DNA from: Geobacter sp.
Lineage (GTDB): Bacteria > Desulfobacterota > Desulfuromonadia > Geobacterales > DSM-12255
NCBI GenBank assembly: GCA_009886125.1
Contig: VFJK01000083.1
Location: 1-43,170, forward strand
DNA: 43,170 nucleotides
Reading direction: 5' to 3'
In this document: positions 1 through 43,170 of the stretch, piece after piece
Numbering within the stretch: position 1 is the first letter of the stretch
Layout of the letters: the number at the start of each line of letters is the position of its first letter
The notes under the pieces: model-generated
Told to the model about the DNA's origin: nothing
Database searches by the model: none
Seen by the model: only the letters and a program-made list of their open reading frames with translations
Position numbers and translations under genes: made by a program

Positions 1-60
1 GCAATCCGTGAAGGCGGCCGGACAGTCGGCGCTGGCGTTGTTAGCGCAATTATTGAATAG
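1..60 (+). CDS. tuf: Elongation factor Tu, C-terminal end (partial, first tuf copy)
   Basis: The window opens inside a reading frame that gives 19 residues ending in GVVSAIIE and then a TAG stop. The first 59 bases are identical to 16,251-16,309 of the complete tuf gene further along, and identity stops exactly at the last base of the stop codon (TAG here, TAA there). EF-Tu delivers aminoacyl-tRNA to the ribosome as a GTP complex. Its place just before rpmG, tRNA-Trp, secE and nusG is the usual place of the second tuf copy in many proteobacteria. Only the tail is visible, so whether the rest is intact cannot be judged. Confidence 0.95.
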   Translation, partial: AIREGGRTVGAGVVSAIIE

Positions 61-105
61 CAGCAGAACTTTCTGCGGCAACAAGATGAGTAAAGGATAT
101 TAAAA

Positions 106-255
106 ATGAGAGACATCATCACCCTTGCATGTACTGAGTGCAAGCAGAGAAACTATACGACAACCAAGAACAAAAGGACCACTCCCCAGAAGCTTGAATT
201 CAAGAAGTACTGCCGCTTCTGCAGGATTCACACTCCGCACAAGGAAACAAAGTAA
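106..255 (+). CDS. rpmG: 50S ribosomal protein L33, zinc-binding form
   Basis: This 49-residue protein belongs to the large subunit near the tRNA exit site. It begins [12 protein letters not shown] and carries two cysteine pairs, C9/C12 and C36/C39, so it is the zinc-ribbon (C+) version of L33. The length is normal for the family. A Shine-Dalgarno-like AAAGGAT lies at about 93-99, seven bases before the ATG. The gene lies 45 bases after the tuf stop and 20 bases before tRNA-Trp, probably in one transcript with both. It is short enough to be missed by length filters, but composition and position leave little doubt. Confidence 0.97.
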
Positions 256-275
256 GCGAGCTGCTTTTGATTTGC

Positions 276-352
276 AGGCCAGTAGCTCTAACGGCTAGAG
301 CACCGGTCTCCAAAACCGGGTGTTGGGGGTTCGAATCCCTCCTGGCCTGCCA
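276..352 (+). tRNA. trpT: tRNA-Trp (anticodon CCA)
   Basis: A full cloverleaf can be drawn. The acceptor arm AGGCCAG pairs with CTGGCCT, followed by discriminator G and an encoded CCA (350-352). The D stem is GCTC/GAGC, the anticodon stem CCGGT/ACCGG with loop CTCCAAA (anticodon CCA at 310-312), and the T stem GGGGG/CCCTC has the usual TTCGAAT loop. The body closely resembles E. coli tRNA-Trp. Its position between rpmG and secE is the classic one in this cluster. Confidence 0.97.
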
Positions 353-382
353 TTAAACTGCTTATCCGATGAGGTGCGAAAC

Positions 383-568
383 GTGATTGCAAAAACAAGA
401 GGTTTTTTTGATGAAGTCAAGCAGGAGCTTGACAAGGTTACCTGGCCCACTCGCAAGGAGACTATCGCTACGACGTGGATTGTGGTTTTCATCGTTGTAC
501 TGATCTCATTCTACCTCGGAGCCTGCGACCTCGTACTTGCAAAGCTACTCCGCGTCCTCCTGAGCTGA
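383..568 (+). CDS. secE: Preprotein translocase subunit SecE
   Basis: This is the small essential membrane subunit that clamps SecY in the SecYEG protein-export channel. The GTG at 383 is chosen because GAGGTG lies six bases before it at 371-376; an upstream in-frame ATG at 320 lies inside the tRNA and is not credible. From that start the protein has 61 residues. An amphipathic stretch with the conserved VTWPTRKE (residues 19-26) comes first, then one membrane helix at about residues 32-52. This single-helix form is the common bacterial type, unlike the three-helix E. coli SecE. It sits 30 bases after tRNA-Trp and 13 bases before nusG. Confidence 0.95.
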   Translation: MIAKTRGFFDEVKQELDKVTWPTRKETIATTWIVVFIVVLISFYLGACDLVLAKLLRVLLS

Positions 569-581
569 AGGGGTTTATAAA

Positions 582-1109
582 ATGGCACTAAAGTGGTATG
601 GCGTACATACATACTCCGGATTTGAGAACAAAGTTAAACTCTCACTTCTTGATAGAGTAAAGAATCAGGGCCTTGAAGAGCTTTTCGGCGAGGTGCTTAT
701 ACCTTCTGAAACGGTTATGGAGCTTAAGAAGGGGGAGCGTAAAACAACCTCCAGAAAGTTCTTTCCTGGATATATCCTTGTAAATATGGAGCTTAACGAC
801 GAAACCTGGCACGTTGTAAAAGAGACTTCGAAGGTTACCGGTTTCGTAGGCGGGAACTCACCGGCTCCTATTACAGACGAGGAGATATCGAAGATCACGA
901 AGCGGGTTGAAGAGGGTGCTGAAAAGCCTCGTCCAAAGATACAGTTTGATGTCGGTGAGACAGTACGTGTTATCGATGGCCCGTTCCTGAACTTTGCCGG
1001 CGTGGTTGAGGATGTGAAGCCGGAGAAGGCCAAGCTTCGCGTCATGGTAAGCATTTTCGGGAGAGCGACACCTGTGGAACTCGAGTTTATGCAGGTTGAA
1101 AAACAGTAG
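582..1109 (+). CDS. nusG: Transcription termination/antitermination factor NusG
   Basis: NusG binds RNA polymerase and links it to Rho or to the ribosomal protein S10. The 175-residue product has the NGN domain first (residues 1 to about 95, starting ALKWYGVHTYSGFE) and a KOW domain near the end (about 125-155, core GPFLNFAGVV). The length is typical. It follows secE by 13 bases and precedes rplK by 100, the standard secE-nusG pair. Nothing is missing or unusual in the sequence. Confidence 0.97.
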   Translation: MALKWYGVHTYSGFENKVKLSLLDRVKNQGLEELFGEVLIPSETVMELKKGERKTTSRKFFPGYILVNMELNDETWHVVKETSKVTGFVGGNSPAPITDEEISKITKRVEEGAEKPRPKIQFDVGETVRVIDGPFLNFAGVVEDVKPEKAKLRVMVSIFGRATPVELEFMQVEKQ

Positions 1110-1209
1110 CAGATACTACTTATCGTTACAGGCGTTAATTGTAAAAGTCTGGTCGATTGAATACATGGAACACCGGTGGCTATGCCATCAAAAGTCAAAG
1201 GAGTAGCAG
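1110..1209 (+). promoter_or_regulatory. nusG-rplK spacer, possible L1-binding leader
   Basis: This 100-base spacer precedes rplK-rplA. It holds a short hairpin (GGTGGC at 1172-1177, loop TAT, GCCATC at 1181-1186) and AAAGGAG just before rplK. In enterobacteria ribosomal protein L1 represses its own operon by binding a leader upstream of L11, so a similar site may lie here. I see only the hairpin and the position, so the role is a guess. Confidence 0.3.
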
Positions 1210-1632
1210 ATGGCCAAGAAAATAACAGGGTATATAAAGCTTCAGGTTCCAGCCGGGAAGGCAAATCCTTCTCCACCGATCGGTCCTGCACTGGGTCAGC
1301 ATGGTGTGAATATCATGGAGTTCTGCAAGGCGTTCAATGCTAAAACGCAGGCCGATGAGGGGACAATCACACCTGTCGTCATCACGGTGTACGCTGACAG
1401 ATCCTTCACATTCATTACCAAGACTCCTCCTGTACCTATTCTGATTAAGAAGGCAGTCGGCATAGCAAGCGGGTCTGCAGTTCCCAACAAGACCAAGGTC
1501 GGCAAGCTGACCAAGGATCAGGTCCGGGAAATCGCCCAGAAGAAGATGCCTGACCTTAATGCAGCCAGCATCGAAGCTGCCATGCGCACCGTTGAAGGTA
1601 CAGCCCGTAGCATGGGCGTTGATATCGTTTAG
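1210..1632 (+). CDS. rplK: 50S ribosomal protein L11
   Basis: L11 binds the GTPase-associated region of 23S rRNA together with L10. The product has 140 residues, close to the usual 141-143. It opens [22 protein letters not shown], which is the conserved proline-rich N-terminal domain linked to thiopeptide and RelA responses. The C-terminal rRNA-binding domain follows, with the KKMPDLNA segment. An AAAGGAG sequence precedes the ATG. It is followed by rplA after 23 bases, the universal L11-L1 pair. Confidence 0.97.
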
Positions 1633-1655
1633 TACTATAGAGAGGTCTTTTGACA

Positions 1656-2357
1656 ATGTCCAAGTTAGCGAAAAAAATGAGTGCGTCAGCTGCAAAAGTA
1701 GATCGTTCAAAGAGTTATCCTCTCCAGGAGGGTGTTGAACTGGTCAAGGGTGCAGCATATGCAAAATTCGATGAAACAGTTGATGTAGTCGTCCGGCTCG
1801 GTGTTGATCCGCGGCATGCCGACCAGATGGTTCGTGGAGCTGTAGTCCTGCCCAATGGATTGGGAAAGGATGTCCGTGTCCTTGTCTTTGCCAAAGGTGA
1901 GAAAGAGAAAGAGGCGCGTGATGCCGGCGCTGATTTCGTTGGTGCAGAGGATCTTGTAACCAGGATTCAGGAGGGATGGTTCGATTTTGATACTGCCATT
2001 GCAACCCCGGACATGATGGGTGTAGTTGGTAAGATCGGTAAACTTCTCGGACCTCGCGGTCTTATGCCGAATCCCAAGGTCGGTACCGTAACATTCGATA
2101 TCGGTCGTGCGGTCAAGGAGTCGAAATCCGGTAAGGTTGAATTCCGGGTCGAAAAGGCCGGGATTGTCCATGCTCCGGTAGGCAAGGCTTCGTTTACTGC
2201 CGATATCCTCAAAGAGAATCTTCTTGCACTTGTCGATGCGCTGGTAAAAGCAAAGCCTTCTGCAGCTAAAGGGACATATATCAAGAAGATCTCCCTGTCA
2301 TCTACGATGGGCCCAGGCGTAAGGCTGGACATCGCAGATGTTACTGCCAAGCTGTAG
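1656..2357 (+). CDS. rplA: 50S ribosomal protein L1
   Basis: L1 forms the mobile stalk at the tRNA exit site and is a translational repressor of its own operon in well-studied bacteria. I start it at ATG 1656 ([16 protein letters not shown]) because AGAGGT at 1641-1646 is well spaced for it; a TTG two codons earlier is only three bases from that site. This gives 233 residues, the normal length. The conserved [16 protein letters not shown] stretch of the L1 fold is present. The gene is followed by the structured rplJ leader. Confidence 0.96.
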
Positions 2358-2375
2358 TTTTTAACTTAAAGTCCA

Positions 2376-2505
2376 AAGTCCAAGACAGCAGGTGCCGCTT
2401 TATGCGGCTTAATGTAAGCCTGCCGAGACTGAAGATGTTGAAGGATTATATCCTCCAACTTCCGACTTTGGCAGGGCTCAGGCCTTATACCAAAAGAAAG
2501 GAGGA
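2376..2505 (+). promoter_or_regulatory. Ribosomal protein L10 leader (autoregulatory mRNA structure)
   Basis: The 154-base gap between rplA and rplJ contains GCAGGTGCCGC-TTTAT-GCGGC, then AATGTAAGCCTGC, a kink-turn-like helix interrupted by a short internal loop. A second long stem follows, GTTGAAGGA pairing with TCCTCCAAC. This layout matches the L10 leader known from many bacteria, where the L10-L7/L12 complex binds and represses rplJL translation. Evidence is pattern recognition and position; covariance scoring was not possible here. Confidence 0.75.
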
Positions 2506-2511
2506 TGGCGC

Positions 2512-3036
2512 TTGAATAAACAGAACAAGCAACAGGTAGTCTCGGAGATGCACGAAAAGCTTGCGAAAGCCAAAGCGGTTTTTCTTGCTGATTTCCGTGG
2601 AATGAGTGTTGAGAAAGCTACAACTCTCAGAAACGACTTGCGCGGTGCAGAGGTTGAGTACCGGGTCGTCAAGAACACTCTTCTTGAACTCGCTTCAGTC
2701 GAGACTGAATCTGCAGTGCTCGCACCGCACTTCAAAGGTCCTACAGCCGTAGCACTTACCTACTCTGATCCGGTTGCAGCAGCAAAGGTCCTGGCAAAAT
2801 ATGCCAAAGATCAGCAGGCTGCATTCGTGCTCAAGGGCGGAGTGCTTTCAGGCAAATTTATCACTGCAGTCGAGATACAGGCATTGTCAGAACTTCCAAG
2901 TCGTGAAGTTCTTATTGCAAAAATGCTCGGCTCAATGAATGCACCTGCAACAAATTTTGTCGGCGTACTTGCCGCGATACCTGGAAGTTTCGTAAGGGCA
3001 CTTGATGCCATTAGACAACAAAAACAGGGCAACTAA
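2512..3036 (+). CDS. rplJ: 50S ribosomal protein L10
   Basis: L10 anchors the L7/L12 stalk dimers to L11 and 23S rRNA. The start is TTG at 2512 with AAAGGAGG at about 2498-2504; the ATG within the gap (2505) is out of frame and stops at once. The 174-residue product opens [32 protein letters not shown], as expected for the rRNA-binding domain, and ends in a helix that would carry L7/L12 dimers. It is probably controlled by the structured leader just upstream and is followed by rplL after 25 bases. Confidence 0.96.
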
Positions 3037-3061
3037 AACATACTAATCATGGAGGATTCAA

Positions 3062-3439
3062 ATGGCTGTAACTAAAGAAGACGTAATCAAGTTTATCGAG
3101 AATATGACTGTTCTTGAGCTCGCCGGGATGGTTAAAGAGCTTGAGGAGAAATTCGGTGTTTCCGCAGCAGCTCCTGTAGCAGCAGCAGCTGCTGCACCTG
3201 CCGCAGCTGCCGAAGCCGCAGAGGAGAAGACAGAGTTTGACGTCGTTCTCAAGGCATGCGGTCCAAACAAGATCAATGTCATCAAGGTTGTTCGTGCTCT
3301 TACCAGCCTCGGTCTCAAAGAAGCCAAAGACCTCGTCGATGGTGCTCCCCAGACGGTAAAGGCAGCTGTTTCCAAGCAGGAAGCTGATGACGCACAGAAG
3401 CAGCTTGTTGAGGCTGGTGCCGAAGTAGAAGTCAAGTAA
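3062..3439 (+). CDS. rplL: 50S ribosomal protein L7/L12
   Basis: L7/L12 is the multicopy stalk protein that recruits translation GTPases. The 125 residues divide into an N-terminal dimerisation part (1-33), a flexible hinge made almost only of Ala and Pro (about 34-54), and the globular factor-binding domain (55-125) with the conserved [13 protein letters not shown]. Length and domain order are normal. A GGAGG-type site precedes the ATG. The 170-base gap that follows separates it from rpoB and contains hairpins. Confidence 0.97.
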
Positions 3440-3465
3440 GTTACCAGTTAAATTAATTTTTGTAA

Positions 3466-3498
3466 GCCAAGGTCGTTATATGCGACCTTGGCTGTTCT
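3466..3498 (+). terminator. Hairpin after rplL, likely partial terminator or processing site
   Basis: A perfect 10-bp stem, GCCAAGGTCG at 3466-3475 and CGACCTTGGC at 3483-3492, is followed by TGTTCTATTTGTT, a weak T-rich tail. In E. coli the rplL-rpoB gap carries an attenuator that lowers RNA polymerase expression below ribosomal protein levels. The same role is likely here because rpoB has no clear promoter of its own in the gap. Read-through fraction cannot be judged from sequence. Confidence 0.6.
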
Positions 3499-3563
3499 AT
3501 TTGTTGGCGGGCTAGTGCTTCGTGACGCCAACTACTTGAAATCACACAGTTCAGGTAGTAAGA

Positions 3564-3583
3564 AAAAGGCGATTTCGCCTTTT
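3564..3583 (+). promoter_or_regulatory. Second hairpin in the rpoB leader
   Basis: AAAAGGCG at 3564-3571 pairs with CGCCTTTT at 3576-3583 across the loop ATTT. It ends 26 bases before the rpoB ATG, with the ribosome site GAAGGAG at 3594-3600 just downstream. It has no T-run after it, so it is more likely a leader structure or RNase site than a terminator. Function is inferred only from position. Confidence 0.4.
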
Positions 3584-3609
3584 GACCTTGCACGAAGGAG
3601 ACAGAATTA

Positions 3610-6600
3610 ATGGCTTATTCCATAGCTAACAACCCCCTACTGCGTAAAAACTTCGCAAAAATCAAGAAGATCATCGACATACCCAATCTTATCGATATAC
3701 AAAAAAATTCTTACAAAAGATTCCTTCAGGTTGATGTCCCTGCAGAAACCAGAAAAAACAGCGGTCTTGAATCAGTATTCAGAAGCGTATTCCCGATAAA
3801 GGATTTCAGTGAAGTCTCTTCTCTGGAATATGTCTCCTACTCTCTGGGCATCCCGAAATATGATGTCGAAGAGTGCCATCAGCGAGGCATGACATTTGCT
3901 GCTCCAATGAAGGTAAAGGTCCGCCTGGTTGTCTGGGATGTGAACAAAGAGGCAGATTCCCGCTCTATAAAAGATATAAAGGAGCAGGAGGTCTATTTCG
4001 GCGAAATACCCCTCATGACTGAAAACGGTACCTTTATCATAAACGGAACCGAAAGGGTTATCGTCAGTCAGCTGCACCGTTCTCCCGGCGTTTTTTATGA
4101 CCACGACAAAGGGAAAACGCATTCAAGTGGAAAAGTCCTCTACTCTGCCCGGGTAATACCGTATCGCGGTTCCTGGCTGGATTTCGAGTTTGATCATAAA
4201 GACATTCTTTTCGTCAGGATAGACAGAAGGCGTAAAATGCCGGCTACTGTTCTGCTTAAAGCCCTCGGATACTCTCTTGAGAGTCTTTTGAACTACTATT
4301 ACAAGTCTGAAGAGATCCTCATCGAAGGTGAGCGTATCTTCAAGGTGGCTAATCCGGAACTCCTGGCAAACCAGAAAGCACCTGCAGATATAATCAACCC
4401 GAAGACCGGCGAGATTATTGTTAAAGCGAATCGTAAGTTTACAAAGGCTGCAATCCGCAAGATGGAAGAAAACGGGATAAAGAGCATCCCGGTAACCGAG
4501 GAAGAGGTCGTCGGCAAGTTTTCATGTCATGACGTCGTAGACCCATCAACCGGTGAAGTGATTGTGGAGTGTAACGACGAAATTACCGCTGCCAAGCTTA
4601 CTGAAATCAAGGTAAGGGGCATCGCTTCAATCAACCTTCTTTTTATTGATAACCTTTACTCTACGTCTTCCTTCAGGGACACACTCCTTGCCGATAAAAT
4701 GTCTTCAACAGAAGATGCTCTGATCGAGATCTACCGACGTCTTCGTCCGGGTGATCCTCCGACCATCAAGAGTGCTGTCGCAATGTTCGGCAATCTTTTC
4801 TTCAATCCCGAGCGTTACGATCTTTCTGCTGTAGGGCGTCTCAAGCTGAACTACAAGCTTGGGCTCACGACACCGCTTGACTGCCAGATACTGACAAAAG
4901 AGGATATCCTCGAAGTCGTTCACTATCTGATCGATCTCAAGAATGGTAAAGGCAACATCGACGACATAGATCATCTCGGTAATCGTCGTGTCAGAGCTGT
5001 TGGCGAACTTCTCGAAAATCAGTACCGGATCGGTCTGGTCAGGATGGAGAGGGCTATAAAGGAAAGAATGAGTCTTCAGGAAGTTGAAAATCTGATGCCT
5101 CATGACTTGATAAATTCGAAGCCTGTCTCTGCAGTCGTTAAAGAGTTTTTCGGATCATCGCAGCTTTCACAGTTCATGGATCAGACAAACCCGCTTTCAG
5201 AGGTCACGCACAAGCGCCGTCTGTCTGCTCTTGGACCGGGGGGCCTCACCAGAGAGCGTGCCGGCTTCGAAGTGCGTGACGTACATCCGACCCATTACGG
5301 CCGTGTCTGTCCGATTGAAACTCCTGAAGGCCCGAATATCGGTCTTATTGCCTCGCTTTCGACTTACGCACGGATCAATGAGCACGGATTTGTCGAGACC
5401 CCTTACCGGATCGTAAAAGATGCAAAGGTCACGAATGACGTCAAATTTTTCTCAGCTCTTGAGGAAGAGGGTCTTGCTATTGCACAGGCAAATGCGGATA
5501 TGGACAAGGACGGTGTCTTCATAAACGATTATGTATCAGCACGGAAGTCCGGGGAGTTCGTCCTTGTCGGCCGTGATGAAATCGAACTTATGGACGTCTC
5601 ACCGATGCAGCTTGTTTCGGTTGCGGCATCACTTATCCCCTTTCTGGAGAATGACGACGCAAACCGTGCCCTGATGGGTTCGAACATGCAGCGTCAGGCA
5701 GTACCTCTGCTCCGGGCGGATTCACCGCTCATCGGTACCGGTATGGAGAGGGTTGTCGCCCGTGACTCAGGTGTCTCAGTCGTCGCGCGACACAATGGTA
5801 CGGTAGAGTCGGTTGATGCTTCGAGAATTGTTGTCAAGATAGATGACAGTGAATATGACGAAAGCGGTACCGGTGTCGATATCTACAACCTCATCAAGTT
5901 TGCCAGGTCTAACCAGAATACCTGTATGAACCAGCGCCCTGTTGTAAAGACCGGTGACAAGGTGAAGCGTGCCGATGTTATCGCAGATGGTCCTTCAACA
6001 GATATGGGCGAGCTTGCTCTCGGACAGAACGTTCTTGTCGCGTTCATGCCGTGGGGCGGGTGTAACTTTGAGGACTCAATCCTTATTTCTGAACGTCTTG
6101 TAAAAGATGACCGATATACATCTATTCATATTGAAGAGTTTGAGTGCGTTGCCAGAGATACAAAGCTCGGCAAGGAAGAGATCACTTCCGACATCCCGAA
6201 TCTCGGTGAAGAGACTTTGAAGGATCTCGATGAGTCAGGGATTATCCGGATTGGTGCCGAAGTAAAACCTGGAGACATCCTTGTCGGAAAGATAACTCCG
6301 AAAGGCGAGACACAGCTTTCACCGGAAGAAAAGCTCCTGCGGGCGATATTCGGCGAAAAGGCCGGCGATGTACGTGATACTTCTCTTCGTGTTCCGCCTG
6401 GTGTCGAGGGGACAGTGATCGGGGCCAAGATCTTCTCCCGTAAGGGTGCTGACAAGGACAGCCGTACCGAGGCTATCGAGAAGGCAGAAGAGGAGAAGCT
6501 GCGCAAGGATGAGCAGGATGAGATCAGGATCATCCGCAACTCTGCTACTGATAACATAAAGAAACTGCTTATCGGCAAGACCTCGGCAGTCAAGGTCGAA

Positions 6601-7722
6601 GGGAAGGATGGCAAGGTTCTCATCCCCAAAGGGAAGACAATAACTGAAGAGGCACTCGCTATAATACCTGTCGGCAGATGGGATCAGCTTTCAATCGCCG
6701 GTGATGAGAGTGTTGAAGAGCGTGTAGCCGAGATTCTCGGCAAGCTTCATCAGAAAATTGACTTAATAAAGTATGTATTCGATGACAAGATCCAGAAGCT
6801 CAAAAGAGGTGATGATCTTCCGCCTGGCGTCATCAAGATGGTTAAGGTTTATATTGCGATCAAGCGTAAGCTTCAGGTCGGTGATAAAATGGCAGGCCGT
6901 CACGGTAACAAGGGTGTTGTTTCAAGAATACTCCCGGAAGAAGATATGCCGTATATGGATGACGGCCGTCCCGTCGAAATAGTCCTGAATCCGCTCGGCG
7001 TCCCTTCACGTATGAACGTGGGGCAGATACTCGAGACACATCTCGGTTGGGCAGCCAAAGGGATCGGCTGGAAGATCGAAGAGTTGATGGAAAAAACATC
7101 AACCGAGCCGGCACTCAGAAAATATCTGAAAGATGTCTACGCTGATAAGGATATGAATAAATTCATTGATTCGCTTGACTCCGATGAGCTTCGTCTCACC
7201 GCCAAGCGCCTTCAACGTGGTGTTCCTGTCGCCTCCCCGGTATTCGAAGGGGCTTCTGAGGAGCATATCCAGAGGATGCTCAAGCATGCCGGATTCGACA
7301 GCTCGGCTCAGGTAACTCTATACGACGGACGTACCGGCGATCAGTTCAAGCATAAGGTGACTGTCGGCGTTATGTATGTACTTAAGCTCCATCACCTTGT
7401 TGATGACAAGATCCATGCGCGCTCTATCGGTCCGTACAGCCTTGTTACTCAGCAGCCGCTTGGCGGCAAGGCTCAATTCGGCGGCCAGAGACTGGGAGAG
7501 ATGGAGGTCTGGGCAATGGAGGCATACGGCGCAGCTTATGCTCTTCAGGAGTTTTTGACAGTCAAGTCGGACGACGTTGCCGGCAGGACCCGTATGTATG
7601 AGGCGATAGTCAAGGGTAAGCATACTCTTGAGCCCGGTCTCCCGGAGTCGTTCAATGTTCTGATCAAGGAACTTCAGTCCCTCTGCCTTGATGTCGAGCT
7701 TCTTGAATCAGAAGACGAATAA
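3610..7722 (+). CDS. rpoB: DNA-directed RNA polymerase subunit beta
   Basis: This is the 1,370-residue beta subunit, half of the catalytic cleft of RNA polymerase. It begins [17 protein letters not shown], a style common in deltaproteobacteria. The rifampicin pocket (about residues 510-560) reads [21 protein letters not shown] and looks like the sensitive wild type. [12 protein letters not shown] near residue 1090 is the conserved active-site lysine/histidine region. GAAGGAG precedes the ATG. It is followed after 75 bases by rpoC; the two are separate genes, not fused. No frameshift or gap is visible. Confidence 0.98.
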
Positions 7723-7797
7723 AGTTTTCAGATAGAAACAGCCTAGAAAAGAAGTCAATAAATTACAGTTACTCCTAACAACAGGGAGGATAAAGCT

Positions 7798-10700
7798 TTG
7801 GAAGATATATTCAATTTTTACGAAAAACCTAAGGATCCGCTTCATTTTTCATCAATCAGGATATCCATCTCATCTCCGGAGAAGATTCGTGAACGCTCTT
7901 TCGGTGAGGTCAAGAAGCCTGAGACAATAAATTATCGTACTTTCAAGCCCGAGAGGGATGGCCTTTTCTGTGCCAAGATCTTCGGCCCGACAAAGGACTA
8001 TGAGTGCAACTGTGGTAAGTACAAGAGGATGAAGCATCGCGGCATAGTCTGCGAAAAGTGCGGAGTCGAAGTAATTCCTTCAAAGGTCAGAAGAGAGCGG
8101 CTCGGTCACATCGATCTTGCAACGCCTGTTGCTCATATCTGGTTTCTCAAGTCACTCCCGTCAAGGATAGGTAATCTGCTTGACATGACACTCAAGGATC
8201 TTGAGAAGGTTCTTTACTTCGAGGCCTATGCGGTGACCAATCCGAAGAACACTAATTACGAGATCGCAGAAGCGCTTACCGAGGATCAGTACCAGAAAGC
8301 CATGGAAGAGTATTCCGGGGGCTTCGAGGCTGGTATGGGGGCTGCCGCAATCCGTGAATGCCTGAAGGCTCTTGATCTTGATTCGCTTGCAGAGACTCTT
8401 CGTCTTGAGATGGTCGAGGCTTCAAGTGAGGCCAAGAGGAAGAAGACGGCTAAGCGTCTTAAGGTTGTAGAGGCTTTCAAGGCTTCCGGAAACAAACCCG
8501 AGTGGATGATACTCGAGTGCATACCGGTGCTTCCCCCTGAGCTCAGGCCGCTCGTTCCTCTTGATGGCGGTCGTTTTGCCACATCCGATCTCAACGACCT
8601 TTACCGAAGGGTCATCAACCGTAACAACAGGCTAAAGCGTCTCATGGAGCTTCAGGCACCTGAAGTCATTATCAGAAACGAAAAGCGGATGCTCCAGGAA
8701 GCGGTAGATGCCCTCTTTGATAACGGACGTCGCGGTCGTGCTATAGCCGGTCCTAACAAGCGTCCTCTGAAGTCGCTCTCTGATATGCTCAAGGGGAAGT
8801 CGGGACGTTTCCGTCAGAATCTTCTCGGTAAACGTGTTGACTACTCAGGCCGTTCAGTAATCGTCGTCGGGCCTGAGTTAAGACTTCACCAGTGCGGTCT
8901 GCCAAAGAAGATGGCTCTGGAGCTTTTTAAGCCGTTCATCTACAACAAACTTGAAGAGCGTGGCTATGTCACAACAATAAAAAGCGCCAAGAAAATGGTT
9001 GAAAAAGAACGTCCTGAGGTATGGGACGTCCTTGAGGAAGTTATCAAGGAGCACCCGGTCCTTCTTAACCGAGCCCCTACTCTTCACCGTCTGGGGATTC
9101 AGGCATTCGAGCCGGTCCTCATAGAAGGTAAGGCAATTCAGCTACACCCGCTGGTCTGTACTGCATTCAATGCTGACTTTGACGGTGACCAGATGGCAGT
9201 TCACCTGCCTCTTTCAGTAGAGAGCCAGGTTGAGGCCCGCGTCCTGATGATGTCTACCAATAACATCCTCTCCCCGGCACATGGAAAACCGATTATCGTT
9301 CCATCACAGGACATGGTTCTCGGAACCTACCATATGACCAGGGACAGGGAGTTTGAGCCGATTATCGATTCGAAGACCAAGCTGCCGATCATCGATCCAG
9401 TCACTGGTTGCGTTAGGTGGAAGCGAGTTAAAGGTTCAGGCCAGATTTTCTCTTCTCCTGAAGAGGTCAGAATAGCTTTCGACGCCGGTGAGGTAGACCT
9501 CCAGGCGCCGATAGAGGTCAGGATCAAAAACTTCAACTCCAGTGATGAAAAGCCTGAGAGAGTCATGACTACACCGGGCAGGGTGATCCTTCGCGAAATC
9601 CTTCCGCCTGAAGTGCCTTTCAGCGCTATTAACAAGGTTATGTCCAAGAAGGAGCTTTCAAATCTTGTTGATACCTGTTACCGGCTTGCCGGTAACAAGG
9701 AGACCGTCATCTTAGCGGACAGGCTGAAGGAGATGGGTTTCCGATACTCTACCCTTGCAGGCATCTCCATTTGCATAAATGACATGGTAATCCCTGAAGG
9801 GAAGCCGGCGATTATTGATCGTGGTAATGACGAGGTTAAAGAAATTCAGAACCAGTACACTGAAGGTCTTATCACTGACGGGGAACGTTACAACAAAGTC
9901 ATTGATATCTGGGCTAAGGCGACTGAGGATATTGCCACGGAGATGTTACTCAACCTTTCAAGGGAGTCCGGGGTTACTGATGATGGCGAGATTCATACCG
10001 CCAACTCTTTTAACTCTATTCACATGATGGCTGACTCAGGTGCAAGGGGTTCAGCGCAGCAGATACGACAGCTCGCCGGTATGCGTGGTCTTATGGCGAA
10101 ACCGTCAGGCGAGATCATTGAAACACCGATTACCGCAAACTTTCGTGAAGGTCTTACCGTTCTTCAGTATTTTATCTCCACACACGGTGCGCGTAAAGGT
10201 CTTGCCGATACTGCACTCAAGACAGCCAACTCAGGCTATCTTACCAGGAGGCTTGTAGATGTCGCGCAGGATGCGATCATCACAGAGACGGATTGCGGGA
10301 CTGTGGACGGTCTCGTTGTGTCTGCTCTGACTGAAGGCGGAGAGATCATCGAGCATATCGGGGACCGTATACTCGGTCGTGTTACCCTTGACGACGTACT
10401 TGACCCGGTCACCGGTGATGTTCTTGTCCCTGACAACACCGAGATTGACGAGACATTCGTTAAAAACATCGAAGATGCAGGGCTTGAAAAGGTCAAGATA
10501 CGGTCGGTTCTGACCTGCCAGAGTAGAAGGGGCATCTGTGCAATGTGCTACGGACGTGACCTTGCCCGTGGACATCTGGTGAATATGGGAGAGGCAGTAG
10601 GGGTAATTGCTGCCCAGTCTATCGGTGAGCCTGGCACACAGCTTACAATGCGTACATTCCATATCGGTGGTACTGCCTCAAGAAGGGCTGAACAGACATC

Positions 10701-11985
10701 ACTGGAAGCAAGGAATGACGGTTCGGTTAAGTATATCAATATTAACAGTGTAGTGAACGCTGATGGACATCATATCGTCATGAATAGAAATGGAGAGCTT
10801 GCAATTGCGGACGAGACCGGCCGCGAGCGTGAAAGATACTCTATTGTTTATGGCGCAAAAATCAAGGTTGCGCACGGGACTATGGTGAAGACTGGCGAAG
10901 CGCTTGCCGAATGGGATCCGTTCTCTATGCCGATCCTTACAGAAGTTGCTGGCCGGGTCAAATTCGCTGACATAGTTGAATCGGTCACAATGGAGGAGCA
11001 GCTTGATGAGGTAACAGGTCTTTCACGTAAGGTGATAATCGAGTCAAAAGATGCTGATAAGCGACCAAGAGTTGCAATCAAGGACATTTCTTCTGAAGGT
11101 GGCGGCACTATTGGGCGCTACTTCCTGCCTGTCGGGGCTATCATCTCTGTAGCTGATGATGTAATCCTGAATGCGGGCGATATTATAGCCAAAATGACTC
11201 GTGAGACTACTAAGACAAAAGACATCACCGGCGGTCTTCCGCGAGTTGCCGAGCTCTTTGAGGCCCGCAAGCCTAAAGATTTTGCAGTCATCTCAGAGAT
11301 TGACGGAGTTGTTTCATTCGGCAAGGATGCAAAAGGCAAACGCAAGGTAGTGGTAAAGCCTGAAATAGGGGAAGAGAAAGAGTATCTTATCCCTAAAGGG
11401 AAACATATAAGCGTTCATGACGGTGACCATGTGCACGCCGGAGAAGCGCTTATGGACGGCTCATCCAATCCTCATGATATTCTTAGGGTTCTCGGGCAGA
11501 AAGAGCTTGCCAAGTATCTTGTGGATGAGGTCCAGGAGGTTTATCGTCTCCAGGGCGTAAAGATTAATGATAAGCATATCGAGACAATTGTCAGGCAGAT
11601 GCTGAAGAGAGTCAAAGTCAAGGACGTTGGTGATACCTCCTTGCTTATCGATGACCAGGTTGAACGATTTGTTTTTGAAGATGAAAACGAGAGAATCCTT
11701 GCCAGTGGCGGACGTCCAGCTATTGCAGAACCTCTTCTCTTAGGGATCACAAAGGCATCTTTGTCAACTGAATCATTTATTTCAGCAGCTTCTTTCCAGG
11801 AGACAACAAAGGTCTTGACACAGGCCGCAATTGAAGGTAAAGTCGACAATCTTCGCGGGTTGAAGGAAAACGTAATAATGGGGCGGCTGATCCCCGCAGG
11901 TACAGGGATATCGCGTTATCGTTCGCTAAGGGTTATAGCTGATGAGCCTGTAAGGGTTGAGCCAGTAGAATCGCCTGTTGAGTGA
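7798..11985 (+). CDS. rpoC: DNA-directed RNA polymerase subunit beta-prime
   Basis: This 1,395-residue subunit carries the magnesium-binding loop NADFDGDQ near residues 457-464, the absolute catalytic signature. The first zinc site lies near residues 70-90 ([20 protein letters not shown]), and the second uses a Cys near 833 plus the [11 protein letters not shown] cluster near 906. The trigger loop MRTFHIGG is near 951. The start is TTG at 7798, seven bases after AGGGAGGA. The gene ends the rplKAJL-rpoBC unit, and a strong terminator begins seven bases after its stop. Confidence 0.98.
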
Positions 11986-11991
11986 GCTTTG

Positions 11992-12023
11992 ACCGGGTAG
12001 CCTAGCTGCCCGGTTTTATTTTT
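11992..12023 (+). terminator. Rho-independent terminator after rpoC
   Basis: ACCGGGTAGC at 11992-12001 pairs with GCTGCCCGGT at 12005-12014 around a three-base loop, with one G-T pair, followed by TTTATTTTT. This is a good intrinsic terminator and ends the rpoBC transcript just before the str promoter. Confidence 0.9.
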
Positions 12024-12032
12024 AAAAAAGTC

Positions 12033-12061
12033 TTGACAGTCACGTCCGGAGTTGATATTTT
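12033..12061 (+). promoter_or_regulatory. Promoter of the str operon (TTGACA, extended -10)
   Basis: A perfect -35 TTGACA (12033-12038) is followed by 17 bases and TATTTT (12056-12061). The -10 is preceded by TGA, so the extended -10 form TGn is present. It lies between the rpoC terminator and rpsL, with a leader of about 46 bases. This is the clearest sigma-70-type promoter in the ribosomal block and may drive rpsL, rpsG, fusA, tuf and genes beyond. Confidence 0.75.
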
Positions 12062-12114
12062 CGTCGCTTCGCACATAACGGCTGTTATGAAATTGCAGCA
12101 GGAGAGTTAAGTTA

Positions 12115-12486
12115 ATGCCAACAATCAATCAGCTAATCCGTCAGGGTAGAGAAAAGAAGCGGGACAAGTCCACTGCGCCTGCGTTGAAATGTTGTCCGCA
12201 GAAGAGAGGGGTATGCACAAGGGTTTACACTACAACCCCGAAGAAACCTAACTCTGCGCTCCGTAAGGTAGCAAGGGTTCGTCTTACAAACGGGATAGAA
12301 GTTACTTCCTACATCCCCGGCGTCGGTCACAACCTTCAGGAGCACTCAGTGGTTTTGATTCGAGGCGGCAGAGTAAAAGACCTTCCTGGTGTCCGTTACC
12401 ATATAGTACGCGGCACCCTTGACTCTGTAGGTGTGAAGGGGCGTCTGAAGAGCCGCTCTAAGTATGGCGCCAAGCGTCCCAAGTAA
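12115..12486 (+). CDS. rpsL: 30S ribosomal protein S12
   Basis: S12 sits at the decoding centre. The 123-residue product contains [17 protein letters not shown], the region whose lysine determines streptomycin response, and [11 protein letters not shown], the loop with the methylthiolated aspartate. Both appear wild type. It is the first gene after the str promoter, with GGAGAG before the ATG. It is followed by rpsG 25 bases on, in the universal S12-S7 order. Confidence 0.98.
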
Positions 12487-12511
12487 CAGCTAACTGTGAG
12501 GATATAAAGGT

Positions 12512-12982
12512 ATGCCAAGAAGAAGAGAAGTTGCAAAGCGAATAATACTGCCTGATCCAAAGTTTGATGACCGAACTATTGCAAAACTGGTCAATATCCT
12601 GATGCTGGATGGCAAGAAAAGTACTGCTGAGCGTGCGCTGTATGATGCTCTCGACGTTGCTGCCGGCCGTCTTAATGACGAACCGGTCAAGCTTCTGAAG
12701 AAGGCGCTTGACAATATCAAGCCGATGCTTGAAGTAAAGTCTCGCCGAGTCGGCGGGTCTACCTATCAGGTGCCTATTGAAGTCAGGACCGAGCGCAGGG
12801 TCTCTCTTGCGATGCGATGGCTGGTGAAGTATGCAAACCTCCGCTCAGAGAAGACTATGACTGATAAGCTTGCCGGTGAAATTTCAGATGCATACAATAA
12901 CCGTGGGTCTGCAGTCAAGAAGCGTGAAGATACACACAAGATGGCAGAGGCAAACAGGGCATTCGCTCATTACCGCTGGTAG
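12512..12982 (+). CDS. rpsG: 30S ribosomal protein S7
   Basis: S7 nucleates the head of the small subunit and touches E-site tRNA. The product has 156 residues, the normal bacterial length, starting PRRREVAKR and containing the conserved [13 protein letters not shown] segment and the C-terminal [21 protein letters not shown]-type site precedes ATG 12512. In enterobacteria S7 is the translational repressor of the str operon; the short rpsL-rpsG gap shows no clear matching structure to me. Confidence 0.98.
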
Positions 12983-13015
12983 GCACTGAAGATTTAAATT
13001 ATTCGGGAGTAAATT

Positions 13016-15091
13016 GTGGCGCGTCAGTTTTCGTTAGATAAAACCAGAAATATCGGCATCATGGCTCATATTGATGCCGGTAAGACAACTACTACAGAGC
13101 GTATTCTGTATTACACTGGCGTTTCGCATAAAATCGGTGAAGTCCATGATGGCACTGCTACGATGGACTGGATGGAGCAGGAGCAGGAACGTGGTATTAC
13201 TATTACATCCGCAGCAACTACCTGCACCTGGAATGACAACAGAGTTAACATTATTGATACGCCCGGCCATGTCGATTTTACGATAGAAGTTGAACGTTCG
13301 CTTCGTGTCCTGGATGGAGCTGTTGCGGTTTTCTGTTCAGTCGGCGGAGTTGAGCCCCAGTCTGAGACGGTCTGGAGACAGGCTGACAAGTACTGTGTGC
13401 CAAGAATCGCGTTTATAAACAAGATGGACCGTGTCGGTGCAGATTTTTTCAGGGGCGTTGGCATGATCCGTGATCGGCTTAAGGCTAATCCGGTTCCTAT
13501 CCAGCTGCCTGTCGGTGCGGAAGATCAATACAAGGGCGTTATCGATCTTGTTGAGATGAAAGAGATCATTTGGCACGATGAAGCACTCGGCGCAAATTTC
13601 GATATAACTGATATTGCTCCTGAACGTTATGACGAGGCGCTTGAATACCGTGAGAAGATGATTGAAGAAATTGCCAGTCATAATGATGAGCTTATGGAGA
13701 AGTATCTGGGTGGTGAAGAGATCACCAATGAAGAGATCAAGGCCGGAATCAGAACTGCAACGATTGATATAAAAATCTGCCCTGTTATTTGTGGCTCAGC
13801 ATTCAAGAACAAGGGGGTTCAGCATCTCCTTGATGCAGTAGTTGATTATCTCCCTTCGCCGCTGGATGTGCCGGCTATTAAAGGTTTGAATGCAAAGGGT
13901 GAGGATGTAGAGCGCAAGGCATCAGACACTGAGCCATTCTCGGCGCTTGCTTTTAAAATCATGACTGACCCTTTCGTCGGTCAGCTCTGTTTCTTCAGGG
14001 TTTACTCTGGCGTCCTTAACGCTGGTTCTTATGTGTATAACTCTACAAAAGACAAGAAAGAACGGATCGGTCGTATTCTTAAGATGCACGCTAACAAGCG
14101 TGAAGAGATCAAAGAGGTTTATGCCGGTGATATAGCTGCCGCCGTAGGTTTAAAATACACTACTACAGGTGATACGCTTTGCCTGGATGATAACCCGGTA
14201 ATTCTTGAATCCATAGAGTTCCCGGAGCCTGTTATTTCGATTGCGATCGAGCCGAAGACTAAGGCTGATCAGGAGAAGCTCGGAATCAGCCTTTCCAAGC
14301 TCGCAAGCGAAGATCCTTCATTCAGGGTCAAAACCGATGAAGAGACCGGCCAGACAATTATTTCAGGTATGGGTGAGCTTCACCTTGAGATTATTGTTGA
14401 CCGCCTGATGCGGGAATTCAAAGTCGAGGCAAATGTCGGCAAACCTCAGGTTGCCTACCGTGAGACGATTACCAAGAAGGTCAAGGTAGAGGGTAAATTT
14501 GTACGTCAGTCCGGTGGTCGTGGTCAGTATGGTCACGTTTGGCTTGAGGTTGAGCCTCAGGAGCCCGGCAAGGGTTATGAGTTCGTCGATGCCATCAAGG
14601 GTGGTGTTGTTCCGCGCGAGTACATTCCTGCTGTTGATAAGGGGATTCGTGAGGCAATGGACACCGGTGTTCTTGCTGGATTCCCGGCTGTAGACATCAA
14701 GGTTTCGCTTATTGATGGTTCCTACCATGAGGTTGACTCCTCGGAGATGGCTTTCAAGATCGCCGGTTCTATGGGCTTTAAAGAGGGTTGCTCCAAGGCC
14801 TCTCCAGTTCTGCTTGAGCCTATCATGTCAGTTGAGGTTGTTGTGCCTGAAGAGTATATGGGTGACGTTATCGGTGACCTTAATTCTCGACGAGGCCGTA
14901 TAATGGGTATGGAAGGGCGCTCAGGTGCACAGGTTGTTGCTGCGATGGTTCCTTTGGCCCAGATGTTCGGTTATGCTACTGATGTAAGGTCTGCAACTCA
15001 GGGCCGCGCGACATATACCATGACGTTCGATCATTACGAGCAGGTTCCCAAGTCTGTTTCAGAAGAAATTATAGCTAAAATCAAAGGCTAG
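13016..15091 (+). CDS. fusA: Elongation factor G
   Basis: EF-G drives translocation on the ribosome by GTP hydrolysis. The 691-residue protein has the P-loop AHIDAGKT at residues 17-24, then DTPGH and NKMD GTPase motifs, and the domain IV-V segment with [10 protein letters not shown] and [15 protein letters not shown]. The start is GTG at 13016, after CGGGAG. Length and motifs are those of the canonical FusA1 type. It lies 33 bases after rpsG and 28 before tuf. Confidence 0.98.
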
Positions 15092-15119
15092 ATATTTTTG
15101 CTTCAGGAGGTTTGCTAAG

Positions 15120-16310
15120 ATGGCAAAGGCAAAATTTGAAAGAAACAAACCGCATTTAAACATAGGGACAATAGGTCACGTCGACCACGGCAAGACCACG
15201 CTGACGGCAGCGATCACCAAAGTTCTTGCCGGCAAGGGTCAGGCTGAGTACAAATCATTCGACCAGATCGACAATGCCCCTGAAGAGCGCGAGCGCGGTA
15301 TCACCATCGCCACCGCCCACGTAGAATATGAAACAGACAACCGTCATTATGCCCATGTTGACTGTCCGGGTCATGCTGACTACGTAAAGAACATGATCAC
15401 CGGCGCAGCCCAGATGGACGGAGCAATCCTCGTCGTCTCCGCAGCAGACGGCCCGATGCCCCAGACACGCGAGCATATCCTGCTTGCCCGTCAGGTAGGC
15501 GTACCTTACATAGTAGTATTTCTCAACAAAGCCGACATGGTAGACGACGAAGAATTGATCGAACTTGTCGAACTTGAAATACGTGAACTGCTTTCCAGCT
15601 ATGACTTCCCTGGGGACGACATCCCGATCATCAAAGGCTCCGCATTGAAAGCCCTCGAAGGCGAAAAGAGCGAACTTGGTGAAGACTCAGTAACCCGCCT
15701 CATGGCAGCAGTCGACGCATACTTCCCGCAGCCTGAGCGTGCAATCGACAAACCGTTCCTCATGCCCGTCGAAGACGTATTCTCCATCTCCGGCCGCGGC
15801 ACAGTAGCCACCGGACGAGTAGAGCGCGGGATCGTCAAAGTAGGCGAAGAAGTAGAGGTAGTAGGGATCAAGGCAACAGCCAAAACAACCGTAACCGGCG
15901 TAGAAATGTTCCGCAAGCTTCTTGACGAAGGTCGTGCAGGCGACAACATCGGCGCCCTGCTTCGTGGTGTAAAGCGTGAAGACATCGAGCGTGGACAGGT
16001 ACTGGCCAAGCCCGGCAGCATCAAACCTCACATGAAGTTCAAAGCAGAAGCCTACATCCTCACAAAAGAAGAAGGTGGCCGTCACACTCCATTCTTCAAC
16101 GGGTACCGTCCTCAGTTCTACTTCAGGACAACCGACGTAACCGGTGTAGCAGAACTTCCAGCCGGGATAGAAATGGTAATGCCAGGAGACAACGTAGCAA
16201 TGACTGTCAACCTGATCACCCCGATAGCAATGGACGAAGGCCTGCGTTTTGCAATCCGTGAAGGCGGCCGGACAGTCGGCGCTGGCGTTGTTAGCGCAAT
16301 TATTGAATAA
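15120..16310 (+). CDS. tuf: Elongation factor Tu (complete copy)
   Basis: This 396-residue GTPase delivers aminoacyl-tRNA. GHVDHGKT (about residues 19-26), DCPGHADY and [11 protein letters not shown] are the G1, G3 and G4 motifs. A strong CAGGAGG site precedes the ATG. Its last 59 bases before the final stop base equal the tuf end at the start of the window, so two copies are kept nearly identical, probably by gene conversion. Its codons look more C- and A-ended (many GTA, GAC, CTC) than those of neighbouring fusA and rpsJ, an easily seen change of style at both gene borders. Confidence 0.98.
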
Positions 16311-16333
16311 CTGATCTAGTAAAGAGGAAGTCA

Positions 16334-16642
16334 ATGCAAGCACAGAAGATAAGAATCAGACTTAAAGCCTATGATCACAGGCTTCTTGATCAATCTGTAA
16401 CAGAGATAGTCGATACCGCAAAGAGGACCGGTGCACGAATAGCTGGACCAGTTCCTCTGCCAACGGTAATCAACAAGTACTGCGTACTTCGCGGGCCTCA
16501 TGTTGACAAGAAATCTCGTGAACAGTTTGAAATCCGCACTCATAAGAGATTGATCGATATTCTCGATCCTACGCAGCAGACAGTAGATTCTCTTATGAAA
16601 CTCGATCTCTCAGCTGGCGTTGATGTTGAGATTAAACTCTGA
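16334..16642 (+). CDS. rpsJ: 30S ribosomal protein S10 (NusE)
   Basis: S10 is a head protein of the small subunit and also the NusE antitermination partner of NusG. The product has 102 residues and opens [15 protein letters not shown], with [29 protein letters not shown] behind it; both are strongly conserved. AGAGGAAG precedes the ATG. It lies only 23 bases after tuf, so the S10 cluster is continuous with the str operon here. No promoter or S10 leader structure is evident in the gap. Confidence 0.98.
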
Positions 16643-16674
16643 CACCAGACTAAATAGAATAGGATTTATCAACC

Positions 16675-17310
16675 ATGAAGAAGGGACTCATAGGCAGAAA
16701 AATAGGGATGACACAGATATTCGCCGATGACGGGCGACGAATCCCTGTGACTGTTGTTGAAGCTGGACCTTGTGTGGTTCTTCAGAAGAAGAGCCTGGAT
16801 AAGGATGGTTATACGGCTCTCCAGCTTGGTTTTTCTCAGAAGGATGCATCAAGGGTAATTAAGCCGGCAATCGGTCATTCAAGAGCTGCTGGGAAGGGTG
16901 TATTCAGTCACCTCAAAGAGTTCAGGCTTGATGATTCAGATAGCTACGCGGTAGGTGATCTTATCACGGCGAATGTTTTCGAAGCTGGCGATATTATTGA
17001 TGTGACCGGTGTGAGTATCGGCAAGGGTTTTCAGGGCGTAATAAAACGCTGGGGATTCAAGGGTGGTCGTGCAAGTCATGGATCTAATTTCCATAGAGCG
17101 CCTGGTTCGATCGGCTGCTCAGCTACTCCTTCAAGAGTTTTTAAAAATAAAAAGATGCCGGGGCAGCTTGGTGACGAAAAAGTTACTATCCAGAAGCTGA
17201 CTGTAGTCCGCGTAGATGCTGCTGATAATCTCATCCTGATTAAGGGTGCGATTCCTGGAGCGAGAAATGCGATAGTTGTCCTAAAAGACAGCGTCAAGGT
17301 CAATGGATAA
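16675..17310 (+). CDS. rplC: 50S ribosomal protein L3
   Basis: L3 is an early assembly protein near the peptidyl transferase centre. The 211-residue product opens [19 protein letters not shown] and contains [21 protein letters not shown], including the glutamine/asparagine-rich loop that reaches the active site. The length is normal. It lies 32 bases after rpsJ with only a weak GGAT-like ribosome site, and 24 bases before rplD. Confidence 0.97.
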
Positions 17311-17334
17311 GATACTCCCTTATTGGAGAAGAAG

Positions 17335-17958
17335 ATGGCAACAATAGACGTATTCGATCTAAACAAAGCAAAAGTTGATGAAATGAACCTCAGCGATGAG
17401 GTTTTTAATACTGATGTTCGTGAATATCTTATTCATGAAGCGGTTAAAATTCAGCTTGCAAACAGAAGAGCCGGAACTGCTTCGGTAAAGAACAGGTCGG
17501 CAGTTTCGGGCGGCGGCAGAAAGCCATTCAAGCAGAAGGGGACAGGCGGAGCTCGTCAAGGCTGCATCAGAGCACCTCATTATCCTGGAGGTGGTGTGGC
17601 TTTTGGCCCTCAGCCTAAAGTCTACAACCTCTCCATGAATAAAAAAGCCAGAAGGGCTGCCATAAAATCGGCTCTGTCGCTTTTCTATAAGGGTAATAAG
17701 CTTACAGTTGTAAATGAATTCAATCTTGATTCAATATCAACAAAATCTTTTGTAAATGTGCTTAATAGATTTGAAGTTTCGAAAACGCTGTTGGTTATCG
17801 ATTCTGAAAACCGCAACCTTGTCCTTTCCGCTCGCAATATAAAGAACGTCAAGGTTTTATATGCTGATTCCCTGAACCTCTTCGACATGCTGAAATATCA
17901 AAATGTCATGTTCACACAGGAAGCAGTAAGAAAAGTTGAAGGAGCTCTTACTGTATGA
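17335..17958 (+). CDS. rplD: 50S ribosomal protein L4
   Basis: L4 lines the peptide exit tunnel and, in enterobacteria, also represses the S10 operon. I use ATG 17335 ([17 protein letters not shown]) with TTGGAGAAG in front, rather than a TTG four codons earlier that forms part of that ribosome site. This gives 207 residues. The tunnel loop with [18 protein letters not shown] is present. Its TGA stop overlaps the rplW ATG in ATGA, so the two are translationally coupled. Confidence 0.96.
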
Positions 17959-18239
17959 ATATCTATAATGTAATAAAGAAGCCTTTGATTACCGAAAAAA
18001 CAACTACTGAGAAAGATGCAAAGAATGTTGTCGCTGTTGTTGTCCACAGTGATGCAAATAAAATTCAGATCAAGCAGGCTGCAGAAATTCTTTTCAAGGT
18101 AGATGTGAAGGCAGTACGTACTGCAAATATGGCCGGAAAGGTTAAACGATCCGGCAAGAATATAGGCAAACGATCAAATTGGAAAAAGGCTTACATATCT
18201 TTGAATGTCGGCAGTAACATCGATTTCTTTGAGCTGTAA
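17955..18239 (+). CDS. rplW: 50S ribosomal protein L23
   Basis: L23 sits at the tunnel exit and docks trigger factor and the signal recognition particle. The 94-residue product opens [17 protein letters not shown], the standard L23 start, and keeps the [17 protein letters not shown] core. It overlaps rplD by four bases (ATGA). The length is normal for bacteria. It is followed by rplB after 24 bases. Confidence 0.97.
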
Positions 18240-18263
18240 AACAATTTCCCGGAGCAATCAGTC

Positions 18264-19088
18264 ATGGCAATAAAATCATACAAACCAACTTCAGCCGGCC
18301 GTAGACATCAGACCTGCTCGACATTCGATGAGATAACGACTTCTACTCCAGAGAAGTCTTTGGTGGTATCTCTGGGCAAGTCGGGAGGCCGTAACAATTT
18401 CGGTCGGATCACGTCGCGCCATATCGGTGGTGGACACAAGCAGAAGTACAGAATTATCGACTTCCGCAGAGATAAGATCGATATTCCTGGAAAAGTTGCA
18501 ACAATTGAGTACGACCCGTATCGTTCTGCAAGGATTGCATTGATTAATTATGCAGACGGTGAGAAGAGATACATACTTGCACCATCTGAGCTCACCGTAG
18601 GAAATACAATAATGGCCGGGGCGACTGCTGATATCAAGCCCGGAAATACGCTTCCATTAAAGCTTATTCCTCTTGGTACGATTATACATAATATTGAAAT
18701 GAAGATTGGTAAGGGTGCACAGCTTGTCAGAAGCGCAGGTACATTCGCACAGCTTATGGCGAAGGACGGCAAGTATGTACAGGTAAAGCTTCCTTCAGGT
18801 GAAGTAAGAATGATTCTGCAGGATTGTACCGCTACAATCGGCCAGGTTGGGAATCTTGATCACGAGAAAATCTCTATCGGTAAGGCCGGTCGTTCAAGAT
18901 GGCTTGGTCGGAGACCAAAAGTACGTGGTGTTGCAATGAACCCTGTAGACCATCCGCATGGTGGTGGTGAAGGGCGCACTTCTGGTGGACGTCATCCTGT
19001 CACTCCATGGGGTATCCCGACTAAAGGTTATAAGACACGTAAGAATAAAACATCTACGCGTTTCATAGTTAAGCCTAGAACAAAATAA
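18264..19088 (+). CDS. rplB: 50S ribosomal protein L2
   Basis: L2 is required for subunit joining and peptidyl transfer. The 274 residues start [16 protein letters not shown], contain [19 protein letters not shown], and near the end keep [29 protein letters not shown], which includes the histidine linked to catalytic activity. The length is normal. A CGGAGCAA-type site precedes the ATG. The order L3-L4-L23-L2-S19 is the usual S10 order. Confidence 0.98.
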
Positions 19089-19108
19089 GATTATAAGAGG
19101 ATTATGTA

Positions 19109-19390
19109 ATGGCAAGATCAGTTAAGAAAGGTCCTTTTGTTGACGGCCATCTTTCAAAAAAGGTTTCTGACCAGTCTGCTGGGGCTAAAGGTCTGATCAA
19201 GACCTGGTCACGTAGATCAACAATAACGCCTGATTTTATCGGTCTCTCCTTTGCAGTACATAATGGGAAAAAATTCATTCCTGTTTTTGTTACCGAGAAT
19301 ATGGTAGGCCACAAGCTTGGCGAGTTCTCACCGACGCGAACATTCCATGGCCACGCTGCTGATAAGAAAAGCAAGCTCAAGAAGAAGTAA
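19109..19390 (+). CDS. rpsS: 30S ribosomal protein S19
   Basis: S19 is a head protein that contacts S13 and the P-site tRNA region. The 93-residue product reads [18 protein letters not shown] at the start and contains [24 protein letters not shown], then [12 protein letters not shown]; all are hallmark stretches. AGAGGA lies before the ATG. It sits 20 bases after rplB and 18 before rplV. Confidence 0.98.
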
Positions 19391-19408
19391 GGATAAAGGA
19401 GCAGATAA

Positions 19409-19744
19409 ATGGAAGCTCAAGCAAGTTTGCGGTCTGTGCGCCTTTCACCGCGCAAGACACGCCTGATAGTTGATATGGTTCGTGGGCTCAATATCCAGAG
19501 TGCGCTGAATATCTTGAAATTTTCTCCAAGACCATCCGCGCGAGTCGTGGCAACACTTCTTAAGTCAGCTGTTGCAAATGCTGAACAGAAGGGCCTTTCA
19601 GATGTTGATCGTCTTTATGTAAAGACAATTTTCGTTGATGGTGGAGCAGTCCTCAAGCGCTTTCTTCCGAGGGCACAGGGCAGGGCAAGTAAGATCAGGA
19701 AGCCGACCAGTCACATAACTGTTGTGCTTGCTGATAAACGATAA
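19409..19744 (+). CDS. rplV: 50S ribosomal protein L22
   Basis: L22 forms part of the exit-tunnel constriction with L4. The 111-residue product begins MEAQASLRSVRLSPRKTRL and has the tunnel hairpin near RFLPRAQGRASKIRKPTSH. AAGGAG precedes the ATG. Length and motif order are normal. It is followed by rpsC after 27 bases. Confidence 0.97.
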   Translation: MEAQASLRSVRLSPRKTRLIVDMVRGLNIQSALNILKFSPRPSARVVATLLKSAVANAEQKGLSDVDRLYVKTIFVDGGAVLKRFLPRAQGRASKIRKPTSHITVVLADKR

Positions 19745-19771
19745 TTATTAAACACTAGCTGGAGGTGCAGT

Positions 19772-20404
19772 TTGGGTCAGAAAGTAAATCCGATCAGTTT
19801 CAGGCTCGGAGTAATTAAAACCTGGGATTCTAAGTGGTATGCAAAGGCAGGATATGCGGCCCTCCTCCATGAAGATCTAAAGCTCCGTGAATTCCTCAAG
19901 AAACGTCTCCACCATTCAGGTGTTTCAAAAATTGAGATTGAGCGTGCCGCCAACAAGGCTAAGATCAATATCTTCACAGCAAGACCTGGCCTTATCATCG
20001 GCAAAAAGGGTTCCGAAGTTGAAACTCTTAAAAAAGATCTTGCCAAGCTTACTGATAAAGAGATTTTTCTCAATATTCAGGAAGTAAGGAAACCGGAACT
20101 GGATGCTCAGCTAGTTGCTGAGAGTGTTGCTCTTCAGCTTGAAAGAAGGATAGCATTCAGAAGAGCAATGAAAAAAAGTGTAACATCTGCTCTCAAGTTC
20201 GGAGCCAAGGGAATCAGGATCACCTGCTCAGGCCGACTCGGTGGAGCAGAAATGTCAAGAACTGAGTGGTATCGTGAGGGAAGGGTACCTCTTCATACTC
20301 TTAGAGCAGATATTGATTACGGCTTTGCTGAAGCTAAGACAACATATGGGATTATTGGAGTAAAAGTTTTAATATTCAAAGGTGAAGTCCTCCCAGGGCA
20401 ATAG
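19772..20404 (+). CDS. rpsC: 30S ribosomal protein S3
   Basis: S3 lies at the mRNA entry tunnel and has a KH RNA-binding domain. The 210-residue product starts at TTG 19772 ([20 protein letters not shown]), with GGAGG seven bases before; a GTG in between is out of frame. The KH signature [14 protein letters not shown] lies near residues 71-84, and the C-terminal domain includes [31 protein letters not shown]. Length and motifs are normal. Confidence 0.97.
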
Positions 20405-20422
20405 ATACAGGAGTTTTACAAT

Positions 20423-20845
20423 ATGTTGATGCCTAAAAGAGTAAAACATAGAAAGCAGATGAAAGGCCGTATGTCAGGCACACCAGAGCGCGGTGTATCG
20501 CTCTCTTTCGGCCAGTTCGGACTTCAGGCCACTGAGTGTGTTTGGTTGGATTCGCGTCAGATCGAAGCTGCTCGTATCGCTATGACAAGATACATTAAAA
20601 GAGGCGGAAAGATCTGGATTCGTGTTTTCCCGGATAAACCTCTAACTTCGAAGCCGGCTGAGACCAGGATGGGTAAAGGTAAGGGTTCTCCTGATTCTTG
20701 GGTATGTGTTGTGAAACCGGGACGCATGCTTTACGAAATGGAAGGCGTTACTGAAGAGATAGCAAGAGAGGCTTTCAGGCTTGCTGCTCACAAACTCCCG
20801 ATGGGTACTAAATTTGTTATGAGGACGGAAACAGATGAAGGTTAG
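20423..20845 (+). CDS. rplP: 50S ribosomal protein L16
   Basis: L16 helps place aminoacyl-tRNA in the A site. The 140-residue product begins [17 protein letters not shown] and contains [31 protein letters not shown] and the C-terminal KLPMGTKFV. The first ATG at 20423 matches the usual ML-PKRVK start and is better spaced from AGGAG than the second ATG at 20429. Its 3' end overlaps rpmC by 11 bases. Confidence 0.97.
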
Positions 20846-21023
20846 TGAACTCCATAAATTAAATGCTGAAGAGTTAAAGGCTAAAGGGTTAGAGCTTGAA
20901 CAGGAGCTTTTTAATATCAGGTTTCAGCTCCATACAGGAAGATTAGAGAACAGTTCCAGAATTAGTGCTATCAGGAAACAGATTGCACAGGTGAATACAA
21001 TTATTACAGAGAAGCTGGTTTAG
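20835..21023 (+). CDS. rpmC: 50S ribosomal protein L29
   Basis: L29 is a small protein beside L23 at the tunnel exit. The 62-residue product [24 protein letters not shown] is two helices, with the conserved [19 protein letters not shown] in the turn. It begins inside the end of rplP (11-base overlap) with GAGGACG as its likely ribosome site, so translation is probably coupled. The length is normal. Confidence 0.96.
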
Positions 21024-21034
21024 AGGGGTTATTG

Positions 21035-21280
21035 ATGCGCGAGCGTGGACATAGAAAAATTCAGACCGGTGTTGTTGTCAGCGACAAAATGGACAAGACT
21101 GTAGTAGTTAAGGTTGATCGCATCATCAAGCACCCTGTTTACAACAAGTACATAAAGCGTTCAGCAAAATATAAGGCTCACGATGAAGAGAACCGGTGCA
21201 AGACAGGGGATCGTGTTCAGATAACAGCTTCTCGTCCGCTCAGTAAAGACAAGTGCTGGAAGGTCAGCCAGATCATTTAG
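21035..21280 (+). CDS. rpsQ: 30S ribosomal protein S17
   Basis: S17 is a primary 16S rRNA-binding protein of the body of the small subunit. I choose ATG 21035 ([22 protein letters not shown]), since GAGGGG at 21023-21028 is spaced correctly; the TTG one codon earlier is less likely. The 81-residue product has the OB-fold core [17 protein letters not shown] and ends with [18 protein letters not shown]. Everything is typical. Confidence 0.96.
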
Positions 21281-21306
21281 TCTAGTCAATTAAGTAGGAG
21301 TTTCCG

Positions 21307-21675
21307 ATGATTCAGATGCAGACCCTGCTCGATGTAGCAGACAATTCAGGAGCAAAGCGGCTCTTCTGTATAAAGGTGCTTGGTGGTTCAAAGCGCAAAT
21401 ATGCAAGCATTGGGGATATAATTGTCGCTTCAGTAAAAGAGGCACTTCCAAACTCCAAAGTTAAGAAAGGCGACGTTGTTAAAGCAGTCATAGTAAGAAC
21501 TGCCAAGGAGATTGGCAGGCTTGATGGTTCCTATATACGTTTTGACGGCAATTCAGCTGTTGTAATTAATAATCAGCAGGAGCCTGTAGGAACGCGTATC
21601 TTTGGCCCTGTAGCGCGCGAGTTGAGAGCAAAGAAATTTATGAAAATTATATCTTTGGCTCCTGAAGTACTTTAA
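21307..21675 (+). CDS. rplN: 50S ribosomal protein L14
   Basis: L14 lies at the subunit interface and binds the silencing factor RsfS in many bacteria. The 122-residue product opens [19 protein letters not shown] and includes [19 protein letters not shown] and [13 protein letters not shown], as expected. TAGGAG precedes the ATG. The L14-L24-L5-S14 order that begins here is that of the spc operon. Confidence 0.98.
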
Positions 21676-21693
21676 TTACTCCAAGGAATGAAT

Positions 21694-22020
21694 ATGCAAA
21701 CTTACAAGTTTCATGTAAAGCGTGGTGACACAGTCGCTGTAATAACCGGTAAAGACAGAAACAAGACCGGTAAAATACTAAAAGTCGATGCTTGCAAGAA
21801 CGGAGCTTTGGTTGAGGGCCTCAACATTGTCAAGCGTCATACAAGAGCGCGAAATAATCAGCCTGGCAGCCTTACCGAAAAAGAAGCACTGATCCAGATA
21901 TCCAACATCATGCTTTTTTGCGGCAAATGCAATAAGCCTGTTAAATCCAAGGCGTCTTTTCTTGAAGACGGTAAAAAAGTCCGTGTTTGTAAAAAATGCG
22001 GAGAGTCTTTCGATAAATAA
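21694..22020 (+). CDS. rplX: 50S ribosomal protein L24
   Basis: L24 starts large-subunit assembly. The ATG at 21694 is six bases from AAGGA (21683-21687), whereas an ATG two codons earlier touches that site, so I prefer 21694; this gives 108 residues. A KOW motif (VKRGDTVAVITGKDRNKTGKI) opens the protein. The second half contains CGKCNKPV and CKKCGE, two CxxC pairs that look like a small zinc site, a feature found in some bacterial L24 proteins but not in E. coli. Confidence 0.95.
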   Translation: MQTYKFHVKRGDTVAVITGKDRNKTGKILKVDACKNGALVEGLNIVKRHTRARNNQPGSLTEKEALIQISNIMLFCGKCNKPVKSKASFLEDGKKVRVCKKCGESFDK

Positions 22021-22034
22021 TCAGGAGGAAGTAG

Positions 22035-22574
22035 ATGGCCAGGCTTAAGGACATTTATATAAAAGAGATAGTGCCCAAACTAATGAAGGACTTCAATTAC
22101 AAAAGCGTAATGGAAGTCCCGAGGGTTGAGAAAGTTGTTCTCAATATGGGTCTTGGTGAGGCTATTCAGAACGTAAAAATTCTCGATTCTGCTGTTGATG
22201 AGTTAGGAGTGATTTCCGGTCAGAAGGCCGTTATAACCAAAGCTAAAAAATCGATTGCAACCTTTAAGCTGCGAGAAGGTATGCCGATTGGCGCGATGGT
22301 TACTCTGCGCAAGGATAGAATGTTCGAGTTTCTTGATAGACTCCTGAATATATCTCTTCCGAGGGTCAGGGACTTTAAGGGCCTGTCTCCCAAAGCTTTT
22401 GACGGTAATGGTAATTACTCTCTTGGAGTCAAGGAGCAGCTTATTTTTCCTGAGATCAACTATGACAAAATAGACAAGATCAAGGGTTTGAATATAACTA
22501 TTGTAACAACTGCAAAGAACGATGAAGAAGGTCGTGCTCTGCTCAAGTGTATGGGAATGCCATTCAGGAATTAA
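22035..22574 (+). CDS. rplE: 50S ribosomal protein L5
   Basis: L5 binds 5S rRNA and contacts P-site tRNA. The 179-residue product contains [48 protein letters not shown] and [24 protein letters not shown], all classic. A strong CAGGAGG site precedes the ATG. The length is normal. It is followed by rpsN after 19 bases. Confidence 0.98.
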
Positions 22575-22593
22575 CAGGTTTTCGGAGGGGTTT

Positions 22594-22779
22594 GTGGCTA
22601 AAACATCAATGATTATTAAAGCTCAGCGTGGCAACAAATTCAAGGTTCGTGAATATAACCGTTGTCCTTTATGCGGTAGACCACGTGCGTACTACCGTAA
22701 ATTCGATATGTGCCGTATTTGCCTGCGTAAACTTGCATCGGCTGGACAGCTCCCGGGTGTAATAAAGTCCAGTTGGTAA
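22594..22779 (+). CDS. rpsN: 30S ribosomal protein S14, zinc-binding type
   Basis: S14 is the head protein near the A site. This is the short 61-residue zinc form, with C24/C27 and C40/C43 (CPLCGR and CRICLRK). The start is GTG 22594, nine bases after CGGAGGGG; longer in-frame readings begin inside rplE and are not credible. The C terminus [11 protein letters not shown] is typical. The 101-residue zinc-free form of E. coli is not used here. Confidence 0.97.
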
Positions 22780-22809
22780 TATAGATTAAGGTTCAAGGAG
22801 TAAGAACAG

Positions 22810-23208
22810 ATGAGTATGACAGATCCGATAGCAGATCTTCTGACAAGAATAAGAAACGGTGCAATGGCCAAGCTTCAGAAAGTGGATATTCCTTCCTCTA
22901 ATATGAAAGTAGGAATTGTAACTGTTCTGAAAAATGAAGGTTACATAAAGAACTACAAGCTCATTTCAGATCAGAAGCAGGGTATCCTTCGTATATATCT
23001 TAAATACATTAACGATAGTGATTCTGTTATTTCTGAAATCAAGCGTGTAAGCAAGCCCGGAGGGAGAAGGTATGTAAAGAGCGATAAGATTCCTTCTATT
23101 AAGCAAGGGCTTGGAATTGCAATACTTTCGACATCTAAAGGTCTTCTTACCGATAAGGCTGCCAGGGAAACCGGCGTGGGTGGCGAGTTAATCTGTACTG
23201 TCTGGTAA
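22810..23208 (+). CDS. rpsH: 30S ribosomal protein S8
   Basis: S8 is a primary 16S rRNA binder of the platform and, in enterobacteria, represses the spc operon. The 132-residue product reads [17 protein letters not shown] at the start and ends with [20 protein letters not shown], both conserved. CAAGGAG lies nine bases before the ATG. It lies 30 bases after rpsN and 20 before rplF. Confidence 0.98.
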
Positions 23209-23228
23209 TTTGCTGCAAGGAGAATAGG

Positions 23229-23768
23229 ATGTCCAGAATCGGAAAACAACCAATAGAATTACCTGTCGGCGTAAAGGTATCAATAGAGAAGCAGAATGTC
23301 ACTGTAACTGGTCCAAAGGGCATTTTATCCAGAACCATTCTAGAGTATGTTTCTATTGATCATACCGACAATACTCTCACGGTGAATAGAGCTGACGACA
23401 GCATCAAATCAAGGGCCGCACACGGCCTTACCAGAACACTTGTCAGCAATATGGTGACCGGCGTAACGAAAGGTTTTGAACGTGCTCTTGAGATTAACGG
23501 AGTCGGTTACAGGGCCGAATTGAAGGGCGAAGTCCTTAATCTCAGTCTTGGGTATTCTCATCCGATTAATTTTCAACTGCCGAATGGGATTACTGTTGAG
23601 GTTGATAAGATGACAAAGCTTCTTGTTAAAGGGATTGACAAGGAACTTGTCGGTCAGACAGCTGCCAAGATAAGGGAGTTCCGTTCACCAGAGCCATATA
23701 AAGGCAAGGGCGTCAAGTATGCGGATGAGACTATTCTCCGTAAAGCCGGTAAAACCGGTAAAAAATAG
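23229..23768 (+). CDS. rplF: 50S ribosomal protein L6
   Basis: L6 lies near the sarcin-ricin loop of 23S rRNA. The 179 residues begin [17 protein letters not shown], contain the repeated L6 domain with [19 protein letters not shown], and end with the conserved [21 protein letters not shown]. The length is normal. CAAGGAG precedes the ATG. The order S8-L6-L18-S5-L30-L15-secY is the usual one. Confidence 0.98.
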
Positions 23769-23789
23769 CTAGTCTTCAAGGAGTAATCG

Positions 23790-24158
23790 GTGAGCAATAA
23801 TACATCAAAAAATGATGCCCGCCTTAAGCGACAGATAAGAGTGCGTAAGAAGGTCAGAGGAACGACAGCGCGCCCCAGGCTCAATGTTTTTAAAAGTTCC
23901 AGGCATATACATGCACAGATTATTGATGATATCAGTGGTGTAACACTTGTTGCCGCTTCGACTATATCTCCTGATATTAAATCTGATCTTACTTACTCAG
24001 GTAATGTTGAGGCTGCAAAAAAGGTAGGAGCAGCAATTGCGAAAAAGGCTATTGAGAAAAACATAACGTCTGTTGTTTTCGACAGAAATGGTTTTCTGTA
24101 CCACGGAAGAGTAAAAGCACTGGCCGATGCGGCCCGTGAAAATGGACTATCTTTCTAA
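23790..24158 (+). CDS. rplR: 50S ribosomal protein L18
   Basis: L18 binds 5S rRNA with L5. The 122-residue product starts at GTG 23790 ([24 protein letters not shown]), with AAGGAG seven bases earlier. It has the [20 protein letters not shown] core and ends with [21 protein letters not shown], typical for bacteria. The slightly long basic N-terminal tail is not unusual. Confidence 0.96.
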
Positions 24159-24178
24159 AGATATTCAGGAGGTTTTCC

Positions 24179-24667
24179 TTGTCGAAGTTAAATGCAAATG
24201 AACTCAATCTTGTTGATCGCGTTGTTCATATAAACCGCGTAGCTAAAGTAGTAAAGGGTGGTAGACGTTTTAGTTTCTCTGCTCTTATAGTTGTAGGTGA
24301 CGGAAATGGCGTTGTCGGTTACGGCCTTGGGAAGGCAAACGAGGTTCCTGAAGCTATCCGAAAGGGCGTGGAGCAGGCAAAGAAGAATATCATCCGTGTT
24401 CCTATAGTCGAAGGTCACACAATACCTTATGATGTTCAAGGCCATTTCGGAGCAGGTCGAGTTTTGATGATGCCGGCTTCGGCTGGTACAGGTGTAATTG
24501 CCGGCGGTGCTGCTCGGGCAGTTTTTGAGTCTGCCGGTATACAGAATATTCTTGCTAAATGTCTGGGTTCTAATAATCCACATAATGTTGTAAAGGCTGC
24601 ATTTGATGGGCTGAAGCAACTTAAGAGCCCTGAAGAGATGATTGCCAGAAGAGGAATTGTTGAATAA
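24179..24667 (+). CDS. rpsE: 30S ribosomal protein S5
   Basis: S5 stands by the mRNA entry and affects decoding accuracy. The 162-residue product starts at TTG 24179, just after CAGGAGG. It contains [21 protein letters not shown], the spectinomycin-linked loop, [28 protein letters not shown] and [13 protein letters not shown]. Length and motifs are normal. No resistance-type change in the loop is evident to me. Confidence 0.97.
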
Positions 24668-24686
24668 TAGATTATAGGAGTTTCAG

Positions 24687-24866
24687 ATGGCTGAGCAGCT
24701 CACTGTCACGTTGATTAAAAGTGGTATCGGTAAACCGGAGAAGCACCGTTTAGTACTTCTGGGTCTTGGTCTTAACAAACTGAACAAGAGTGTAGTCCTG
24801 AAGAATACACCTGAAATCCGGGGAATGATTAACAAGATATCTCATATGGTGAAGGTTACCGAATAA
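24687..24866 (+). CDS. rpmD: 50S ribosomal protein L30
   Basis: L30 is a small peripheral protein of the large subunit. The frame from ATG 24687 to TAA 24866 gives 59 residues, MAEQLTVTLIKSGIGKPEKHR onward, with the conserved LGLGLNKLNKSVVLKNTPEIRGMI and a KVTE end. AGGAG lies before the ATG. It fills the gap between rpsE and rplO exactly as in the standard spc order. Confidence 0.97.
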   Translation: MAEQLTVTLIKSGIGKPEKHRLVLLGLGLNKLNKSVVLKNTPEIRGMINKISHMVKVTE

Positions 24867-24883
24867 CAGGTCCGGAGAATATA

Positions 24884-25324
24884 ATGCAACTCAATACAAT
24901 TAAGCCTGCAGCAGGGGCAACAAAAGATAGAAAGAGAATCGGCCGAGGACCTGGTTCAGGCCATGGCAAGACTGCGACAAAGGGTCATAAGGGCCAGAAA
25001 GCGAGATCCGGCGGGAGTATTAAACCCGGTTTTGAAGGTGGACAGATGCCTATGCAGCGCCGTCTTCCAAAACGCGGATTCTCTCCGTTAACTCGCAAAG
25101 AGTATGTAGTGATTAATATATCACAGCTTGAAGTCTTCGAAACGGGTGCTGTAATAGATACCGCTGCAATAATCAGCCGTGGTCTTGCAAGCAATATTAG
25201 AGATGGAATCAAGATCCTTGCGAAGGGCTCTATTACAAAAGCTCTGACAGTTAAAGCCCACAAGTTCAGCTCTTCCGCTAAAGAGCAGATTATTGCTGCC
25301 GGTGGCACTGTAGAGGAGATCTAA
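24884..25324 (+). CDS. rplO: 50S ribosomal protein L15
   Basis: L15 is a late assembly protein. The 146-residue product opens MQLNTIKPAAGATKDRKRIGRGPGSGHGKTA and keeps the glycine- and arginine-rich extension GGSIKPGFEGGQMPMQRRLPKRGF that threads into rRNA. The end (VKAHKFSSSAKEQIIAAGGTVEEI) is the usual globular part. Its last codons carry the ribosome site for secY three bases further on. Confidence 0.98.
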   Translation: MQLNTIKPAAGATKDRKRIGRGPGSGHGKTATKGHKGQKARSGGSIKPGFEGGQMPMQRRLPKRGFSPLTRKEYVVINISQLEVFETGAVIDTAAIISRGLASNIRDGIKILAKGSITKALTVKAHKFSSSAKEQIIAAGGTVEEI

Positions 25325-25327
25325 GTT

Positions 25328-26635
25328 TTGTTCGAAGCCTTTCAGAATATCTTCAAGATTCCTGAGCTTAAAAAACGTGTACTCTTTTCTCTGTCGATGC
25401 TTCTGGTCTACAGGATTGGTTGTTTTATACCTACGCCAGGTATTGATGCAGTGGCTCTCTCACATTTCTTCAAGCAGTCACAAGGGACTCTTCTCGGTCT
25501 TTTTGACATGTTTTCAGGCGGTGCACTCGAGAAGTTGACAGTTTTTGCCCTTGGCATTATGCCGTATATCTCATCTTCCATTATTTTCCAGCTTCTTACG
25601 GTAGTTGTGCCAGCGATTGAAAAGCTCTCCAAAGAAGGCGATGCCGGCAGGAAGAAGATAATCCAGTATACTCGCTATGGAACAGTGGTTTTAAGTGTTG
25701 TTCAGGCGACAGGAATCAGTATAGGTCTTGAGGCCATGCGCGGCCCGGCTGGTGAGCTTGTTGTTCCTTCTCCGGGATGGTCATTCAGGATTCTTACGAT
25801 TATAACTTTAACTGCCGGTACTGCCTTTATTATGTGGCTCGGTGAGCAGATGTCTGAACGCGGAATCGGCAACGGTATATCTTTGATTATATTTGCAGGA
25901 ATTGTTGCGCGAATTCCCGCTGCAATCGGTAATACTTTCAAGTTGATTAAAACCGGTCAGCTGTCACTCTTTATTGTTATTTTTGTCCTGGCGGTTATGT
26001 TCTTGGTGATTGCCGGGATCGTTTTCGTTGAAAGAGGTCAGCGCCGTATCCCGATTCATTATGCAAAGCGAGCTGTAGGTCTTCAAACGCTAGCCGCGCA
26101 ATCCTCTCATCTTCCACTTAAGGTTAATATGGCAGGGGTCATCCCTCCGATTTTTGCATCTTCAATTATCATGTTTCCTGCAACTATTGCGAATTTTGTC
26201 GATGTCCCCTGGGTTAAGGGTGCAGCACAATATCTGATGCCTGGAAATTGGGTTTACAATATCATTTTTGTTGCCTTTATCGTTTTCTTCTGTTATTTCT
26301 ATACGGCTGTTACGTTCAACCCTGTAGACGTTGCAGAAAATATCAAGAAGCATGGTGGGTATATCCCTGGTGTCCGTCCTGGTAAGGAGACATCAGAGTA
26401 TCTGGATAGTGTCCTTACCAAGCTGACTTTTGCCGGGGCTTTTTATATTTCAGTAATATGTGTCCTTCCGTCGATTCTTATCGGCAAATTCAATCTTCCA
26501 TTTTATTTCGGAGGGACAGCACTTCTGATTGCGATTGGTGTTGGTATGGATACAGTTGCCCAGATCGAGTCACATCTCATAACCCGCAGTTACGAGGGGT
26601 TTATGAAGGGTGTCAAGATTAAGGGCAGGAGTTAG
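25328..26635 (+). CDS. secY: Preprotein translocase subunit SecY
   Basis: SecY is the ten-helix channel of the Sec exporter in the inner membrane. The 435-residue product starts at TTG 25328, with GAGGAG at the end of rplO as ribosome site. Ten hydrophobic stretches can be followed. The plug region [29 protein letters not shown] and the cytoplasmic loop [18 protein letters not shown]-like segment ([16 protein letters not shown]) are clear, as is [18 protein letters not shown]. The length is normal. It precedes adk by seven bases. Confidence 0.98.
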
Positions 26636-26642
26636 TACTCCG

Positions 26643-27293
26643 ATGGGATATAACTTGATTCTGCTTGGGCCGCCTGGTGCCGGAAAAGGTACGCAGGCGA
26701 AGCTTTTAATTGAACGTTACTGTATACCTCAGATATCAACCGGGGACATACTCAGGGCTGCTGTAAAAGATCAGACTCAATCTGGTGCCAGGGCAAAAGA
26801 GTTTATGGATAGAGGGGCATTAGTCCCGGATGATCTTGTTATTGAGATAATCAAGGATCGTCTATCGCTAGCGGATACTGCTGCTGGTTTCATATTGGAT
26901 GGTTTTCCCAGAACCGTTGCACAGGCAGATGCTCTGGCTGTAATGCTGAAGTCAAATGGCAAGAGTATTGACCATGTGATTTCAATGACTGTGGATAACG
27001 AAGAGCTTGTTAAGAGAGTTATTGGTCGCTTGACCTGTAGGGGTTGTGGAAAGGGTTACCATCAGATTTTTGACCCCCCTGCTGTCAAGGGTGTTTGTAG
27101 TGCCTGTGGGGCTGAACTGTACCAGCGTGATGATGATAAGGAAGAGACCATGAGGTCGCGACTTTTGACTTATGAGTCTCAAACTGCTCCTTTGATTAAG
27201 TATTACTCTTCTCTTGGCCTTTTAAGGCCTGTAGATGGGCTCGGTTCAATACAGGAAATTAATGATACTCTGGCTAAAGTACTAGAAGGGTAA
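26643..27293 (+). CDS. adk: Adenylate kinase, zinc LID type
   Basis: This enzyme interconverts ATP + AMP and 2 ADP. From ATG 26643 it has 216 residues. The P-loop GPPGAGKGT is at 9-17, the AMP-binding ISTGDILRAA near 31-40, and DGFPRT at 86-91. The LID domain carries C132, C135, C152 and C155, a four-cysteine zinc site found in Bacillus-like and many deltaproteobacterial forms but not in E. coli. A longer reading into secY is possible but unlikely, since the family starts at MGYNLILLG-like sequence. Confidence 0.97.
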   Translation: MGYNLILLGPPGAGKGTQAKLLIERYCIPQISTGDILRAAVKDQTQSGARAKEFMDRGALVPDDLVIEIIKDRLSLADTAAGFILDGFPRTVAQADALAVMLKSNGKSIDHVISMTVDNEELVKRVIGRLTCRGCGKGYHQIFDPPAVKGVCSACGAELYQRDDDKEETMRSRLLTYESQTAPLIKYYSSLGLLRPVDGLGSIQEINDTLAKVLEG

Positions 27294-27297
27294 GTTC

Positions 27298-28044
27298 TTG
27301 ATAGTGCTTAAATCTCTTAAAGAGATTCAGAGGATGAAAGTTGCATGTTCAATTGTTGCAGAGGTTCTTAGGGTCGTAGTTGAGAGTGTCTCAGTTGGAG
27401 TGACTACTATCGAGCTCAACTCGATAGCTGAAAAGGAAGTTTCAAAGAGAAAAGCGAAGCCAGCTTTCAGGGGTTACAGCGGTTATCCTGCGTCATTGTG
27501 CTGCTCATTGAATAATCAGGTCGTGCATGGAATACCCGACAGCAGGCCTCTGCAGAATGGAGATATCCTCAGTCTTGATTTCGGCGCATATTATGACGGT
27601 TTTTACGGCGATGCTGCGGTAACTGTACCGATTGGAAAGGTTTCCGGTGTAGCGCTCAAGCTTATCGCTGCGACTGAGAAGTCGCTTCAGTTGGCAGTTG
27701 AGGCGGCACTTGTTCAAAACAGGCTTTCGGATATATCCAGTACAGTTCAGGCATACATTGAGTCAAATGGCTTTTCGGTAGTCAGGGATTTTGTCGGTCA
27801 CGGTATTGGTAGGAATTTGCACGAATCACCTCAGATTCCTAATTATGGGATTCCTGATACTGGCCCTAAGCTTCGTGCAGGGATGGTTCTGGCGATTGAG
27901 CCAATGGTAAATGAGAAGTCGCACGAGGTTAAAGTCCTTTCAGACGGTTGGACTGCGGTTACACTTGATGGTGGTTTGTCAGCACATTTTGAACATACGG
28001 TGGCAATAACAGATAATGGTCCGGAGATCCTGACCTTGGTCTGA
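27298..28044 (+). CDS. map: Methionine aminopeptidase, type I
   Basis: This metalloenzyme removes the initiator methionine from new proteins. The 248-residue product has all five metal ligands expected from E. coli MAP: D94 (LSLDFG), D105 (FYGDAA), H168 (VGHGIG), E201 (AIEPM) and E232 (FEHTV). The start is TTG 27298, four bases after adk and preceded by AGAAGGG. It sits before rpmJ; the infA gene often found at this place in other bacteria is not present in the 22-base gap. Confidence 0.96.
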
Positions 28045-28066
28045 AAAGCAAAGGAAGGAACAGCTT

Positions 28067-28180
28067 ATGAAGGTACGTGCATCAGTTAAGAAAATCTGCG
28101 TTAAGTGCAAGATTGTCAAACGCAAGGGTATCGTAAGGGTTATTTGCGAAACTCCAAAACATTCACAGCGACAAGGGTGA
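28067..28180 (+). CDS. rpmJ: 50S ribosomal protein L36, zinc-binding form
   Basis: L36 is the smallest ribosomal protein. The 37 residues [20 protein letters not shown] then [17 protein letters not shown] show zinc ligands C11, C14, C27 and H32, so this is the zinc-bound form. AAGGAAGG lies before ATG 28067. It stands 26 bases before rpsM, the usual partner at the start of the alpha cluster. Confidence 0.97.
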
Positions 28181-28206
28181 TAGAAAGAATTCAGGAGGGG
28201 TGAACA

Positions 28207-28575
28207 TTGGCACGAATATCCGGCATTGATATACCTAAGAACAAGCATATTGAAATAGCATTGACCTACATATATGGCATTGGTAGATCTTCGGCTCAAA
28301 AGATACTTACTGAGGCTTCAGTTGACTTCAACACCAGGACTGAGAAGCTTACAGAGCCTGAGATTGCCCGTATACGCGACGTCATTGATAAGACCTATAA
28401 GGTTGAAGGTGATTTGCGCCGTGAAATATCAATGGACATAAAGCGTCTTATGGATCTCGGCTGTTATCGCGGGCTTCGCCATCGTAAAGGGCTTCCGGTA
28501 CGTGGTCAGAGAACAAAGACAAATTCCCGTACCCGCAAAGGTCCGGCAAGAACAGTTGCTGGTAAAAAGAAATAG
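28207..28575 (+). CDS. rpsM: 30S ribosomal protein S13
   Basis: S13 forms bridges to the large subunit and contacts P-site tRNA. The 122-residue product starts at TTG 28207 after CAGGAGGGG, reads [25 protein letters not shown] and ends in the basic tail with [28 protein letters not shown]. Length and helix-two-turn-helix core are normal. Confidence 0.98.
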
Positions 28576-28603
28576 TTTAGTTTCTTATTGAATTGGAGGA
28601 GAG

Positions 28604-28999
28604 ATGGCAAGTCCTGCAAAAAAAGTAGTCAGGAAGAAAAAAGAGAAGAAGAATATTCCTAATGGCGTTGCGCATATTCAGGCAACTTTCAACAATACGA
28701 TTATTACTATAACCGACCCTGTCGGGAATGTAGTAGCGTGGTCAAGTTCAGGGTCAAAGGGCTTTAAGGGGTCGAGAAAAAGTACCCCCTTTGCTGCTCA
28801 GATTGCCGGTGAAGATTGTGCAAAACGTGCTCAGGAGAATGGTATGAGATCTCTTGAAGTTTTTGTCAAAGGTCCCGGTTCCGGAAGGGAGTCAGCGCTT
28901 AGAGCTCTTCAATCAGTCGGTCTTAACATCACTTTTATCCGTGATGTAACTCCGATTCCACATAATGGATGCCGCCCTCCTAAAAGGCGAAGAGTTTAA
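28604..28999 (+). CDS. rpsK: 30S ribosomal protein S11
   Basis: S11 lies on the platform and contacts mRNA near the Shine-Dalgarno helix. The 131-residue product has a lysine-rich N-terminal tail and the conserved [37 protein letters not shown] and [29 protein letters not shown] precedes the ATG. Everything is standard. Confidence 0.98.
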
Positions 29000-29030
29000 A
29001 CCTGAGAAATATATATTAAGGAGGCTGTAA

Positions 29031-29657
29031 TTGGCTAGATATACAGGTCCGTCATGCCGTTTGTGCAGAAGACAGAATATGGAACTCTACCTTAAGGGTG
29101 AGAGATGTTATACGGATAAGTGCGCAATAAAGCGCAGAAATTATCCTCCCGGTCAACACGGCCAATTGAGGACAAAGGTCAGTGATTACGGTACCCAGCT
29201 TCGCGAGAAGCAGAAAGTACGTCGTATATATGGGATTCTGGAGAAACAGTTCCGCGGCTATTTCCACGAAGCAGACCGTATGCGTGGTGTAACCGGTGAG
29301 AATCTTCTCTCACTGCTTGAGCGAAGACTTGATAATGCTGTTTACCGGCTCGGCTTTGCTTCATCCAGGACTGAGGCCAGGATTCTTATACGTCATTGTC
29401 ACTTTACTCTTAATGGTCGTAAAGTTAACATTCCATCAATTCAATGTAGAGTGGGCGATGTTGTCGAACTCAGAGAGAAGAGCAGAAACGTTGCCTGCAT
29501 TATTGAATCACTGGAATCCGTTGTTCGTCGCGGTCTTCCCCAGTGGCTGGAGTTGGACAAAGACGCTTTCAAAGGCGTAGTAAAAGCTCTCCCGATACGT
29601 GAGGATATCACTTTGCCTATTCAGGAGCAGCTTGTAGTCGAACTCTACTCCAAATAG
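29031..29657 (+). CDS. rpsD: 30S ribosomal protein S4, zinc-binding type
   Basis: S4 is a primary assembly protein and, in enterobacteria, represses the alpha operon. The 208-residue product starts at TTG 29031 after AAGGAGG. Near the start it has [18 protein letters not shown] and a later Cys ([10 protein letters not shown]), a four-Cys zinc knuckle seen in Thermus and deltaproteobacterial S4. The S4 RNA-binding domain follows ([26 protein letters not shown]). Length is normal. Confidence 0.98.
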
Positions 29658-29687
29658 TCACTGATACCACCTTACGGGGAGGATTAT

Positions 29688-30710
29688 ATGTATAAGAATT
29701 GGCGCGATCTGATCAAACCTAAAAAAGTTCAGTTTGAGACAGAGTCGCTTACAAACTGTTATGGAAAATTTTATGCCGAGCCATTTGAGCGCGGTTTTGG
29801 GACCACTTTAGGGAACTCTCTTCGCAGAGTTCTGCTTTCCTCACTTCAGGGAGCTGCAATTACTTCTGTCAGGATTAAAAGTGTTCTTCATGAATTCTCA
29901 GCTGTCCCGGGAGTTACTGAGGACGTAACAGATATAATCTTGAACCTTAAGGGGATCAGGCTTAAAGTCCACGGGAACGAGTCCAGGATCATACGGGTCA
30001 TTCACAAGGGCGAAGGGGTTGTTACCGCAGGATCGATACTTGCTGATGCGAATGTCGAGATTCTCAACCCGGAGCATCACATCGCTACGTGCTCAAAGGA
30101 CGCCAATCTTGAAATGGAGATGATCGTCAAGATCGGCAAGGGATATGTCCCTGCAGACAAGAATCGAGACGAGAATGCTCCGGTCGGCACTATGCCGATA
30201 GATTCGATCTTTTCTCCGATCCAGAAAGTCAACTTTACGGTCACGTATGCACGTGTCGGGCAGATAACTGATTACGACAAGCTGACTATCGAGATATGGA
30301 CAGATGGCAGTGCAAAGCCGGATGATGCACTTGCATATGCTGCCAAGATTCTTAAAGAGCAACTTTCTATTTTCATCAATTTTGATGAAGAGTCTGAATC
30401 TTTCACTGAGGCAGAGGCAGAAGAAGAAGTTGAGAAAGTTAACGAGAATCTTTACAGGACCGTGGATGAACTTGAGCTTTCTGTCCGTTCAGCTAACTGT
30501 CTGAAAAATGCTGGAATAAAACTTATTGGTGAGCTTGTTTCCAGAAGCGAGTCAGAAATGCTGAAAACCCAGAACTTTGGCAGAAAATCCTTGAATGAGA
30601 TCAAGGATATTCTTGGCGAAATGGGACTTACTCTCGGGATGAAACTCGAGAACTTCCCTGATCCTCAGTTGATGGCTCGTCTTCGTGGCGATAAGAAGGA
30701 AGAAGAGTAG
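29688..30710 (+). CDS. rpoA: DNA-directed RNA polymerase subunit alpha
   Basis: The alpha dimer nucleates RNA polymerase assembly and its C-terminal domain contacts UP elements and activators. The 340-residue protein has the N-terminal domain with [23 protein letters not shown], a short acidic linker ([11 protein letters not shown]) and the C-terminal domain with [16 protein letters not shown], which includes the DNA-contacting arginine. GGGGAGG precedes the ATG. Domain order and length are normal. Confidence 0.98.
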
Positions 30711-30746
30711 TTTTTAAAAGTATAAAAGGAACAGAGGACCGTTACT

Positions 30747-31259
30747 ATGCGTCATAATAAATCAGGCAGAAGACTTGGAAGAACCACAAGCCACAGGGTT
30801 GCGATGTTTCGCAACATGGTCACCTCATTTTTTAATCATGAGCGGATCACCACAACAGATGCAAAAGCTAAAGAACTCCGTTCGATTGCTGACAAGATGA
30901 TCACTCTTGGCAAGCGAGGTGATCTCCACGCCATGAGGCTGGCTGCATCATATATCCGCGAAAAGAGCGTTGTGACAAAGCTTTTTACGACAATTGCACC
31001 ACGCTATACCGCCAGACCGGGGGGCTATACCCGTATCGTGAAACTTGGGCTGCGTCCTGGAGACAATGCACAGTTGGCGATGATCGAGCTTGTTGAAGAG
31101 GAGTTCACCCCCAAAGTCAAGAAAGCTGCTCCAAAAGTCAAAGCTTCTGCAGCTGCCAAGGCTCCAAAAAAGGAAGCGGCTCCGGCAGTGGAAGTGATTG
31201 AAGAGGTAAAGACCAAGATTGCAGATCCTGCCGTAGCTTGCGAGGCAAGCGCAGACTAG
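30747..31259 (+). CDS. rplQ: 50S ribosomal protein L17 with long Ala/Lys-rich tail
   Basis: L17 is a large-subunit protein at the tunnel exit side. Residues 1-116 are the normal fold ([23 protein letters not shown] onward, with [26 protein letters not shown]). The protein then runs on to residue 170 with a low-complexity tail rich in Ala, Lys, Pro and Glu ([20 protein letters not shown]). The family is usually about 117-130 residues, so the tail adds some 45. No stop or frameshift hints at an error, so it appears genuine. It is the last gene before a strong terminator. Confidence 0.96.
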
Positions 31260-31287
31260 GACTGTTCGTACAAATTGCTGTTCAGCT

Positions 31288-31325
31288 AAAAGGCTCTGTC
31301 ATCAAATGACGGAGCCTTTTTATTT
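31288..31325 (+). terminator. Terminator at the end of the ribosomal gene block
   Basis: A 15-bp stem runs AAAAGGCTCTGTCAT (31288-31302) to ATGACGGAGCCTTTT (31306-31320) with loop CAA and one G-T pair, then TATTTT. It stops the long plus-strand transcript after rplQ. On the minus strand the same stem ends in TTTT and lies 18 bases after the TIGR02757 gene stop, so it may serve both directions. Confidence 0.93.
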
Positions 31326-31337
31326 TGGCTGACAGCG

Positions 31338-32225
31338 TCAACATCTTTCCCCGGTGCACAATCCCTTGATCGGGCAGACAATGCATTGAGACGATCCAGT
31401 TCCGCTGCATCCCTCCGATATTCCGAGATGACAGATAGAGAAGTCGTATTTTACCGGATCGAGCGGATCGAGTCGTCGTAAGGCGGCGGTGATCTCCTGA
31501 GCCATCTTCCAGTCAGCCTGTTTTCTGACGGTAAAGCCGAGCTGCCTGCAGATCCTTTGAATATGCGCATCCACAGGAATAACCAACGTTGAGGGTGGAA
31601 CACTTTGCCAGACGCCCAGATCAATGCCGTCGTCAGGCCGCACCATCCAGCGCAGGTACATGCAGAGGCGCTTGCATGCACTGCCGGATTCGGGAGAGGG
31701 AAACAGGAAGTTGAAATACGAGTCTTTCGGAGGCATTGAAGATCTGAATACCGGAGTATAGTCGAATGCCAACACTGCTGAGGAAAAGTTTGTCAGAGCT
31801 TCGCTGACATCATTGCTATCCGGATCGAATCCCTTTTTGAAAAACTTTTCGATGGACCCTGCATCAGCAATCATCAGCCGGATTGCGTACAGCAAGGCGC
31901 AAAGATCGCGGCTGTCATTGAAGCGGTGTTTGAACCCGACAAAAAGAACTGCTTTTTCGTCAGGATCAAACCTTTCCACAAAACGTCTGGGCGATGTACC
32001 GATCCTGCTGAATATGGTTTCAAGATTGCGAAGGATGATTTTGACATTGCCGTAGGCAAAGGAGGAGGCGATCAGCCCGGCCACCTCACGATCTTCCGGA
32101 GCGTCGAAGCGATGACAGAAAGAAAGCGGATCGTTGGCCAGGTGCTGCTGCGAGCGATTGGCGTAGAGTTTATTGAGGGTGTTTATCAACTCTTCATCGG
32201 TGCAGGAACCTTGCTTCCTACTCAC
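31338..32225 (-). CDS. TIGR02757/DUF2400 family protein, endonuclease III-like
   Basis: I recognise this 295-residue protein as the TIGR02757 type ([23 protein letters not shown] and [15 protein letters not shown]), whose function is not established. Its second half has endonuclease III landmarks: [16 protein letters not shown] (217-230) resembles the VDTHVFRV stretch around the catalytic Asp, with D219 in place, and C273-X7-C281-X2-C284-X5-C290 resembles the [4Fe-4S] loop. The helix-hairpin-helix with the catalytic lysine (LPGVGRKTA type) is not visible; the matching segment reads [14 protein letters not shown]. It starts at GTG 32225 overlapping the dtd stop in GTGA, and is the last gene of a three-gene operon. 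A DNA or RNA base-repair role is only an inference. Confidence 0.85.
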
Positions 32226-32677
32226 GGTTTTTCACCGGAGCGTCTTTCCAGAATAAAGGTAACCGGCCCGTCATTGACCAGCTGAACCTTCATGTCCGCC
32301 TGAAAAATGCCGGTTGCAACCGGCACCCCTAGCCCTTTTACCTGATCCAAAAAACAGTCGTACAATCGTTTCCCTTCGTCCGGTGGAGCAGCCGACACAA
32401 AGGATGGCCGCCGCCCCTTGTCGCAGGTCCCGGCAAGAGTAAACTGGGAGATGGCCAGAATGCTGCCGCCGATATCCTGGAGAGAAAGGTTCATCTTCCC
32501 ATCATTGTCACCGAACATGCGCAGTTCGACAATTTTCTTTGCCAGCCAGGCAGCATCGGCTTCACAGTCGCCGTTCTCCACTGCCAGAAGAACCACTGCC
32601 CCGGCGCTTATTGCCCCGACAGTCGTACCATCGACTACCACCGCAGCTTCGCTCACCCGCTGTATGACTGCTTTCAC
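32222..32677 (-). CDS. dtd: D-aminoacyl-tRNA deacylase
   Basis: This enzyme removes D-amino acids (and glycine from tRNA-Ala) wrongly attached to tRNA. The 151-residue product has SQFTLAG at 77-83 and the cross-subunit Gly-cis-Pro motif NDGPVTF at 135-141, the two defining elements. It opens [17 protein letters not shown], as most Dtd proteins do. It starts at GTG 32677, overlapping the upstream lipoprotein stop by GTGA, and its own stop overlaps the next gene the same way, so the three genes are translationally coupled. Confidence 0.97.
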
Positions 32678-32898
32678 TTGCTCCCCTTGAGCACGGTAAG
32701 ACGTTCCTGGGCAGTCTTGGCATTGGCTGAACCGGGATACTTGCTGACCACCTCTTCATAGAGCTTTATGGCATGTTCGCGATTGCTTTGTTTCTCCTCG
32801 AACTGGGCCGTCTCCAGCTGCTGCCTGCCGTTGTCAGCACTGCAGGCGCTTATGGTCAGCAACAATAAAACGGCAACAAGCATACAATGTTTTTTCAT
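32674..32898 (-). CDS. Small predicted lipoprotein with one TPR-like repeat
   Basis: The 74-residue product has a lipoprotein signal: two lysines, a hydrophobic stretch ([10 protein letters not shown]) and lipobox I-S-A-C with the lipid cysteine at 19. The mature part, about 56 residues, reads [28 protein letters not shown], one tetratricopeptide-like helix pair of the kind found in YbgF/BamD outer-membrane helpers, but far shorter than either. It is likely anchored in the outer membrane. CAGGAGAT precedes the ATG. It heads the operon with dtd and the TIGR02757 gene. No specific function can be given. Confidence 0.8.
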
Positions 32899-32950
32899 AG
32901 GTAATCTCCTGGGTTAATAATGCGCAGGGTATGATGATAAATTGCCAGTG

Positions 32951-32980
32951 CCTCAGCACCGAAAGGGGTGAATACTGAGG
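32951..32980 (-). other. Two-step hairpin upstream of the lipoprotein operon
   Basis: CCTCAG-CACC-GAAAGG-GGTG-AATA-CTGAGG folds into a nested hairpin in the gap between the IS3 element and the lipoprotein gene. There is no T-run on either side, and I match it to no known riboswitch. It may be a leftover of a gene end lost at the IS border. Confidence in any function is low. Confidence 0.3.
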
Positions 32981-33033
32981 TGGCCGGGTTTAGTGAGACA
33001 GCCTGAGCAGAAGAATAAGCAATTCACCGATAT

Positions 33034-33044
33034 TGTAGTGGTTG
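33034..33044 (+). repeat. IS3 left terminal inverted repeat
   Basis: TGTAGTGGTTG lies 17 bases beyond the orfB stop and matches the inverted right end TGAAGTGGTTG at 10 of 11 positions. IS3-family ends typically begin with TG. The exact outer base could be off by one or two. Confidence 0.7.
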
Positions 33045-33050
33045 TAGGCT

Positions 33051-33887
33051 TCAGGCAGCCTCTTTCAGTTTATTAAGCCCTTGGAAATAAGCCTCATCAG
33101 GTGTTCGTTTGTCAAGTGATGAATGTTTCCGTTTCTCGTTGTAACCGGCAAACCAGATTGTCAAATCTTTGAAAAGCTCAGCTCCTGTTTCGTACGTTCT
33201 CAGGTAGATTCTTTCGTACTTCAGAGTACGCCAGAGCCTCTCGATGAAGATGTTGTCCTTGAAGCGCCCTTTTCCATCCATGCTGATCTTTACATCCCAG
33301 GTTTTTAGCACGGAGGTGAAGGCTTCACTGGTAAACTGACAGCCCTGATCCGAGTTGAATATCTCAGGTGCTCCGAATTTAAAGAGAGCTTCTCTCAGAG
33401 CCTCAACGCAGGATCTTGTATCCAGAGTATTTGAAAGCCGCCATGACAGCACCTTTCTGGTGGCCCAGTCCATGATAGCCACCAGGTACATGTGGCCCTT
33501 ATGCATAGGGATGTAAGTGATGTCGGTTGCCCATACCTGGTTAGGGCGGTCAATTGTTACTCCCCGCAGCAGATAGGGATAGACCGGATGCTTTGGCTGC
33601 CGTTTGCTGGTGCCCGGTTTAGGAGACAACGACACGATACCCATGATGAGCATCAGCCGCCGAACTCGATCACGCCCTACAGGTGATTCAGGAGACGTAA
33701 GCTGATCTGCCAGTGTGCGACTCCCCATCCAAGGCTGTTCCAGATAGAGCTCATCTATCAGGCGCATCAGCTCAAGATCGCCTTGACGCATACCTGATGC
33801 AGGACCACGGTAATAGCTGGCACGGGGTACACCCAGAAGCTGGCAGCGCCGTTCAACAGAAACTTCAGGATGACCGGTGGCAATCAC
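33051..33887 (-). CDS. IS3-family transposase OrfB (DDE integrase domain)
   Basis: The 278-residue protein is the catalytic half of the IS3 transposase. A HTH_21-like segment is at about 34-90 and the integrase core begins at RPNQVWATDITYI. The catalytic triad is D122 (TDITY), D180 (NSDQG) and E216 (FIERLW), giving the DD(35)E spacing. It starts at GTG 33887, overlapping the orfA stop by GTGA. Many IS3 elements make OrfAB by -1 frameshifting; here the overlap is stop-start, so re-initiation is also possible. The frame is intact. Confidence 0.93.
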   Translation of the reverse strand: MIATGHPEVSVERRCQLLGVPRASYYRGPASGMRQGDLELMRLIDELYLEQPWMGSRTLADQLTSPESPVGRDRVRRLMLIMGIVSLSPKPGTSKRQPKHPVYPYLLRGVTIDRPNQVWATDITYIPMHKGHMYLVAIMDWATRKVLSWRLSNTLDTRSCVEALREALFKFGAPEIFNSDQGCQFTSEAFTSVLKTWDVKISMDGKGRFKDNIFIERLWRTLKYERIYLRTYETGAELFKDLTIWFAGYNEKRKHSSLDKRTPDEAYFQGLNKLKEAA

Positions 33888-34192
33888 TTGTTGTTTCTGC
33901 GCCCGGCCAAGTTCAGACCGGGCAGATGTGACAAAAAATCGTTCTCAACCTTGAGCTTGCCGATCAAGCGGTGAAGGTCGGCAACTTCGCTATCATGGTT
34001 GACTTCTTTCTTCTTGCCCTTGCCAAAGAGGTCAGGAGCGTTCGCTATCAGCTCCTGTTTCCAGCGATTGATCTGGGTCGGATGAAGCTGAAACTCACTT
34101 GCAAGCTCTGCCAGGGTCTTTAATCCCGACAGGGCGGCCAAGGCTACCTTGGCCTTAAATTCTGCGCTGTGACGTGTACGATGTTGTGGCAT
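33884..34192 (-). CDS. IS3-family transposase OrfA
   Basis: OrfA is the DNA-binding partner of the IS3 transposase. From ATG 34192 (MPQHRTRHSAEFKAKVALAAL) it has 102 residues, with a helix-turn-helix (LAELASEFQLHPTQINRWKQEL) and then a leucine-zipper-like helix (VADLHRLIGKLKVENDFL) for oligomerisation. An AGGAG site is eight bases upstream. A longer reading from 34237 is possible but starts close to the IS end and lacks a ribosome site. Its stop overlaps orfB. Confidence 0.9.
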   Translation of the reverse strand: MPQHRTRHSAEFKAKVALAALSGLKTLAELASEFQLHPTQINRWKQELIANAPDLFGKGKKKEVNHDSEVADLHRLIGKLKVENDFLSHLPGLNLAGRRNNK

Positions 34193-34250
34193 ATGAACTC
34201 TCCTCTCAATGTAGGTCGGTTCATTGCTTATACTCATGTCTCAAAAAGCG

Positions 34251-34261
34251 CAACCACTTCA
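34251..34261 (-). repeat. IS3 right terminal inverted repeat
   Basis: CAACCACTTCA, read inwards as TGAAGTGGTTG, lies 59 bases beyond the orfA start. It pairs with the left end at 33034. The reading frame of the receiver domain continues without a stop across this border, so the border sits in former coding sequence. Confidence 0.7.
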
Positions 34262-34677
34262 AGTCAACTCAACTTCATAAAGATGTTGCAGCAGGAAAGT
34301 CCCTTCGTGGTCATGAGACTATTTTGATTGTGGAGGACGAAAAGGTTATCTTGGAAATGATAACTGTGTATCTTGAGGAACTTGGATACACTGTACTGAA
34401 AGCTTTTACCCCAAGTGAAGCTATTCGCCAAGCGGGTGAGCACAATCGTGAGATTGACCTATTAATAACCGATGTCGTAATGCCAGAAATGAACGGCATG
34501 GAACTTACCAAGATGCTGTCATCACTCTACCCTCAAATTAAGAACGTATTTATGTCAGGGTATACGGCAGATATAATAGCTCAACATGGCGTACTTGATG
34601 AAGGGACACATTTTATCCAGAAACCATTTCATTTGGATGTCTTTGCTGCCAAGGTGCGAGAGGTGCTAGACAGTTAA
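34262..34677 (+). pseudogene. C-terminal receiver domain of a truncated hybrid histidine kinase
   Basis: From the IS border the frame gives STQLHKDVAAGKSLRGHETILIVEDE, then LLITDVVMPEMNGMELTKML with the phospho-acceptor Asp, MSGYT, and FIQKPF with the conserved Lys; it ends at VREVLDS. The GHETILIVEDE start and the short DVAAGKSLRG linker are typical of a receiver at the C-terminal end of a PAS hybrid sensor kinase, not of a free response regulator. The open frame continues backwards into the IS element, so no native start exists. The kinase part is gone. It could still be translated from a chance start in the IS, but I regard it as a remnant. Confidence 0.8.
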
Positions 34678-34953
34678 AAAGTCAGTTATACAGCAATCCA
34701 GTATGGTGCTTAAGATTTAATTTGAAACATACCTTGCGACTAAAATTCATTGGTCGCTTTCGCCGGAACGCTGGTCGGATTCACAGCGGATTGCCGGTCA
34801 CTTTCATGTCAGTTTCTTTGGTCGGATTCACCGGAATAGCCAGTATTCGCGCCGCTAGAAGAAATAGGACCGATGATGAATCTGGTTACGCGCAGATAAG
34901 AGGGAAATTATAGCAATGGATAACTCCACTTTCACCATAAAGAATGACCGTTG
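34678..34953. other. Gene-free stretch with repeated GGTC...TTC...GGA motifs (IS21-like end remnant)
   Basis: No gene is visible here. Four related units begin at 34752, 34773, 34796 and 34820: GGTCGCTTTCGCCGGAA, GGTCGGATTCACAGCGGA, GGTCACTTTCATGTC and GGTCGGATTCACCGGAA, spaced 21-24 bases. A further CCACTTTCACC lies near 34926 and an inverted GGTCATT near 34944-34950. Multiple 20-odd-base terminal repeats of this kind are typical of IS21-family ends. The stretch ends just where the histidine kinase fragment stops (34954), so it may mark the insertion that cut that gene. No transposase gene remains. Confidence 0.45.
34752..34840 (+). repeat. Four tandem GGTC(A/G)nTTCnCCGGAA-type units
   Basis: Units start at 34752, 34773, 34796 and 34820. 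Units 1 and 4 are closest to one another; unit 3 is the most decayed. They resemble the repeated transposase-binding units at IS21-family ends. Assignment rests on motif memory, without a search. Confidence 0.45.
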
Positions 34954-35127
34954 TCAGGGGAGTTCCGCGCCTGTCAGAGTGAACACCTGATCGCCCTGAG
35001 AACCTGAAACAACGATGGCATCTACCCCGCCGCCCCGGATAGCGCTGATTGTCTCTTCAGCTTCTGAAGGCCTAATCCGAAGCGATTTGATATCTTCAAG
35101 AAGCTGCTTTTCGTTTTTGTTATCCAT
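34954..35127 (-). pseudogene. N-terminal fragment of a PAS hybrid histidine kinase, third gene of the kai operon
   Basis: ATG 35127, preceded by AGAGGGGC, opens a 57-residue frame: MDNKNEKQLLEDIKSLRIRP, then ETISAIRGGGVDAIVVSG, QGDQVFTLTGAELP and stop. This AIRxGxVDAlVVsG...vFtLxGAe string is the usual opening of large PAS hybrid kinases in Geobacter-like bacteria, which continue with PYR and a PAS domain. Here the frame stops at once after GAE-LP, exactly where the repeat remnant begins. It starts 11 bases after kaiB, so an output kinase for KaiBC was probably encoded and is now lost or displaced. Confidence 0.7.
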
Positions 35128-35138
35128 AAAAGCCCCTC

Positions 35139-35429
35139 TTATTTCGGGCGCAAATCCAGGCCCACAAGAATACGCTCGGTGGCTGACATATCGCCGACAA
35201 ACTTTCTTAACGGCGTAGGCAGTTTTCTCAAGAGCGTCGGCACCGCAATAATCTGATCCCCCTTTGCAAGCACTGGCTGCTGGTAGATATCGATCACTTC
35301 AAGATCATAGCGCCCTTCGAGATATTCTTCACAGATTAGCTTAATATTCTCAATAGCCCGGACTGAGTTTGGGGTTGTCCCGGCCACATAGAGCCGCAGA
35401 ACATTTTCGACCGCTTTTGATTTTGACAT
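35139..35429 (-). CDS. kaiB: KaiB-like clock protein
   Basis: KaiB is a fold-switching partner that binds KaiC rings in the cyanobacterial clock. The 96-residue product reads [20 protein letters not shown] and later [21 protein letters not shown], then [24 protein letters not shown]. These match the conserved LYVAGnTPnS...VIDvxxxPxlAexDkIlAtPTL...vGDlS pattern of KaiB proper. It follows kaiC by 15 bases on the same strand. No kaiA is present, which is usual outside cyanobacteria. In such bacteria a timing or stress role is suspected but not proven. Confidence 0.93.
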
Positions 35430-35444
35430 GACAATTGTCCCCCC

Positions 35445-37151
35445 TTACTTATCCGCCTTGCGGAGTTTTCCCATGTCAGCGCGGTCTTGTACCGTGACCT
35501 TTTCGCTCAGTTTCTCCTCGGCAACAGCCCTTTTCAAATTATCTTCCTCGGACTCAAACTCGGTGCGCATGGCGGTGATTTGCGCCTCCAGGATCTTGCG
35601 TTTTCGCTCCAGTTCGCGCTGCATAAACTCGAACCCCTGTTTGCCTATCAGGGCTTCAGCCTTTTCAACGGCCTCCTGGGAGAGCCTTGCCGAGCCGGTC
35701 AAAACGCCTGCTGCGCCGACATAGACATCTTGCAACTCTATCCCCTTGTCGGTCAGCAAGAGTTCTCTGACCTGATTGGAATGTTTCATGCCGCGTGACT
35801 TCAGGATATACAAGGACCGATTGCGCTCGCCGTTTACTTCAAGGTCCCTGAGGAGTAGCCAGGTATCCATCAGGGAAGAGATCCCGACAGCTGTCTCTTC
35901 CAGAGAATCAGACTGGGTGAGATTGGTAAATATGCCGGTTATAATGCTCGCTTTAAGAAAGTCAGCGAGACGAGTAATCATCGATTTTGTTTCTTTTAGA
36001 GTGCCTATATTCATCAGATTCGAGATCGGATCAATGGCGACAACATCCGGCTTGAATTCCTTGATCTGTTTATGGATGGTTACCAGGTGCATTTCAAGGC
36101 CGTAGAGGCTGGGCCGTGCTGCATGGAAACGCAAAAGACCTTTCTTGATCCAGGGTTCAAGGTCGATGCCGATAGAGCGCATGTTTCTGATGACCTGCGC
36201 CGGAGATTCCTCGAAGATGAAAAAGAGACAGCGCTCACCCCGTTTGCAGGCCGCATTGATAAATTCCGAAAGGATGCTGGTCTTGCCCGAACCTGATGTG
36301 CCTGACACCAGGATGCTGCTGCCGCGGTAATAGCCATTGCCGGTAAACATGGTGTCAAGGCGAGGAATGCCTGTCGAAATCTTTTCGTCGGATACGGCAT
36401 GGTCAAGGCCCATTGATGTTATCGGCAAAATGGAAATGCCCTGCTCATCGATCAGAAAAGGATAGTCGTTGGTGCCGTGCAGAGAGCCGCGGTATTTTAC
36501 AATCCTCAGTCGACGCGTGGCTATCTGTTCCGTAGAGACGTGGGCAAGGGTTATCACGCAATCGGCGACATACTCCTCCAGACCATAGCGTGTCAGGGTT
36601 TTCTCCCCCTGTTCGCCGGTAATGATGGCGGTAACGCCTTTCTCCTTCAGCCAGCTGAAAAGGCGCCTCAGCTCGGCGCGAAGGATAGCTTCATTGCTAA
36701 AACCTGCAAACAACCCTTCTATGGTGTCGAGCACAACCCGCTTTGCCTTGACAGTATTAATCGCCAGCTCCAGACGGACAAAGAGCCCTTCAAGGTTAAA
36801 CTCTCCAGTCTCCGACATCTCGCTCCGTTCAATCCGGATATAGTCTATATCGAGCAATTTGCGTGATATAAGGTCATTCAGATCAAACCCAAGGGCGGCG
36901 AAATTCTTCGTAAGGTCTTCAGGAGTCTCTTCAAAGCAGATAAATACTCCGGGTTCATTGTACTGGAGCGCCCCCCGCAGCAGAAACTCCATGGCAAGGA
37001 CGGTCTTGCCGCAGCCTGCGCTGCCGCAGACGAGCGTGGGTCTTCCCTGGGGCAGCCCGCCTCCTGTTATCTCATCCAGTCCCTGTATGCCGGTGGGGCA
37101 TTTTGTTAATCCGATCATGACTGATTTATTTGTTTTATTCTGCTTGGGCAT
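35445..37151 (-). CDS. kaiC: KaiC-like double-ATPase clock protein
   Basis: From ATG 37151, with AAGGAG six bases before, the protein has 568 residues. It has two RecA-type domains: CI with Walker A GSAGCGKT (43-50) and catalytic Glu pair E74/E75 (CFEETPEDL), and CII with GTSGSGKT (284-291) and E314/E315 (FEESPAQV). The autophosphorylation site aligned to cyanobacterial S431/T432 reads I-S425-S426, with T420 in the place of T426. CII therefore looks able to autophosphorylate, with Ser-Ser instead of Ser-Thr. After about residue 490 comes a charged coiled-coil tail (EAVEKAEAL...RELERKRKILEAQI) longer than that of the cyanobacterial protein, and there is no sign of a KaiA-binding end. It leads the kaiC-kaiB-kinase-fragment operon. 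Confidence 0.93.
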   Translation of the reverse strand: MPKQNKTNKSVMIGLTKCPTGIQGLDEITGGGLPQGRPTLVCGSAGCGKTVLAMEFLLRGALQYNEPGVFICFEETPEDLTKNFAALGFDLNDLISRKLLDIDYIRIERSEMSETGEFNLEGLFVRLELAINTVKAKRVVLDTIEGLFAGFSNEAILRAELRRLFSWLKEKGVTAIITGEQGEKTLTRYGLEEYVADCVITLAHVSTEQIATRRLRIVKYRGSLHGTNDYPFLIDEQGISILPITSMGLDHAVSDEKISTGIPRLDTMFTGNGYYRGSSILVSGTSGSGKTSILSEFINAACKRGERCLFFIFEESPAQVIRNMRSIGIDLEPWIKKGLLRFHAARPSLYGLEMHLVTIHKQIKEFKPDVVAIDPISNLMNIGTLKETKSMITRLADFLKASIITGIFTNLTQSDSLEETAVGISSLMDTWLLLRDLEVNGERNRSLYILKSRGMKHSNQVRELLLTDKGIELQDVYVGAAGVLTGSARLSQEAVEKAEALIGKQGFEFMQRELERKRKILEAQITAMRTEFESEEDNLKRAVAEEKLSEKVTVQDRADMGKLRKADK

Positions 37152-37594
37152 AAAATTCTCCTTTTCTACCAAGGGAACCTGGAATTAACATTTTCCTGTT
37201 AAAGCAAAAATACCGGCGTACAGACATATCCGCAGCGCCGGTTTAAAATGGATGAATCTGAATAATAGTCGACAAGAGGGCTTTCAGGGAAAGACTTTTC
37301 CTGCCTGCCTGCCTGCCTGCCTGCAAAATATTATTGCCAAGTGAAACACCTCATGGGCAGAATTCTATGGTGTAACTATATCGCTATTCCACCAATTTAC
37401 AATCAGTAACGCTGGAATATTTACTAACCTCAAAACAGACCAAATATTCTTATAATGTGGCATTCTCTCTTCAAATACGACGCTGAATTAAGAGCAGATT
37501 TCCAGTCTCTGATCGGCATCGTCCACTTTTTTGCAATATTTTTCAGTGCCAGACAAAGGAACAAGATAACTGGAAAACAGGCACCACCGTTTCA
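37152..37594. other. Gene-poor spacer upstream of kaiC
   Basis: These 443 bases lie between the divergent kaiC and the truncated S41 gene. They contain a hairpin (ACCGGCG at 37212-37218 with CGCCGGT at 37236-37242) in the likely kaiC leader and the CTGC repeat at 37301-37324. I find no convincing sigma-70 pair for kaiC. A TATAAT at 37451 lies before a short open frame from ATG 37455 (59 codons, MWHSLFKYDAELRADF), which I do not accept as a gene because it has no ribosome site; it may be part of the decayed front of the S41 gene. Confidence 0.6.
37301..37324. repeat. Tetranucleotide repeat (CTGC)6, 150 bases before kaiC
   Basis: Six perfect CTGC units in a row lie in the spacer upstream of kaiC. 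Such short repeats change length by slipped replication. If the kaiC promoter lies at or beyond it, unit number could alter promoter spacing or leader length. No coding frame crosses it with confidence. Confidence 0.95.
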
Positions 37595-38311
37595 ATGGAT
37601 GTGCTGCCACGCAACGGAATTAAGCGGAAAGTGAACGTGACCATCGGCAACAATATCCGGGACCCGCCCATGAGCCGGATCATTACGACCAGGCATGGGG
37701 AAAAGGTCGGTTACCTATACTTGCACAGCTTCACTGCGTCCCAGTTCGATAACATTGAAAAACATTTTCTAAAATTCAAACGGGCCGGGGTCAACAACCT
37801 GGTACTGGACCTGCGCTATAACAGCGGCGGAAATGTAGGCGATCTGGTCAAATTGGGGAGCCTTATTGTCAGCCAGGAGTTCGATGGAAAGCAATTTGTC
37901 AGGCTTGAGCACGGCCAGCGTTATGAAGACCGAGATGAGGATTATGCTTTCAAACGACAGCCGCAGTCCATTTCTGCCAGTCTGGTTGTTGTCCTGACAA
38001 CTAATGACACCTGTTCAGCCAGCGAAGCGGTCATCAATGGACTTAGTCCATACATCCCTATCACCACAGTCGGTTCCACCACCTGCGGCAAACCTTACCT
38101 GATGGAATTGCTCGAATTTGGCGACAAGACACTTTTTCCTGTAACGGGTAAGATCCTTAATAGTCGAGGAAATGCAGATTATGAAAAAGGCATTAGACCC
38201 GACTGCCGGATGCAAGATGACACATCGCATCAACTGGGTGATCCGCGAGAAGGGATGCTGAAAACGGCAATTACATTTCTTGAGACTGGGAGTTGTTCTC
38301 ATTCCAATTAA
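37595..38311 (+). pseudogene. S41-family (C-terminal processing type) protease, 5' truncated
   Basis: The 238-residue frame covers the catalytic part of an S41 peptidase. It has LVLDLRYNSGGNVGDL at 69-84 and the Ser/Lys dyad: S141 in TCSASEAVINGL and K166 in TTCGKPY, 25 residues apart as in known members. The family normally has a signal peptide, an N-terminal region and a PDZ domain; only the end of a PDZ-like stretch (NGIKRKVNVTIGNN) is left. ATG 37595 has no good ribosome site, and the frame runs open upstream without a credible start. I therefore treat it as a truncated gene; a short active protease is possible but less likely. Confidence 0.65.
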
Positions 38312-38548
38312 CATCGGATGAGCTTCATTATTGGTAGTAATTGGCCCCGATGCGAGAAATTATAGCGGCTGGAACTGCCAAGCTTTAGAGGTGAGTCAAC
38401 TGTGGGTGATGAGGTAGGGTACAATACTGAAAGGGTTTTCTTTTCACGGCCTCCGGCATACACCGATACAGATTAAAGAGAATATTATCAACTTGAATTC
38501 TGTAGGCTGCATAGGTAATGTACCGTTATCATTTACAGGAGTTAATTA
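38312..38548 (+). promoter_or_regulatory. Spacer with probable promoter for the IHF-like gene
   Basis: No gene is seen in these 237 bases. TTGAAT (38493-38498), 17 bases, and TAATGT (38516-38521) form a plausible sigma-70 promoter whose start point would be near 38528. AGGAG follows at 38537-38541, before ATG 38549. A GTGAGG-rich region at 38390-38425 with TACAAT lacks a partner -35 and is not counted. Confidence 0.5.
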
Positions 38549-38824
38549 ATGACCAAAGCGGATATTGTTGAGCGTGTTTTCTTGAACGCGGGAGGTTGCA
38601 AGAAAGATTCAGTAGAACTCGTTGAATCTGTTTTCAGCGCCATGAAGGAAACTCTTCAACGTGGGGAGAACTTGAAGATAACAGGCTTCGGCAACTTTGT
38701 TGTCAAAGCTAAATCAGACCGTAAAGGACGGAACCCACAGACCGGAGAGACCATTACCATTGAAGCTCGTCGGATAATTTCATTTATGCCGAGCAATGTT
38801 CTCCGTAATGCTATCAACAAATGA
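38549..38824 (+). CDS. IHF/HU-family DNA-bending protein (IHF alpha-like)
   Basis: The 91-residue product has the HU/IHF fold: helices, then ITGFGNFVVKAKSDRKGRNPQTGE, the beta-arm with the R61-N62-P63 tip whose proline intercalates into DNA, then ARRIISFMPSNVLRNAIN. The NPQTGE...ARRiisF pattern is closer to the IHF alpha chain than to HU. It would bend DNA as a homodimer or with IHF beta from elsewhere. It stands alone here, without pheT or other usual neighbours of ihfA, in a stretch that carries an attachment-site scar and truncated genes, so it may be cargo of the integrated element. Confidence 0.9.
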   Translation: MTKADIVERVFLNAGGCKKDSVELVESVFSAMKETLQRGENLKITGFGNFVVKAKSDRKGRNPQTGETITIEARRIISFMPSNVLRNAINK

Positions 38825-38840
38825 TTCCTGTCTATAAGCT

Positions 38841-38867
38841 AAGTATGCGCTAAACACCAAGTATGCG
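38841..38867 (+). repeat. Direct repeat AAGTATGCG x2, candidate operator
   Basis: AAGTATGCG occurs at 38841-38849 and again at 38859-38867, 18 bases apart start to start, directly before and touching the -35 box of the toxin-antitoxin promoter. Regular spacing near two helical turns suits a repressor such as the Xre-type antitoxin encoded downstream. Binding is inferred. Confidence 0.5.
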
Positions 38868-38896
38868 TTGACAACATATAATGTTTTTGGTACGGT
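38868..38896 (+). promoter_or_regulatory. Probable promoter of the toxin-antitoxin pair
   Basis: A perfect TTGACA (38868-38873), 17 bases and TACGGT (38891-38896), the latter preceded by TGG as an extended -10. A TATAAT at 38877 is too close to this -35 and has no good partner. With the first choice, the start would lie near 38903, so the toxin may begin at ATG 38913 instead of 38901. Confidence 0.5.
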
Positions 38897-38900
38897 GAAT

Positions 38901-39164
38901 ATGAAGAGTCCGATGAATGCAGCAGATGCAAAGAAACTGCTCAAAAGAATTTTAGAGTTTGGCGAAGTAACTTACTCGCAACCACACGCAGTTGACCGAA
39001 TGAAGGAACGTACTCTTTCAATGGTTGATTGTGAGAATGTTTTACGTGGTGGGAAAATAGAACCTGACGGGGTTAACCGATTTAAGGTCAGCACCAACAA
39101 ACTAACCGTAGTCATTGAATTTATATCAGATGACGAAGTTCTTGTTGTTACTGTTTGGAGGTGA
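38901..39164 (+). CDS. DUF4258-type toxin (MqsR/RelE-like size)
   Basis: Counting from ATG 38901 the product has 87 residues, MKSPMNAADAKKLLKRILEFGE, with the SQPHAVDRMKERTLSMVDCENVLRGGKIEPDG stretch and LTVVIEFISDDEVLVVTVWR end. The H-A-x-x-R-M-x-x-R helix followed by a beta sheet with I-V-T-V-W is how DUF4258 proteins look, a family placed with RelE/BrnT-like toxins. It is directly followed, two bases on, by an MqsA-like antitoxin gene. A toxin-first order is typical for mqsRA and higBA. An RNase role is an inference. The start could also be 38913. Confidence 0.8.
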   Translation: MKSPMNAADAKKLLKRILEFGEVTYSQPHAVDRMKERTLSMVDCENVLRGGKIEPDGVNRFKVSTNKLTVVIEFISDDEVLVVTVWR

Positions 39165-39166
39165 TT

Positions 39167-39667
39167 ATGATTTGCCACGAATGCAATAAATCAGAAATGA
39201 TCGAGCGACATGAAAATGTTCGCTACGATGAATCAGGTCTGCCAAATGTGGTACTCGAAGCGGTAAAGGTTCGTCAATGCCCTACTTGCGGCAATCGACT
39301 TGTCACCATTCCGCGTTTATCTGAACTACATAGATGTATTGCTGTGCATCTTGTAAAGAAGATTGCTCGTCTTGCGCCTGCGGATATCCGTTTTTTGCGT
39401 AAATCACTTGGATGGTCTAAAAATGATTTCGCAAAGAAAATGCATGTAAATATAGAGCAGGTATATAGATGGGAAAGCGACAAATCTCCAAAACCAATGA
39501 TGATTCAGAGCGAGCTTTTGCTTCGTGCATTTGTTGCTATTGGAAAGAAAATTGAAAACTATGACGAGCAAGTAGACCAATTGGCTACTATTGATGACTT
39601 GGAAGTTTCACCATTTTCCATGGTATTCGACAATGGCTGGCATGAGCATCAATTGGTAGGCGCTTGA
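39167..39667 (+). CDS. MqsA-type antitoxin (zinc finger + Xre helix-turn-helix)
   Basis: From ATG 39167, with GGAGGTGA in front, the protein has 166 residues. Two CxxC pairs (C3/C6 and C38/C41) make the N-terminal zinc domain that binds the toxin in MqsA. A helix-turn-helix follows at about 73-108 (FLRKSLGWSKNDFAKKMHVNIEQVYRWE). The tail to 166 is longer than that of E. coli MqsA (131 residues). It would neutralise the toxin and repress the operon, perhaps at the AAGTATGCG repeats. Confidence 0.88.
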   Translation: MICHECNKSEMIERHENVRYDESGLPNVVLEAVKVRQCPTCGNRLVTIPRLSELHRCIAVHLVKKIARLAPADIRFLRKSLGWSKNDFAKKMHVNIEQVYRWESDKSPKPMMIQSELLLRAFVAIGKKIENYDEQVDQLATIDDLEVSPFSMVFDNGWHEHQLVGA

Positions 39668-39869
39668 TTGAACAATGAGAGTCATTACTTCCATAAGAAA
39701 TTCAGACGGACACGGGTATCTTTCGCAAAACTTTCGCAGGTTGTAGTAGATTTCGATGTAAACTGATGTACCTAGATGGACGGACACCACAGGAGATCAG
39801 TTTTTAAGTACTTGTATTTATTGGTTGTTTTAGCGATTCCATTAATAGTGTTTTTTACGTTTCGACCTG
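39668..39869. other. Gene-free arm next to the tRNA-Gly attachment scar
   Basis: No gene, and no clear promoter, is seen. TTTCGCA occurs twice in close tandem (near 39710-39727), and the last 90 bases are T-rich. Flanks of integrated elements often hold short repeats for integrase arm-binding, which these could be. No integrase gene lies within the window. Confidence 0.4.
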
Positions 39870-39892
39870 TTCGAATCCCGTTTCCCGCTCCA
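39870..39892 (+). other. Attachment-site scar: 3' end of tRNA-Gly(GCC)
   Basis: The 23 bases from the T loop (TTCGAATCCC) through the acceptor strand TTCCCGC, discriminator T and encoded CCA equal the 3' end expected for tRNA-Gly(GCC), a tRNA known for T at the discriminator. The bases before it (GACCTG) do not form the matching T stem and no tRNA body precedes it, so this is a piece, not a gene. Tyrosine integrases often use exactly this part of a tRNA gene, so this is very probably an att site. Confidence 0.8.
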
Positions 39893-39902
39893 AAAAGCAT
39901 TT

Positions 39903-39930
39903 AAAAGGAATCTTTCGGGATTCCTTTTTT
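39903..39930 (+). terminator. Terminator after the tRNA-Gly 3' piece
   Basis: AAAAGGAATC (39903-39912) pairs with GATTCCTTTT (39919-39928) around TTTCGG, followed by a T-run. It lies 11 bases after the tRNA CCA, as a tRNA gene terminator would, so it likely belonged to the original tRNA-Gly gene and was kept on the chromosomal side of the crossover. Confidence 0.85.
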
Positions 39931-39975
39931 GTATTTGAAAAACTAGCACGTCTTTTGGACCAAAAAATGGGGTAA

Positions 39976-40341
39976 GGTCATCAGGGATTCTTCATATTCG
40001 GACTCCCTGGTGAGACCGAAACAACGATGATAGAATCAATAGAATTCGCCAAGCGTTCAAAACTTTCAGGCGCTCAGTTTTGCGTACTGGATATCCTGCC
40101 GGGATCAGAGCTGTGGGACAATCTGCAAGGGAAATTCATTTCAAACTGGGGTAAAAACAGTTATAAAGAGCCGGAATGGATCCCGGATGGGCTGACAAAA
40201 GAAAAAATAATGTCATTCCAGTCCCGGGCATTCAGGCAATTTTATCTAAGGCCGAAAATTATTTTTAAATTTATTAAGATGATTAATTTAAAACAGATAG
40301 GATTTATATTGAAAAGATTGAGTGATTACCGATTGTATTAA
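39976..40341 (+). pseudogene. C-terminal fragment of a radical SAM enzyme (B12-binding/BchE-like)
   Basis: After an in-frame stop at 39973 the frame gives GHQGFFIFGLPGETETTMIESIEFAKRS, the typical mid-to-late radical SAM stretch (GFFIFGLPGET), then the LDILPGSELWDNL end of B12-binding type members. The CxxxCxxC cluster and the B12 domain, which would lie upstream, are absent: the sequence before is the tRNA-Gly scar and terminator. So the gene has lost its 5' part at the island border. It converges with the FAD oxidoreductase, ending two bases from it. Confidence 0.82.
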
Positions 40342-40342
40342 A

Positions 40343-41677
40343 TCATTTAGTCCTATACCTCTCAACCATAGAATCAACAGCTTGGACCCCCTGCATAAAG
40401 GAATGATCCATATTCCCCTCCTCGTACTTCCATCCACCGAATCGTCCGCGTGAATATATATCTTTGGACTCAAGATAGGGCTGGATAGAACCAAGCGCCC
40501 TGTCTCGACCCAATTCCGGGACAGGATAGGAGTATGGGATATTGATCAGATAGCTGCTGACAAGTCCATCTCTTTCTTTATTTGAAATCATACCGGTTTC
40601 TATCAGACCCTGCAAAGTCGCCTCAACAACGGTCGCTTCACTGACAGGTTTGTGTTCTGAATACGTCGTCTCGCACATGAGAGAAAAATATCTCTCCGAG
40701 ACAGATTCTGGAACATTATTCGGAGAGTAGTTGTGAAAATTGGTCACCCGGTAAAAAGGAGAGCTGCTTTCCGGGAAATACATCCAGCATTTCGGATCAA
40801 CCCTTTCCCCTTTGAAACCGAGCCCGACGATCAAGCCGCTGTTATGGACAAGTTTTTCGGAGGCTTCTTTAATTTCGAATGGCAGAGAAGTACATGAATC
40901 AACAAAAAGATCCAGCGGAGAGGTGTTCAACAGATAATCATATCTTTCGATCCTGCCATTTGAAAAACAGACCTCTTTTTGTATAACATCAACAGTGACC
41001 ATCTCATGATCAAGATGAATCCTGTCACTGAATTTCCGAGCAATCCCTTGGTAAATCGCTCCGGTTCCGCCATGTTCCGGAAACCTGAAAACAGCATTTG
41101 GTCCCCAGCTCAGATCATCACGCTGTTCGGAAATGTTTCGCTCGATACGGGAAATATCGACCAGGCTCACCCGTTCAGCGATCCACTCTTTTGACATACT
41201 CTGCAGAGGGACTCCCCAGACTTTTCGATTGTACGGCTCCATAAAGTACTTGACGATACCGCTTCCGAAAACAGAGTGCATCCAATCATAAAAATTGGCT
41301 GTATGAACCTGAGTCCCCTGTAGTGACCGTAAGCCGTTTATGCACTCCTGAAGTACGTCATCCGGAAGATAGCGTACATTGTTCTGGAACGGATACGGCA
41401 CCCATCTCTGCAAAATCCGGATCCAGCTTTCTCGCTGGTGTTCAAAATATGAATCGCCCAAGGACTCTTCTACAGCTTTATCAAAATAATCATAATGTGA
41501 GAACAGGACATGCCCGCCAATATCCCAGGTAAAACCCTTGTCATCTCTGAATGATGCGGAGAGTCCACCGACATGATCGCTCTTGTCAAAGAGAGCCCAG
41601 TCGCTGTAGCCAAGCTTGTTCAGGTGATAAGCTGCGCCGAGTCCGCATGGTCCGGCACCGAGGATGAGGATTTTCAA
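40343..41677 (-). CDS. FAD-dependent oxidoreductase (protoporphyrinogen oxidase/UDP-galactopyranose mutase-like)
   Basis: The 444-residue protein starts with a dinucleotide-binding fold, MKILILGAGPCGLGAAYHL, then FDKSDHVGGLSASF and WDIGGHVLFS, where flavin-dependent amine-oxidase-like proteins contact FAD. EPYNRKVWGVP and FPEHGGTGAIYQGIARKF are typical of the group of HemY-like proteins found in surface-polysaccharide clusters, and the C-terminal GRFGGWKYEEGNMDHSFMQG closes the FAD site. I cannot tell the substrate; a sugar-modifying role is more likely than haem synthesis given no haem genes here. It ends two bases from the radical SAM fragment and starts 17 bases from AbiEii. Confidence 0.85.
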   Translation of the reverse strand: MKILILGAGPCGLGAAYHLNKLGYSDWALFDKSDHVGGLSASFRDDKGFTWDIGGHVLFSHYDYFDKAVEESLGDSYFEHQRESWIRILQRWVPYPFQNNVRYLPDDVLQECINGLRSLQGTQVHTANFYDWMHSVFGSGIVKYFMEPYNRKVWGVPLQSMSKEWIAERVSLVDISRIERNISEQRDDLSWGPNAVFRFPEHGGTGAIYQGIARKFSDRIHLDHEMVTVDVIQKEVCFSNGRIERYDYLLNTSPLDLFVDSCTSLPFEIKEASEKLVHNSGLIVGLGFKGERVDPKCWMYFPESSSPFYRVTNFHNYSPNNVPESVSERYFSLMCETTYSEHKPVSEATVVEATLQGLIETGMISNKERDGLVSSYLINIPYSYPVPELGRDRALGSIQPYLESKDIYSRGRFGGWKYEEGNMDHSFMQGVQAVDSMVERYRTK

Positions 41678-41694
41678 AGTGTTAGAGCACCTTT

Positions 41695-42591
41695 CTACAT
41701 CTTGAATAAAGGAGCGTTAAGCTTCCCGGACAACGAATCAATTACCTGATCACATTCTGCCATAACGAGACTCGTCAAAAAAAACCAAAAGGATTTATTT
41801 TCTACCGTTTCGATAACGATATTCGATGGCAAAAAGCGCTTCATCTCCTGTTCAAAGGCAATGCGCAAGCCAGCATCTATCTTAAGTAATTCCCGGCGAT
41901 CACTGAGTAATCCCACAAAACTATCCACCGAATGACGATGATCGGCAATCTTTCTCTCCACTAACTCAATTGGTAAAAGTATCCCCTGCTGTTTCAACCA
42001 GACAATATCCCAGAGATCACGATTTTTGATTCGTCCCGGACGCAGCGCCAGGGCGACCATTTTGTCAGCCAGTATTTCTTCCCGGCTTTCAACCTGCAAA
42101 ATCAACCCCGATGTCCCCATGTCAATACCATAATAGTTGCGCAACATCATTGGCCGTTTGTCATAACTGGGCACTGCACACACATCAATATTGATCCGCT
42201 GTACAGGCATCCCTTTCTGCTCCGGACGAGTCACCATCTTCAGCTTCCAGGTATCTACATTGCCTGTCTCCCGCCTGGGCTCACTGACCTCTACCTTCAA
42301 TCCATATTTTGTGAACAGCTTTTCAATTAGCAGTGTTGGGAGTTTGCTCAAAGATTCTCGACTGAAATCTATACCGCCAGTGAAATCAAGATCTTCACTC
42401 AAGCGGTTCGAACCGTAACATCCCCTCAGACAGGTTCCACCAATAAACGTCAACTTTTCAAGCAAGCCGATGCTACTCATCTCTCTAAGGATATCGTGAT
42501 GCAGAAGCTCTTTTTCCACAACCATTGAGAGTGGATTCAAGGTAGCATTATCTATCATTGCCTGAGCAACCAGGCGTTCAAACAGGCTCAT
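41695..42591 (-). CDS. abiEii: AbiEii-type nucleotidyltransferase toxin
   Basis: The 298-residue protein carries the nucleotidyltransferase motif GGTCLRGCYGSNRLSEDLDF (51-70), with D67 and D69 as metal ligands, then INIDV (133-137, D136), and the later EEILADKMVAL and NRDLWDIVWL stretches usual in AbiEii. AbiEii toxins add nucleotides to tRNA acceptor ends or block growth in a similar way and can stop phage spread. It overlaps the antitoxin gene by 14 bases, so the pair is coupled. Both genes read on the minus strand from the promoter at the window end. Confidence 0.92.
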   Translation of the reverse strand: MSLFERLVAQAMIDNATLNPLSMVVEKELLHHDILREMSSIGLLEKLTFIGGTCLRGCYGSNRLSEDLDFTGGIDFSRESLSKLPTLLIEKLFTKYGLKVEVSEPRRETGNVDTWKLKMVTRPEQKGMPVQRINIDVCAVPSYDKRPMMLRNYYGIDMGTSGLILQVESREEILADKMVALALRPGRIKNRDLWDIVWLKQQGILLPIELVERKIADHRHSVDSFVGLLSDRRELLKIDAGLRIAFEQEMKRFLPSNIVIETVENKSFWFFLTSLVMAECDQVIDSLSGKLNAPLFKM

Positions 42592-43135
42592 TCACAACAC
42601 CCCAGTCTATCAAATCAAGATTACGTCTGGCTGCCTTCATATCCCTTAGAGCCAGCGCCACGGAAGCACGCCAGAGATGGCAGCGCGCATCATACTCAAG
42701 TTGATCCTTGAGATCTTCAGGTTTTTGCGACGTATGAACAAACTCTATCGTTCCCCAATCACCACAACGTATCACATTACTTCTGCCGGTTGACATAAGC
42801 GTAATCCAGTTGATCGGAACTTGAGAAATTACCCCTGAATCACTCAAGGCAGTTTCAAAGCTTATGTAATTAAATTCATCGGCTCGCAGCCTGGCTGCAG
42901 CATGAAATAACAGCAATCCCTGTGGATATTTCACTTTTGGATAGAGATAGAGCCCTCGACAGACACGCCTGAAAAGACCTGCCTTTTCAGCTCGGCTTAT
43001 CAGAACTTTAAAAGCGCCGGGGCTTAATGTAAGGTGAACCGCACGCAGATCGGAAAGGGTGAAGAGGTAGTGATCATCCGTCGCAAGTGATTCAATAACG
43101 TTCGTAAGTTGCTTGATCGGCTGGAGCGTTGACAT
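42578..43135 (-). CDS. abiEi: AbiEi-type antitoxin and transcriptional repressor
   Basis: The 185-residue protein has an N-terminal winged helix (LFTLSDLRAVHLTLSPGAFKVLISRAEKAGLFRRVCRGLYLYP), matching the AbiEi_3-like antitoxin pattern, followed by FNYISFETALSDSGVISQVP, a segment shared by AbiEi families. AbiEi represses its own promoter by binding inverted repeats. ATG 43135 has no Shine-Dalgarno sequence, but it lies seven bases after the -10 box, so the message is predicted to be leaderless. It overlaps abiEii by 14 bases. If the real transcript starts outside the window, the start choice would stay the same. Confidence 0.9.
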   Translation of the reverse strand: MSTLQPIKQLTNVIESLATDDHYLFTLSDLRAVHLTLSPGAFKVLISRAEKAGLFRRVCRGLYLYPKVKYPQGLLLFHAAARLRADEFNYISFETALSDSGVISQVPINWITLMSTGRSNVIRCGDWGTIEFVHTSQKPEDLKDQLEYDARCHLWRASVALALRDMKAARRNLDLIDWGVVNEPV

Positions 43136-43170
43136 GACATAAAGTTACACTAACTGTAACTTTATGTCAA
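43135..43170 (-). promoter_or_regulatory. abiE promoter inside a perfect inverted-repeat operator
   Basis: On the minus strand TTGACA (43170-43165), 17 bases and TAACTT (43147-43142) form a promoter; the abiEi ATG starts seven bases after the -10. TGACATAAAGTTACA (43135-43149) and its exact reverse complement (43155-43169) flank the five bases CTAAC, so a 15-bp perfect palindrome covers both promoter boxes. This is a strong candidate AbiEi operator. Confidence 0.85.

Follow-up and report, generated by a model that had tools for sequence, protein, structure and literature searches.

A lone tRNA-Gly(GCC) tail in a Geobacter contig as the very probable right attachment site of a decayed integrative element

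The window analyzed here is a 43,170-nucleotide contig of Geobacter sp. (VFJK01000083.1, hereafter C97). Near its right end, at positions 39869–39892 of the plus strand, it carries GTTCGAATCCCGTTTCCCGCTCCA, the exact 3′ end of tRNA-Gly(GCC) including the CCA. As ARAGORN detects no tRNA at this position, the tail stands without a tRNA body. A preliminary description of this DNA had reported such an orphan tail, correctly except for its length, which is 24 rather than 23 nt. The sole tRNA that ARAGORN places in the window is tRNA-Trp (276–352), and a search for a second island border inside the window returned none. An intrinsic terminator lies 3′ of the tail on the plus strand, at about 39903–39931. 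Its fold (about 39903–39928; −13 kcal/mol, z −4.3) was equaled by no shuffled sequence, in keeping with the earlier judgment that the terminator is a good one. As a mark of integration, however, it fails: similar structures follow tRNA-Gly in relatives, and since most of the examined tRNA-Gly copies and lone tails are followed by one, the terminator alone is no evidence of integration. Rfam yielded no family match within 37000–43170.

To the left of the tail, and all on the plus strand, lie an S41 peptidase gene that has lost its N-terminal part (37595–38311; Pfam), a gene for an IHF-alpha-like DNA-bending protein (38549–38824; PF00216, E = 2e-27, with IHF-alpha models closest), a gene for a DUF4258 protein that is a putative toxin partner (38868–39164; PF14076, E = 2e-6), and a gene for an MqsA-family antitoxin-like regulator with a zinc finger and an HTH (39161–39667; TIGR03830, E = 3.7e-20, above the cut-off). 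The last two form a conserved pair, side by side at 16 of 20 further loci in the order, and probably represent a type II toxin–antitoxin operon of the MqsA kind in which the toxin is putative. The S41 remnant encodes 238 aa, the C-terminal part of proteins that measure 771 and 802 aa in relatives; just upstream of it is a short CCTG tetranucleotide run (37298–37325). A full-length S41 gene adjoins a lone tRNA-Gly tail in relative G005, which supports the S41 gene as cargo of an element, and we read the IHF-like gene and the DUF4258/MqsA pair as cargo as well. Farther left are KaiB and KaiC genes on the minus strand (35139–37172; Pfam and NCBIfam) and, on the plus strand, a receiver domain that forms the 3′ end of a GAF/PAS hybrid histidine kinase gene (34262–34677; Pfam). 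The IHF-like, toxin–antitoxin and truncated protease genes first named as left-hand neighbors are borne out by Pfam and NCBIfam, but the DNA beyond 34261 is misjoined, as described below, and is not a neighbor.

On the right side, the tail is followed by the C-terminal 114 aa of an HpnJ-like radical SAM protein, whose gene is indeed cut at its 5′ end as originally noted, and then by FAD oxidoreductase and AbiE genes. With a truncated radical SAM gene beside the scar, the right flank has been disturbed as well. Comparison of window positions 39600–40360 with 38 relatives in search of a common right flank gave matches to the tail and terminator only. The AbiEi/AbiEii type IV toxin–antitoxin pair occupies 41695–43135, and relative G013 (L112) likewise has an AbiEii gene close to this FAD oxidoreductase gene.

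The tail can be placed in context through 42 loci of named genomes that encode related integrases. In 34 of these, the end of the integrase gene is 76–200 bp away from either a tRNA-Gly gene or a lone tail of one, and in many another lone tail lies at a distance of 4–10 kb. Related elements, mostly 4–13 kb long, that share this integrase, these arms and the lone tails are spread across Geobacterales. The preliminary description had reasoned that the scar would be old chromosomal sequence if relatives devoid of accessory genes carried the same tail here; instead, where relatives have a bare tail downstream of a full tRNA-Gly, an integrase-bearing element lies in between, and in no other genome searched does the right flank of the window adjoin the tail. 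Tandem arrays, with lone tails between successive elements, stand behind tRNA-Gly at L065 (G017), L063 (G008) and L214 (G005).

Directly left of the tail, at 39712–39854 on the plus strand, we identified a candidate attR arm region, with a CTTTCGCA-n2-CTTTCGCA direct repeat at about 39722–39740 and a TGGACGGAC module further right. An attR arm profile built from relatives only, with the window excluded, matches this region with E = 6.6e-10, and a second, larger attR set gives E = 3.7e-9. With a merged profile, 42 of 44 matches (E of 1e-3 or better) fall just upstream of a tRNA-Gly core. The region and the attR of the L169 element share 69% identity over 176 bp. To the right of the scar, the corresponding attL profile recovers the terminator only (E = 0.96), with no arm repeats and no integrase. 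Since the attR profile matches on the left and the attL profile fails on the right, the scar is a right border; attL polarity is ruled out. The original idea that the tail marks one end of an integrated element is thereby upheld. Separately, intact elements show weak further matches to the attR motif around GGACTnAAGAC upstream of int (L063:7176–7200, L061:11675–11701 and L065:15473–15509; E = 0.003–0.3), which would fit a single protein binding at attR and at the int promoter alike.

The polarity also bears on the alternative that the tail is a junction within a tandem array, the attR of one element and at the same time the attL of a second whose integrase has been lost on the right. Arrays of this structure do exist in relatives, and the right-hand terminator resembles those at some attL ends. 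Yet the terminator is all that the attL profile recovers there, and the genes on that side are those for radical SAM, FAD oxidoreductase and AbiE proteins, which leaves this reading unlikely.

The other border appears to lie on a second contig, C48. The exact 24-mer occurs at two places only in the 3.57-Mb genome, for which the chance expectation is 2.5e-8: at the scar and in the tRNA-Gly(GCC) at C48:2790–2864, upstream of tig, which is the only intact tRNA-Gly(GCC) found. Abutting the 3′ end of this tRNA is the C-terminal third of a tyrosine integrase gene, 5′-truncated, with 134 codons behind a stop (PF00589, E = 5.5e-9); no other strong match of this integrase family was found in the genome. 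The search for a tRNA-Gly(GCC) adjoined by an integrase gene, proposed at the outset, was thus positive, and the expectations that an integrase might lie beyond the other end and that the element might be decayed both proved sound, the integrase being a remnant. The attL profile from relatives matches C48 with E = 8e-7, so that candidate arm-type sites flank the core on both sides. The repeat CTTTCGCATGAACTTTCGCATG lies between the C48 tRNA and the integrase remnant, and CTTTCGCAAAACTTTCGCAGG is found to the left of the scar in the window. Several relatives' elements, the L065 array and L169 among them, share one type of arm repeat in attL and attR, and the L169 element combines an attL resembling that of C48 with an attR resembling that of the window. 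The 8-mers shared between attL and attR tell the repeat type but do not on their own identify C48 as the one partner.

Between the CheB/CheR gene and the integrase remnant, at about 2230–2370 of L056, a stretch read by eye as a possible transposase remnant suggests how the integrase gene lost its 5′ part. A different candidate partner, the element in tRNA-Gly(CCC) on contig C83, was rejected as a distinct element that has an integrase and a 47-bp tail duplicate of its own. This 17.4-kb element spans 1841–19314 of L057 (G000:C83), and its genes, judged from open reading frames read by eye, include some resembling a type I restriction system.

How C48 and the window are linked becomes apparent at a multicopy IS3-family insertion sequence (IS) in the window (32976–34261, minus strand), which we assessed through its genome copies and their flanks. 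Five other contigs (C125, C134, C133, C34 and C137) end inside the same IS3, and its two flanks in C97 carry unlike 3-mers, TAC and AGT. Matching 3-bp duplications are found elsewhere: AGT at the end of C137 pairs with AGT at 34262, TAA of C125 with TAA of C134, and the left TAC of C97 with TAC of C133 or C34; at a related IS, CAG of C137 pairs with CAG of C48. In random trials, a partner for all four left flanks arose once in 200,000. The interrupted reading frames continue accordingly. The end of C137 reads ...YLPRYEGK and continues at 34262 with STQLHKDVAAGKSLRGHETILIVEDE, giving a hybrid histidine kinase. The flanks of C48 and C137 read ...CTGAAATCGAATGAAGAGCTG and CTGCGTACCACCCGTGAAGAGATG..., that is, LKSNEEL followed by RTTREEMQTTHEEL, as in CheB/CheR-PAS proteins. 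Joining C133 to the left part of C97 restores a split macrodomain-like gene (so named from sequence motifs rather than a family search), whose position ahead of the same genes is shared by 10 of 11 relatives; C133 is the continuation of the ribosomal part of the window, left of the IS. Because the duplications match and the frames continue, 34262–43170 is placed after C137, and C137 after C48. The order C48–C137–right part of C97 would put both borders in one molecule, although it is derived from duplications and reading frames across contigs and is not contained in any one contig. The middle of the first IS is absent from the assembly.

The window is thus chimeric at the IS3, most likely through an assembly error in which unrelated DNA was joined across the repeat, hiding the link between the island ends. 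If C97 were instead correct, a real recombination between IS3 copies would have moved the right half of the island beside ribosomal operons, and the island ends would now lie far apart. IS copies do recombine, and C97 as assembled covers a full IS copy; against this, the ends of five other contigs inside the same IS are the usual sign of an unresolved repeat, and the matching duplications that the C97 flanks lack are supplied by C137 and C133 with intact frames. We consider such a rearrangement quite improbable.

In the order favored here, the island would measure about 15.8 kb from tRNA-Gly to scar, or about 18.4 kb with two IS copies, and the 24-bp repeats at its borders would be identical and in the same orientation. 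From left to right it would comprise tRNA-Gly, attL, the integrase remnant, the CheB/CheR-PAS gene (interrupted by an IS), genes for histidine kinases, receivers and a T2SSE ATPase, the hybrid kinase gene (interrupted by an IS), KaiB/KaiC, the S41 remnant, the IHF-like gene, DUF4258/MqsA and attR. The position of KaiB/KaiC within the island follows from this order. Chemotaxis, KaiB/KaiC and kinase genes are not usual as cargo, and some of those in the interior could be old chromosomal sequence; in relative G004, too, a CheB/CheR gene is found 10 kb downstream of tRNA-Gly. No excisionase-like gene was recognized in the island, and the genes read on C48, on C137 and at window positions 34262–39868 include no intact int, no HTH gene and none for the conserved 150-aa and 290–390-aa proteins. 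From the gene set of the Geobacterales tRNA-Gly element family, the integrase C-terminus alone remains.

Taken as a whole, these features make it very probable that the scar is the attR of an integrative element, now decayed and about 18.4 kb long, that had the 3′ end of the tRNA-Gly(GCC) gene upstream of tig as its insertion site. We propose that a tyrosine recombinase (Int), bound to paired CTTTCGCA-type arm repeats on both sides, recombined two identical 24-bp sequences, the core of a circular element (attP) and the tRNA tail (attB). Integration would have rebuilt the tRNA at attL with the 3′ end copy borne by the element, leaving the original tail and its terminator at the far end as attR; the interior genes may all have arrived with this one element. 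It would since have become fixed, with int cut to 134 codons, no recognized excisionase-like gene and two IS3 copies landed inside. With no intact integrase, it is expected to be inactive unless helped in trans. That the 24 bases survive from an old duplication of a tRNA gene, with no tie to integration, is exceedingly improbable: some genomes of the order do have two tRNA-Gly(GCC) genes, but the attR arm region lies directly left of the tail in the right register, and the left border on C48 fits the same element family.

In islands targeted to tRNA genes by tyrosine recombinases, the tRNA 3′ end serves as the core, attL holds the rebuilt tRNA, a direct repeat of the tail marks attR, and int lies beside the tRNA. 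The element described here is alike in all four respects and is unlike such islands generally in its decayed int and mobility genes and in the two IS copies inside it. Its assignment as a decayed member of this known kind of island is well supported. In Geobacter metallireducens, according to the portion of the published account consulted (PMC1924859), an island is likewise flanked by tRNA-Gly, a pseudo-tRNA stands at a distance of 6.6 kb, and phage-like integrase genes are close by; the island differs in its size of about 300 kb and in carrying genes for the degradation of aromatics, and that portion describes neither its attachment sites nor its arms.

Closer counterparts are the elements at L169, L148, L155, L166, L063 and L214, which share the integrase family, the core, the kind of arm repeats and cargo ending at attR. 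These are mostly 4–13 kb long, and many have an intact int and an HTH (excisionase-like) gene, whereas the window element is about 18.4 kb long and has neither. A literature search found no named family of small tRNA-Gly elements in Geobacterales, which is weak evidence. The chances seem to us evenly balanced that small, modular integrative elements of Geobacterales, which insert in tandem behind tRNA-Gly, make up a distinct and as yet unnamed family to which this border belongs, with the window element as a decayed, enlarged member. Each element of such a family would add a new tRNA tail and terminator; the family would be distinguished by an arm-repeat type of its own and would carry small cargo, for example toxin–antitoxin, nuclease and protease genes.

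These results also indicate how such borders can be studied in fragmented genomes. Arm profiles from relatives make a bare tRNA tail testable as an attachment site and give its polarity, and IS duplications together with broken reading frames give contig order. Inferences from neighboring genes across 32976–34261 are unsafe, the contig being misjoined there. The wider tRNA-Gly element family, present in many Geobacterales, offers a test bed for tandem integration and arm-site specificity.

Follow-up and report, generated by a model that had tools for sequence, protein, structure and literature searches.

A predicted leaderless abiE toxin–antitoxin operon in Geobacter with a candidate promoter inside its putative AbiEi operator

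Introduction

How is an antitoxin gene transcribed and translated when its apparent promoter lies in a palindrome and its start codon follows at once, with no ribosome site before it? This question is raised by the end of contig VFJK01000083.1 of Geobacter sp. (GCA_009886125.1), where an abiE operon begins on the minus strand. The window that we analyzed is the entire contig, 43,170 bases. An earlier note on this DNA had proposed that the abiE promoter is buried in a perfect repeat, that the mRNA is leaderless, and that the resulting control would be unusual for a defence system.

AbiE of S. agalactiae, as described by Dy 2014 (PMC3985639), is bicistronic, and its winged-helix AbiEi represses its own promoter via overlapping inverted repeats. 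The AbiEi homologue Rv2827c of M. tuberculosis (Rv2827c-Rv2826c) is likewise described as binding inverted repeats across its promoter and repressing it (PMC7319586).

Results

By sequence, the locus is a type IV (AbiE) toxin–antitoxin operon with predicted toxicity and repression: an AbiEi antitoxin, an adjacent AbiEii/DUF1814 protein, and a promoter-overlapping inverted repeat are all present. The abiEi gene (42578..43135, minus strand) encodes a predicted antitoxin and autorepressor of 185 aa that matches PF13338 (1.8e-7), PADLOC AbiEi (1e-62), and NCBIfam NF047376 (187.8 bits against a cut-off of 150). It overlaps by 14 nt with abiEii (41695..42591, minus strand), which encodes a predicted nucleotidyltransferase toxin of 298 aa matching PF08843 (1.8e-28) and PADLOC AbiEii (1.4e-100). 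AbiEii has no NCBIfam match, and its translation fits the GG...DhD motif, with GG, 14 residues, and DLD. A GGGG at 42600..42603 (minus strand), within abiEi and 8 nt before the abiEii ATG, is a possible Shine-Dalgarno site for the toxin gene. Because phmmer found no solved structure for AbiEi and nothing better than E = 0.6 for AbiEii, we used fold comparison instead. A structure model of AbiEi from 26 sequences has a mean pLDDT of 90.4, and Foldseek with this model returned two matches only at E <= 0.001, 6y8q (AbiEi of S. agalactiae) and 1zel (Rv2827c). A further fold comparison gave 1zel a Z of 10.6 over 175 residues and 6y8q a Z of 8.8 over 158.

A probable second toxin–antitoxin pair lies near abiE (38868-39667, plus strand); its MqsA-family antitoxin gene (39155-39667; TIGR03830, 3.8e-20) follows a 98-aa frame that has no counterpart in NCBIfam. 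In the nearest relatives (L007:171-2436 and L008:3671-4509), abiE lies amid other small toxin–antitoxin-like gene pairs, which were named by eye on the basis of their translations.

Read on the minus strand from the contig end, the DNA before abiEi is TTGACA-N17-TAACTT-TATGTC-ATG. The candidate -35 box, TTGACA (43165..43170), matches the sigma-70-type consensus at 6/6 positions, the spacer is 17 bases, and the candidate -10 box, TAACTT (43142..43147), matches at only 3/6. The earlier note had put both boxes inside the 15-bp perfect repeat; the -10 box does lie wholly in the right arm, but the first T of the -35 box falls one base outside the left. The note was also right that the -10 box abuts the start codon, but the six bases TATGTC, not seven, separate the box from the A of the ATG. 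With this 6-nt discriminator, the predicted transcription start is the A of the abiEi ATG itself (43135, minus strand), giving a predicted leader of 0 nt from the promoter geometry. A stock promoter scan reported no promoter at abiEi, because it requires at least 4/6 in each box and the -10 box has 3/6. Scored by hexamer frequencies, the candidate promoter in the palindrome reaches 10.1.

No Shine-Dalgarno match precedes the abiEi ATG (duplex energy +0.1 kcal/mol), where the note had seen no room for a ribosome site. An in-frame TAA at 43145-43147, inside the -10 box, lies 12 nt before the ATG, and the bases between contain no start codon. It excludes an upstream in-frame start, so that ATG 43135 alone can serve as the start in this part of the frame. 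With it falls the second half of the note's own refuting case, in which another start codon would have a ribosome site in front of it. The AUG start and missing Shine-Dalgarno site expected of a leaderless message are thus both found, the latter against a genome median of -5.6. This median comes from 160 other ORF starts of the genome, for which the most-upstream ATG was taken, so that some starts are wrong; 18 of the 160 are at 0 or more, and the median indicates that the genome is not one without Shine-Dalgarno sites. None of these 160 starts has a promoter scoring at least 10.1 at a distance of 5-9 nt, and across both strands of the genome, a promoter as good stands at that distance from 5 of 7862 ATGs.

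The palindrome also appears to create a mirror promoter-like site, ATGACA-N17-TAACTT (43134..43162, plus strand), that points away from abiEi. One base of symmetry in the mirror -35 is lost to the start codon, and comparable plus/minus pattern pairs are seen in two relatives.

The palindrome itself, the proposed AbiEi operator (43135..43169), is a perfect inverted repeat of 15+5+15, with arms at 43135-43149 and 43155-43169 around a 5-nt gap, and forms a symmetric site shared with abiEi relatives. At 15 bp, its arms are longer than those of any other perfect inverted repeat in the window (gap up to 20; the runner-up has 11 bp), and they exceed the longest repeat in 20 of 20 dinucleotide shuffles, which ranged from 8 to 13 bp. 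The genome has arms of 14-15 bp at other places too (one of 15 bp in 221,866 bases), so the position of the palindrome is as telling as its length. The operator pattern is present in a single copy in its own genome, where a search for a second target, and hence a regulon, found none. Across 277 genomes of the class, the TTGACA-form operator with an abutting ATG (at most 3 mismatches) was found in five, all at abiEi starts and none elsewhere, and a reversed-pattern control gave 0 matches in the same 277. Because the contig ends one base past the palindrome, upstream context is available from relatives only.

We collected homologues from 25 loci of the species collection, 26 of 277 class genomes, and 26 of 395 phylum genomes. 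Many of the class and phylum homologues were weak, and rows were restricted to tblastn E <= 1e-6. Removal of duplicates (L007, L008, L011, L014, and L021) and startless fragments (L048, L049, and L055) left 48 rows; L041 is masked upstream, leaving 47 readable rows for the promoter, symmetry, and Shine-Dalgarno counts. Three further loci, L107-L109, were read by eye outside these counts, and none has TTGACA in the arm. Most of the 47 rows have a recognizable symmetric site, with a 16-base core matched at at least 13 positions; the site is poor or misplaced in some, and automatic core placement is visibly wrong in L039, L047, L082, and L084. Complementary arm pairs number 494/720, whereas 1000 column shuffles give 458 +/- 7 and never more than 481, a difference that relatedness inflates. 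At one outer arm position, T-A, G-C, C-G, and A-T pairs are all seen. Such pairing is the pattern expected where a symmetric protein pair reads the site. Overall, these comparisons support the prediction that the palindrome serves abiEi as a conserved operator.

Carriage by phages or plasmids was considered and rejected: viral contigs contained no abiEi relative and no match to the operator pattern, phages gave 1 of 50,697 records, at 31%, and plasmids gave 35 records, every one below 60% identity. In G107, two abiEi fragments stand at contig ends, L056 (contig 91, residues 1-40) and L055 (contig 31, residues 51-183), possibly one gene split by assembly.

TTGACA is the outer hexamer of the left arm in 6 of the 47 rows: the window, L032 (=L007), L005, L033 (=L008), L056, and L077. 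In five of them the ATG lies 6 nt past TAACTT; in L077 the first ATG is 8 nt past TAACCT, and a nearest-ATG rule gives 11 nt, in which case five of the six are close. The full arrangement of TTGACA-N17-TAACTT-6 nt-ATG, with no Shine-Dalgarno site and an in-frame stop in the -10 box, recurs in L032, L005, L033, and L056. Shine-Dalgarno energies range from -0.1 to +0.9 in the six rows, meaning no match in any, whereas the other 41 rows have a median of -3.0, with 8 lacking a match (-1 or above). These 41 rows have different outer hexamers, such as TCTACA, TATACA, TACACA, and TCAACA, and in most of them the start codon (ATG or GTG) follows 15-22 nt past the -10-equivalent and is preceded by a Shine-Dalgarno match. 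Two of them, L082 and L084, have a seemingly close ATG that reflects misplaced cores, and both have strong Shine-Dalgarno matches. The two groups differ in Shine-Dalgarno energy (Mann-Whitney p = 0.0024) and in -10-to-ATG spacing (Fisher 8e-5), but the rows are not independent, because a single clade (100/99) holds four of the six with TTGACA. In this tree, which omits L030, L041, and L056 and adds L055, L077 and the fragment from L056's genome fall outside the TTGACA clade, in the same half, with weak support.

The best promoters of the other rows often lie further upstream, overlapping the left arm or center of the palindrome, and would give leaders of ~23-38 nt. They read TTGAnn-N17-TATACA or similar, or TTGACA-N17-TACATA (e.g., L078, L079, L080, L012, L013, L036-L040, and L042), or TTGCAn-N16/17-TACAAT or TATACT (e.g., L043, L044, L046, L081, and L082). 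As a group, these upstream promoters score a mean of 7.6 versus 5.2 in shuffled DNA; single assignments are insecure, since the observed median is matched or exceeded in 15% of shuffles. Judged from sequence, the operator seems to stay put while promoter position, start codon, and ribosome site shift in concert.

The same operator family lies upstream of abiEi in L015-L023 and L029, which are mostly Pseudomonas. In several Pseudomonas-group rows (L016, L023, and L029), GTTACA-N17-TAGAGT ends 7 nt before the ATG, which may represent another, independent register of the leaderless kind. In some rows of L015-L023/L029 there is, in addition, a promoter-like site further up that would give a leader of ~22 nt.

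Discussion

The best explanation, and one that we regard as probable, is a leaderless abiEi message made from a sigma-70-type promoter within AbiEi's own operator. RNA polymerase would recognize the left arm's TTGACA and the right arm's TAACTT, and transcription would begin with the A of abiEi's AUG, or at most about 2 bases from it, giving a leaderless message. AbiEi, as a winged-helix repressor, would bind both arms, occlude both promoter boxes, and so shut off its own operon, and the AbiEii toxin would be translated off the same message via its overlapping start. The anatomy of the site, the protein family, the conservation of the symmetric site, its specificity for abiEi, and the joint pattern of TTGACA, abutting ATG, and no Shine-Dalgarno site are all observed here; the use of sigma-70, the position of the 5' end, and the binding and repression by AbiEi are inferred. 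The features that count against this reading are the 3/6 match of the -10 box, the blank stock scan, the shared clade of four of the six TTGACA rows, the 8 of 41 other rows that also lack a Shine-Dalgarno match, the weaker additional site in L033, and the end of the contig, which cuts off the window's own upstream DNA. In addition, TAACTT is a conserved operator core even in relatives with leaders and is uninformative by itself. As predictions from sequence comparison, the note's occluded promoter is well supported and its leaderless mRNA is the best reading.

The palindrome sits at the extreme end of the contig, where an assembly fold-back could in principle have produced it, but L007, L008, L005, and L056 have the homologous palindrome together with unique upstream DNA, which refutes an artefact. 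The same contig end leaves room for a main promoter beyond it, with the palindrome acting as an operator or leader hairpin before the same ATG, still without a Shine-Dalgarno site. Promoter-like sites do lie further up in most relatives, and the palindrome, if transcribed, would fold into a strong hairpin (-19.8 kcal/mol for 60 bases). However, the best upstream-zone promoters in the TTGACA rows score 1.4 (L032), 1.7 (L005), 6.7 (L056), and 7.5 (L033, whose weaker additional promoter-like site lies 30 nt up), compared to 10.1 in the palindrome. A hairpin abutting an AUG that lacks a Shine-Dalgarno site is, moreover, expected to be translated poorly. We therefore consider a main promoter beyond the contig end unlikely.

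It is also conceivable that the spacing is a by-product, that the -10 box is too poor to function, and that the operon is weakly expressed by read-through or from another sigma factor. The 3/6 match and the negative stock scan speak for such an account. Against it, the full-consensus TTGACA at 17 bp recurs in six rows, always with a close ATG and no Shine-Dalgarno site, and we find it very improbable.

The preferred leaderless, self-repressed operon resembles S. agalactiae abiE in being bicistronic and in having inverted repeats that overlap the promoter. According to the S. agalactiae account (PMC3985639), however, that operator consists of two 23-bp boxes 3 bp apart, and its transcription start was mapped 26 bp upstream of an ATG with a ribosome site; here there is one 35-bp site, the ATG abuts that site, and no ribosome site is found. 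Rv2827c is reported to bind four 23-bp repeats in two pairs rather than one 15+5+15 site, and a leaderless message like the one that we predict here is not, as far as we found, described for Rv2827c-Rv2826c (PMC7319586).

Leaderless messages are known for other toxin–antitoxin and regulatory genes, and the note's description of this control as unusual was overstated: both antitoxin operons and autoregulated regulators with leaderless messages have been published before. In M. tuberculosis, 32 of 37 toxin–antitoxin gene pairs with a primary start are given as leaderless (Cortes 2013, PMC3898074), a genome-wide mycobacterial habit, whereas the genome studied here mostly uses Shine-Dalgarno sites. 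Mapped leaderless messages are also reported for PaaR2 of an E. coli O157 toxin–antitoxin locus, which in this resembles lambda cI (PMC8630535), for PY54 cI/cro (PMC4488713), and for many C genes of restriction-modification systems (PMC4824078). As these sources describe them, PaaR2, lambda cI, PY54 cI/cro, and the C genes are, like AbiEi here, DNA-binding regulators with operators at the promoter, but they belong to other protein families and have other operator and promoter geometry. Mycobacterial surveys aside, a search of a collection of open-licence papers turned up no account of a leaderless AbiE. What this locus would add to known leaderless autoregulated antitoxins is a predicted leaderless AbiE in a genome where translation otherwise mostly relies on Shine-Dalgarno sites.

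A broader scenario, in which the operator stays fixed while the promoter has slid through at least three registers between Shine-Dalgarno-led and leaderless forms, and in which damage to initiation by phage or stress shifts the antitoxin:toxin ratio, seems to us decidedly unlikely as a whole. If it is true, synthesis of the antitoxin (70S-type initiation) and of the toxin (Shine-Dalgarno or coupled) would respond differently to ribosome state; release of the toxin by ribosome state, which the note had suggested, is speculation, toxin and antitoxin being predicted to share one message. The relatives nevertheless offer what looks like a natural series, in which the same repressor and a similar operator are combined with an antitoxin message that is predicted to be leaderless or Shine-Dalgarno-led depending on the group. 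This series would permit a direct test of whether leaderless translation alters the behavior of a toxin–antitoxin pair.
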